Shown: piece after piece, positions 1 through 37,158 of the stretch
Layout of the letters: every line of letters begins with the position of its first letter
How positions within the stretch are numbered: the first letter of the stretch is position 1
Source of the DNA: a virus
DNA: 37,158 nt
Strand: one strand, 5' to 3'
IMG/VR virus record: IMGVR_UViG_3300037217_000069
Span: 1-37,158 of that record
The notes under the pieces: generated by a model
Told to the model about the DNA's origin: nothing
Seen by the model: the letters and a program-made list of their open reading frames with translations, nothing else
Databases searched by the model: none
Made by a program: the position numbers and the translations under genes

Positions 1-254
1 CGGCGAGGTCGGCGATGTCTGCGAGGTCGGCGAGGGCGTCGCGGTCGGCGCGGGCGGCGAGGTCGGCGCGGGCGGCGAGGTCGGCGAGGTCGGCGCGGGC
101 GGCGAGGTCGGCGAGGTCGGCGAGGTCGGCGCGGGCGGCGAGGTCGGCGCGGGCGGCGAGGTCGGCGCGGGCGGCGCGGTCGGCGCGGGCGGCGAGGTCG
201 GCGAGGGCGGCGAGGTCGGCGAGGGCGGCGAGGTCGGCGAGGGCGGCGAGGTCG
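1..254. repeat. Tandem 9-bp/18-bp GC-rich repeat inside a coding region
   Basis: Two 9-bp variants, gcgaggtcg and gcgcgggcg, alternate or repeat in blocks from the window edge to about 254, with rare single-base changes (for example gatgtctgc near 14-22). Every unit is a multiple of 3, so unit gain or loss keeps the minus-strand reading frame and only changes the number of ADL/AAR tripeptides. This is a coding microsatellite-like array and could vary in length between isolates. Confidence 0.9.
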
Positions 255-691
255 GCGGCGGAGTCCGCGTCGGTTACCGGGGCTGCCGCGCGGAGCGCCG
301 ACGCATGGTCGGGCAGATCCACCGCGTCGCAGATCTCGGGCAGGGCCGTGCGATAGGTGTAGTCGATCAGCGCGAAGATGCGCTTGCCGTCGTGGGCCGG
401 GTCCAGCAGCAGGAAGCGGCGCAGATACGGCCGCATTACTTCCGTGCGGTGGTGGTCGTCGCGCCACGGCCCGTCATTCAGCCGCGGCAGGATCGCCATG
501 AGGACTGTGCAGCCCGGCGGTGTCCGGTCATGGTGAGCTCCGGTTACCACGTGGTACAGGAGCTCGCGGGCGCAATGCTTGCAGCCTGGGCCGTTCGGGT
601 CACGGTCACTGATGTTATGAGCACCGTTATAGAGCGTCACGGTGTCGAGCAGGGCCAGCCTGTCATCGGGGATCAGCGCAAGATCAACCAT
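1..691 (-). CDS. Hypothetical early phage protein with Ala-Asp-Leu repeat tail (partial, runs off left edge)
   Basis: An open frame reads leftward from ATG at 691 to the window edge without a stop. About 130 N-terminal residues form a non-repetitive region with a CKHC pair near residue 36 and a His-rich stretch; then a low-complexity region of three-residue units (ADL, AAR, AAL, ADR) continues to the edge. I do not recognise the N-terminal domain. The start at 691 is preferred over the in-frame ATG at 697 because the GAGGAG ribosome site at 699-704 lies 7 nt from the former and only 1 nt from the latter. It follows the HD-like gene by 35 bp and is probably the next gene of the left operon. 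The repeat could form an extended helix or a pentapeptide-like fold, but the period is 3/6 residues, not 5. Function unknown. Confidence 0.7.
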   Translation of the reverse strand, partial: MVDLALIPDDRLALLDTVTLYNGAHNISDRDPNGPGCKHCARELLYHVVTGAHHDRTPPGCTVLMAILPRLNDGPWRDDHHRTEVMRPYLRRFLLLDPAHDGKRIFALIDYTYRTALPEICDAVDLPDHASALRAAAPVTDADSAADLAALADLAALADLAALADLAARADRAARADLAARADLAARADLADLADLAARADLADLAARADLAARADRDALADLADIADLA

Positions 692-726
692 CTTCATACT
701 CCTCAAGGTTACGGCGGCGCCGCGGC

Positions 727-1341
727 TTACAGTCGAACGTGGATGGCCGGGAACAGCCGGCGGCACTCGTCGAGCCAAAGCTCGGCGGCCGGCGCCGGCG
801 GCAACGGCTTGATGCGGTGGGGCAGAGGCTGGCCGTGATCGCCGCGGCGTGACGGCATCAGGTCGCGCGCCTCGGTTGCGGCAGCCCGGTGGGCGGCGGC
901 CGTCACGGCAGCACGGGCGGCCTCGGGTGCCGGAAACGCCAAGCCGAAGCGGGCGTGGATAGCCGCGTCGAGACGCTGTTCCAGCGCCCTCATCACTGGC
1001 GGCACGCCAAGATCGTCGAGCAGCAGGCGCAGCAGCGCCATCTGCCGGCCGAGCAGATAGGCATGCGCGCCGTAGAGCAGCGCCCACGCCTGCCACTCCG
1101 GCGCACAGGCGCGGGCGACGATCACGGCGTGCTGGGCCTCGCTGTAATAGGCGTGCAGCGTGCCCTGGCGCCGGCAGAGCTTGGAGAGGTGCTCGGCGAT
1201 ATCGAACGGGTCGATATCCTCCAGGCGCGGCTCGGCCAGATTCACGCGCCGGCCCGACCAGGTGGGCATCCGGCAGAGCCTTGGTGCCGGGTCCGGCGCG
1301 GATAACGGGGTGGTGGGAGCGAAGGCCAAGGCGGCGCTCAC
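727..1341 (-). CDS. Degenerate HD-domain phosphohydrolase-like protein
   Basis: The 204-residue product resembles the HD-domain proteins found in many phages and related to YfbR-type nucleotidases: a TWSGRR opening near residue 27, DPFDIAEHLSKLCRRQG at 44-60, a YSEAQHAVIVAR segment at 66-77, and a LDAAIHARFGL helix near 124. In the family the next helix carries the metal-binding His-Asp pair (typically LLHDAHEAYLGD). Here the corresponding LLYGAHAYLLGR has Tyr90-Gly91 instead, so the metal site is probably lost. The GTG start at 1341 overlaps the upstream stop as GTGA; an internal ATG at 1269 (residue 25) is an alternative start. Likely role: a non-catalytic nucleotide-binding or regulatory relic in the left operon. 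The fold assignment is fairly secure, the activity is not. Confidence 0.72.
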   Translation of the reverse strand: MSAALAFAPTTPLSAPDPAPRLCRMPTWSGRRVNLAEPRLEDIDPFDIAEHLSKLCRRQGTLHAYYSEAQHAVIVARACAPEWQAWALLYGAHAYLLGRQMALLRLLLDDLGVPPVMRALEQRLDAAIHARFGLAFPAPEAARAAVTAAAHRAAATEARDLMPSRRGDHGQPLPHRIKPLPPAPAAELWLDECRRLFPAIHVRL

Positions 1342-1547
1342 GACGCGACCCGTGGTGCCGCCCGCAGGCTGGCGAAGACGGCGGTCACCGCCGCTTTCTT
1401 GGTGCGGTGCATGCTGGCGGCGGCGTCGAAGGGTATGGCCTGGAACTGTTCGGTGCCGTAGCGCACGACGCGGCCGATGGCGGTGCCGCGCGTGGTGCGC
1501 ACCGTCCACTGGTCGGCCCGATCCTTCTGCGCCGCCGGCGGCCTCAT
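1338..1547 (-). CDS. Small hypothetical left-operon protein (69 aa)
   Basis: A 69-residue basic protein starting MRPPAAQKDRADQW, with a motif-like RTTRGTAIGRVVRYGTEQFQ segment. I recognise no family. Support comes from arrangement: its ATG at 1547 overlaps the stop of the upstream frame as ATGA, and its stop overlaps the GTG of the HD-like gene, as expected for translationally coupled phage early genes. There is no signal peptide or membrane segment. Confidence 0.6.
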   Translation of the reverse strand: MRPPAAQKDRADQWTVRTTRGTAIGRVVRYGTEQFQAIPFDAAASMHRTKKAAVTAVFASLRAAPRVAS

Positions 1548-2056
1548 AGCGCGCCCCACGAGAAGAGCTTCGCGACCAGAAGCGCCAGCGCTATGATCGG
1601 CGCTGCCACAACCAGGAAGGCCAGATGACCGCGCGCACGCCGCAACGCCTGCCAAGCTTCACCTGCACGGAACCTGATTGGCGCCGGCTGCGGGCTATGC
1701 TCCAGGACAAGACGGAGTTTCTTGAGAGCTATGTCGCGACGATCGAGGCGTGGAAAGTGGGTGCCAGGCTCATCGCGCAGCAGGGCGATCTGCCGGTCGT
1801 GCTCAACCTCGACCCCTATGTGATCCGCTCGTGGTGCCGCGAGCGTGGCCTGCCGGTCGGCATTGCCAGCATCACGACCTGGGCGCACGAGAAGATCGAG
1901 TCCGGGAGCGGCGCCGGACGGGGTTGAGCGACCGCGTTCGACGTCTGCGCCGTGGCGAAACCAGCGGCGTGCTTCATCGTCGGAAGCGTAGAGATAGCCG
2001 AACCAGCGCACGAAGAAGCGCTCGCAGTCGTCAATATCGACGGTCGTGCCGGTCAT
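1544..2056 (-). CDS. Hypothetical protein with C-terminal membrane helix; frame opposes a plausible plus-strand gene
   Basis: A 170-residue frame. Residues 1-45 (acidic, FFVRWFGYLYASDDEARRW) and the C-terminal 30 residues (hydrophobic helix HLAFLVVAAPIIALALLVAK) look protein-like and have good codon use. The middle, about residues 46-140, has poor third-position bias and lies opposite the plus-strand frame 1625-1927, which has much better codon use. ATGA overlaps at both ends tie this frame into the operon. It may be one true gene, or two ancestral small genes (an N-terminal soluble one and a small membrane protein) now joined across the opposite-strand frame. Function unknown. Confidence 0.5.
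   Translation of the reverse strand: MTGTTVDIDDCERFFVRWFGYLYASDDEARRWFRHGADVERGRSTPSGAAPGLDLLVRPGRDAGNADRQATLAAPRADHIGVEVEHDRQIALLRDEPGTHFPRLDRRDIALKKLRLVLEHSPQPAPIRFRAGEAWQALRRARGHLAFLVVAAPIIALALLVAKLFSWGAL
1625..1927 (+). CDS. Hypothetical protein nested antisense in the left operon
   Basis: A 100-residue frame with strong coding character (mostly G/C third positions, normal residue mix): DWRRLRAMLQDKTEFLESYVATIEAWKV at about 19-46, then a compact predicted alpha/beta stretch ending WAHEKIESG. An AGGAAGG ribosome site (1614-1620) lies 4 nt before the ATG. It sits entirely opposite the 1544-2056 minus frame. I do not recognise a family. No promoter is evident. It is either a genuine gene inserted head-on into the operon or an unusually good antisense frame; codon statistics favour this strand for the central 270 bp. 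Confidence 0.55.
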   Translation: MTARTPQRLPSFTCTEPDWRRLRAMLQDKTEFLESYVATIEAWKVGARLIAQQGDLPVVLNLDPYVIRSWCRERGLPVGIASITTWAHEKIESGSGAGRG

Positions 2057-2295
2057 CGGGCGATCTCCGGCAAGGCTTCGCCGAAGACCGGGCGCAGGCG
2101 GCGCAGCTCGGCTTTGGCCGCTATCACGACGGATCGGCGCGTGCTGTGGCGCGCCAGCGCACCGAGGATCAGGGCCGGCGCATAAGCAGCGCGGTCGTCA
2201 CCCCGTAACCGCGCCTGCCTGGCCGCGCGAAGATTGCTCTGAAGGCTGGCGGTGATGAGGTCGCGCGGGGCGACAGCAGCGCGGGCGCGCATCAC
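2053..2295 (-). CDS. Small hypothetical left-operon protein (80 aa)
   Basis: An 80-residue Ala/Arg/Leu-rich, basic, probably all-helical protein (MMRARAAVAPRDLITASLQS at the start, LRRLRPVFGEALPEIAR at the end). No known domain is visible. Its ATG overlaps the stop of the preceding gene as ATGA, and its own stop overlaps the ATG at 2056, so it fits the coupled left operon. It might bind nucleic acid, given its charge, but nothing proves this. Confidence 0.55.
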   Translation of the reverse strand: MMRARAAVAPRDLITASLQSNLRAARQARLRGDDRAAYAPALILGALARHSTRRSVVIAAKAELRRLRPVFGEALPEIAR

Positions 2296-2510
2296 GCTTC
2301 CGCCACCACGCCATGCTCGCGCAGGGTGCGCGAGACAATTACGCGTGCTGCTTCCTCATGACGGTTGAGTTCGGCCGGCTCGAAGCCTCGATCGAGTAGA
2401 TAGGCGCGGGTCGCGGCCTCGCCTTGCATATACCGGTCGAAGATAGCGTCGGCGATCTCAGCCGGAAGGTCGCGGTCGGAGCGATTCTGCTGTTGCGTTG
2501 GTTCGGGCAC
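2292..2510 (-). CDS. First gene of the left operon, small hypothetical protein (72 aa)
   Basis: A 72-residue mixed-charge helical protein (LPAEIADAIFDRYMQGEAAT; C-terminus RTLREHGVVAEA). GTG start at 2510 with GGAG 7 nt upstream; the stop overlaps the next ATG as ATGA. It is the promoter-proximal gene behind the predicted operator-controlled promoter at 2543-2571. Its position resembles that of an early regulator or antitermination-type gene of lambda-like left operons, but I see no motif that supports a function. Confidence 0.6.
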   Translation of the reverse strand: MPEPTQQQNRSDRDLPAEIADAIFDRYMQGEAATRAYLLDRGFEPAELNRHEEAARVIVSRTLREHGVVAEA

Positions 2511-2542
2511 TGGCTCGCTCCATCCGAGGGTGGGATGTCGCG

Positions 2543-2571
2543 ATGTTGCATTTTATGCAACGTTTCGTCAA
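2543..2571 (-). promoter_or_regulatory. Left early promoter (candidate)
   Basis: On the minus strand TTGACG (2571-2566) is followed after 17 bp by CAACAT (2548-2543). The -35 matches consensus well, the -10 poorly. The operator fills the spacer, the same geometry as at 6227-6255. Transcription would start near 2536, about 25 nt before the GTG at 2510. Confidence 0.5.
2545..2561. promoter_or_regulatory. Left operator (17-bp inverted repeat)
   Basis: GTTGCATTTTATGCAAC is a near-perfect palindrome with arms GTTGCAT/ATGCAAC. It differs only in the central two bases from the site at 6238-6254 in the immunity region, so the same repressor very probably binds both. It lies 4 bp downstream of a TTGACG hexamer on the minus strand, inside the presumed promoter of the left operon. 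Confidence 0.75.
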
Positions 2572-2707
2572 CAAGAAAAACGCAACAAGCGTCAACGCCC
2601 CGCCGATGGCAACGCTAGGGAGGTTTTCGGGATTAAGCTGCGGCTCGCGCGGCGCTTGGAATCAGGCCGCCCGGAATGGACGATAGAAAGGGCAGCCCAT
2701 CCGCCGA

Positions 2708-3412
2708 TTATGATCCGTTCGCCGTGATCCGGGAATATCCGATCAAGTTGACGCGGTAGCTCGGGGCGGTCATTGCGGTCACTTCGAAGCCATCCCAATC
2801 TAGAGCCCGAGGTGCCGTGTTTAGAGCTGCGTCATGACTTAATAGCGACGCTGACACTTTAATATTATCGCCAACGTTTACGGCCGAGAAGAAATCTCCG
2901 ACAGATTGGGTTTCTTGAATTTCTGTACTAAAACTAACGTTTCTATCGCAGTATCCGTTGGCCTTGATGCTGATCCACGGACCTGTTATACCGTTAACCT
3001 CTAGTCTATTAGTAGAAATAGAAGAAATTGTGAGAGTCCATCCATTAATTGTTGCGGCGTTACGACCAAGAAGATCATAGACAGCGGTATCTCGCGCTGT
3101 GCGCAACGCGTCTAGTTGTGGAATAATCCGGTCTTTCAAAATAGGATTTGTTTCGCTTGACCATTTCTGCCGTAACGCTTCGTACGTGGCAGCGTTTTGG
3201 TCGACAATCTGGCAGAAAGTAATCTGCTTTGCCGGTAGGGTGATTTTAGATCTTTCTTCGGCTACGGTCTTGGTATTAACAATATCCGTTGGCGCAATTA
3301 ACCTATTCCACGCGAATGCCAGAATAGCGAGTAAAACTAGTGGTCCTGCTAATCTACGGAACAGCAGGAAAGCAAGAATAGCGGCGATAAATAGGAGCAG
3401 GACCAAGATCAC
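2708..3412 (-). CDS. Membrane-anchored cargo protein with extracytoplasmic domain
   Basis: A 234-residue protein with two hydrophobic N-terminal segments (residues 1-17 and about 22-40), then a polar domain of about 190 residues. Its C-terminal part is beta-rich (INGWTLTISSISTN, GDNIKVSASLL), possibly OB-fold-like, with one internal CQ and one CDR cysteine. GTG start at 3412 with GGGAG 7 nt upstream. The DNA is clearly lower in GC than its neighbours, with TTT/AAT-type codons, suggesting separate acquisition. It lies between the left promoter and the other minus-strand cargo genes. Membrane proteins here in prophages are often lysogenic-conversion or superinfection-exclusion factors; that role is inference only. 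Confidence 0.7.
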   Translation of the reverse strand: MILVLLLFIAAILAFLLFRRLAGPLVLLAILAFAWNRLIAPTDIVNTKTVAEERSKITLPAKQITFCQIVDQNAATYEALRQKWSSETNPILKDRIIPQLDALRTARDTAVYDLLGRNAATINGWTLTISSISTNRLEVNGITGPWISIKANGYCDRNVSFSTEIQETQSVGDFFSAVNVGDNIKVSASLLSHDAALNTAPRALDWDGFEVTAMTAPSYRVNLIGYSRITANGS

Positions 3413-3461
3413 TTTTATCTCCCACCCACTTCGGACATCGATTTAGCATAATGATAGAATG

Positions 3462-3487
3462 AAGGTACCTGCATCGCGCAGGTACTT
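3462..3487 (-). terminator. Hairpin between minus-strand cargo genes
   Basis: Inverted repeat GTACCTGC (3465-3472) / GCAGGTAC (3478-3485) with a 5-nt loop, extendable by a G-T and an A-T pair. It lies after the stop of 3516-3764 and before the start of 2708-3412, where a transcription terminator would be useful. There is no clear T-run on the minus strand, so it may be a weak terminator or an RNA-processing site. Confidence 0.4.
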
Positions 3488-3515
3488 CCCGCAGAACATA
3501 GTTACGGCAGAACGG

Positions 3516-3764
3516 TTATTGCGGCGGAGGTGGGGGAGGCGTAAGCGGTCCAACCAAGTCCGGGCCGGTACTGCCGGATTGCGGCTGCGGAACCGGAGCG
3601 TCTTGTGTGCCCGCTCCGCCTGGGCGACCATGCGGAGCGGGGGCCTTGCCAGAAGGTGTAACCGGCAAATGTGGGCGAGATGCGGGTAATGCTGGCGTAG
3701 CATTATGCGCAACTTGCATGATGATTGCAGGTGGTTCGATGGTGGGCGGAAAAAATACGGGCAT
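3516..3764 (-). CDS. Small proline-rich protein (82 aa)
   Basis: An 82-residue protein with about one third proline, ending in a run of six prolines and a Gln (TPPPPPPQ). It has no signal peptide and no recognised domain. A strong AGGAGGAG ribosome site lies 6 nt before the ATG at 3764. It starts 11 bp after the TPR regulator stop, so the two are probably co-transcribed. The alternative frame 3443-3712 is basic and atypical, and I reject it. Function unknown; the composition suggests a disordered linker-like peptide. Confidence 0.65.
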   Translation of the reverse strand: MPVFFPPTIEPPAIIMQVAHNATPALPASRPHLPVTPSGKAPAPHGRPGGAGTQDAPVPQPQSGSTGPDLVGPLTPPPPPPQ

Positions 3765-3775
3765 ATTCGCTCCTC

Positions 3776-5266
3776 CTAATGCAATTCATGCAACTCAGTA
3801 TGGTCGGTATGTTGCACGATTGTTTCAGCTATTTCCGTTGCCATTTGCTCCGACCACCTTGCTCCTTCTGCCTGCCATACGCTTATACTGTCAAGCCGCA
3901 GGTTATCGCCAAGCATTTTGCGCAGCTGACCGAATAGCTTGCTCTCAGCTGGTTGTCGGGCCTCGCCGCCGTGCCGGAATCCTTCATCTACAAAGCCGAG
4001 CAGCCTCGCGGCATCTGTGTATCTTCGGTCTTGGGCGGCGATGAAGGAGATACATAGCAATGCTAGACGCAGCCAATACCCGCCATCATGTGCCCCTTCG
4101 AACAGCGCCTGTCGCGCATAGGACCGCGCAGACTTAGTGTTGCCGTTCAGGCAATATAGTGTTGCAAGATTTACTAGAGGGCGTACCCGATAGAGAGGCA
4201 GTTCGGCGGATAAATAAGATATTGCATCAAACTGCCGTTGGATAGCTCGATCTATTGCGTCGTCTATGAAGTCAAATTCTCCAGTGTTCAAAGTAACAAT
4301 ACCTTGTCGTAACTTATCTGAAAGATTATATGCCAGGTCGAATGCTTTATCAAAATATTTCTTCGCATCGTCAGTTCGACGTTCGAATGTCGAAAGCAGG
4401 CCGAGACCATTGAGCACGTTCCAAATTGCTTTCTTCCGGCCACTCGTCTCAAGAAGCTTGTATGCTTCGTCGAGCGACTTCCGTGCAAGTATATGGTCGC
4501 CCAAATGTAGCTGTGTATCGCCGATAAGCCCAAGTGTTGTGCCGAGTGCGTCGTTATCGCCGCATTGGCGCCAGATTTCGGCAGCTCGCTGTAAAAGACC
4601 AAGCGAACGCTGACGGTGGGATTCGCGTGATAGCATGCCGGCCGATTGCAGTAGCAATGCTTTAGCACGCGCGCCCGTGTCGTCATGGATCAAGTCGACG
4701 GCACGGTCGAGATAATGTCGGCCCTCGGCAATACGCGAGCAACGTTCCCACAGCCGCGCCGTTGCGCCGGCGAGATCAATCGCGATATCTCGCCGTCCCG
4801 GCTCAGCCAATGCCCAATCCAGTACCTTCTGGACTTGAAGGAGATCGCCGGCATATCGATCATCCCAATCTTCGTCACGCATACTGTGCCGCTCGCGGTC
4901 CGCTCGTACGAAGCGCGTGGTGAACTCCAGGGCTTTACCCGCTTCAGCGCTATCGATCGGTTCGACGGGACAGGTTAGGCGATAGCCGAGTGTGTGATGA
5001 GTCTCGATTATCTCGGCACCGAGTTCTTTACGCAAACGACCGACGAACCGGCCGGGTGTACTCTCCTCGACTGCGCGTGACGGCCAAAGGCTAGCGAAGA
5101 ATTGATCCCTGGTCACCCGTCGACCACCCGCTTCGGCCAATATGCCGAGCACCCGGCGTTCGATCCGGTTCAAGTCGATCTCGCGTGTTGCGCACATGCA
5201 TCGATCGAGCGTGCGGTACAGCTGGTAGGGGCCGATCAACCATCCGTCGAGTTGCTGGAGAATCAT
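3776..5266 (-). CDS. Winged-helix transcriptional regulator with TPR repeats
   Basis: A 496-residue protein. Residues about 5-100 form an OmpR/PhoB-type C-terminal winged helix (IERRVLGILAEAGGRRVTRD, SLWPSRAVEE, VGRLRKELG and the wing IIETHHTLGYRLTC). From about 130 to 440 come TPR-like helical pairs (for example ALGTTLGLIGDTQLHLGDHI, NTKSARSYARQALFEGAHDG) as in SARP/CadC-style and MalT-like activators. No receiver domain or transmembrane helix is visible, so the signal is probably a small molecule or protein partner sensed by the TPR region. GC is lower than in the phage core. An inverted repeat at 5289-5305, just upstream of the ATG, may be its own operator. It is more typical of host-gene control than of phage circuits and is probably cargo. 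Confidence 0.8.
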   Translation of the reverse strand: MILQQLDGWLIGPYQLYRTLDRCMCATREIDLNRIERRVLGILAEAGGRRVTRDQFFASLWPSRAVEESTPGRFVGRLRKELGAEIIETHHTLGYRLTCPVEPIDSAEAGKALEFTTRFVRADRERHSMRDEDWDDRYAGDLLQVQKVLDWALAEPGRRDIAIDLAGATARLWERCSRIAEGRHYLDRAVDLIHDDTGARAKALLLQSAGMLSRESHRQRSLGLLQRAAEIWRQCGDNDALGTTLGLIGDTQLHLGDHILARKSLDEAYKLLETSGRKKAIWNVLNGLGLLSTFERRTDDAKKYFDKAFDLAYNLSDKLRQGIVTLNTGEFDFIDDAIDRAIQRQFDAISYLSAELPLYRVRPLVNLATLYCLNGNTKSARSYARQALFEGAHDGGYWLRLALLCISFIAAQDRRYTDAARLLGFVDEGFRHGGEARQPAESKLFGQLRKMLGDNLRLDSISVWQAEGARWSEQMATEIAETIVQHTDHTELHELH

Positions 5267-5288
5267 CTCTAAGCCGTTTCGTCAATTC

Positions 5289-5305
5289 CGGACCAGTTTG
5301 GTCCG
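5289..5305. promoter_or_regulatory. Inverted repeat upstream of the TPR regulator
   Basis: CGGACCA-GTT-TGGTCCG is a perfect 7-bp-arm palindrome 22 bp upstream of the regulator ATG at 5266. Its placement suits an autoregulatory operator. It is unrelated in sequence to the GTTGCAT-type phage operators. Confidence 0.45.
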
Positions 5306-5417
5306 ACACCGGACCTGCAATATACACGACTTCGCACCCGAGCGCACGTTATAGGATCGTTAGGCGCGAACATTGCTCGTTTGGTTAATGTTTTTTAAGT
5401 GTCTTAGGGTCTTGCCG

Positions 5418-5831
5418 ATGCAAAATGCTATGACTGAGGCTCTTGTCGCTGACGCCGTTTTCCACCTAAGGCGCGTGCGGCGAGCAGGGCAAGGGTGCGT
5501 GCCGCGGGTAATCCATGCCCTCATCGGCGACAAAACGGTACGGGCGTTGGTTTGCAGCGATATCGATGTGCCGATCATCTCGTCGCGTCATTGCCGGATA
5601 TTGGACAGTTGGTCCGTAGCGACACTTGCGGATGGCGAGACGATTGTTGAGGGGCGCGCCAAGATCTCGATCACGGGCAAGCCGACGCAATTCACTATGA
5701 CTGTCAGGCTCGCGCCAATTCAGCGCTTCGACGTCTTATTGCCGTCCGCGTTGGTCGTTGGTGGCAGTGCGTGTATAGCAGTATCGACACGCGAAGCGGA
5801 TCTCCTTAGCAGTTCCAGGGCCACTGGGTAG
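5418..5831 (+). CDS. Hypothetical protein convergent with the repressor (137 aa)
   Basis: A 137-residue protein, mostly beta-like in its second half (ILDSWSVATLADGETIVEG, KISITGKPTQFTMTVRLAP, FDVLLPSALVVGG). I do not recognise a family; a small beta-barrel is plausible. ATG at 5418 with AGGG 8 nt upstream; an upstream in-frame ATG at 5373 lacks a ribosome site. Its last 112 bp overlap the 3' end of the repressor gene on the opposite strand, so transcription of the two would collide. Codon use supports coding over most of its length. Confidence 0.6.
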   Translation: MQNAMTEALVADAVFHLRRVRRAGQGCVPRVIHALIGDKTVRALVCSDIDVPIISSRHCRILDSWSVATLADGETIVEGRAKISITGKPTQFTMTVRLAPIQRFDVLLPSALVVGGSACIAVSTREADLLSSSRATG

Positions 5832-6169
5832 CTATCTTGACCTTCGCGCAGGTAGTCGAGTGCTTGTAGGATTGGGGTTTCTATATCTCGCGGGATGGTG
5901 CCTGTCACCGGCCTACGCAACTCTGCAGCTGCCCGCCCTATCGGATTGGCACGTGCGGCTGATGCCCTAACCGGGGCGAGCCGGGCAATTACCGTTTCTT
6001 CACTCAAACGCAGGAATTCGGCGAGGCGCGGGATTTCCGACGTCTTGATGCCGGTTTTGCCCTGGATGCGGCGATTCATCGCCCCTCGATCGATACCGAG
6101 GTGCCGCGCTAGCTCCGCCTGAGACGAACCGCGCGCGTCGAGCTCTTCGATGATCCATCTGTTATCCAT
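5720..6169 (-). CDS. HTH repressor (CI-type candidate without peptidase domain)
   Basis: A 149-residue protein with an XRE-type helix-turn-helix at residues about 14-62 (SSQAELARHLGIDRGAMNRR, then EIPRLAEFLRLSEETV). The remaining ~85 residues are helical and carry no S24/LexA-like Ser-Lys peptidase motif, so RecA-stimulated self-cleavage is not expected. It is divergent from a Cro-like gene, and 17-bp operators (6203-6219, 6238-6254) lie in between, the classical immunity layout. The start at 6169 is chosen because the longer frame to 6244 would run through the operators. It probably represses both the rightward promoter and the left operon via the site at 2545-2561. Confidence 0.78.
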   Translation of the reverse strand: MDNRWIIEELDARGSSQAELARHLGIDRGAMNRRIQGKTGIKTSEIPRLAEFLRLSEETVIARLAPVRASAARANPIGRAAAELRRPVTGTIPRDIETPILQALDYLREGQDSYPVALELLRRSASRVDTAIHALPPTTNADGNKTSKR

Positions 6170-6202
6170 GCCGTAGTGTCTCAAAAATGGGCAACGAAGT
6201 AT

Positions 6203-6219
6203 GTTGATAAGATCGCAAC
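6203..6219. promoter_or_regulatory. Second, weaker operator in the immunity region
   Basis: GTTGATAAGATCGCAAC keeps the GTTG...CAAC ends and the 17-bp length of the other operators but is divergent in the middle. Its centre is 35 bp from that of the stronger site at 6238-6254 and closer to the repressor start, so it may serve autoregulation. Confidence 0.45.
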
Positions 6220-6226
6220 GATCGTG

Positions 6227-6256
6227 TTGACATGGACGTTGCATTTATTGCAACGT
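6227..6256 (+). promoter_or_regulatory. Right early promoter (candidate)
   Basis: TTGACA (6227-6232) is a perfect -35; the -10 would fall near 6250-6256 (GCAACGT), a poor match overlapping the operator. The expected start site falls at or just before the ATG at 6263, so the Cro-like mRNA could be leaderless; no ribosome site is visible there. Confidence 0.5.
6238..6254. promoter_or_regulatory. Right operator (17-bp inverted repeat)
   Basis: GTTGCATTTATTGCAAC, arms GTTGCA/TGCAAC, extendable to CGTTGCA/TGCAACG. It matches the left operator at 2545-2561 at 15 of 17 positions. It lies 5 bp downstream of TTGACA and ends 8 bp before the Cro-like ATG, so bound repressor would block the rightward promoter. 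Confidence 0.75.
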
Positions 6257-6262
6257 ACCGCA

Positions 6263-6502
6263 ATGAGCAACGCGGCTTCAAGAGTGATCGACATATGCGG
6301 CGGCCCAAAGGCCGTGGCCGGCATGCTCGGTATCGGCGTCATTTCTGTTCGAAAGTGGACCTATACCACTGATCGCAATGGCGGAACCGGTGGTCGCGTG
6401 CCAACCAAGCGCATCGCGCCGCTAATACGGGCCGCGCGTGCGCATGGCATCGCGTTGACGCCTGCCGATTTCTTTGACGACGAGGATTGCCATGCCGTTT
6501 GA
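6263..6502 (+). CDS. Cro-like / carph-isopro-type HTH protein
   Basis: A 79-residue protein. VIDICGGPKAVAGMLGIGVI at about 8-27 is a YdaS/Cro-like helix-turn-helix, followed by RVPTKRIAPLIRAARAHGI and an acidic end, the pattern of small Cro-like regulators annotated as carph-isopro-domain proteins. It is the first gene of the rightward operon, divergent from the repressor. ATG at 6263 has no Shine-Dalgarno and starts about 31 bp after TTGACA, consistent with leaderless translation. Expected role: lytic-switch regulator competing for the same operators. Confidence 0.75.
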   Translation: MSNAASRVIDICGGPKAVAGMLGIGVISVRKWTYTTDRNGGTGGRVPTKRIAPLIRAARAHGIALTPADFFDDEDCHAV

Positions 6503-6749
6503 TCCATCGATCAGTCCGATCTTGAGTGCCTTTGGCACAACGTTGCCTTCAACAAATCAAATTATTGCGCGTGTTGCGCATTTCCAGCCCACAAATGGCC
6601 GAAGCCGCGCCAGCGTCTCGGCATCCCCGAGCTTCGCCCGGCCCGTCTCGGCCGGCGGAGGGCGCGCCGCGATGCCGCCGCGTGCGCCTTCGGTCGAGAC
6701 GGCGCCTGCTGCCATAGCGACGCCCGTGGCAATCGGGGCCGCGTCGTGA
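6492..6749 (+). CDS. Small hypothetical protein containing a translated 74-bp repeat
   Basis: An 85-residue Ala/Ser/Pro-rich product. Residues about 38-62 are encoded by the 74-bp repeat at 6604-6677, so that part probably reflects a mobile repeat insertion rather than an ancestral domain. ATG at 6492 overlaps the Cro-like gene by 11 bp and GAGG lies upstream. The stop overlaps the next GTG as GTGA. The first ~35 residues (MPFDPSISPILSAFGTTLPS) may be the original protein. No family recognised. Confidence 0.5.
   Translation: MPFDPSISPILSAFGTTLPSTNQIIARVAHFQPTNGRSRASVSASPSFARPVSAGGGRAAMPPRAPSVETAPAAIATPVAIGAAS
6604..6677. repeat. Dispersed 74-bp repeat, copy 1
   Basis: Matches 7928-8001 in the same orientation with 4 differences in 74 bp. 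It contains CCGAG/CTCGG arms that can pair and a GGCGGAGGGCGCGCC end. It is translated within the 6492-6749 frame. Confidence 0.85.
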
Positions 6750-7057
6750 ACTCCCCGGCATCGCCCCTCTCGCAAGAAGCGATAGCGGAACGGCTCGCCG
6801 CCAGTAGGCGAGAGGCCGACGCCGCTGAGTCTGCCTGCGATTGGAACGGTTACCGCGATGCCCTGGATCGGCTCGTCTCCGCAGCCATGGCGACAGACGA
6901 CGTTGAGGAGGTCATGGACGCTCTATGGCGGCGCCGCTCTTTCGAACGGCGCTGCCAATCGCTTGCTACAGCCGCTCGTCCAAAGACCGGAAGATTCGTT
7001 CCAGCTCTTCGCGGGCTGCTGCGGTTCGTCCTTCGTAGCCGGCGGCACCGTCCATGA
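6746..7057 (+). CDS. Small helical early protein (103 aa)
   Basis: GTG start overlapping the previous stop (GTGA). Residues 1-70 are a typical soluble helical sequence (QEAIAERLAASRREADAAES, DVEEVMDALWRRRSFERR). The last ~30 residues are Arg/Leu-rich and lie opposite the 3' end of the minus-strand gene 6966-7244 (92-bp convergent overlap), so the C-terminus may be a read-through extension. No family recognised; its position in the rightward early operon suggests a regulatory or takeover peptide. Confidence 0.55.
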   Translation: MNSPASPLSQEAIAERLAASRREADAAESACDWNGYRDALDRLVSAAMATDDVEEVMDALWRRRSFERRCQSLATAARPKTGRFVPALRGLLRFVLRSRRHRP

Positions 7058-7244
7058 TGTCCATTCTTGCCATGACGCCGTCGAAGATAGTGCGCAGGAA
7101 CCTTGCGGCATCCGGCGATTGCCGCGCCACGGCGAGAAACAACTCGTCCATGACGATCGACCGCGCCCAATGCTTTGCTTCTAGCTTGCCCAGGCGCAGC
7201 TTCAACGTTCTGAGCCATGACGGCTCGCTTTCATCCGATGCCAT
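6966..7244 (-). CDS. Small helical protein paired with the secreted cargo protein (92 aa)
   Basis: A 92-residue acidic/basic helical protein (WLRTLKLRLGKLEAKHWARS, ARFLRTIFDGVMARMDIMDG, AREELERIFRSLDERL). ATG at 7244 follows a purine-rich AGGG; it starts 16 bp after the stop of the secreted-protein gene, so both form a minus-strand pair. No signal peptide. I do not recognise a family. It converges head-on with 6746-7057. Confidence 0.62.
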   Translation of the reverse strand: MASDESEPSWLRTLKLRLGKLEAKHWARSIVMDELFLAVARQSPDAARFLRTIFDGVMARMDIMDGAAGYEGRTAAAREELERIFRSLDERL

Positions 7245-7260
7245 CCCTGCGCCCCTCTCA

Positions 7261-7830
7261 CTACTTCGCCGGTTCGAGCACCTCGATGTCGTTGACCGTG
7301 GCGCCGATATACGCCACGTCAGGGAAGCCGTAGCTCGGATAGAAGATCTGCCACAGCGTGGCGGTGAACTTCACGGTCTCCCCGCCGGAGAAATCGCGGA
7401 GCTTGGTGTAGAGCGGGCTCGGGTCGTCGGTCACGCCCATGGGAAAGACCTGGCCGCTTTCTTCGAGCGCGCCCAGGAACATGTTCGGCGCGATCTGGAT
7501 CTCGATCGCAGCACCACGCGGCGTGAGGGGCGCGACCTTTGCCACCGTGCCCGTCCATTGGATGCGCTGATTGTCCATGATGAAGTTCTGCACCAGCCGG
7601 GCGCAGTTCTTGACCGCCTCGCCCTGCAGCAGCGGCATGGTGACCGCATGCGCGTCCTGCCCGCATTTGTCGAACGCGGCAACCAGCTTGTCGCGATCGG
7701 CGAAGGGGCGGTGCGGCTTGCTCAGGCTGGGCGCGGGGGTGAAGTCGGTATTCGGCGGCAGCTGCTGTTGCGCCTCGGCGCCGGCAGCGGCCAACAGCAG
7801 CGCCAGGGCGCCGGCAAATCTCACCTGCAT
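7261..7830 (-). CDS. Secreted/periplasmic cargo protein, OB-like C-terminus
   Basis: A 189-residue protein with a clear Sec signal peptide (MQVRFAGALALLLAAAGAEA, cleavage likely before QQQ). The mature part has two Cys (FDKCGQ, KNCARL) that could form a disulfide, and a beta-rich second half (IQWTGTVAKVAPLTPRGAAI, ETVKFTATLWQIF, AYIGATVNDIEVLEP) that may adopt an OB-like fold. GGAG lies 7 nt before the ATG. It is on the strand opposite to the surrounding early genes and bracketed by the two 74-bp repeats, typical of cargo expressed from the lysogen. No specific function is assignable. Confidence 0.72.
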   Translation of the reverse strand: MQVRFAGALALLLAAAGAEAQQQLPPNTDFTPAPSLSKPHRPFADRDKLVAAFDKCGQDAHAVTMPLLQGEAVKNCARLVQNFIMDNQRIQWTGTVAKVAPLTPRGAAIEIQIAPNMFLGALEESGQVFPMGVTDDPSPLYTKLRDFSGGETVKFTATLWQIFYPSYGFPDVAYIGATVNDIEVLEPAK

Positions 7831-7927
7831 TGCTATTCTCCGGGGGATGAACTCAACCCGGACGGTATAGCGGCAACTCTCTTCTGTCGAGACGAAGGTG
7901 CCTGGAGCGCAACCACTGCGCCGCTGC

Positions 7928-8001
7928 GCCGCGCCGGCGTCTCGCCATCCCCGAGCTTCGTCCGGCCCGTCTCGGCCGGCGGAGGGCGCGCCACGATGCC
8001 G
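7928..8001. repeat. Dispersed 74-bp repeat, copy 2
   Basis: Direct copy of 6604-6677 (70 of 74 identical). It is intergenic here, between the secreted-protein start and the terminator at 8030. The two copies enclose about 1.25 kb containing the minus-strand cargo pair. Confidence 0.85.
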
Positions 8002-8029
8002 GCACGTCGTTTCCTCCCTGAACCGACTG

Positions 8030-8067
8030 CCCGGCCGCGCGTACCCCCTGCGCGGCCGGGGCTTTTT
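8030..8067 (+). terminator. Rho-independent terminator
   Basis: CCCGGCCGCGC (8030-8040), 9-nt loop, GCGCGGCCGGG (8050-8060), then GCTTTTTT. A very stable 11-bp GC stem plus T-run on the plus strand. It lies before the 8121 gene, so it would end or attenuate rightward early transcription unless an antiterminator acts. Confidence 0.85.
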
Positions 8068-8120
8068 TCAGGGATGCGCGCCATGACGATTTGCCACCGG
8101 CTTAGTATCGGAGCAAGCCA

Positions 8121-8462
8121 ATGAAGCCGAGCGTCAATTGCTGCCGTGCCGATCAGATGCCCGCTCCAGATACGGCAATAGTCTACGGCGAACAAGAATT
8201 CGCGCCGGCGATGTTTCACTATGCGCCGGAAGGCTCGGATCTTCGCGAGATCGCCGACAGCAACGGTTTCGACATCCACACTGCTCTTATGCAGCACGAG
8301 TTGCCGGCCGATCATCCGCTGATGCTCTTGTATGAGGATGGTGAAGGTATAGCCCTCCTGGCCGGGTGGGAGCCGAAGTCGCCGGGTCAAGGCTGGAATA
8401 TCGCCGGCCTTTACGACACGGAAGCTGGCCCTGTCGCCATCTTCCTGCGTAAGCGGCCATAG
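8121..8462 (+). CDS. Hypothetical early protein (113 aa)
   Basis: A 113-residue protein of normal composition: an AMFHYAPEGSDLREIADSNG segment, ADHPLMLLYEDGEGIALLAGW and a GPVAIFLRKRP end. GGAG lies 8 nt before the ATG. No family recognised. It starts just downstream of the terminator and 12 bp upstream of the primase, so it probably heads the replication operon. Confidence 0.65.
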   Translation: MKPSVNCCRADQMPAPDTAIVYGEQEFAPAMFHYAPEGSDLREIADSNGFDIHTALMQHELPADHPLMLLYEDGEGIALLAGWEPKSPGQGWNIAGLYDTEAGPVAIFLRKRP

Positions 8463-8474
8463 GCGGGGCGCGCC

Positions 8475-9635
8475 ATGATGATCCCGCAACCGCTCGTCGA
8501 CGAGATCAAGTCGCGTGTCCGGCTGGTGGATTTGATCCGGCGGTCCGTGAAACTGCTGCCGCGGGGCGGCGAGTTCGAGGGTCTCTGCCCGTTTCACGCT
8601 GAGCGCACGCCGAGCTTCACGGTCAACGAGACCAAGGGCTTCTACCATTGCTTCGGCTGCGGCGTTCATGGCGATGCGGTGCAGTTCCTGATCGAGCATC
8701 GCGGTCTCGATTTCTCGGACGCCATCCGCGAGCTGGCCGACATTGCGGGTGTGGCGCTTCCAGGTGACGTGCGACCGCAACCGGCGCGTCCGGCGCCTAT
8801 GGTCCGTCCGGACTATGCGCAGCTTCAGGCCGAGGCCGAAGCGGACGACTCCGCGGCGCTCGAAGAGGCGATCGAGATTCTGCGCGCGGCCGTGCCCGCG
8901 CGCGGCACGCTCGTCGCGGTCTATCTGCGCGAGGCGCGCGGCCTGCCCATGGCGCCGCCGCGCTCGCTCTATTTCGCGCCGTCGCTGCGGTATTTCCATT
9001 CCTGGCGCGAAGGCAAGATCCGGCATAGCCAGCGCGGCGAATGGCCGGCCATGCTGGCGCCGATGAAAGATCCGGACGGCCGGCTCGCCGGCCTACATCG
9101 CACCTGGCTCGCGCGGGACGGATCGACCAAGGCGCCGGTGAAGAAGGCCAAGAAGACGTTGGGGCCGTGCTATCGCCGGCACGGGGCGATCCGCCTGACG
9201 CCGGCGTACCCGGACATGATGATCGGCGAGGGCATAGAGACCGCGCTGTCCGGTGCCGCGCCGTGGTGGTCGGATGAGGCCGAGTGCCCGGTGATCGCCG
9301 GCCGGCCATGCGGTGTCTGGGCCGCCGGGTCACTCGGCCACCTGGCCGGCCGCGGGCTGGGGCAGGGCGAGCCGCACCCCGTTCAGCCCTACCCTGGGCG
9401 CATTCGGCGCCTGCCCTCGGTCGTACCAGATCCGGAACACCCCGGCATCGTGTGGCCGGCAGAATGCCGGCGCATCACGCTCCTCGAAGACGCCGACATG
9501 GCCGACCCGCATTCGGGCGCGGCACAGCTCGACTGCGCGGTCGCGCGCTGGTCGCAGATCGAGCGCCGCGAGGTTCTGCGCGCCCGGCCGCGGCCGGGCA
9601 CGGATTTCAACGATATGCTGAGAGGTGCGGCATGA
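8475..9635 (+). CDS. CHC2 zinc-finger / Toprim DNA primase
   Basis: A 386-residue DnaG-related phage primase. The CHC2 zinc ribbon is at residues 38-62 (Cys38, His41, Cys59, Cys62: CPFH ... CFGCG). A Toprim-like catalytic domain follows, with the EG.ETALS motif near 253 (MMIGEGIETALSGAA) and the acidic ITLLEDADMAD near 335, ending GTDFNDML. It lacks the DnaB-binding domain of host DnaG; the helicase is a separate SF3 protein at 14602. It should make primers for phage replication. ATG at 8475 (or the adjacent 8478); the stop overlaps the next ATG (ATGA). Confidence 0.88.
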   Translation: MMIPQPLVDEIKSRVRLVDLIRRSVKLLPRGGEFEGLCPFHAERTPSFTVNETKGFYHCFGCGVHGDAVQFLIEHRGLDFSDAIRELADIAGVALPGDVRPQPARPAPMVRPDYAQLQAEAEADDSAALEEAIEILRAAVPARGTLVAVYLREARGLPMAPPRSLYFAPSLRYFHSWREGKIRHSQRGEWPAMLAPMKDPDGRLAGLHRTWLARDGSTKAPVKKAKKTLGPCYRRHGAIRLTPAYPDMMIGEGIETALSGAAPWWSDEAECPVIAGRPCGVWAAGSLGHLAGRGLGQGEPHPVQPYPGRIRRLPSVVPDPEHPGIVWPAECRRITLLEDADMADPHSGAAQLDCAVARWSQIERREVLRARPRPGTDFNDMLRGAA

Positions 9636-10294
9636 GCCGGGCGGGTGCGGCGGGAGTGCCGCTGAGCGAATACGATCCGGATGAGGCGCTGCGCCGCCTC
9701 GAGGCAGAAGTCGGCGGCGAGACGCATCGGCTGCCGTCCGGCTTCTGGACGGCCGAGCGGATCAAGGTGCTGCGCACCATGTCCATGGCCGGCGATTGCG
9801 TGGAAGACGTTGCCGCGGCATTCGGGATCACCTGGGAGCAGGTGCGCAACGCTTGCTCAGCACACAACATCCGCCGCCCATCGCGCCGGCAGCAGCGGTC
9901 GCGAGACAGCGAGGGCGAGCGGGCCGTGGCGCTGAAAGTCGTGCGGCCGGTGCCTGGGTCCTTCGCGGCGCAGGCGCTCGCCGGGCTGAGCCTCGCCGAG
10001 TCCGACAATCGGCGCCTGCTCGCCGCCCAAGCGGAACGGCAGGCGGCCAGGGTGATCAAACTCGGCGCGGTTGACGAGGGCGATGCCGACCACGGCTTGG
10101 TCGCGATCGTGGCCAAGGAAGAGCACGCGAAATCGGTCGAAGAGCGCGCCTGGGCGCAAATCCACGCCTGGCGGGACGCGGGCGTGACGCCGATCGAGGC
10201 GTGCCGGCAGCTCGACGTGCTGCATAACCGCAATTGGGACGTGGTGGCGCATCACCTGATGCAGAAGCTGCGGCGGGAGTCGAAGCCATGCTGA
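9632..10294 (+). CDS. GcrA-like helix-turn-helix protein
   Basis: A 220-residue protein. Residues about 36-84 (FWTAERIKVLRTMSMAGDCV, AAAFGITWEQVRNACSAHNI) resemble the N-terminal HTH of the alphaproteobacterial cell-cycle regulator GcrA. The second half is basic and helical, with a repeat-like WRDAGVTPIEACRQLDVLHN segment that could be a second HTH. ATG overlaps the primase stop; the stop overlaps the next start (ATGCTGA). GcrA acts with sigma70 at methylated GANTC sites, so a phage homologue next to DNA methylases is suggestive, but this is inference. Confidence 0.62.
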   Translation: MSRAGAAGVPLSEYDPDEALRRLEAEVGGETHRLPSGFWTAERIKVLRTMSMAGDCVEDVAAAFGITWEQVRNACSAHNIRRPSRRQQRSRDSEGERAVALKVVRPVPGSFAAQALAGLSLAESDNRRLLAAQAERQAARVIKLGAVDEGDADHGLVAIVAKEEHAKSVEERAWAQIHAWRDAGVTPIEACRQLDVLHNRNWDVVAHHLMQKLRRESKPC

Positions 10295-10800
10295 TCGAAT
10301 TCCTGCGCCGGCGGGCCGTTGCGGTCATGACTTCGCGCGAGCCCGACTTCGTGATCGGTTCCGCGGCCGATCCCTATCTGCTGCGCTGGTGGGTGATTCC
10401 GCGCAACCCGTTGTTCAACGTGTATCTGCACGAGTTCCGGCGCGACGACGACGATCGCGCGCTGCACGATCATCCCTGGGCCAGCTGCTCGATCCTGCTT
10501 GACGGCGGATATTTCGAGGAGGTCCCCGCCGAGAAGCGTCATGGGATCGCCGGCCGGCGGAGGATCTGGCGTGCGCCGGGCTCCGTGGTGTTACGCCGTG
10601 CCGGCAGCGCGCATCGTGTCGAGCTTGAGCGCGATTGGCGCTTTGTCGCCGGCCCGCCCGGTCGCCGGGCATTTCCGCGCCCGGCGATCACCATCTTCCT
10701 GACAGGTCCGCGCGTGCGCGAATGGTGGTTTCATTGCCCGAAGGGCTTCGTCAAGGACGGGCACAAGGGTGAGATCGGCCGCGGCTGTGGCGAGCCCTGA
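10288..10800 (+). CDS. Cupin-like phage protein
   Basis: A 170-residue protein with a cupin-like core: the first metal motif LHDHPWASCSILLDGGYFEE (about 51-70), the strand WRAPGSVVLRRAGSAHRVEL (second motif, His near 109) and a Trp-rich end REWWFHCPKGF. Small cupin-fold proteins of this type occur in phage early regions with unknown substrate. It overlaps the preceding gene by 7 bp. Metal binding is likely from the HDH residues; the reaction is unknown. Confidence 0.65.
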   Translation: MLIEFLRRRAVAVMTSREPDFVIGSAADPYLLRWWVIPRNPLFNVYLHEFRRDDDDRALHDHPWASCSILLDGGYFEEVPAEKRHGIAGRRRIWRAPGSVVLRRAGSAHRVELERDWRFVAGPPGRRAFPRPAITIFLTGPRVREWWFHCPKGFVKDGHKGEIGRGCGEP

Positions 10801-10801
10801 C

Positions 10802-11638
10802 ATGGCCGTGCCCACGACGCATCGGCAATTCGGGTCGAAGGTCCGGGTTGCGGCCCAGCTGCTGGCGCTCGTGCCGGCGGATGTCCGCGTCTGGGTCGAA
10901 GGTTTCGCGGGCACGGCAGCCATGACGCTGGCCAAGGCGCCGCATCCCGCCGAGCACATCAACGACTTCAACCGCGATGTGGTCGGCCTCTATTCCGTGC
11001 TGCGCGACGATGCGCAGCGCGAGCGGCTGTGTCGGCTCTTGAGCCTGACACCGTATGCCGAGGCCGAATTCCGTGCCTGTCTCGAAGCGCTCTATGGCGG
11101 TGCCGCACCGGTCGACGATCCGGTCGAGCGCGCGCGGCAATGGCTTGTGTGCAGTTGGCAGGCGATCGGCGGCAAGCAGCTGCTGAAGGCATCGTGGCGC
11201 CTCGATCTCTGTCGATCCTGGCTGATTCCCGTTTGGCAATCCGTGCCGGCCCGGCTGCAGGAAGTGGCGGTGCGGCTGCGCGGCGCACATATCCACTGCA
11301 AGCACATCCTCGAGTTGGTCGACCTGTTCGCGGACAAGCCCGAAGTGCTGCTGTTCCTCGATCCGCCCTATCCGCGGCACACGCTGGCGACGCACGAGAC
11401 GCTCTACGCCGTCGATATGAGCGACGACGAGCATCGTGCGCTGGCGGAACGGCTGCGCACGGTCCGCTGCCGCGTGCTGCTGACCATGGGGCTCGACACG
11501 GTCTATCAGCGCGTGCTGGCCGATTGGCACGTGGTGCCGTTTTCCGTGCGCGGCATGCGCAATGCGGTCAAAACCGAGGCGGCGCTCCTCAACTACACGC
11601 CGCCGGCGCGCACGCTGTTCTGCGAGGCCGCGGAATGA
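10802..11638 (+). CDS. D12-class DNA adenine-N6 methyltransferase (Dam-like)
   Basis: A 278-residue protein. The N-terminal FGSKVRVAAQLL and the AdoMet motif EGFAGTAAM (33-41), then DFNRDVVGLYSVLRD (motif II region), and the catalytic DPPY at 187-190 with following PRHTLATHETLY are those of Dam/T4Dam-type enzymes. It should methylate adenine N6 in a short site; the site cannot be read from the sequence. Motif I has Ala-Gly-Thr instead of the usual F.G.G. ATG at 10802 is chosen because the FGSK core begins 9 residues later; an in-frame GTG at 10769 would overlap the cupin gene. The stop overlaps the next ATG. Confidence 0.85.
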   Translation: MAVPTTHRQFGSKVRVAAQLLALVPADVRVWVEGFAGTAAMTLAKAPHPAEHINDFNRDVVGLYSVLRDDAQRERLCRLLSLTPYAEAEFRACLEALYGGAAPVDDPVERARQWLVCSWQAIGGKQLLKASWRLDLCRSWLIPVWQSVPARLQEVAVRLRGAHIHCKHILELVDLFADKPEVLLFLDPPYPRHTLATHETLYAVDMSDDEHRALAERLRTVRCRVLLTMGLDTVYQRVLADWHVVPFSVRGMRNAVKTEAALLNYTPPARTLFCEAAE

Positions 11639-11916
11639 CGCGCCGGCGGCCGGTCGCGGTCGATCCCGGCGACGATCTCTTCCTGCCGGCGGAGAGGCCG
11701 GCCGGCCCGGCGCTCTCGTCCCAGGACGGTTTGCCGCCCGGACCATACCGTGTTTCGAAGACGCGCGACCTCGCGGCCGGCGGCTATTGCGAGCCGTTCA
11801 CCGTCGTGGCCGGGGATGGGCGCGCCGTCGCCGGGCACGTGCCCAGCATCGCGATCGCGCGGGCGATTGCCCAGGCGCTCAATGCAGCCGGCGCGGTCAG
11901 GGCGGCGGCGGAATGA
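11635..11916 (+). CDS. Small hypothetical protein between methylase and PP-loop gene (93 aa)
   Basis: A 93-residue protein: basic Pro-rich start, then GPYRVSKTRDLAAGGYCEPF and a helical Ala-rich end. It overlaps both neighbours by ATGA, so it is translated with the modification genes. No family recognised; it might be an adaptor for the neighbouring enzymes. Confidence 0.6.
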   Translation: MTRRRPVAVDPGDDLFLPAERPAGPALSSQDGLPPGPYRVSKTRDLAAGGYCEPFTVVAGDGRAVAGHVPSIAIARAIAQALNAAGAVRAAAE

Positions 11917-12866
11917 GCGCGATCGAGCGTTTGCCGATCGCGGTGGTGTCGGTTTCCGGCGGCAAGGACAGCCAGGCGACGGCGAACCTGGCGATCGAGC
12001 GCTATGGCAAAGACCGCGTCGTACTCGTGCATGCCGACACCGGCCATGAGCACGAGGCGACGGTCGAGTTCGTCCGCCACGATCTTCCTGCGATGCTCGG
12101 TCTACCCATACATATAGTGCGGGCCGATTTCAGCGCTGAGATTTCTCGCAAGCGGCTCTATGTCGAGCACGAATGGCCGAAGAAAGGCGTGACGGCCGAG
12201 ATCGTCGCGCGGGCGCTTTCGGTGCTGCACCCTACCAGCGTGCCGTTCCTCGATCTCTGCTTGTGGAAAGGCCGCTTCCCATCGCGTATGCGCCAATTCT
12301 GCACGCGCGAACTGAAGCGGCGCCCGCTCGACGCGTTAATGCTGGAATTGATGTCGTCGGGTGAGCTGGTCGAAAGTTGGCAAGGGGTACGGCGCGACGA
12401 AAGCCTCAATCGCGCTGATGTGCCGGATTGGGAGTGGGCCGCTGAAGGATGGAAGATCGTCCGGCCTATCGCCGGGTGGTCGGCGGAAGAGGTTGTCGCG
12501 TCCGTCCTGGCGCTCGGACAGCGGCTCAACCCGCTCTATTCGCAGGGATGCAGTCGTGTCGGCTGCATGCTGTGCATTAACGCCAGCAAAGATGATGTTG
12601 CCAATTGCGCGCGGCGGTTTCCGCAGCACATCGAGCGAATAAAAGAGTGGGAAAGCTTGGTTGGGCGCGCCAGTAAACGCGGTTTTTCCACCCTATTTGC
12701 CGTGAGCGGAGATCCAACGGAAAGCGACGAGGTCGTCTACGGCCGCTTCAACATAAATTCCATTGTCGAGTGGTCGATGACCTCGCGCGGCGGCAAGCAA
12801 TTCGATCTGTTTCGTGCGGTGGCGGAACCGCCGTCGTGCTCTTCGATCTATGGACTTTGCGAATGA
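11913..12866 (+). CDS. PP-loop ATPase of PAPS-reductase/DndC-like family
   Basis: A 317-residue protein. The PP-loop SGGKDS lies at about 15-20, HADTGHEHEATVEFV at about 40-54 and RQFCTRELKRRP near 128-139, the hallmarks of the PAPS reductase/ATP-sulfurylase superfamily. A Cys cluster C213-x4-C218-x2-C221 with C232 (CSRVGCMLC then NC) could hold an Fe-S cluster or zinc, as in DndC and related phage proteins. PP-loop enzymes adenylate a substrate and pass on sulfur. Lying between Dam-like and C5 methylases with 4-nt overlaps, it may serve DNA or tRNA modification rather than sulfate assimilation. There is no DndD/DndE/cysteine desulfurase partner in the window. Confidence 0.8.
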   Translation: MSAIERLPIAVVSVSGGKDSQATANLAIERYGKDRVVLVHADTGHEHEATVEFVRHDLPAMLGLPIHIVRADFSAEISRKRLYVEHEWPKKGVTAEIVARALSVLHPTSVPFLDLCLWKGRFPSRMRQFCTRELKRRPLDALMLELMSSGELVESWQGVRRDESLNRADVPDWEWAAEGWKIVRPIAGWSAEEVVASVLALGQRLNPLYSQGCSRVGCMLCINASKDDVANCARRFPQHIERIKEWESLVGRASKRGFSTLFAVSGDPTESDEVVYGRFNINSIVEWSMTSRGGKQFDLFRAVAEPPSCSSIYGLCE

Positions 12867-14467
12867 GCGCGGTTGAAGTGCTGCCGAGCATAGCCGCGCC
12901 GTCTGTGCGTCCGGCGAAGCCGAAGCTCGTCGCCGATCTCTATTGCGGCGCCGGCGGTCTGTCCGAAGGTGCGAAGCGCGCGCTCGAAGCGCTCGGGCTC
13001 AGCATGAAGATGGTGGGCGCCAATCACTGGCGTACAGCGATCGACACGCACCTGCGCAACCATCCCGACGCGATCCATTATTGCCAGGACGTGGCGACGA
13101 TCCGGCCGATCGAGGCTGTGCCGGCCGGATATCTCGACCTGCTGATGGCGGCGCCGAGCTGCACGCATCATTCTCGGGCGCGTGGCGGCAAACCCACCTC
13201 GGACCAACAGCGGACCGACCCGTGGCACATTGTGACCTGGCTGACCGAGTTGCGCGTCGCCCGGCTGCTTGTCGAGAACGTGCCGGAATTCCAGGATTGG
13301 GGACCGGTCTGCATGCGGACCGGCCGGCCGCTCAAATCACGCAAGGGCGAGTATTTCCGCGCCTGGATCGCGGCCATAAAGGGCCTGGGATTTCGGGTCG
13401 AATGGCGCGTGCTCAATTGCGCCGATCACGGCGATGCCACGACGCGCGAGCGCCTGTTCATCATGGCGCGATCGGACGGCAAGCGCCTGACCTGGCCGGA
13501 CGCTTCGCATAGCCGGGACGGAGGCTCGGACCTGTTCGGCCATGGCGCGCGGCGCTGGCGGCCGGCGCGCGAGATCATCGATTGGTCGATCCACGGGCAG
13601 TCCATATTCACGCGCAAGAAGCCGCTGGCACCGGCGACCATCCGCCGGATCTATGCCGGCATCACGCGCTTCGACTGGCCAGCACCCTATATCGTCATGC
13701 TGCGCCAGCACATGGACGCGCGCAGCATCGATCTGCCGCTACCGACGATTGCGGCGCAGGGCAATCATGTCGGCCTGGCGCAGCCGATCCTCCTCAACCG
13801 GCACGGTGACAACGGCAGCGTCCGGGCGCATGCGATCGACGATCCGATGCCGACGGCCGATTGCCGTGGCGCGGGATATCTGGTCGAGCCGTTCGTCCTG
13901 TCGCAGGCAAGCTGCGGCGCGCCGCGCGCGGTGTGCGACCCGATCCCGACGGCGACGGCCGACGGCGCCCATGCGCTCATCGCGCCGTATTACGGCAGCG
14001 GCTCGGGGCTGACCTGTGCCAGCCTCGGCGAGCCGCTGCACAGCCTCACGGCGCGGTCGCGGTTCGGCATCATCGTGCCGATCACGCATGTCGACGGGTC
14101 GAACCGGGCGCGCAGCCTCGAACAGCCGCTGCCGACATTGACCACGGCGAACCGGGGCGAGCTGGCCTTCATCGCGGCGGCGTTCGGCGAGCGCGAAGGG
14201 CAGGCGCCGCGTATCCACTCTCTCGACGGCCCGACGCCGACGATCTGCGCCCAGGGCCGTATCAACCTGGTCGAGCCCGGCCAGCACCGCTTCGACATTC
14301 TGTTTCGCATGCTCCAGCCGCACGAGCTCGCCGCAGCAATGGGCTTCATCGGGGAGGGGCGCACCTATCACTTCACGGGCAACAAGACAGAGGTCACGCG
14401 GCAGATCGGAAATGCGGTTCCCGTCAATACGGCGGCGGCGCTGGTCGGCGCATTGATGTCGGCATGA
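12863..14467 (+). CDS. DNA cytosine-C5 methyltransferase with repeated recognition region
   Basis: A 534-residue enzyme. Motif I DLYCGAGGLSEG (26-37), motif IV APSCTHHSRARGGK with catalytic Cys in a PSC variant of the usual PCQ, motif VI VENVPEF, motif VIII TTRERLFIMA and motif X RQIGNAVPVNTA near the end are all present. Between VIII and X, six units of roughly 31-40 residues repeat an L-x-x-P-x-P-T-type core (about residues 283-472), the place of the target-recognition domain. It should methylate cytosine C5; several recognition modules could give more than one target. Start overlaps the PP-loop stop (ATGA). Confidence 0.88.
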   Translation: MSAVEVLPSIAAPSVRPAKPKLVADLYCGAGGLSEGAKRALEALGLSMKMVGANHWRTAIDTHLRNHPDAIHYCQDVATIRPIEAVPAGYLDLLMAAPSCTHHSRARGGKPTSDQQRTDPWHIVTWLTELRVARLLVENVPEFQDWGPVCMRTGRPLKSRKGEYFRAWIAAIKGLGFRVEWRVLNCADHGDATTRERLFIMARSDGKRLTWPDASHSRDGGSDLFGHGARRWRPAREIIDWSIHGQSIFTRKKPLAPATIRRIYAGITRFDWPAPYIVMLRQHMDARSIDLPLPTIAAQGNHVGLAQPILLNRHGDNGSVRAHAIDDPMPTADCRGAGYLVEPFVLSQASCGAPRAVCDPIPTATADGAHALIAPYYGSGSGLTCASLGEPLHSLTARSRFGIIVPITHVDGSNRARSLEQPLPTLTTANRGELAFIAAAFGEREGQAPRIHSLDGPTPTICAQGRINLVEPGQHRFDILFRMLQPHELAAAMGFIGEGRTYHFTGNKTEVTRQIGNAVPVNTAAALVGALMSA

Positions 14468-14601
14468 GCGATTTTCGCGCGCCAGCAACGTCACCAGGCG
14501 CCCGTACCGGCTGTCAAATGGCCGAGCCGTCGCACTAAGCCCGTAACAACGGCTTGTTTTTCCTAACATATTTCTGACTTAGCGCGCCATTCGGGGGGAT
14601 T
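14468..14601. other. Intergenic gap before the helicase gene
   Basis: A 134-bp gap between C5-methyltransferase and SF3 helicase. It contains a short AT-rich stretch (tgtttttcctaacatatttc, about 14552-14571) that might include a weak promoter, but no convincing -35/-10 pair, hairpin or repeat is visible. Confidence 0.5.
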
Positions 14602-16200
14602 GTGGCAGACGACGATCAGACACCGCCAGCGGATGTGCCGCCCGGCCTGGATGCCGTGCGCGAGGCGATCGAGCAGGCCGAGCGCGTGCCGCCGCCGCCG
14701 CAGGACGAGGAAGATTTCGGGCCGTTCGACGGTGACGAGCCGGAGATCGCCGAGGATGATCCGGACCGGCTCGATCTCGAATGCGCCCGCGAATTGCGCA
14801 ACGATCTCGGCAATGCCAACCGCCTGCGGCGGCGGTTCGGCGCCGATCTGCTGCATGTCGCCGAGCAAGGCTGGCACGGGTGGAACGGCAAATGCTGGGA
14901 TCAGAAGCGCGGAGAGGTGGCGGTGCATCGCGCGGCCCAGGACACGGCTCTCGCCATCTTCGGCGAAGCCAAGGTGCTCGACCAGCGCGGGCCGCGGCGC
15001 GGCGAGGACCCGAAGGATTTCGGCAAGCGCCTTGACGGGCATCGCAAGTGGGCGAGCGCCAGCGGCAACAGCGCCAAGCTATCCGCCCTGGTCAAGGAAG
15101 CGCAGCCGCATCTGCAGCGCTGGCCGGAGGAGATGGACAGCGACGCGTTCCACTTCTGCTGCATGAACGGGACGCTGCGCCTGAGCAAGCCTGGGCCGGA
15201 TGGTGACGGGGTCGCGTTGCTGCCGCACGATCGCGCGCACCTGATCACGCGCTGCGCGCCCGTTGTCTATGATCTGCAGGCGCAATGCCCGGTATTCCGG
15301 CGCTTTCTCAACCGCATCCTGCCCGATCTCGGGTTGCAAGTGTTCCTGCAGCGGTGGTTCGGCTATTGCCTGACCGGCGATACCGGCGAGCAAGTGCTGT
15401 GCATGTTCTACGGGCGCGGCGCCAACGGCAAGAGCACGCTGCTTGAGGCCATGGCGTTCATCCTCGGCGATTATGCCAGCACGATTCCGTTCGCCAGCCT
15501 GTTGCAGGACGATCGCCGGCGCGGCGCCGACGCAACGCCCGATCTGGCGCGCCTGGTCGGACGGCGCATGGTCACGGCCGGCGAGGCGGATATCGGCGCC
15601 AAGTTCTCCGAAGCCTCGATCAAGCTGATGACCGGTCAGGACAAGATGACCGTGCGGCACCTGTATCGCGGTTTCTTCGATCTGCTGCCGAACTACAAGA
15701 TTATTTTGGCCTTCAATTCCAAACCGGCAATCAGAGGCCAGGATGAGGGCATCTGGCGCCGCATCATCCTGGTGCATTTCGATCAGTTCATCTCCAAGGC
15801 CGAGAAGGACGATCGCCTCAAGTTCAAGCTTCAGGCCGAGGCGTCCGGCATCCTGAATTGGATGCTCGACGGCTATCGGCTGTGGGCCGAAGGCGGCTTG
15901 GCGGTACCGGCGACTGCCCTCGAAGCGGCGGCGGAGTATCGGCGCGAAAACGATCCTCTCGGCGATTTCCTCGATGTGGCGGTGCGGCCGCGCGCGGGTG
16001 CCCGCACCTCGGCGACGCCGCTCTACAATAATTATTGCGCCTGGGCCAGGCAGAACGCGCGGGAACCGATAAGTCAAACGCTCTTCGGCAAAATCATGAG
16101 CGAGCGCGGCTATCAGAAATCCAAGTCGAGCATCGCGCAGTATGTAGACCTCGACATGATCGAGGATTTCCGCCACGCCGACCCGCCGCCGCCGGAATGA
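14602..16200 (+). CDS. P4-type primase-associated SF3 DNA helicase
   Basis: A 532-residue protein with an acidic N-terminus, a D5_N-like region (about 140-255) and an SF3 helicase: Walker A GRGANGKST at about 271-279, a DLARLVGRRMVTAGEAD segment (Walker B/C region, about 313-330), NYKIILAFNSKPAIRG as sensor, then a C-terminal helical domain. It matches the phage/plasmid primase-helicase family of P4 alpha-type proteins but lacks the fused zinc primase, which is supplied by the gene at 8475. GTG start at 14602 preceded by a GGGGGG run. Expected role: origin opening and unwinding. It is followed directly by the candidate origin repeats. Confidence 0.87.
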   Translation: MADDDQTPPADVPPGLDAVREAIEQAERVPPPPQDEEDFGPFDGDEPEIAEDDPDRLDLECARELRNDLGNANRLRRRFGADLLHVAEQGWHGWNGKCWDQKRGEVAVHRAAQDTALAIFGEAKVLDQRGPRRGEDPKDFGKRLDGHRKWASASGNSAKLSALVKEAQPHLQRWPEEMDSDAFHFCCMNGTLRLSKPGPDGDGVALLPHDRAHLITRCAPVVYDLQAQCPVFRRFLNRILPDLGLQVFLQRWFGYCLTGDTGEQVLCMFYGRGANGKSTLLEAMAFILGDYASTIPFASLLQDDRRRGADATPDLARLVGRRMVTAGEADIGAKFSEASIKLMTGQDKMTVRHLYRGFFDLLPNYKIILAFNSKPAIRGQDEGIWRRIILVHFDQFISKAEKDDRLKFKLQAEASGILNWMLDGYRLWAEGGLAVPATALEAAAEYRRENDPLGDFLDVAVRPRAGARTSATPLYNNYCAWARQNAREPISQTLFGKIMSERGYQKSKSSIAQYVDLDMIEDFRHADPPPPE

Positions 16201-16201
16201 C

Positions 16202-16303
16202 GGGATGGTTGGGAGGGTTAGGGATGGTTCGGGAGGGTTGGGGTGAGCCGAATATCGTAGATATATCACGGCGTTAGGAGGAATTGGGAGGGTTGGGACG
16301 GTT
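16202..16303. repeat. G-rich iteron-like repeats (possible replication origin, left part)
   Basis: Units GGGA(T/G)GGTT repeat with a 9-10 bp period at 16202-16243 and again at 16286-16303. Five or more GGG runs with short loops could form a G-quadruplex on the plus strand. Between the blocks is an AT-rich stretch (aatatcgtagatatatcacg). The position right after the SF3 helicase gene suits a phage origin. Confidence 0.7.
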
Positions 16304-16372
16304 TTCCCATGTTTACGCGTAGCGCGATGGTGTCTTCGGCCAAGCTTTTTTATGCGTAGATATGGAGAACTC

Positions 16373-16472
16373 TCCCAACCCTCCCAAGGATAGGTCAAGT
16401 CATTATGATAATTGGAGAAATCTCATGTCACCGAACCATCCCCAACTATCCCAGACTATCCCAACCCTCCCA
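16373..16472. repeat. C-rich complementary repeats (possible replication origin, right part)
   Basis: TCCCAACCCTCCC occurs at 16373-16385 and 16459-16471; it is the exact 13-bp reverse complement of GGGAGGGTTGGGA at 16286-16298. Further CCATCCCCAACTATCCCA units lie between. The 9-mer cgtagatat occurs at 16256-16264 and 16355-16363. The right part overlaps the 5' end of the next coding frame. Confidence 0.7.
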
Positions 16473-17069
16473 GAGGCCGAACACTCCATCGAAGAGGTGC
16501 TGACCTGGGCCTATCGCGTCCACGAGGTCGATCGGCGGGTCCGGGAACGTGAAGCCGCGGTCGGGGGCGGGGACAGCGCTGGCGGGTTCGGCTTGGACAG
16601 CGTCATTCGCCTCTCGACGCTGGCCGGCGACGGGCGAGGATCAAAGCAGCCGAGGCAGTTCGTGCCAACGGCGCCGGTGCGCGAGGTCTATCCGGCGGCC
16701 GAGGCCATCCATCTTGCGGTGCTGGCCCTCGACCAGTCGGCCGCTGAGTTGGTCATGGGGCACGCGCGCGCCGGCAGCGTGCCGAACTGGCTACCGAATG
16801 CGACCTGGCGCTGCGTACCCATCATGCGGCGCGGCCGTCCCGCCAGGCTTTATGACCTCAACGGCAACCCGCTGCATGCGTGCAAGGTCAAATATGTCGG
16901 CGTCCATCCCGAGATCGTCGCAGAGGCGCGGGCCATCTACGCGGCGTGGTTCGGTGCCGTGTCGCGGCTTTCAGATGTGCTGCGAGGGCAGCTTACGAAG
17001 CATGGCGTGCTGGTGTCCTGGCCGACCAGCCTCGAACGCCCGTGGGAAGAGGCTCACAAAAGCCCTTGA
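16425..17069 (+). CDS. Hypothetical protein between replication and head modules (214 aa)
   Basis: The first ~20 residues are encoded by the C-rich repeats (MSPNHPQLSQTIPTLPEAEH). After that comes a normal domain: SIEEVLTWAYRVHEVDRRVR, a Gly-rich linker, then AAELVMGHARAGSVPNWLPN and a basic region (IMRRGRPARLYDLNGNPLHA). I do not recognise it. ATG at 16425 has GGAGA 8 nt upstream; the in-frame ATG at 16362 has none. Its place at the early/late boundary would suit an antiterminator or late regulator, but no such motif is evident. Confidence 0.65.
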   Translation: MSPNHPQLSQTIPTLPEAEHSIEEVLTWAYRVHEVDRRVREREAAVGGGDSAGGFGLDSVIRLSTLAGDGRGSKQPRQFVPTAPVREVYPAAEAIHLAVLALDQSAAELVMGHARAGSVPNWLPNATWRCVPIMRRGRPARLYDLNGNPLHACKVKYVGVHPEIVAEARAIYAAWFGAVSRLSDVLRGQLTKHGVLVSWPTSLERPWEEAHKSP

Positions 17070-17116
17070 CAGATCATGTTTTACGAAACAGATTTGACAA
17101 CATATCCGAAGAATTC
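17066..17116 (+). promoter_or_regulatory. Candidate late promoter region
   Basis: Two TTGACA hexamers (17066-17071, 17094-17099) lie in an AT-rich stretch just before the head genes, with a small inverted repeat TGTTT-TACG-AAACA (about 17077-17090) between them. Neither has a good -10 (CAGATT; GAATTG). Transcription of the morphogenesis genes could start here. Confidence 0.35.
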
Positions 17117-17176
17117 GAATTGTGTCCGCGCCGTGCAGCGAGTCTCTGCGCGGCCGTTTCGTTTGCGAGGTGGCCG

Positions 17177-17848
17177 ATGCCCGTGTCCATGCGCGTGCGC
17201 GTCGACACGCGCGAGGTCAAGCAGATGCTCGACCGTCTGCGGCAGGATCAGGTGCCGTTCGCCACGGCGACGGCGATCAACGCGCTGGCCGACCGCGTCG
17301 CCAAGGCCGAGACGGCTGCACTGCCGAGCGTCTTCGACAAGGCGACGCCATTCACTCTGCGCGCCTTCGGCATCCAGCGCGCGACCAAGGCCGTGCCCTA
17401 TGCCGTCGTGTTCGCGAAGGACAGGCAGTCGCAATACCTCTCGCCTTACGAGGATGGCGGCAAGCAAGCTTTGCTTGGGAAGCGCGCGCTGCTGAACCCG
17501 AAGGACATCCGCCTCAACGCGTTCAACAATCTGCCGAAGAACACCTTGGCGAGGCTGAAAGGCCGTCAGGATGTCTTCATCGGCACGGTCAAAACCAAGT
17601 CCGGGCCGATCGCCGGCGTATGGCAGCGCGTCCCGTTGCCCAAGGGCACACGCGGCCGACGCAAGCTCGAACAGGCACGCGGTGCCGCCAAGGCGACCGA
17701 CACGATGCGCCTCTTGATCCGCTGGGGCGATCCGCAGGCCGTGCAGCCGAAACTGCACTTCAGCGACCGCGCCCGGTCTGTCGTGGCGACCAACCTGCAA
17801 GCCGATTTCAACGCCGCCATCGCCAAGGCCATCGCGACCGCGAGGTAG
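17177..17848 (+). CDS. Phage virion-associated protein upstream of the terminase (223 aa)
   Basis: A 223-residue basic protein (VRVDTREVKQMLDRLRQDQV, ATAINALADRVAKAE, a KRALLNPKDIRLNAFNNLPK stretch, and LHFSDRARSVVATNLQADFN at the end). The N-terminal pattern, with paired helices and TATAINALADRVA, recalls minor tail/neck (gpZ-like) proteins, but the match is too weak to name. GAGG lies 7 nt before the ATG at 17177. It precedes the small terminase by a 121-bp gap. Confidence 0.55.
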   Translation: MPVSMRVRVDTREVKQMLDRLRQDQVPFATATAINALADRVAKAETAALPSVFDKATPFTLRAFGIQRATKAVPYAVVFAKDRQSQYLSPYEDGGKQALLGKRALLNPKDIRLNAFNNLPKNTLARLKGRQDVFIGTVKTKSGPIAGVWQRVPLPKGTRGRRKLEQARGAAKATDTMRLLIRWGDPQAVQPKLHFSDRARSVVATNLQADFNAAIAKAIATAR

Positions 17849-17969
17849 GGCCGGGGGGTCGAGCGGGTCCTTCCTGGCCACCTCCCAAACGCGGGCATTT
17901 CGCGCGCGCGTTTGGTCGGTTACGCGCATAGCAAAAATCACCTTATGTTGTTGTTGAGGTTTATGTTTT
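17849..17969. other. Gap upstream of terminase with hairpin (possible cos region)
   Basis: The 121-bp gap holds a CCAAACGCG (17885-17893)/CGCGTTTGG (17907-17915) inverted repeat and a GC-rich GGGGGGTCGAGCGGGTCC segment near 17853-17870. In phages with lambda-type terminase, cos lies just before the small-subunit gene. The exact cleavage site cannot be read here. The hairpin lacks a T-run. Confidence 0.3.
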
Positions 17970-18563
17970 ATGAGCGCTGTTCCGTCTCCGGCTCCTCTCG
18001 TTGAGGAGCGATTGCTCGTCAACAAGAGTGAGTTGGCACGGCAGGTTCTGCGGTGCTCTCTGCCGGCGCTCAACGACATGATCGACCGCGACCCGAATTT
18101 CCCGATCGTGTCGCGTGGCTCGAACGGCATCGAGTGGCAGTTCGATCCGGTCGTGGTCCAAGACTATCTGCGCGGGCTGCGCGAGGCCGCAACGAAGGCG
18201 GCCGATGATCGGCAATCCTTTCTCGCGCAATTCCGCCTGCCGATCGACGAGATCGCCCCGGACGGCGCGTCGGAACTCTCGCCCGCCGCTCGCAAGGCTC
18301 TGGCCAGCGCCCGCATGGCCGAGCGGACGCTCGCCCTGCAGACCGGCCTGCTCGTGCCGACGGCGGAAGTCCGCCAGAAGCTGCACATCGCGTTCGGAGC
18401 ACTGGCGAAGCGGCTCGGCTCGCTGGCCAAGCAGATCCGCACCGAGTTCAACCTGCCCGAAGAGGTCGAGCGTTCGATCGCCCGCCGGATCGCCGAATCG
18501 CAGCGCACCATCGTGGAAGAGCTGCGCCCGCTCCTCGAAGGCACCGAAGCGCCGCGGCAATGA
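17970..18563 (+). CDS. Terminase small subunit, Nu1-like
   Basis: A 197-residue protein with an N-terminal winged-HTH (LLVNKSELARQVLRCSLPAL then EWQFDPVVVQDYLRGLREAA), as in Nu1/DUF1441-type small terminases, and a helical C-terminus (VRQKLHIAFGALAKRLGSLA) for oligomerisation and large-subunit contact. It recognises the packaging site. GAGG lies about 9 nt upstream of the ATG. Its stop overlaps the large-subunit ATG (ATGA). Confidence 0.83.
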   Translation: MSAVPSPAPLVEERLLVNKSELARQVLRCSLPALNDMIDRDPNFPIVSRGSNGIEWQFDPVVVQDYLRGLREAATKAADDRQSFLAQFRLPIDEIAPDGASELSPAARKALASARMAERTLALQTGLLVPTAEVRQKLHIAFGALAKRLGSLAKQIRTEFNLPEEVERSIARRIAESQRTIVEELRPLLEGTEAPRQ

Positions 18564-20707
18564 GCGAGCTGGTCGACGCGCGATACGCGGATGCCGGCCG
18601 GCTGGTCGGCTCCGCGCTCGACGCCTTCCTGCCGGTCGAGCCGGTCAGCACGGCCGATTTCGCGGCCGAGCATCGGTACCTCGCGAACGAAGGCGGGGGC
18701 TATGTCGGCAGGTGGTCCCACGAGATGGCGCCATATCTGTACGACCCGATGGCGTGCGTCGATAGCCGGCACTACACCACGACGGTGGTCGTCGGGCCGG
18801 GCCAGTGCGGCAAGACGGAGATCGCGCAGAACTGGCTCCTGAAATCCGTGGCGACGGATGCCGCCGATTTCCTCTGGTACATGCAGGGCCAGGACGCGGT
18901 CGAAGCCTTCGTCAAGTCCCGCATCGACACGATGATCGAGCAGCACGTCGTCGAGATGAAGGAGCGCCAGGGGCCGCGCCCGGTCGACCGAAGCCTGAAG
19001 TACAAGCGCTTCCTGGGCATGGCGGCGGAGTTCCTGCCGGCGACCTGGTCGACGCTGATCTCGAAGCGGGCACCCCGCATCGTCGGCGACGAGATCGATG
19101 CCTTCGATCCCGCGCTGGGCGATGTCAAGGCGCTGATCGATGTCCGCCGCCAGACATTCGGCGACGAGTCCATGTTCCTGGCGCTGTCCCATCCCGACCG
19201 CGCCCTGGGGCTCGACCCGGACACGGAATGGCTCGACGGCATCATGGCGCTGTATGCCGATAGCGACCGTCGCATCTGGTATTGGGCGTGCCCGCATTGC
19301 GGCGGCTATTCTTCGCCGAACCCCACGGCCGCGCGGGTCATGACGCTGGTCTATCCGCTCGACGGCACGCTCGACGAGGTAGAGGCCGAAGCACGGCTGC
19401 TGTGCCAGATCTGCGGCGTGCTGATCGAGGATCGCCACCGTCGCGCGATGAACCGCACCGGCCGCTGGATCGGCCGCGGGCAGACGATCGCCGAGAACGG
19501 CACGGTCACGGGCGACCTGATTCGCAGCAAGACGGCAGGGTTCTGGATCACCGGGTTGATGGCGGCGTTCAACAAGGGGATCGGCGACCTCGCCCGCGCC
19601 CGCGTCAAGGCCGAGCGCGCCGTTGCCGCGGGCGGCGAAGACAAGGGCTTGCGCCAGGTCATCGTCAAGCAGTTCGGCCTGCCCTACAAGCGATCGCAAG
19701 CCGTCGGCGCGATCGACGCGACGGCCCTTGCCGATGCGGCCGACCATCGCCTTGCCCTTGGCATCGTCCCGGTCGGCGTGCGGTTCCTGACCGCCGCGAT
19801 CGACGTTCAGGGCAACAGGTTCGAGGTGCTTGTGCGCGGCTGGGAGCCCGGCGGCAGAAGCGTGATCGTCGACTATTTCACGATCCCCGCGATGCCGGCG
19901 ACGGTCTCGGAAGACTGGGACAAGCTGATCGAAACGGTGATCGAGCGGCGCTATCCGCTAACCGGCGATCCGGTCCGGGCCATGGCGATCCGCGGCGTCG
20001 GCTATGACTCGGCGGGCGAGTCGGGCGTGACCGAGCGGGCCGGCGAGGCATGGCTGCGCTGGCGCGCCGGCGGCAAGATCGCTCGCTATGGCGAGCTCGA
20101 CGGCCGCCACCTGCATTCGGTGATACCGACCAAGGGCGCCTCGGGCTTCGACGCGCCAAGGCTAATCGTCTCCTATCCGGACACGCAACGCGCCGGAAAG
20201 CTGGCGGCGCGCGGCGCCGTGCCGCTGCTGGTGTTCAACCCGCGACTGTTCAAGGACGATCTCGCCGGCCAGCTCGCCACGCCGCTCGGCGGCAAATGGT
20301 CGGTGCGCTTCCCGGCGGCGCTGCGCTCCGAAGATCCGCCGCACGATTTCTTCGAGCAGCTGGTCTCCGAACAGAAGGACAAGGCCGGCACCTGGTCGAA
20401 GCAGCATGGCGGCGTACGCAACGAGGTGCTCGACCTCATGGTCATTTCGCACGCCGTTGCCCGGCTGCACGGGGTCGGGAAGATCGACTGGAACGATCCG
20501 CCGGGCTGGGCCGCGGACTGGGGGGGCAACACGATGATCCGTTCGGCGAAGACGGAACCGCCGGCACCCGTGCCGGCAGCTTCACCGGCGGCAGCGCCGA
20601 AGCCTGTGCCGGCCGCGCAACCCGCCGCGGCGCCGCCCAAACCGGCGCCGGGCTTCAGCACATCCGAGGCCGATCGGATGCGCCGCCTGATCAGAGGGCT
20701 GAAATGA
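18560..20707 (+). CDS. Terminase large subunit, GpA family
   Basis: A 715-residue packaging motor/nuclease of the lambda GpA family. Walker A-like GPGQCGKTE at about 80-88, Walker B region IVGDEIDAF near 174, zinc-ribbon-like CPHCGG near 244 and CQICG near 282, then a nuclease domain (AAIDVQGNRFEVLVRGW near 412-428; GVGYDSAGES near 476). It ends with a Pro/Ala linker and a short helix (EADRMRRLIRGLK), probably the portal-binding tail. The GpA type suggests cos packaging. Confidence 0.93.
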   Translation: MSELVDARYADAGRLVGSALDAFLPVEPVSTADFAAEHRYLANEGGGYVGRWSHEMAPYLYDPMACVDSRHYTTTVVVGPGQCGKTEIAQNWLLKSVATDAADFLWYMQGQDAVEAFVKSRIDTMIEQHVVEMKERQGPRPVDRSLKYKRFLGMAAEFLPATWSTLISKRAPRIVGDEIDAFDPALGDVKALIDVRRQTFGDESMFLALSHPDRALGLDPDTEWLDGIMALYADSDRRIWYWACPHCGGYSSPNPTAARVMTLVYPLDGTLDEVEAEARLLCQICGVLIEDRHRRAMNRTGRWIGRGQTIAENGTVTGDLIRSKTAGFWITGLMAAFNKGIGDLARARVKAERAVAAGGEDKGLRQVIVKQFGLPYKRSQAVGAIDATALADAADHRLALGIVPVGVRFLTAAIDVQGNRFEVLVRGWEPGGRSVIVDYFTIPAMPATVSEDWDKLIETVIERRYPLTGDPVRAMAIRGVGYDSAGESGVTERAGEAWLRWRAGGKIARYGELDGRHLHSVIPTKGASGFDAPRLIVSYPDTQRAGKLAARGAVPLLVFNPRLFKDDLAGQLATPLGGKWSVRFPAALRSEDPPHDFFEQLVSEQKDKAGTWSKQHGGVRNEVLDLMVISHAVARLHGVGKIDWNDPPGWAADWGGNTMIRSAKTEPPAPVPAASPAAAPKPVPAAQPAAAPPKPAPGFSTSEADRMRRLIRGLK

Positions 20708-21009
20708 CGTTCGACCCGCGCACATCCGACCTGGCCGGCATTCCCGAGGCGACGCTGCGGAAATGGCTGCTCGACGCGCAGACCGCGCTGCATGACCTCT
20801 CCATCGGCGGCAAGCCGCAGAGCGTCAGCTACGGCCAGGGCGACGGGTCGAAGGCGATCACCTTCACCCCGGCGACCATCGGCGTGCTGAACGCGCATAT
20901 CGCGGCGCTGAAGGCGCAGCTCGGGATTCACGGCCGCAGCCGGCACGCCATCACGCCCTTGTTCGGCGGCGGACCGAATGGCGGCGGGCGAGGCCACGGC
21001 TTCCTATGA
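20704..21009 (+). CDS. gpW-like head-tail joining protein
   Basis: A 101-residue protein. LRKWLLDAQTALHDLSIGGK, then a beta-hairpin (QSVSYGQGDGSKAITFTPAT) and GVLNAHIAALKAQLG match the helix-hairpin-helix of lambda gpW (about 68 residues), with a short Gly-rich tail. gpW stabilises packaged DNA and readies the head for tail attachment. ATGA overlaps at both ends with the terminase and the portal. Confidence 0.85.
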   Translation: MTFDPRTSDLAGIPEATLRKWLLDAQTALHDLSIGGKPQSVSYGQGDGSKAITFTPATIGVLNAHIAALKAQLGIHGRSRHAITPLFGGGPNGGGRGHGFL

Positions 21010-22727
21010 TCAGCGCGCCGCCGGCCAAGCCGCGCATCCGCGTGCCCTGCGGGTCGAGCCGGGTGCCGGCGCCGCAGGCCGCGGTCGGCAGCAACAACGA
21101 CCTGCCGCAGGACGGCAATTTCGGCGGCGAGGCGACGGTCGGCCGCGTGCTGAACGCGCAGCATCGCGGCAGCCTCTATGCCTATGACGCGGCGAGTCGG
21201 CACTCGCAGGAAATGGCCGACTGGTGGGCCTGGATCAGGTCGCCCGACTCGGAGACGACGCCCTATCGCGACCGCATGGTCGCACGCAATCGGGATGTGG
21301 TGCGCAACGACGGCTGGGCGTCCGGCGGCGTCATGCGCATACTGGACAACACGGTCGGCGCCAATTTGCGCCTGTCCGCGCAACCCGACTATCGGTACCT
21401 GGCCCTGCTCGGCGGCTCTGCCTACGACGTGGTCTGGTCCGAGGAATTCCGCAGCGCGGCCGAGGCGTATTGGCGCTCCTATTCCGAGAATATCGGCCGC
21501 TGGAATGACCGGGCTTGCGCACTGACGACCGGCGCGCAATTCCGGTTGGCGATGCGGCATAAGCTGGTCGACGGCGAGGCGCTGGGCGTGAATTTCTGGC
21601 TGCCGGATCGCGTCGGCCCCGGTGCGGCGGACTTCGCGACGACGCTCGAACTCGTCGATCCGGATCGGTTGTCGAACCCGAACGACATGGTCGACACCAA
21701 GTATCTGCGCGGCGGTGTCGAGATCAACGACGACGGCGCCTCCATCGCGCATCACATCCGCGAAGCGCATCAGAACGACATCTACAATGCCGTCGAATCG
21801 ATGCGGTGGGAGCGCGTCGTCGATCGAGACGACGACGGCTGGATCAGGGTGGAGCACGATTTCGAGCGCGACCGGGTCGGCCAGCACCGCGGCATCGGCG
21901 TGTTCACCCCGGTCCTAGCGCGCATGAAAATGTTGGCCAGGTACTACGGGGTCGAGCTGCAGGCTGCGGTCGTGCAGGCGACGCTGGGATTGTTTGTGAC
22001 CACGCCCTTCGACAAGGAGTTGCTCGCCGACGCCGTGACCGGCGGCAGGAGCCCGATGGAGCGGTATCTCGGGTTCCGCGGCATGTGGCGTGATGAAAAC
22101 CCGGCGATGTTCAACGGCGTGGTGATCCCGACGCTGTCTCCCGGCGAGACGATCACGCCTGTTCAGGCCAGCCATCCGCATGAGGCGTTCGAGGCATTCA
22201 CCCACGAAATGCTGCGCACCATTGCCGCAGCACTCGGCGTCTCGGCCGAGCAGATCACGCAAGACTGGTCGAAGACGAATTACAGCAGCGCCCGCGCCGC
22301 ACTGCTCGAAAGCTGGAAGACGCTGGTGCGCCGCCGCGCAGAATTCGCCCGCGGCTTCGCCACGCCGTTCTACGCGATGTGGCTTTGGGAGGCGTTCGAC
22401 CTCGGCCTCTTGCCGCTGCCGCGCAATGTCATTCCGTTCAGAGACGCGATGACTGCCTATGCGCGGTGCCGCTGGCTGGGGCCTGGCCGGGGCTGGATCG
22501 ACCCGGTCAAGGAACGGCAAGGCTCCGTGCTCGGCATGGATGCCTGTCTTTCGACGATGGAAGACGAGCTGGCCGATAACAGCGGCAAGGAGGTCGAAGA
22601 GGTGCTCGATCAGCGCGCTCGCGAAATGATGATGTTCAAAGAGCGCGGCCTCACACCGCCGAGCTGGGCCAGCATGCAGACCGCGACCGAAGCGGCGCAA
22701 CCGCCGGCCGAGCCTATCGCCGCTTGA
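21006..22727 (+). CDS. Portal protein, lambda gpB family
   Basis: A 573-residue lambda-family portal. Typical segments: NAQHRGSLYAYDAASRHSQE, RNRDVVRNDGWASGGVMRIL, GAQFRLAMRHKLVDGEALGV, LVDPDRLSNPNDM, KYLRGGVEINDDGASIAHHI, and SAEQITQDWSKTNYSSARAA followed by a Trp-rich wing. It forms the dodecameric DNA channel at the head vertex. It overlaps gpW by ATGA and is followed by the S49 protease as in lambda B-C. Confidence 0.92.
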   Translation: MISAPPAKPRIRVPCGSSRVPAPQAAVGSNNDLPQDGNFGGEATVGRVLNAQHRGSLYAYDAASRHSQEMADWWAWIRSPDSETTPYRDRMVARNRDVVRNDGWASGGVMRILDNTVGANLRLSAQPDYRYLALLGGSAYDVVWSEEFRSAAEAYWRSYSENIGRWNDRACALTTGAQFRLAMRHKLVDGEALGVNFWLPDRVGPGAADFATTLELVDPDRLSNPNDMVDTKYLRGGVEINDDGASIAHHIREAHQNDIYNAVESMRWERVVDRDDDGWIRVEHDFERDRVGQHRGIGVFTPVLARMKMLARYYGVELQAAVVQATLGLFVTTPFDKELLADAVTGGRSPMERYLGFRGMWRDENPAMFNGVVIPTLSPGETITPVQASHPHEAFEAFTHEMLRTIAAALGVSAEQITQDWSKTNYSSARAALLESWKTLVRRRAEFARGFATPFYAMWLWEAFDLGLLPLPRNVIPFRDAMTAYARCRWLGPGRGWIDPVKERQGSVLGMDACLSTMEDELADNSGKEVEEVLDQRAREMMMFKERGLTPPSWASMQTATEAAQPPAEPIAA

Positions 22728-22745
22728 TCGAGGAGACCTGAGACC

Positions 22746-23645
22746 ATGCCGTCGCCCGCACGAGCATCGCGAGCGCGGGGTGACGTGACGCGCTTTCCGC
22801 ATTTGGCGCAGCGCCTGTTCAACGTCCCCCTCGCCATTCATCCAGACAAGGCCGAGATCGTCATGGCGGCGCTCGCCGACCGGCTGGGCGTCGCCCGGCT
22901 CTTCGGCGGTTCCGGCCAGGTCGTGGCGCTGGGGGGCTTCGAATCCGACGAGCCTGCGGCCGATGATCGCCACTACGACGTGATCGAAGGCGTGGCGATC
23001 ATCCCGGTCACCGGCACGCTCGTCGCCAAGTCCGGCACCATGCAGCCCTGGTCTGGCATGACGGGCTATGACGGCATCCGCGCCTGTCTCAGCCTGGCAA
23101 TGGCGGACCGGGCGGTGCGCGCCGTGGTGCTCGATATAGACAGTCCGGGCGGTGAGGTGTCCGGCTGTTTCGACCTGGTCGACGAGATTTTCGAGTGCCG
23201 CGGCCAGAAGCCGATCTGGGGCATCCTGTCCGAAACGGCGTATTCGGCGGCCTACGCCATCGCCAGCGCGTGCGACCGGATCACGGTGCCGCGCACCGGC
23301 GGCACCGGGTCGGTGGGCGTGATCGCGCTGCACACGGATTTCAGCCAGGCGCTGTCCGGGGCCGGGATCAAGGTCACGATCATCCAGCACGGCGCCCGGA
23401 AGTCCGATGGCAACGAGTTCAACCCGCTGGCGCCGGAGGCGCTGGCGCGCTTCCAGGCCGATATCGATGCGATGGGCGAACTCTTCTGCGCCACCGTCGC
23501 CCGCAATCGCGGCATGCAGCCGGGCGCCGTGAAGGCCACGGAAGCATCCACCTTTCTTGGCGCCGCCGGCGTCGCAATCGGCTTCGCGGACGCCGTCATG
23601 GCGCCGGACGCCGCCTTCGGAGCCTTGCTCGCCGAGCTGGGCTGA
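22746..23645 (+). CDS. S49 (SppA/ClpP-fold) head maturation protease
   Basis: A 299-residue protease of the lambda gpC type. VLDIDSPGGEVSGCFDLVDE near 131-150 is the oxyanion region, Ser167 in ETAYSAAYAIAS is the probable nucleophile and Lys219 in GARKSDGNEFNPL the general base, with GGTGSVGVIALHTD between. It should cleave scaffold and portal/capsid proteins. GAGGAGA lies about 10 nt upstream. Unlike lambda gpC it has no fused scaffold tail; a separate scaffold-like gene follows. Confidence 0.9.
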   Translation: MPSPARASRARGDVTRFPHLAQRLFNVPLAIHPDKAEIVMAALADRLGVARLFGGSGQVVALGGFESDEPAADDRHYDVIEGVAIIPVTGTLVAKSGTMQPWSGMTGYDGIRACLSLAMADRAVRAVVLDIDSPGGEVSGCFDLVDEIFECRGQKPIWGILSETAYSAAYAIASACDRITVPRTGGTGSVGVIALHTDFSQALSGAGIKVTIIQHGARKSDGNEFNPLAPEALARFQADIDAMGELFCATVARNRGMQPGAVKATEASTFLGAAGVAIGFADAVMAPDAAFGALLAELG

Positions 23646-23666
23646 CACTGCCACCACGAGGAAGCG

Positions 23667-24329
23667 ATGAGACTCTCCACGATGCTGCGCGGGGCCGGCT
23701 CGGCCCTGTCCTTCGCCCATTTGGCCGGCGTCCGGCCGGGCGCGGTCCGCAAGCGGGCCGACGACGGCAACAAGACCTACGACGACCAGGACGACAAGAA
23801 GCAGGCCGACGGCGAGTCCGATGAGGACTATGCCAAGCGCATGCGCGCGCGCAGCGACCTCGGCGACGATGAAAAGCAGGCCGAGGGCGAATCCGACGAG
23901 GAATACGCCTCGCGCATGCGGGCGATGGATGAGGACGAAGAGGCGCACGCCGAAGGCGACGACGAAAACGCCGAGGATAACGACCAGAAGCGCGACGACG
24001 ACGATAAGGAGATGCATGGCAACAGCGTGATCGCCCGTGCCAGGCGGCGCGAGCGCGCCCGCTGCGCCGCCATATTCGCGACCAAGGAAGCCGGTGCAAA
24101 CCCGGTGCTGGCGGCGAACCTCGCATTCCAGACGCGCCTGACCCGCCGCCAGGCGATCCGGGTGCTGCGCGATACGCCGGCGCCCCAGGCGGAAAAGCAG
24201 CATCCGCACAGCGTCGCCCGCCGCAACCCCAATCTCGGCGCCGGCGGTCAACCGGCCGGGCCGGACTCTCGCCGGGCCGCCCATGACCGCATGGTCGGCT
24301 ATCTGTCCAACGCCACCGGCAAGAAGTAG
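23667..24329 (+). CDS. Scaffold-like acidic protein with repeats
   Basis: A 220-residue protein. The middle is strongly acidic and contains two 16-residue near-repeats (QADGESDEDYAKRMRA at 46-61 and QAEGESDEEYASRMRA at 71-86); the end is basic (RARRRERARCAAIFATKEAG, RMVGYLSNATGKK). The position between protease and decoration protein, high charge and low complexity fit a capsid assembly scaffold (the lambda Nu3 role), here a separate gene. GAGGAA lies before the ATG. Confidence 0.65.
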   Translation: MRLSTMLRGAGSALSFAHLAGVRPGAVRKRADDGNKTYDDQDDKKQADGESDEDYAKRMRARSDLGDDEKQAEGESDEEYASRMRAMDEDEEAHAEGDDENAEDNDQKRDDDDKEMHGNSVIARARRRERARCAAIFATKEAGANPVLAANLAFQTRLTRRQAIRVLRDTPAPQAEKQHPHSVARRNPNLGAGGQPAGPDSRRAAHDRMVGYLSNATGKK

Positions 24330-24377
24330 CCGCGCGCCGGCATCCGCTCAATCGAGACTCTTTCAGGAGCCCGTCCC

Positions 24378-25709
24378 ATGACCGGTGTACCTCTGATCGA
24401 ACTGCGCCACCGCGGCGGGTTCTGTGTTTCGCTCGCCAACGGGCATCGGTCGCTCGACCGCGGCACGGTCCAGAACAACAGCGCGTCGGTGCTGATCCTT
24501 CAGGCCGGCACCGTGCTGGCGGAACTGCCGGGCACTCCGCCAGGCGAGCCCGCCATCTACGCGCCGCTCGTCCATGCCGGCGTCGTCGGCAGCGTCGCGT
24601 CGGCTGCCCTGACCTCGCCGGGCGCCGGCTTCGCCTCGATCCCGGCGGTCAGCGCGGCCTCGGGGCAGGGCGCCAATTTCCAAGCCGCGATGCAGGCGCT
24701 GGGCGCGACGCCCACGCCGGGCTCGGCCACCGCAAGCTATCAGCCGAACGACACGGTCGTGCTGGGCGGCGGTGCCGCGTCCGTCGCCGCGGTGCTGGCA
24801 GTGCTCACCACCACGCTTGGTAGCGCCACGCCCAACGCGCCCGGCACCGGCTACACGCCAGGCGACACGATCGTGGGCAAGGGCGGCACGCCCACCTCGC
24901 CCACCGTGTTCGCAGTCGCCAGCACCAAGGTCGTCTCGGCGACGATCGCCAACCCCGGCGCCGGCGGCACGAACGGTGCCGCCGTCGTGACCGGCACGAC
25001 CGGCACCGGCACGCGGTTCCAGGCGAACGTCACCATCGCCAATGGCAGCATCTCTGCCGTCAATTCGATCGCGCTCGCCGGCGCCTATACCGTCAACCCG
25101 AATGCCCCGGCAGCGGAACCGGTCACCGGCGGCAACCTGGCGGGGGCTACGCTCAATGTCGTCCTGGGCGTGAACGCCGTCACGATCCAGTCCGGCGGTG
25201 CCTACACTGCCAATGCGCCGGCCTTGACCCAGGGCTCGACCAGCGGCGCCGGTGTTGGGGCCACCTTCAACGGCCTGATCTTCGCGCCGCTCGCGGTGTC
25301 TGTCGTGACGCCAGGCAGCTACACCGCCTTGCCGCCGATCCCGGACCCGCAGGGCTCGACCAGCGGCAACGGCGCCGGTGCCACCTTCACCATCAATTGG
25401 TGCGTGGCGTCCGTGCAGGTTTCGGGCGGCACGAACTACGACAATGGCGACGCGCTGGTCTTTGCTGGGGGCACCCCGACCACCCCGGCCGCGGGCACGA
25501 TCGTGACCAACACGGCGGGCGATCTGGTCGCCGCCGGCATCCTCTACGACCAGCTCTACATGCAGCCGAACACGGTCGCGACCAGCGCCATCGTCAATGC
25601 AGATGCCGAGGTCAACGGCTCGGAACTGATCTGGGACCCGAGCTTGTCCGCTCTTGATCAGCAGGTCGCCATCAGCCAGCTGTTCCAGCTAGGCATCAAG
25701 GTCCGCTGA
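24378..25709 (+). CDS. gpD-family head decoration protein with a large repetitive insertion
   Basis: A 443-residue protein; lambda gpD is 110. Residues 1-50 (GGFCVSLANGHRSLDRGTV, ASVLILQAGTVLAEL) and 385-443 (AAGILYDQLYMQPNTVATSA, ADAEVNGSELIWDPS, VAISQLFQLGIKVR) are the two halves of a gpD-like fold. Between them about 330 Gly/Thr/Ala-rich residues form repeats of two types: V-x-x-PG-x-Y...GSTSG-x-GATF and Y-x-x-GDT-x-V-x-x-GGT. gpD trimers sit on the outer capsid, so the insert should project outward. AGGAG lies upstream of the ATG. Confidence 0.82.
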   Translation: MTGVPLIELRHRGGFCVSLANGHRSLDRGTVQNNSASVLILQAGTVLAELPGTPPGEPAIYAPLVHAGVVGSVASAALTSPGAGFASIPAVSAASGQGANFQAAMQALGATPTPGSATASYQPNDTVVLGGGAASVAAVLAVLTTTLGSATPNAPGTGYTPGDTIVGKGGTPTSPTVFAVASTKVVSATIANPGAGGTNGAAVVTGTTGTGTRFQANVTIANGSISAVNSIALAGAYTVNPNAPAAEPVTGGNLAGATLNVVLGVNAVTIQSGGAYTANAPALTQGSTSGAGVGATFNGLIFAPLAVSVVTPGSYTALPPIPDPQGSTSGNGAGATFTINWCVASVQVSGGTNYDNGDALVFAGGTPTTPAAGTIVTNTAGDLVAAGILYDQLYMQPNTVATSAIVNADAEVNGSELIWDPSLSALDQQVAISQLFQLGIKVR

Positions 25710-25775
25710 TCCCCCAACCGCCACAGACGATCGATCAACGCTTGCCGCCATGCGCGGCTTTAGGAGTCCCGTGCC

Positions 25776-26807
25776 ATGGTCATGTTGAATATCTTCGAGA
25801 ACGACGCGTTCTCGACCGTTCAGCTTACCCTCGCCATCGAGAAGGTGCCGTATCAGCCGACCGGCATCGGCGTGCTCAATGCCTTCGAGGATGAGCCCGT
25901 TCGAACCAAGGCGCTGGCGGTCGAGCAGCGGCAGGGCAAGCTGGTGCTGATCCCGGTCTCGGATCGCGGCGAGGAAGGCACCCAGCGCACGACCGAGCTG
26001 CGCCAGATCCGGTACTTCAACATCCCGCGCCTGATGACCAGCGACACGCTGAAGGCAGACGAGCTGCAGGGCATCCGCGAGTTCGGCCAGGAATCGGAAT
26101 TGATGCAGGTCGAGAAGGAGGTAGCCCGGCGCCTCGCCGGTCCGACCGGCCTGATGCGCAACATCGAGTACACCTGGGAATACCATAGGCTGGCCGCGAT
26201 CCAGGGCCTACTGCTCGATGCCAATGGCAGCGTGCTCTACAACTGGTTCAACGAATTCGGCATCACGCCGAACCCGGCCATCGAGTTCAATCTCGCAGCC
26301 GCCACGCCGAACTCGCTGCGCCCGGTCATCAACCAGCTGCGCCGCACCATGGCGCGCAAGTCGCAGGGGGCGTTCACGCCGACGACGCGCGTCCGGGCTC
26401 TCTGCGGCGATCAGTTCTACGACGACTTCGTCAATCATCCCGACGTGATCCGGACGTTCCTCAACTGGTCGGCCGCGTCCGATCTGCGGGACGATTCGCA
26501 GGGCGCCGCCTTCGACACCTTCACCTTCGCCGGTGTCGACTGGTGCAACTACCGCGGTTCCGACGACACGACCACGATCTCGATCCCGTCGAACCAGGTG
26601 AAGTTCTTCCCGGTCGGCGCACCCGGCATCTTCCAGCGCGGCCTGGCGCCGGCCGAGACTTTCGAATGGGTGAACACGCCGGGCAAGGCCATGTACGTCA
26701 TTCCGATCCCGGATCGCGACCGCGGCGCCTGGTGGAAGATGGAAGTCTATTCCTACCCGCTGCACATCTGCACCCGTCCCGAGGTGCTGTTCTCCGGCCA
26801 GGCTTGA
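25776..26807 (+). CDS. Major capsid protein, lambda gpE family
   Basis: A 343-residue HK97-fold capsid protein of the GpE family: MVMLNIFENDAFSTVQLTLA, LAVEQRQGKLVLIPVSDRGE, QIRYFNIPRLMTSDTLKADE, EYTWEYHRLAAIQGLLLDAN, RVRALCGDQFYDDFVNHPDV, and C-terminal RGLAPAETFEWVNTPGKAMY and YPLHICTRPEVLFS. It forms the head shell. TAGGAGT lies 9 nt upstream; the preceding 66 bp hold nothing else of note. Confidence 0.95.
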   Translation: MVMLNIFENDAFSTVQLTLAIEKVPYQPTGIGVLNAFEDEPVRTKALAVEQRQGKLVLIPVSDRGEEGTQRTTELRQIRYFNIPRLMTSDTLKADELQGIREFGQESELMQVEKEVARRLAGPTGLMRNIEYTWEYHRLAAIQGLLLDANGSVLYNWFNEFGITPNPAIEFNLAAATPNSLRPVINQLRRTMARKSQGAFTPTTRVRALCGDQFYDDFVNHPDVIRTFLNWSAASDLRDDSQGAAFDTFTFAGVDWCNYRGSDDTTTISIPSNQVKFFPVGAPGIFQRGLAPAETFEWVNTPGKAMYVIPIPDRDRGAWWKMEVYSYPLHICTRPEVLFSGQA

Positions 26808-26813
26808 CCGGCC

Positions 26814-27188
26814 ATGTCGATCGATTGGGCCGAACTGACGGCGCCCGTCACCCGCATCCTGGGCGGACCGGCGCTGTATCTGCCGGCATCCGGCGGGCAA
26901 TTTCTGATCGTCGGCGTATTTGACGAAGCCTTCAAGGAAGTGGTCGGGCTCAGCGGCGACGGTTCGCCGATCGCTTCTGTCACGCCGGTGCTTGGCATGC
27001 AGCCGCGCGACTTGCCGGCGATGCCGCTGAAAGGCGACCAGGTGAAGATCGTGCCAGGGCTGATGATAAGCGATGCGGCGGCAACGATCGCCATCATCCT
27101 TGCGACCGGCCAACTCTTCAAGGTCCGCGAAGTGCGCCCTGATAGTCACGGCGGCGCCATACTGATGCTGAACGACATCTCGCCGTGA
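26814..27188 (+). CDS. Head-tail attachment protein, FII-like
   Basis: A 124-residue protein, mostly beta (PALYLPASGGQFLIVGVFDE, RDLPAMPLKGDQVKIVPGLM, LFKVREVRPDSHGGAILMLN). This position after the capsid gene and the final GGAILMLN strand are typical of lambda FII/phage head-tail joining proteins. It caps the portal and binds the tail. The stop overlaps the next GTG (GTGA). Confidence 0.75.
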   Translation: MSIDWAELTAPVTRILGGPALYLPASGGQFLIVGVFDEAFKEVVGLSGDGSPIASVTPVLGMQPRDLPAMPLKGDQVKIVPGLMISDAAATIAIILATGQLFKVREVRPDSHGGAILMLNDISP

Positions 27189-27697
27189 GCGAAGTCGCTG
27201 CTGTCGTCTATGCCGCGCGGGTCCTGCGCGAGCTGGCCGTTGCCGCCCTGAAGACGGCCGCGACCGGCGGGACGCTTGCAGCCACGGTCTACTCGCCGGG
27301 CGACACGAGCACGGCGCCCGAGCAGCTGCCCGCTATCCTGGTGCGCAGCGCGCGGCAGGTGAAACGTCAGCTCGCTCTCGGCCAGCGGGTCTACGTCTCG
27401 CACATCGAAATCGAGCTGCAGTCTCAGCTCGATGACAAAGATCCGGAAGTGGCGCAGTGCCGGATCGAAGCGTTGGGCCTGCAGATCGAGCGCGTGTTCT
27501 TCACCGATCCGGGTCTGTGGGCAGTCATCGAAGGCTATGTCGAGATCAACCAGCAGATCCGAATCACGTCGGACAGCAAGCGGCACACCGCCGAACTCGA
27601 TATGGGCTGGGTAATTCAAGTCCGCGAAACCTTCCCGCCGGCGCCGGGCGTGCCGATCGTCAGTATCCAGGCGATTGTGACCCAATCAGGTCAGTAA
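27185..27697 (+). CDS. Tail terminator / minor tail protein (candidate)
   Basis: A 170-residue protein with helices then beta strands (VYVSHIEIELQSQLDDKDPE, RIEALGLQIERVFFTDPGLW, TAELDMGWVIQVRET). The layout and place (after FII, before the sheath gene) suit a tail terminator/completion protein that ends tail growth and joins the head. GTG start coupled by GTGA. No close family recall, so the role rests partly on position. Confidence 0.62.
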   Translation: MSEVAAVVYAARVLRELAVAALKTAATGGTLAATVYSPGDTSTAPEQLPAILVRSARQVKRQLALGQRVYVSHIEIELQSQLDDKDPEVAQCRIEALGLQIERVFFTDPGLWAVIEGYVEINQQIRITSDSKRHTAELDMGWVIQVRETFPPAPGVPIVSIQAIVTQSGQ

Positions 27698-27711
27698 TCA
27701 GGAGATATCGA

Positions 27712-27981
27712 ATGTTGTTCGTCAAACCTGCCGTGGCGGGAACGAAGGTGCCTTTTCCGAAATCGTCCACCCGGTTCTTGAAGCCGGAAGGCGAGGAAGT
27801 CCCGGAAGACCGCTACTGGCTGCGACGCCTGGAGCACGGCGACATTGTTGTCGGCACGCCGCCGGCCAAGCCGTCACCCCCCGTTGCGCCCGCGCCGCCG
27901 GCGGCATCCGGCTCACCGCCGATTCCCGCCGCTCCGCCGTCGGCGCCCGCCACTGCCACGGAAGCGGCGGCAAAGTCCTGA
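27712..27981 (+). CDS. Mu gp38-like protein (DUF2635) with proline-rich tail
   Basis: An 89-residue protein. LFVKPAVAGTKVPFPKSSTR followed by GEEVPEDRYWLRRLEHGDIV is the short Mu gp38/DUF2635 signature found before sheath genes of Mu-like tails. Residues 51-89 form an added Pro/Ala tail. AGGAG lies upstream of the ATG. The exact role of gp38 is unknown. Confidence 0.78.
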   Translation: MLFVKPAVAGTKVPFPKSSTRFLKPEGEEVPEDRYWLRRLEHGDIVVGTPPAKPSPPVAPAPPAASGSPPIPAAPPSAPATATEAAAKS

Positions 27982-28018
27982 CACCTCTCGCAGCCTTCCG
28001 TCTTGATCGGAGCACGCC

Positions 28019-29509
28019 ATGAGCGCCATCAATCCAATCAACCTTGCGCCCTATGACCCCAACAATTACGTGCCGGGCGTCTTCGGCGTGCTCAACACGT
28101 CGCAAGCGAACACGGCAACCCAGCAACAGCTGACGCTGATCATCGGGCAAATGCTCCCGAGCGGGACTTACACGCCGAACATGCCGGTATTGGCCACGTC
28201 GCTGGGCGATTGCCAGGCGGGCGCAGGTGCCGGTTCGATGCTCGCCAACGAGCTGTGGGCCTACCGGCAGAATGACAGTTTCGGCCAGGTGGTGCTGTTG
28301 CCGGTCCTGGACAATCCTCAAGGCGTAGCGGCGACGGGACAGGCTGCGATTACCGGCACGGCCACGGCGGCGGGCGTCCTCTATCTCTATATCGCTGGGC
28401 AGCGCGTTGCGGTCGGGGTCAATGCCGGTGACACGGCGGCGACGGTCGCCACGAACGCCGTCGCACAATGCGCGCTGATCCAGTCCCTGCCAGTATCGGT
28501 AGCGGCCACGTCCGGCAATATTGCGGTCACCGCGCTCCATAAGGGCCTTGAAGGCAACGACATTACCTTGATGTTGAACTTCAAGGGTGTGCCAGCCGGC
28601 GAAGTCACGCCGCCGGGCATCCAGGTGGTTTTTACGGCAATGGCGAACGGCGCCCTCAATCCGGTCATCGCCACGGCGCTCGCCAATATCCCGGCGACCA
28701 AGGCTTATGACTTCATCGTCAGCCCGTATACCGACTCGACATCGACGACGGCCGTGACCGAATTCCTGAATGCCACGACCGGGCGTTGGTCGTATCTGCA
28801 GCAGATCTTCGGCGCCGCCTGGGGCGCCATCCGCGGTAATCTTTCCGCGCTGACGACCTTCGGCGGCACGCTGAACGATCCGCATATACAGATGATGTCG
28901 TTCTTCGGCAGCCCGACACCGAATTGGGTGTGGGCGGCTGCCTATTGCGGGGCGAGCGCCGCTTCGCTGCGCGCCAATCCGGCCGTGCCGCTCAACACCA
29001 ATGCGATCCTCGGTGTCTTGGCGCCGCCGGATCAATTGCTCCTGGATCAAAGCGAGCAGAATACGCTGCTGCACACCGGTCTCTCGACTTTCGATGTCGA
29101 CCCGGCCGGCGTCGTGCATATTCAGCGCTCGGTCACGACATATCAGACCAACGCCGCGGGCGCTCCGGACAATTCTCTGCTGAATACCGAGCGCCTCTAC
29201 ACCATTCAATTCATCTGGCGCGACTATATCAATTTCCTGAAGTCGCGCTTCAGCCAGTGCATCATCGTTCCGGACGGCACGTCCATCCCGTTCGGCGCGC
29301 CCATGACGACATTGCAGCTCATCAAGCTCGCCTGCATCGCGCGCTATCAGACCTATTGCAACGCCGGCCTCGCGCAGAACCCGCAGTATTTCGCCAAGAA
29401 TATCTCCGGCGTGAACAATGGTGGCGGGTTCGTGGCGTTGGGCTTGCCCATCACGGCCAGTAATCAGCTCGAAGTGATCGGCCTGCTGTTTCAGCTGCAG
29501 CCGTCGTAG
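28019..29509 (+). CDS. Contractile tail sheath protein, Mu gpL-like
   Basis: A 496-residue sheath protein: VPGVFGVLNTSQANTATQQQ at the N-terminus (Mu gpL pattern), a variable Ala/Thr-rich insert domain, AYDFIVSPYTDSTSTTAVTE, and the conserved C-terminal core (NTERLYTIQFIWRDYINFLK, SRFSQCIIVPDGTSIPFGAP). Its presence makes this a myovirus. It is followed by the tube gene after 41 bp with GGAG. Confidence 0.9.
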   Translation: MSAINPINLAPYDPNNYVPGVFGVLNTSQANTATQQQLTLIIGQMLPSGTYTPNMPVLATSLGDCQAGAGAGSMLANELWAYRQNDSFGQVVLLPVLDNPQGVAATGQAAITGTATAAGVLYLYIAGQRVAVGVNAGDTAATVATNAVAQCALIQSLPVSVAATSGNIAVTALHKGLEGNDITLMLNFKGVPAGEVTPPGIQVVFTAMANGALNPVIATALANIPATKAYDFIVSPYTDSTSTTAVTEFLNATTGRWSYLQQIFGAAWGAIRGNLSALTTFGGTLNDPHIQMMSFFGSPTPNWVWAAAYCGASAASLRANPAVPLNTNAILGVLAPPDQLLLDQSEQNTLLHTGLSTFDVDPAGVVHIQRSVTTYQTNAAGAPDNSLLNTERLYTIQFIWRDYINFLKSRFSQCIIVPDGTSIPFGAPMTTLQLIKLACIARYQTYCNAGLAQNPQYFAKNISGVNNGGGFVALGLPITASNQLEVIGLLFQLQPS

Positions 29510-29550
29510 CCGCAGCCCTCGCCTGAGCGGTTCTCAACAGGAGACGAGAC

Positions 29551-29928
29551 ATGTCGAACCTCGCTGCCGGCGCCCGCGCCGGTATAGGCACCCTGACGAT
29601 CGAAGGCGAGCCGCTGGATATCGCCAAGGGTGCCAAATACAAAACCAATCAAGTCACGCGCGAAACGCTGAAGGGCCAGAGCGGCATCCAGGGCTTCAAG
29701 GTCGGCATCGACGCGCCGATGATCGGCGCCACGGTCCGCGATGCCGGGTCGATGACGACGGCCGACTTCATGGCCATGACCTCCGTCTCCGTCGTGCTCG
29801 TGCTCGCGAACGGTAAATCCGTGTCCGGCGACGGGATGTGGTGTGTGAAGGCCGAAGCCATCGAAACCGAGGAAGGCACGTTCGACCTCGAATTCGAAGG
29901 CTACTTTGTGACGGAGATCACGGTATGA
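29551..29928 (+). CDS. Tail tube protein, Mu gpM-like
   Basis: A 125-residue protein; GTLTIEGEPLDIAKGAKYKT and GFKVGIDAPMIGATVRDAGS are typical of the Mu gpM/FluMu tail tube family, ending in a beta-rich EGTFDLEFEGYFVTEI. It polymerises into the inner tube. AGGAG lies before the ATG. The stop overlaps the chaperone ATG. Confidence 0.9.
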   Translation: MSNLAAGARAGIGTLTIEGEPLDIAKGAKYKTNQVTRETLKGQSGIQGFKVGIDAPMIGATVRDAGSMTTADFMAMTSVSVVLVLANGKSVSGDGMWCVKAEAIETEEGTFDLEFEGYFVTEITV

Positions 29929-30524
29929 GCGACCTCGCGACCGCTGAACTCGCCATCCCCCTTGCGTCGCCCGTGAAGCGAAGAGGCCGGGAGGTCACCG
30001 AACTCATCCTGCGCGAACCTATCGTCAGCCAGGTCCATCCGGCCGAGCTTGACCTGAAGCCGGGCTTCGCCGAATCCGATCTGCGCAAATACCAGATCAA
30101 GCTGATCGCCCATGCCGCCGGCGTCCCCGACGATCTCGATCTCGTCGGCGGCTTGCCGATCAGCAAGATCGAGCGGGCCGCGCAGTATCTGCAGGACTGG
30201 ATCGACGCCAAGGGCTGCACGGTGCCGGCCGAAGCGCAAGAGTCCTGGCTGATGGCGCTGGACAAGCCGATTGTCACCAATGCCGGCGAGGTGTCCGATC
30301 TCTATCTGCACGAGCCGAGCGGCGATCAGGTCGAACGCGCCAGCCGCCCCAAGCGGGGCCAGTTCGGTCCGGGGCAGGTGCGCGCCTACGAAATCACCCT
30401 CGTGGCGCTGGTTGCCGGCGTGTCCGAAGTCGTGGTGCGTGCGCTCCCGATTACGCGACATGTGCTGGCGGTAAGGTTCATCGAAAGTTTTTTTCTCGGT
30501 GGCCGGAGAACTGGCACGATCTGA
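29925..30524 (+). CDS. Tail assembly chaperone E (Mu gp41/P2 E-like), duplicated domain
   Basis: A 199-residue protein consisting of two related copies of the short tail-chaperone domain: residues 20-93 (GREVTELILREPIVSQV ... RKYQIKLIAHAAGV ... LPISKIERAAQYLQDW) and 119-190 (AGEVSDLYLHEPSGDQV ... RAYEITLVALVAGV ... LPITRHVLAVRFIESFF). Usual E proteins have one copy (about 90-110 aa). The chaperone coats the tape measure before tube growth. It overlaps the tube gene (ATGA) and ends just past the T7 slippery run. Confidence 0.85.
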   Translation: MSDLATAELAIPLASPVKRRGREVTELILREPIVSQVHPAELDLKPGFAESDLRKYQIKLIAHAAGVPDDLDLVGGLPISKIERAAQYLQDWIDAKGCTVPAEAQESWLMALDKPIVTNAGEVSDLYLHEPSGDQVERASRPKRGQFGPGQVRAYEITLVALVAGVSEVVVRALPITRHVLAVRFIESFFLGGRRTGTI

Positions 30525-30646
30525 TCGCGTCTCTGGCCGTGTTCTACCAATGGGGACCCGGCGAAGCCTGGGCGATGAGCGGCAGCCGGCTCGTGTGGTG
30601 GAACGAGCAGGCGCATCGCATCGTCAAAGAGCGCGTCAAGACATGA
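29925..30646 (+). CDS. E+E' tail chaperone made by -1 frameshift
   Basis: After residue 190 a -1 shift on TTTTTTT (30488-30494) replaces the short zero-frame tail by 50 residues starting SRWPENWHDLIASLAVFYQW and ending HRIVKERVKT at TGA 30644-30646. This is the usual E' part of Mu/P2 chaperone pairs and reads as a clean coding frame; it has no start codon of its own in a good context. The product would be 240 aa. It ends 12 bp before the tape-measure ATG. Confidence 0.75.
30488..30494 (+). promoter_or_regulatory. -1 programmed frameshift slippery site
   Basis: T TTT TTT followed by C, in the correct phase (zero-frame codons AGT TTT TTT CTC) for simultaneous P- and A-site slippage. It sits at the end of the E gene where P2 E/E' and lambda G/T shift. 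Confidence 0.75.
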
Positions 30647-30658
30647 GTGGAGCCCGCC

Positions 30659-33637
30659 ATGACCGATAAAAAGGTCAGCTTCACCATCTCGGCCGTGAAC
30701 CGCTCCAGCGAGATGCTGGACAAGGTCAACAAGGATCTGGCCGCTTTCAATGCACCGGTCGAGCGGGTCAATAAGCAGTTCAGCGTCTTCCTGAAGCAAA
30801 GCGGGCTCGAGACGCTGCACAAGCGGATGAGCAGTCTGGCATCGGCGGGGCTCGACGTGTTTCGCTCGGTGTCTCGGGTCGTGACGCCGATGGCGGCGAT
30901 CACCGGTGTGGCCAGCGTCGCCGGCATGGGGCAGCTGGTCGAGAAATGGTCCGAGCTGGGCTCCCGTGCCGGCTTCACGGCTGCGCGGATTGGCGTCTCG
31001 GTCTCGTCTCTGTCGAGCTTCCAGGGCGCGGCACGCCTCGCCGGCGGCAGTGCCGAGGGCATGGCGTCGGGCTTGACTAATCTCGGCCAGACGATCAACG
31101 ACGCGATCGGCGGTCGCGCGCCGGAAGCGGTCGTGATGTTCAACACGCTCGGCATCGCGTTCCAGGACGCGGCCGGCCGGGCGCGGCCGGTCACCGAAGT
31201 CCTGCCGGAGATCGCCGACAAGATCAAAGGCATCAAGGACCCGTTCACCCAGGCGCGCATAGCCAGCACTTTGCTCGGCGGTGCGGCCGAAGACCTGCTG
31301 CCCTTCTTGCGCATGGGCAGCAAGGGCATGGCCGAATATGCGGATATGGCTCGCCGCTACGGCGTGATGAGCGATTCAGGGGCCGAAGCCGCGAACCGCC
31401 TGCGCATGGCGCAGGTCCGGACGAGCCTTGCCGTCGAAGGGCTGCAGAACTCGATCGCGGAAAAGCTGGCCCCGGTCATCGGCCCGCTGCTGACCGATAT
31501 GGCCGATTGGATAGCCGCCAATCGTGACTGGATCGCCACCGGTATCGGCGACGAAGTCCAGGAGGTCGCCGGCTGGTTGCGTCAGATGGATTGGCGCACC
31601 ATCGGACAGGACATCCGCTATGCGGTCGCCGAGGTCAATGCGGTCGTGAACGCCTTCGGTGGCTGGACGCGGGTTGCCGAGATCTTGATCGGCCTCAAGA
31701 TCGCCGGGTGGGTTGCCGGGCTGATCTCGCCGATCGCCAGCCTGGTTTCGGTGCTGGCGCGTGTCCCGGCCGCGGTCGGTGCGGTGCGGACGGCGCTGGT
31801 AGCGGCCCGCGGAGCGGGCGCGGCTGCAGCGGTCACCGAAGAGGCCGCTGCCTGGACGGCGCTTGGGACGGAAGCTGCGGCGCCGGCCGCGGCAGGGACG
31901 CTGGCTACCGGTGCGGCGACAGGAGCGGGCGCAATTGCGGCACCCCTGGCCGTTGCGGGTGGTGTGGCGGTCGGGACAGGCGTCATGGCGGCGACCTGGA
32001 CTCCGGAGGACCAGGAAAAGATCGACCGGGCCAATTACGCCGATGGCGGCGGCGGCGATTTTGACAAGGACATGCGCGAAGAATACCTGCATCCCCGCAC
32101 CCATGCGGGCGATGCTACCGATGCCGACCGGGAGCGCTGGGCGGCGCTGGCCAAGGAGCGGGCGGCGCGTGGCGAAACCTATGAGACGTTTCATGCCAAG
32201 GAGTTGTCGTCGCACGGCCCGATGTATCAAGGCGATCGGACATGGGGCGAATGGTGGGCCGGCCAGCAAGGCGAGGCACGAAAGGCGGCTTTCAAAAAGG
32301 CCGAAGATCAGGAGAAGGCGCAGGCGTCTGCTTCGGCGGAGCCGTCACCCGATGCATCAATGCGAGCGAGCCTTGATGATCATGCAGCACGTGCCGCCGA
32401 TCTGAGCGCCGGCCTGCCGCAGGCGCAGCCTGTAGCAGAAATGGCCGAGGCAGCCGGCATCAAGACGCCTGTGTCGCCGAATGAAGAGGCGAAAGCCCCC
32501 GCTCAGCAGGTGCCGAATGCGCCGCCGGCGGATGATGTCGGCGACGTGCAGCCGAGAACGGTCTTCGCCGATGATGGTCCGTCCATCATATCTGAGCTGA
32601 CAGTCCGGCAGGCGTTGCAGGTGCGGATCGACGCCGCGCATGTCCAGCTCACGGCGCTCAAGTCCGGCTTCGGATTGCGCGATAATCTGGCGTCGACACA
32701 GTCGCCGCTGGCGCCGGCTTCGGAAATCCGGACGGAGAGCGATGCCCGTTGGCAGTCCGCGGTCGATCTTGCCGCAGCCCCTCGTTCCGCGCCGGCCGGC
32801 ATAACGCCGTCGCGCTTCGCGCCGGCATCGCAGATCCATGCGGATTTCCGGCCGGAGACGCGGCCGGTCGGCGGCGCGGGCGACGAGCTGAATGCGGCGC
32901 GCGCTTTCGCCGGAGTGACCGCCCAGGCGCGCCATGAGGCGGGCCGCCACGACGCCACGGCAACGCAACAGCTGATGCAGTATTTCCGGTCTCAAGGCTG
33001 GAGCAAAGCGCAGTCCGCGGGCATCGTGGCGAGCGGCGTGGAAGAGAGCGGCCTGCGCGCCGATGCCGTCGGCGACGGCGGCCATGCGCGCGGCGGGTGG
33101 CAGTGGCATGAGGACAGGCAGGCGGAATTCAAGCGGCTTTACGGCAAGGAGTTGAAGGACGCGTCGCTGCTCGAACAGGCGGCGTTCGTCAATCACGAGC
33201 TGCGCACAGGCAACGAGCAGCGTGCGGGGCAACGACTGGCGCAAGCGCAGACCGCCGCTTCCGCCGGCAGCATCGTCTCGCAATTCTATGAGCGCCCGGC
33301 GGATGTCGAAGGCAACAAGGAACGGCGCGGCCGTCTGGCCGAGAGGATCGATGCCGAAACGCCGGAATCGACGCCGGCGGTCGCTGTAGCGCAGCAGCAA
33401 TTCGCCCCGCCGGTTGCGGCGCCGCGCGAGCCTGCTTTTGGGCCACCGGTTGCTCCGCCGCCGGTGGCGGCGCCGGGCGATCCGGGCAGCGCCGAGACGT
33501 CGCCGGTTACAGGCGCGATCGATGTCAATATCCGCCACAGCAACCCGCCGCAAGGCACTGTGCTGACGGCCAAATCCAGCGGCAACGCCTTCTCGTCGTC
33601 GCCGAACGTCGAAACTTCCATGTCGGGAATCGCATGA
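30659..33637 (+). CDS. Tape measure protein with embedded tail-lysozyme domain
   Basis: A 992-residue tape measure: helical N-terminus (KVNKDLAAFNAPVERVNKQF), a hydrophobic stretch about 335-455 typical of tape measures, a Pro/Ala-rich linker, and near 766-860 a phage tail lysozyme domain (LMQYFRSQGWSKAQSAGIVA, then GVEESGLRADAVGDGGHARG and WQWHEDRQAEF) with the catalytic Glu in EESGL. It sets tail length and, through the lysozyme, opens peptidoglycan at entry. ATG at 30659 has GGAG upstream; the GTG at 30647 is less likely. Confidence 0.9.
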   Translation: MTDKKVSFTISAVNRSSEMLDKVNKDLAAFNAPVERVNKQFSVFLKQSGLETLHKRMSSLASAGLDVFRSVSRVVTPMAAITGVASVAGMGQLVEKWSELGSRAGFTAARIGVSVSSLSSFQGAARLAGGSAEGMASGLTNLGQTINDAIGGRAPEAVVMFNTLGIAFQDAAGRARPVTEVLPEIADKIKGIKDPFTQARIASTLLGGAAEDLLPFLRMGSKGMAEYADMARRYGVMSDSGAEAANRLRMAQVRTSLAVEGLQNSIAEKLAPVIGPLLTDMADWIAANRDWIATGIGDEVQEVAGWLRQMDWRTIGQDIRYAVAEVNAVVNAFGGWTRVAEILIGLKIAGWVAGLISPIASLVSVLARVPAAVGAVRTALVAARGAGAAAAVTEEAAAWTALGTEAAAPAAAGTLATGAATGAGAIAAPLAVAGGVAVGTGVMAATWTPEDQEKIDRANYADGGGGDFDKDMREEYLHPRTHAGDATDADRERWAALAKERAARGETYETFHAKELSSHGPMYQGDRTWGEWWAGQQGEARKAAFKKAEDQEKAQASASAEPSPDASMRASLDDHAARAADLSAGLPQAQPVAEMAEAAGIKTPVSPNEEAKAPAQQVPNAPPADDVGDVQPRTVFADDGPSIISELTVRQALQVRIDAAHVQLTALKSGFGLRDNLASTQSPLAPASEIRTESDARWQSAVDLAAAPRSAPAGITPSRFAPASQIHADFRPETRPVGGAGDELNAARAFAGVTAQARHEAGRHDATATQQLMQYFRSQGWSKAQSAGIVASGVEESGLRADAVGDGGHARGGWQWHEDRQAEFKRLYGKELKDASLLEQAAFVNHELRTGNEQRAGQRLAQAQTAASAGSIVSQFYERPADVEGNKERRGRLAERIDAETPESTPAVAVAQQQFAPPVAAPREPAFGPPVAPPPVAAPGDPGSAETSPVTGAIDVNIRHSNPPQGTVLTAKSSGNAFSSSPNVETSMSGIA

Positions 33638-33638
33638 G

Positions 33639-34517
33639 ATGAGCGTTCTGGGCCAGATCGCCGGAGGGGCCGGCGTTCTCGCGGCACTGCTCGGATCTGG
33701 CGGCGTGCCGAGCGCGCTCGGGACATGGGCCGCCAGCTTGCAGCCCGCGAGCTGGCGCAGCGTCGGCTTCGTCGTGATCGAAAGCGGAGTCGTCGCGGGG
33801 CGCAAGACGGCGGTTCACGAATACCCGTTCCGCGACCCGGTTTGGGTTGAAGATTTGGGGCGGCAGGCCCGCAAATACACGTTCCGCGGTTATATCGTCG
33901 GCGACGATGTCTATGCGCAGCGCGACCGTTTGCTCGCTGCCATCGAGCAGCCGGGGCCTGGAACGCTGGTGCATCCGTCGCTTGGGTCGCGCCAGGTCAG
34001 CCTGGTCGGCGAGCCGACCTTGACCGAGCGCGCAGAAGACGGCCGCATCGTGTCGATCGAGCTGTCGTTCATCGAGGGCGGCGCCTCCGTATTTCCGTCT
34101 TCCGCGCAGTCGACGCAATCACAGGTGACGCTGGCGTCTGGCAATCTCGGTGGTGCGGTGACTCAGGATTTCGGCAGCTCGGTCGCGGGTGCTATTTCCG
34201 CTGGCGCTTCGGTGGTGGCGGAGGTCGCGACAGTCGCCGGCCTCTTCGCAAATCTTGCGACCGGGCTCATCGCGTCGCCGCCCCGCAGCCTCGGCGCCGT
34301 CGCCGGCATTGGCTTGCTCGTCCCGGCCTATTTCGGGCGCTACGCCATGGGCGGGGTGACCGCTGCGCCGGTGATCGCCGCGCCGATCAACCAGTCGCTG
34401 CCGATCGGCGCACAGGTTGCCGCGGCGAATGCCGCCCTGATCGCGGCTTCGACCGCGGGCGTCGCCGCGGTCGGGACGGCGGCCGGCGCCCTCTCTTCGC
34501 TGGCAGCGGCGCTGTGA
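33639..34517 (+). CDS. Mu gpN-like DNA circularisation protein, N-terminal half
   Basis: A 292-residue protein; residues about 31-121 (WAASLQPASWRSVGFVVIES, VHEYPFRDPVWVEDLGRQAR, RGYIVGDDVYAQRDRLLAAI, GPGTLVHPSLGSRQVSL) are the DNA circularisation N-terminal domain of gpN, in fact a tail baseplate component. A long Ala-rich hydrophobic region follows and the frame ends there; the usual C-terminal part is the next gene. The stop overlaps its GTG (GTGA). Confidence 0.83.
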   Translation: MSVLGQIAGGAGVLAALLGSGGVPSALGTWAASLQPASWRSVGFVVIESGVVAGRKTAVHEYPFRDPVWVEDLGRQARKYTFRGYIVGDDVYAQRDRLLAAIEQPGPGTLVHPSLGSRQVSLVGEPTLTERAEDGRIVSIELSFIEGGASVFPSSAQSTQSQVTLASGNLGGAVTQDFGSSVAGAISAGASVVAEVATVAGLFANLATGLIASPPRSLGAVAGIGLLVPAYFGRYAMGGVTAAPVIAAPINQSLPIGAQVAAANAALIAASTAGVAAVGTAAGALSSLAAAL

Positions 34518-35080
34518 GTGCTCAGACCGACGCTTTCGCGTCCGGCGCGCTGGCGCTGGCCGAAGCGCTCAGGCTATCGGCCAATGACCCGGCCGATCAG
34601 ATCCGCCTGATGGTGGCGCTGGCCGGGTTTTCGCCGCCGGTGCCGATGGGGAACGCCGCGATCGGTGCCGCGATCGCCACTGCCTCGCGCTGCACGGCGG
34701 CGCTGTGCCGGCGTGCCGCTCTGATCTCGTTGGCGAATGGGTGCGCGGTCTATCAGCCGTCCAGTTACAATGATGCAGAAAACCTCAAATCCCAGGTCAC
34801 ACGGCTTTTCGACCGAGAGGCGACGATCGCCGCCGATGCCGGCGACAGTGCCACCTATCAGATGCTGTGTTCGCTGGGCGCGGCCGTGGCGCAGGATCTC
34901 GATGCGCGCGGCGCGATGTTGCCGATGCTCGCGACCTTCACGACCGGCGTTTCTATGCCGGCGCCTGTTCTGGCCTATCGCTTCTATGGCGATTCGACGC
35001 GAACCGATGATCTGATCGCGCGCGTCGACCCGCCGCATCCGGCCTTCATGCCCGTCACATTCGAGGCGCTATCGTCATGA
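34514..35080 (+). CDS. Mu gpN-like protein, C-terminal half
   Basis: A 188-residue protein. Helical start (DAFASGALALAEALRLSAND), central CRRAALISLANGCAVYQPSS and the typical gpN end: APVLAYRFYGDSTRTDDLIA then VDPPHPAFMPV.FEALS. In most Mu-like phages this is joined to the preceding gene. Here it has its own GTG (in GTGA overlap) and a good N-terminus, so the two chains are probably made separately at equal ratio. The stop overlaps the next ATG. Confidence 0.75.
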   Translation: MSAQTDAFASGALALAEALRLSANDPADQIRLMVALAGFSPPVPMGNAAIGAAIATASRCTAALCRRAALISLANGCAVYQPSSYNDAENLKSQVTRLFDREATIAADAGDSATYQMLCSLGAAVAQDLDARGAMLPMLATFTTGVSMPAPVLAYRFYGDSTRTDDLIARVDPPHPAFMPVTFEALSS

Positions 35081-36198
35081 GCGTGCTGCCGACGCCGCCC
35101 GCGCAAACGAAGCCGGGCGTGAACGACGTGACATTGATCGTGAACGGCCGGGCGTGGAAGGGCTGGCAGGACATCCGTATCACCTGCGGTTGCGAGCGGA
35201 TGCCGGACACCTTTCAGGTGACCGTGACGGAAAAATTCCCCGGTGCGGCCGATATCGATATTGAGCCGCAACAGCCCTGCCAGGTGCTGATCGGCAGCGA
35301 CCCGGTCATCACGGGCTATATCGACGACTACGGTGTGGAATACGACCACAGCAAGCATTCGGTCCAGATTACCGGCAAATCGAAATCGGAAGATCTGGTC
35401 GACTCGTCGGCTATCCTGCCCATGATGCAAATATCGGCGGCGACGGCGTTGACCCTCGCCAATCAACTCACCGCACCTTACGGCATTACGGCATCGCAGA
35501 TCGGCACGCCGGCAAACACCATCATCCCGCAATTCAACGTGACATTGGGCGAAACCGTCTACGAGATCCTCGAACGGGTCGCGCGGTATTGTCAGTTCCT
35601 GCTCTATGACGGGCCGGACGGCAACATCATCCTGGCGCAGGTCGGCACGATCAAGGCCGCTTCTGGTTTGGTCGAAGGCGTCAATGTCGAGAAAGTCAGC
35701 ATGCGCTATTCGATGGCCGAGCGCTTTCAGACCTATGTCGCGGCGACGATGTCGACGGCGTCGCTATCGGATATCGGCACCGGCGGGTGGCAGCTCGGCA
35801 CCGTGACGGACATGACTGTCACGCGGTTACGCCAGAAAATCATTGTCTCGGAACAGACCATCAATGGGAAGAGCCTGGCCGTCGCGCGCGCGAATTGGGA
35901 AAAGGCGCGGCGGATCGGCCGCAGCCAGGCCGTAACGGTGAAATGCGACAGCTGGCGCGACAGTGCCGGGAAACTGTGGACCAAGAATACCTTGGTGCCT
36001 GTGACGCTGCCCAGGGCCAAGCTGGTCAATAAGGAGTGGGTTGTCAGCGAGGTCGTCTACGTCAAGGGCGAGGAGGGTACGCACGCTGAACTGACCGTCA
36101 TGCCGGCCCTCGCGTTCACGCCGGAACCGGACCCGTTGCAAGCCTTCGACTGGCAAGCGCAGCAGGCGATCAATCAAGCCGGGGCCGGCAAGCCGTGA
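35077..36198 (+). CDS. Baseplate hub protein, Mu gpP (gp44)-like
   Basis: A 373-residue protein of the gpP/gpD hub family: VTLIVNGRAWKGWQDIRITC, ERMPDTFQVTVTEKFPGAAD, QVLIGSDPVITGYIDDYGVE, SVQITGKSKSEDLVDSSAIL, GETVYEILERVARYCQFLLY. It forms the central hub on which the spike and tube sit. ATGA overlap upstream; stop overlaps the next GTG. Confidence 0.9.
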   Translation: MSVLPTPPAQTKPGVNDVTLIVNGRAWKGWQDIRITCGCERMPDTFQVTVTEKFPGAADIDIEPQQPCQVLIGSDPVITGYIDDYGVEYDHSKHSVQITGKSKSEDLVDSSAILPMMQISAATALTLANQLTAPYGITASQIGTPANTIIPQFNVTLGETVYEILERVARYCQFLLYDGPDGNIILAQVGTIKAASGLVEGVNVEKVSMRYSMAERFQTYVAATMSTASLSDIGTGGWQLGTVTDMTVTRLRQKIIVSEQTINGKSLAVARANWEKARRIGRSQAVTVKCDSWRDSAGKLWTKNTLVPVTLPRAKLVNKEWVVSEVVYVKGEEGTHAELTVMPALAFTPEPDPLQAFDWQAQQAINQAGAGKP

Positions 36199-36722
36199 GC
36201 GGGCTCGATCGGATGCTGCGCCGGGTGCAGCAGGCGCTCGGCATCGGGCGCACCACGACCGTGCCGAACGACACGGGCAATATCCAGACGGTCCAGGTGC
36301 AGTTCAACGCGGTCACGGTCCGTGACGGCGTGCCTGTGGTCTATCATTTCGGCTTCACCGCATGCCTGCCAGTCGGCACTGATGTCACGACGGTCAGTCT
36401 TAAGGGCGATCCAACCTCGACTGTGGCCGTGGGCAGCAATAATCAGAGTCTGCGCCCGAAAGGATTGCAGCCCGGAGAAGTGCAGATCTACGACGCGATG
36501 GGCCGTTTCGTCTATTTTACCGCCAGCAACGGGATCTTGATCAACGCCAATAATACGGCGATCACGATGCAGAACGTGACGACCTTGACGGTCGACGGGC
36601 AGGTCCAGGTCAATGGCGGCATCAAGGCCACGGAAGATATCGTCGCCGGCAACATCAGCCTGATGAACCATGTCTCCACCAATGTGCAGCCCGGCAGTGG
36701 CGATAGCGGGCCGCCCAAGTAA
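36195..36722 (+). CDS. Baseplate spike protein, Mu gp45-like
   Basis: A 175-residue spike: DRMLRRVQQALGIGRTTTVP, an OB-fold part (TVQVQFNAVTVRDGVPVVYH), a beta-helix stalk of short repeats (NGILINANNTAITMQNVTTL, TVDGQVQVNGGIKATEDIVA) and the C-terminal tip NHVSTNVQPGSGDSGPPK. In Mu/P2 spikes the tip has H-x-H that binds iron; here the aligned residues are His159 and Ser161. It punctures the outer membrane. Confidence 0.87.
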   Translation: MSGLDRMLRRVQQALGIGRTTTVPNDTGNIQTVQVQFNAVTVRDGVPVVYHFGFTACLPVGTDVTTVSLKGDPTSTVAVGSNNQSLRPKGLQPGEVQIYDAMGRFVYFTASNGILINANNTAITMQNVTTLTVDGQVQVNGGIKATEDIVAGNISLMNHVSTNVQPGSGDSGPPK

Positions 36723-37158
36723 TGTCCGACATCACGCTGGTATGGGACCCTGCCACGGCGCGGGGCGATTGGGCGACCGCCAATGGCGATCTCCTGAGCG
36801 GCAATGATCTGCAGACCGCGATCTACATCAGCATCTTTTCCGATGCGCGACTGCCGGATGATCAGGTGCCACCGGACGGCACGGATGATCCGCGCGGCTG
36901 GTGGGCCGATACCTACGAAGAGAGCCCGACCGGATCGCTGCTTTGGACATTGGAGCGCGCGGTCATCTCCAACGGGCCGGCCTTCCTGGCCCAGGTCAAA
37001 CAGATCGTGTCGAGCGCCGTGCAATGGCTGATCGACGATGAGGTTGCGGCTTCGATCACGGTCGAGACGTGGTGGATCGCGACCGCTTCGGTCGGCATCT
37101 ACGGCGTTGTGACCGAGCCGGACGGGACGACGCAAAGCTTTCAATATGCCTGGGCCTG
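36722..37158 (+). CDS. Baseplate wedge protein, Mu gp46-like (partial)
   Basis: ATG at 36722 shares its A with the previous TAA; the frame runs to the window end (145 residues). SDITLVWDPATARGDWATAN, the ISIFSDARLPDDQ segment, DDPRGWWADTYEE and SLLWTLERAVISN are characteristic of the Mu gp46 (GP46) family, a gpW/gp25-like wedge component. The C-terminus lies outside the window. Confidence 0.88.
   Translation, partial: MSDITLVWDPATARGDWATANGDLLSGNDLQTAIYISIFSDARLPDDQVPPDGTDDPRGWWADTYEESPTGSLLWTLERAVISNGPAFLAQVKQIVSSAVQWLIDDEVAASITVETWWIATASVGIYGVVTEPDGTTQSFQYAWA

Follow-up and report, generated by a model that had tools for sequence, protein, structure and literature searches.

Two predicted orphan DNA methylases and a PP-loop protein of the phage 186 Orf84 family in one viral locus

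Does a viral locus that encodes a PP-loop enzyme between two DNA methylases specify a joint DNA modification system, or do its genes only share an operon? The question was raised by a preliminary description of a 37,158-nucleotide viral sequence (IMG/VR record IMGVR_UViG_3300037217_000069; its whole length is called the window hereafter), in which four genes at positions 10802-14467 were reported to be linked by ATGA overlaps and to form a DNA-methylation cassette. The four genes do follow one another on the plus strand, each sharing the 4 bases ATGA with the next, at 11635, 11913 and 12863. Little weight can be placed on these overlaps, as the same 4-base overlap is present at 14 of the 36 gene boundaries of the window in a rough gene list, head and tail genes included. 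The range 11635-12866 originally given for the PP-loop gene covers two genes, namely a 93-amino acid open reading frame (11635..11916, plus strand) that shares an ATGA overlap with its neighbor at each end, and the PP-loop gene itself (11913..12866). The function of the 93-residue product is unassigned; it yielded no family above cut-off with Pfam, PHROG, NCBIfam or PADLOC profiles and no tblastn match at E 0.01 in phage records. The region 10802-14467 has no DNA-level relatives among phage records, and no tRNA genes were found in the window. The phage is of temperate type, and the locus is best read as an accessory stretch of its early operon. The four genes are real.

The first gene of the locus (10802..11638, plus strand; 278 residues) encodes a D12-class N6-adenine DNA methyltransferase that matches PF02086 (E 2.6e-13) and phrog_56 (E 5e-36) and displays the FxGxG-type motif (FAGTA) and the DPPY motif by which this class is recognized. 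Its description as 'Dam-like' holds at the level of the superfamily and fails at that of the dam family, the TIGR00571 score being 47.3 bits against a cut-off of 114.85. Identity with the GATC-specific Dam enzyme was rejected on this score which, lying far under the cut-off, means that GATC specificity is not readable from the sequence. The last gene (12863..14467, plus strand; 534 residues) encodes, as had been proposed, a C5-cytosine DNA methyltransferase, with matches to PF00145 (E 4e-24) and phrog_116 (E 1e-65), the catalytic cysteine in PSC(T) (here PSCT), and the motifs CGAGG, ENV, RxR (RERLF, of the QRR type) and GNAV. In their domains and intact catalytic motifs the two proteins resemble the orphan phage D12 and C5 DNA methyltransferases of phrog_56 and phrog_116, and these features show both to be intact orphan DNA methylases by sequence, one of the adenine and the other of the cytosine type.

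The 317-residue product of the PP-loop gene (plus strand) is a PP-loop ATP-pyrophosphatase of the PAPS-reductase superfamily (PF01507, E 1.2e-20), and the resemblance to PAPS reductase and DndC noted earlier was confirmed both by this match and by its DndC/SspD-like motifs. The phrog_424 profile covers residues 8-316 (E 8.3e-64), and full-length identities of 43-50% were found with phage proteins annotated as phosphoadenosine phosphosulfate reductase, namely phage 186 Orf84, Stenotrophomonas phage S1 gp30 and Agrobacterium phage Rivra gp60, with which it shares the PP-loop, the CTxELK and RVGCxxC motifs, a C-terminal GLCE-type tail and a clade. By its sequence, the protein is thus a member of the common phage family phrog_424, of which lambda NinC is a distant relative. 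Phage 186 Orf84 and lambda NinC are both non-essential (PMC10695390), as would be expected of accessory genes; in phage 186, gene A is translationally coupled to orf84. We found no tested function for the phrog_424/Orf84 family in the literature; its members are PP-loop enzymes widespread in phages.

The motifs of the protein read SGGKDS, FCTxELK, RVGCxxC and, at the C-terminal end, CSSxYGLCE (here CSSIYGLCE). Among 53 homologues, C116, C130, C218, C221 and C316 were invariant and C309 nearly so. The cysteine cluster originally put forward (C213, C218, C221 and C232) therefore stands in part only: C218 and C221 are invariant, but C213 and C232 show no conservation. Equivalents of C130, C218 and C221 are kept in an alignment of the phrog_424 family with SspD, NinC and DndC references, and the invariant C116, C130, C218 and C221 are, on alignment evidence, candidate [4Fe-4S] sulfur-transferase residues.

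That the gene is an auxiliary metabolic cysH, encoding an APS/PAPS reductase that strengthens the host's assimilatory sulfate reduction during infection, is suggested by the CysH fold and best Foldseek matches of the protein, by the annotation of its homologues in phage records, and by the listing, albeit without validation, of viral cysH under assimilatory sulfate reduction in the metagenomic literature (PMC12713726). APS-type Fe-S cysteines align with C130, C218 and C221. CysH, however, formed a single clade (100/96) that excluded the window protein, which grouped with the phrog_424 clade (99/91); the placement in sulfate assimilation that the preliminary description had named as telling against its proposal thus did not occur. 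All ten CysH references further combined a degenerate PP-loop with an EC(G)(L/I)H tail, whereas the window protein has an intact SGGKDS loop, as do DndC and SspD, and lacks the ECGLH catalytic tail. NCBIfam scores were far under cut-off (TIGR00434, 28.8 of 165.1 bits; TIGR02057, 24.4 of 254.2; TIGR02055, 36.8 of 235.3), and 10 of 10 tested genomes carrying a homologue have other PF01507 genes, which in most of these genomes are of CysD or CysH type. CysH identity was rejected on these grounds; motifs and phylogeny together show that the protein is predicted not to be a sulfonucleotide reductase, making a role as metabolic cysH highly improbable. The phrog_424 clade is present in well-studied phages (186 and, distantly, lambda through NinC) and is routinely called cysH; the motif and tree evidence argues that it should not be counted among the sulfate-assimilation genes of viromes.

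The tree placed the phrog_424 family apart from CysD and DndC as well, and on the SspD/NinC side (96/85). BrxP was absent from this tree, as a search of 150 genomes gave no BrxP references. Together with PADLOC matches to SspD (E 1e-17, the nearest in the defence library), BrxP (4e-14) and DndC (7e-4), this position is what recommends the protein as a true DNA phosphorothioation enzyme, equivalent to DndC or SspD and borrowing host or unnamed phage partners. The likeness extends to the intact SGGKDS, WCTRxxK and GCxFC motifs and the Cys-rich C-terminus of SspD, which acts in single-strand DNA phosphorothioation, and to the SGGKDS, WCTxxLKIxP and GCWxC motifs of DndC, which acts in the double-strand form. 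Yet SspD forms its own clade (100/99) without the window protein and differs in its C-terminal region, and DndC also forms a separate clade and has a long C-terminal extension. No DndD/E or SspA/B/C partner was identified by PADLOC among 14 window proteins scanned, in agreement with the reported lack of DndD/E, and no Dnd or Ssp partner was evident among the recurrent neighbors of PP-loop homologues. Identity with DndC and with SspD was accordingly rejected, and we regard a phosphorothioation enzyme proper as very unlikely.

Another proposal is that the PP-loop enzyme and the two methylases make up a dedicated three-enzyme cassette, jointly adding methyl and sulfur (or other ATP-dependent) marks to phage DNA against restriction. 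In its favor, the ATGA overlaps join the genes, and methylase density per side of PP-loop genes, 0.152 over the first kb, drops to 0.00 at a distance of 6-8 kb. Also in its favor, PP-loop genes are flanked by methylases of other classes at locus L118 (N4/N6 and C5) and in Agrobacterium phage Rivra, whose pair (MT-A70 and phrog_757) differs from that of the window. The apparently strong enrichment vanished, however, against NinG and cupin, control anchors from among early-phage genes, so that neighborhood was rejected as proof of function: the share of genes with a methylase no more than 2 kb away was 31% for PP-loop genes, 37% for NinG and 26% for cupin. In this comparison the PP-loop genes are at an advantage, the methylase models having been built from their neighbors, and part of the methylases may escape detection in every anchor set. 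PP-loop loci flanked by methylases on both sides numbered 2, against ~2.6 expected from the single-side rate, overlaps of the ATGA kind are frequent throughout the window phage, and the triad is absent from the closest PP-loop relatives; no methylase adjoins Orf84 in phage 186. With methylases as common beside the controls and the triad missing from close relatives, the cassette reading is weak, and we consider it distinctly improbable. Taken individually, D12 methylases and one C5 methylase cluster showed a mild excess beside PP-loop genes (uncorrected p of ~0.01 and ~0.04, obtained with models that derive from these very neighbors), and some functional link to methylases is possible. An ASCH-domain partner (cluster 9) was not over-represented near PP-loop genes.

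The AlphaFold2 model of the PP-loop protein (pLDDT 93.4) matched, besides the APS/PAPS reductases, TtuA, CysD, GMP synthetase, LarE and NcsA. PP-loop enzymes also perform non-sulfur chemistry, as in GMP synthetase, QueC and Cap9, which counts against a sulfur reading, and these three scored nearly as well structurally. A role in which a base or protein is adenylated or amidated at the expense of ATP, as by QueC or Cap9, or else a regulatory role, finds further support in a weak QueC match (PF06508, E 1.2e-4), in the presence of QueC and Cap9 among the matches of a profile search of the PDB, and in a phrog_887 gene (queuine tRNA-ribosyltransferase-like) directly downstream of homologues at loci L108, L162, L035 and L030. 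But phrog_887 adjoins control genes too, and Fe-S/sulfur chemistry is what the strictly conserved cysteines suggest, together with the CTxxLK and GCxxC motifs of DndC/SspD type; non-sulfur chemistry seems to us rather unlikely. The protein of PDB entry 21fy, 'PptA', is only weakly related and has a degenerate loop; over the stretch compared it is near-identical to a Vibrio phage VH-5 protein, and no paper explaining it was found.

The explanation that we tentatively prefer, while stopping short of calling it probable, is that of two anti-restriction orphan methylases accompanied by an independent accessory PP-loop enzyme, a putative [4Fe-4S] ATP-activating sulfur transferase. Both methylases would protect phage DNA against host restriction. 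The PP-loop enzyme would adenylate its substrate with ATP through SGGKDS. Its [4Fe-4S] cluster would be held by C130, C218 and C221, the fourth position being either taken by C116 or free. Sulfur would come from a host desulfurase, possibly passing through the conserved C-terminal pair C309/C316, and would be destined for a nucleic acid or nucleotide (tRNA or DNA). The enzyme may work like the TtuA, NcsA, DndC and SspD thiolases and have no tie to the methylases beyond a common operon; this independence is argued by the similar methylase frequencies beside control genes and by the close relatives that do without the triad. The likeness to the [4Fe-4S] tRNA thiolases TtuA and NcsA, proposed here as the mechanistic model, is at the level of the PP-loop fold only. 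More broadly, and with less confidence, it is conceivable though unlikely that from phage 186 to the window phage, with lambda NinC as distant kin, a stand-alone enzyme modifies phage DNA, or host or phage tRNA, with a mark that contains sulfur (or is made in another ATP-dependent way), a host desulfurase alone sufficing, and thus constitutes a single-gene modification system often mislabelled viral cysH. If nucleic acid thiolation were true, a single gene would serve for counter-restriction or for the control of translation. C116, C130, C218, C221, C309, C316 and the SGGKDS loop are the candidate residues for its chemistry.

Directly upstream of the locus lies a cupin-like 'cysteine dioxygenase' gene (10288..10800, plus strand; phrog_4786, E 6e-53), a neighbor that is at most a putative member of the locus. 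A Mycobacterium abscessus prophage has been described as carrying a cupin and PP-loop pair (PMC8092301); we observed such a pair in the window and in prophiGD11-3, and both genes are present in Labrenzia phage LagS-V1. Homologues of the cupin were found in 74 phage records, and a phrog_424 PP-loop gene lay within 8 kb at only 1 of 70 cupin loci, on which count the cupin was rejected as a partner of the PP-loop enzyme.

Terminase, portal, tail sheath, tape measure and baseplate proteins are all encoded in the window (37,158 bases), and its source is therefore a contractile-tailed phage or prophage. Genes for a D12 adenine methylase (10802-11638, 278 aa), a 93-aa ORF (11635-11916), the PP-loop protein (11913-12866, 317 aa; PF01507, phrog_424) and a C5 methylase (12863-14467, 534 aa) follow one another, joined by the three ATGA overlaps reported in the preliminary description. 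Since a 4-base overlap was found at 14 of the 36 adjacent gene boundaries in a rough gene list of the window, structural genes included, such an overlap indicates a shared operon and nothing further. Both methylases have intact catalytic motifs and are ordinary orphan enzymes; the one initially termed Dam-like is a D12 adenine methylase that scored far below the Dam cut-off, leaving Dam specificity unproven.

The PP-loop protein matched PF01507 (E 1e-20) and, over its full length, phrog_424 (E 8e-64). Its named relatives include phage 186 Orf84 (44% identity), proteins of Stenotrophomonas phage S1, Pseudomonas phage Riah, Serratia phage Parlo, Agrobacterium phage Rivra and Acidovorax phages, and, more distantly, lambda NinC. 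It belongs to a phage PP-loop family that is widespread but uncharacterised, with no tested function found in the literature searched; Orf84 is labelled non-essential in the phage 186 record, and ninC is dispensable in lambda (PMC10695390). Across 53 diverse homologues, invariant positions included the SGGKDS loop (S15, G17-S20), C116, C130, C218, C221 and C316, and C309 was nearly invariant. The cysteine cluster first proposed was thus half right, in that C218 and C221 are invariant while C213 and C232 are not conserved. In Acidovorax phage Alfacinha1 (L014:3710-5086), the PP-loop homologue is naturally fused at its N-terminus to a phrog_625-like domain (function unknown) of about 95 aa, which may hint at substrate binding.

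Motifs and phylogeny were compared with references taken from whole genomes. All ten CysH references displayed degenerate loops (e.g. SFGxE, SGAED, SFGIQ) and an ECGLH-type ending, whereas the PP-loop protein has an SGGKDS loop and ends in CSSIYGLCE. CysH (support 100/96) and CysD (100/99) formed separate clades, and the Orf84 clade (99/91), which contains the PP-loop protein, fell on the SspD and NinC side of the tree (96/85). With NCBIfam CysH scores also far below cut-off, a sulfate-assimilation CysH identity was rejected; viral cysH is itself listed as not validated (PMC12713726). WCTxxLK-like and GCxxC motifs are common to the family, DndC and SspD, and SspD was the top-ranked PADLOC profile (E 1e-17). 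Despite these shared motifs, the PP-loop protein lies outside both the SspD clade and that of the DndC sequences, which cluster with one another. In line with the preliminary description for DndD/E, no DndC- or SspD-system partners were found among the window genes scanned. A PAPS-reductase-like protein of Vibrio phage VH-5 (L476) carries a degenerate PP-loop (SCGAPS) and, in the region compared, is nearly identical to PDB entry 21fy, 'PptA', which may reveal the function of a side branch of the superfamily.

The AlphaFold2 model of the PP-loop protein (53 sequences; mean pLDDT 93.4) had APS/PAPS reductases as best structural neighbours (Foldseek, VIA-align; Z up to 13.9), followed by GMP synthetase, CysD, TtuA, LarE and, by Foldseek, NcsA. 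Because these matches span sulfur and non-sulfur enzymes, the predicted fold, common to both chemistries, cannot choose between them. A putative [4Fe-4S], ATP-activating sulfur transferase is favoured, since the positions of C130, C218 and C221 in the sequence alignment correspond to Fe-S cysteines in APS-type reductases and to cysteines in DndC/SspD; we infer both the cluster and the substrate, as well as a role for the C309/C316 tail. The worthwhile question arising from the locus is which target the phrog_424 enzyme modifies.

PP-loop relatives from viral contigs and genomes were dereplicated to 121 loci, and C5, D12 and N4/N6 methylases were counted with the same profiles around PP-loop and control genes. 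Methylase density fell steeply with distance from the PP-loop gene, 38 of the 121 loci (31%) having a methylase within 2 kb. The corresponding control figures were 17/46 (37%) for NinG, 18/70 (26%) for cupin and 3/45 (7%) for SSB. There was thus no excess over NinG or cupin, even though the methylase models were built from PP-loop neighbours and biased the test toward finding a link; the proximity, at first suggestive of a functional link, was accordingly not taken as evidence for one. Methylases adjoin several unrelated anchor genes in phage early accessory regions. D12 and one C5 cluster displayed a weak single-family excess, uncorrected for many tests. By these profiles, no methylase was found near the closest homologues (57-62% identity; L105, L026-L029) in the DNA examined, and the window's arrangement was absent from all 20 nearest loci. 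Methylases flanked both sides in two loci of the set, those of the window and L118, where the one-sided rate would predict about 2.6; a comparable sandwich, involving an MT-A70 enzyme, is present in Rivra. The original observation was mostly right, and the shared operon is real, but cooperation between the methylases and the PP-loop protein is unproven and the cassette interpretation weak.

In four of the dereplicated loci, the next gene after the PP-loop homologue is of phrog_887 (queuine tRNA-ribosyltransferase-like), possibly DpdA-type (L108:9034-9771, L162:8969-9673, L035:7929-8753 and L030:1166-1996), a hint toward nucleic-acid modification; such genes also adjoin control genes. ASCH-type genes recur around PP-loop genes (L016, L022, L186 and others), with no over-representation found relative to controls. 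A radical SAM domain protein (phrog_9298; L026:7111-7992) is encoded directly upstream of a close PP-loop homologue. Immediately upstream of the adenine methylase lies a cupin annotated 'cysteine dioxygenase' (10288-10800, phrog_4786), whose homologues are common in mycobacteriophages. An M. abscessus prophage has both cupin and PP-loop genes (PMC8092301); a general pairing was rejected, being seen in 1 of 70 loci. Toward the left end, positions 2000-6000 have a GC content of 0.56, against about 0.66, and include a gene for a bacterial-type winged-helix and TPR regulator (3776-5266, minus strand); this segment is possibly host or foreign DNA.

Follow-up and report, generated by a model that had tools for sequence, protein, structure and literature searches.

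The decoration protein gpD is the classic display scaffold of phage lambda. Proteins of the gpD type, collected in Pfam as HDPD (PF02924), are bound to the capsid as trimers and stabilise the shell (PMC7602432). The head fibre of phi29, gp8.5, realises a related idea: a beta-tulip base sits on the shell and carries an outward extension, in this case a C-terminal spike formed by a helical supercoil (PMC7602432). A third point of comparison is provided by phage Ig-like domains. As described in PMC13320782 (citing Fraser et al. 2006) and in the sheath survey PMC9230969, they are one accessory type common to head, sheath, tail and fibre proteins of different phages, and weak binding to carbohydrates at surfaces has been proposed for them (PMC9230969).

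The protein considered here is encoded in a viral record of 37,158 bases with 65% G+C; the whole of this stretch of DNA is referred to below as the window. It has both flanks, the position before a gpE-type capsid gene and the predicted core fold in common with lambda gpD and other HDPD members, but its domain is split by a 313-aa repeat module. It would resemble gp8.5 in combining a shell-binding base with an outward extension. However, its extra part is an internal insert of beta-repeats and its C-terminus is gpD; a C-terminal spike following a beta-tulip base, as in the gp8.5 type, was not found.

The Decoration Gene and Its Setting

The head genes of the window are lambda-type and its tail genes are of the contractile Mu type. 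The terminase gene (TerL, gpA) lies at 18560 and the portal gene at 21006, followed on the plus strand by an S49 head maturation protease (22746..23645; PF01343, 3.7e-25), a probable scaffold-type protein (23667..24329; phrog_6382, 1.4e-24, a PHROG of unknown function), the decoration gene (24378..25709) and a major capsid protein (MCP) of the lambda gpE family (25776..26807; PF03864, 1.7e-85). The scaffold role is suggested by position and by a D/E/K-rich sequence. The decoration gene is a single open frame of 443 codons with an ATG start, directly upstream of the capsid gene. Further downstream are the contractile tail sheath (28019..29509, plus strand; PF04984, 3.7e-20), which is without the repeat module, the tube (29551), and baseplate genes resembling Mu gpP/gp44 and gp45 (35077-36722).

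Two other loci in the window can be mentioned. A 996-aa protein (30647-33637), encoded before the DNA-circularisation gene and carrying a phage tail lysozyme domain (PF18013) near its end, is probably the tape measure protein. The reading frames of a PAPS-reductase-type protein (11562-12866) and a C5 cytosine DNA methylase (12770-14467) overlap.

The gpD Flanks

Are the two ends of the protein truly gpD? As a whole, the protein matches HDPD with its C-terminal end only (residues 377-440, 2.5e-6), and its score of 28.1 bits falls just below the gathering score of 29.1 because the domain is split by the insert. When the N-terminal flank (aa 1-65; 24378..24572) is joined to the C-terminal flank (aa 379-443; 25512..25706), both on the plus strand, the match covers positions 3-116 of the 116 in the model with an E-value of 8.9e-14 (1.6e-12 with a tighter cut), as expected from an earlier note on this DNA that had described the ends as gpD-like. 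For that note, joined flanks that did not fold like gpD would have counted against its reading. In an AF2 run with insert-free gpDs, the 10-residue block means of pLDDT in the flanks were mostly 80-94 (80-93 within aa 11-60, 80-94 in the C-terminal flank) and lower at aa 1-10 and 61-70. The top Foldseek matches of this gpD-core model were the beta-tulip decoration proteins of Sf14, PhiTE and phage 21 (SHP), followed by MoeA. These matches agree with the proposed fold and are weak (E 0.24-0.97, probability 0.54-0.92), since about 70% of the query consisted of the unresolved insert. The flanks were poorly modelled in a second AF2 run with module homologs, which had just three gpD rows. On the homology of its flanks, the product is a gpD-type head decoration protein, with a core that is predicted to adopt the beta-tulip fold.

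The Inserted Repeat Module

The insert was delimited by alignment with two homologous proteins (L023 and L046) and ten insert-free gpDs, and was modelled by AF2 with module homologs. It spans aa 66-378 (313 aa; 24573..25511, plus strand) and separates the second gpD strand ('WAPL'), which precedes it, from the 'DGSQxAAGIL' stretch immediately following. The insert reported earlier is thus present, but the range then given, aa 51-384, is too wide: a start at aa 51 takes in the second gpD strand, here 'YAPL'. Within that range Ala (61), Gly (52) and Thr (45) are the commonest residues, in line with the Gly/Thr/Ala-rich character noted before. The middle of the protein is also repetitive beyond chance: its self-alignment scores 130, whereas 200 shuffles average 90 and reach at most 118. 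Autocorrelation is strongest at lags of 78 and 39 residues, with a peak above all 200 shuffles.

The array consists of approximately 7.5 units of one repeat of 38-39 aa, in which the first unit has 36 aa and the last is partial. The two motifs that had been read as alternating types are both flavours of this single unit, and from F85 they come in the order A, B, B, a GGTNG unit, A, A, A, B, without strict alternation; the units start at F85, Y121, Y159, T198, Y237, Y276, Y315 and Y354. All lie on the plus strand. Unit 1 (flavour A, aa 85-120; 24630..24737) is followed by unit 2 (flavour B, YQPNDTVVLGGG, aa 121-158; 24738..24851), unit 3 (flavour B, YTPGDTIV..GGT, aa 159-197; 24852..24968) and unit 4 (GGTNG..TGTTGTG.RFQA, aa 198-236; 24969..25085), which is within the most conserved core. 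Then come unit 5 (YTVNP..EPVTG, aa 237-275; 25086..25202), units 6 and 7 (both flavour A; aa 276-314, 25203..25319, and aa 315-353, 25320..25436) and a partial unit 8 (flavour B, aa 354-382; 25437..25523), which continues into the C-terminal flank. Tyrosines 121, 159, 237 and 315 are invariant across 40 homologous rows and form a ladder with regular spacing, which may serve the structure or face a ligand. Duplication at the DNA level is recognisable in one pair of units only, 6 and 7, where 25230-25269 and 25350-25389 are 85% identical over 40 nt, a copy that looks recent.

Predicted Fold and Family Searches

In the first AF2 run the insert had pLDDT values below 50 and was not resolved, because the alignment held just three insert rows. 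With 37 module homologs added, aa 71-370 reached pLDDT 84-98, with one block at 78. The resulting model, with approximately one strand of 16 residues and two short strands per repeat unit, predicts a repetitive beta structure.

Does this structure belong to a described family? Scans of 40 module members with Pfam found no model for the repeats and no Ig family. The Pfam family E1_FCCH was matched in four of the 40 rows, a match that may sit in sequence after the module. Two isolated modules (L159 and L160) had no PHROG match, and the former had no NCBIfam match; the window insert gave weak stretches only against PHROGs (0.002 and 0.04). Weak matches to cytochrome c', P2_N, phrog_4406 and phrog_1922 were judged compositional. 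There was no PDB sequence match for the module, and the 50 top PDB matches of its model in Foldseek, all with a probability of at most 0.15, were judged to be noise; no Ig structure was recognised among these 50. In these searches the module matched no named family in Pfam, PHROGs, NCBIfam or PDB convincingly. It differs from Ig-like domains in being an array of 38-39-aa repeats, with neither family nor structure matches to Ig in these searches, and it is by analogy that the promiscuous Ig-like domain may serve as its nearest functional model.

Foldseek comparison of the module model with predicted viral proteins gave fifteen matches at E-values up to 0.001. Many of these are uncharacterized proteins of uncultured phages; those with a name are for the most part structural components of virions, and several belong to cyanophages. 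The BFVD entries A0A6J7WLD9, A0A6M2ZHU7 (baseplate wedge of S-SCSM1) and A0A6J5L2T0 (P22 Gp10-type) are module-like at E-values of 5.5e-9 to 3.4e-5, but they are just 16-18% identical to the module, belong to other host proteins and carry repeats without assigned function.

The Same Module in Other Virion Proteins

Homologs of the module were found in contractile tail sheaths from genomes of the family of Neoroseomonas (L117 and L118), at E-values of approximately 1e-66 and with none of 1000 shuffles reported; both proteins were confirmed as sheaths by PF04984. Another locus from genomes of this family, L121, is a weaker case. On a bacterial contig of the same family, a piece of the module lies upstream of a pectate-lyase domain (L119:1-2601, minus strand).

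A scan of viral contigs with a joint profile confirmed 152 module loci. The best 80 of these 152 comprise 45-47 large tail proteins, 29 sheaths, the two gpDs L023 and L046, and two others (L149 and L171); these 80 are the most query-like loci, and the proportions of host proteins among them are not global. A representative large tail protein, L208, matches phrog_376, and a further sheath, L180, was recognised by phrog_23. Known sheaths align to L180 outside the module only; 329 records were compared, and all fall short of covering 80% of this protein. In the same sheath (L180:2410-4875), a stretch at approximately 398-483, which overlaps the end of the module and extends beyond it, matches tail-tube proteins that have an Ig-like domain (phrog_807, NF052337), such that this protein may contain two accessory domains in succession.

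Searches of 50,697 phage records gave no match to the window insert at E-values up to 10 and none to the L160 module at E-values up to 0.01. A control search with an equal database size did recover known relatives, at 1e-24 to 1e-60. In the class of Neoroseomonas, 385 genomes were searched with a module profile and gave no match; an empty answer from such a search is weak. An alignment of short gpDs together with module fragments was discarded, as MAFFT placed the gpDs inside the module.

Inserts in gpD across Related Capsid Loci

Is an insert of this kind unusual for gpD? Used as a direct query against viral contigs, genomes, phages and plasmids, the whole 443-aa protein had no match, and gpD relatives were instead gathered through the capsid gene. 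A gpD was recovered at nearly all capsid-gene loci, three being without one. The survey of 75 non-redundant loci has the relatives of the window's capsid protein at its centre, and its proportions are not global. By length and reading, ten of the 75 gpDs have no insert (mostly proteins of 120-128 aa), 49 have an insert of one-module size, 12 of two-module size, one has an insert elsewhere (L010) and three have the repeat array. Thus, 65 of 75 relatives carry some insert, mostly an unrelated module of approximately 95 aa in a neighbouring loop. The earlier note had called the combination uncommon for gpD and had asked whether the repeats might be a common gpD extension. Inserts as such are common in this lineage, and rarity is limited to this type of repeat, which is found in three of the 75.

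The module of approximately 95 aa occurs in one or two copies in the gpDs of the closest relatives (L002:775-1428; L007:3960-4895; most gpD loci from L002 to L099). Its sequence reads NTGNG...AGxYTVEFDDATHFVVxDPxGxEVGHG...GDSFTVTVAAGSGK, and the members scanned had no Pfam or PHROG match. Like the repeat array it is a gpD insert, but it has another sequence and another site: it occupies the hairpin that links strands 1 and 2, whereas the array follows strand 2. A third insertion site is seen in the gpD at L010:4161-4862, where the extra sequence precedes the 'AGTVLG' strand. On visual inspection this insert is fibronectin type III-like, and it has no Pfam match. On the capsid tree each of the other insert classes requires several changes.

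Function of the Module

What, then, does the module do? The most probable reading, favoured with reasonable confidence, is that this gpD-type protein carries a ready-made beta-repeat module of approximately 310 aa that is displayed outward and represents a promiscuous accessory domain of virion surfaces, most likely an adhesive one. The module is housed in the loop that follows gpD strand 2. The gpD part would bind the gpE shell, presumably as trimers, and hold the module outward. Every decoration site would thus carry copies of it. Other phages use the same module within contractile sheaths, tail proteins of the phrog_376 type and a protein of the pectate-lyase type. The external display that had been proposed for the insert has good support from gpD biology and from the presence of the module in sheath, tail and spike-type proteins. 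By analogy with Ig-like domains, the module might mediate weak multivalent adhesion to glycans of the cell envelope, mucus or the surrounding matrix.

The main rival to this reading is that the module is structural cement: neighbouring arrays would touch each other and brace the capsid, or elsewhere the sheath, rather than bind anything outside. In favour of this idea, gpD has a stabilising role of its own (PMC7602432), additional domains of sheaths have been suggested to act as tail cement (PMC9230969), and the sequence constraint on the array fits contact surfaces. However, gpD, a helical sheath, phrog_376-type proteins and a pectate-lyase-type protein differ greatly in geometry, which makes a single common lattice contact unlikely and argues for an outward, accessory role. 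Moreover, closely related capsids have no insert or an unrelated one. A bracing role is considered improbable, though less so than the explanations that follow.

Could the array instead be a neutral, low-complexity expansion of gpD without specific function? Its composition is biased towards Ala, Gly and Thr, it has internal repeats, and one pair of units was seemingly duplicated recently. In contrast, the same gpD with the same insert is found on two independent viral contigs from other metagenomes (L023 and L046, 60-61% identity), and the length of the insert is kept within 2 residues across the three phages. The insert is conserved like the gpD ends, its identity to L023 and L046 being 61% and 60%, compared with 62% and 59% for one flank and 55% and 58% for the other. 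Between the window and L023, pN/pS is 0.55 for the insert and 0.56 and 0.92 for the flanks; overall, the insert ranges from 0.42 to 0.55. A confident predicted fold and homologs at 152 viral loci in several host proteins also speak against neutral expansion, which is very improbable and was rejected. That the open reading frame is a chimera or a frame artefact, as might be suspected of a single virus record that is possibly a fragment, is effectively refuted by L023 and L046, which have the same fusion in the same place without stops and form one clade with the window on the capsid tree (100/99).

It is somewhat favoured that tailed phages have, besides the Ig-like domains, a second promiscuous module for their surfaces in the 38-39-aa beta-repeat, moving among gpD, sheath, phrog_376-type and spike-type proteins in several morphotypes. 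In this lineage gpD would then act as a loading dock, with two or three loops at which unrelated display modules replace one another. Nature would use gpD as a display scaffold, with folded modules in internal loops that are exchanged between related phages, and the insertion sites that are naturally tolerated are indicated for phage display. The analysis also identifies a widespread virion-surface domain, unnamed in the family libraries and absent from the phage records searched. If the module is an adhesin, it would help to explain how environmental phages keep their hold on glycan-rich surroundings.
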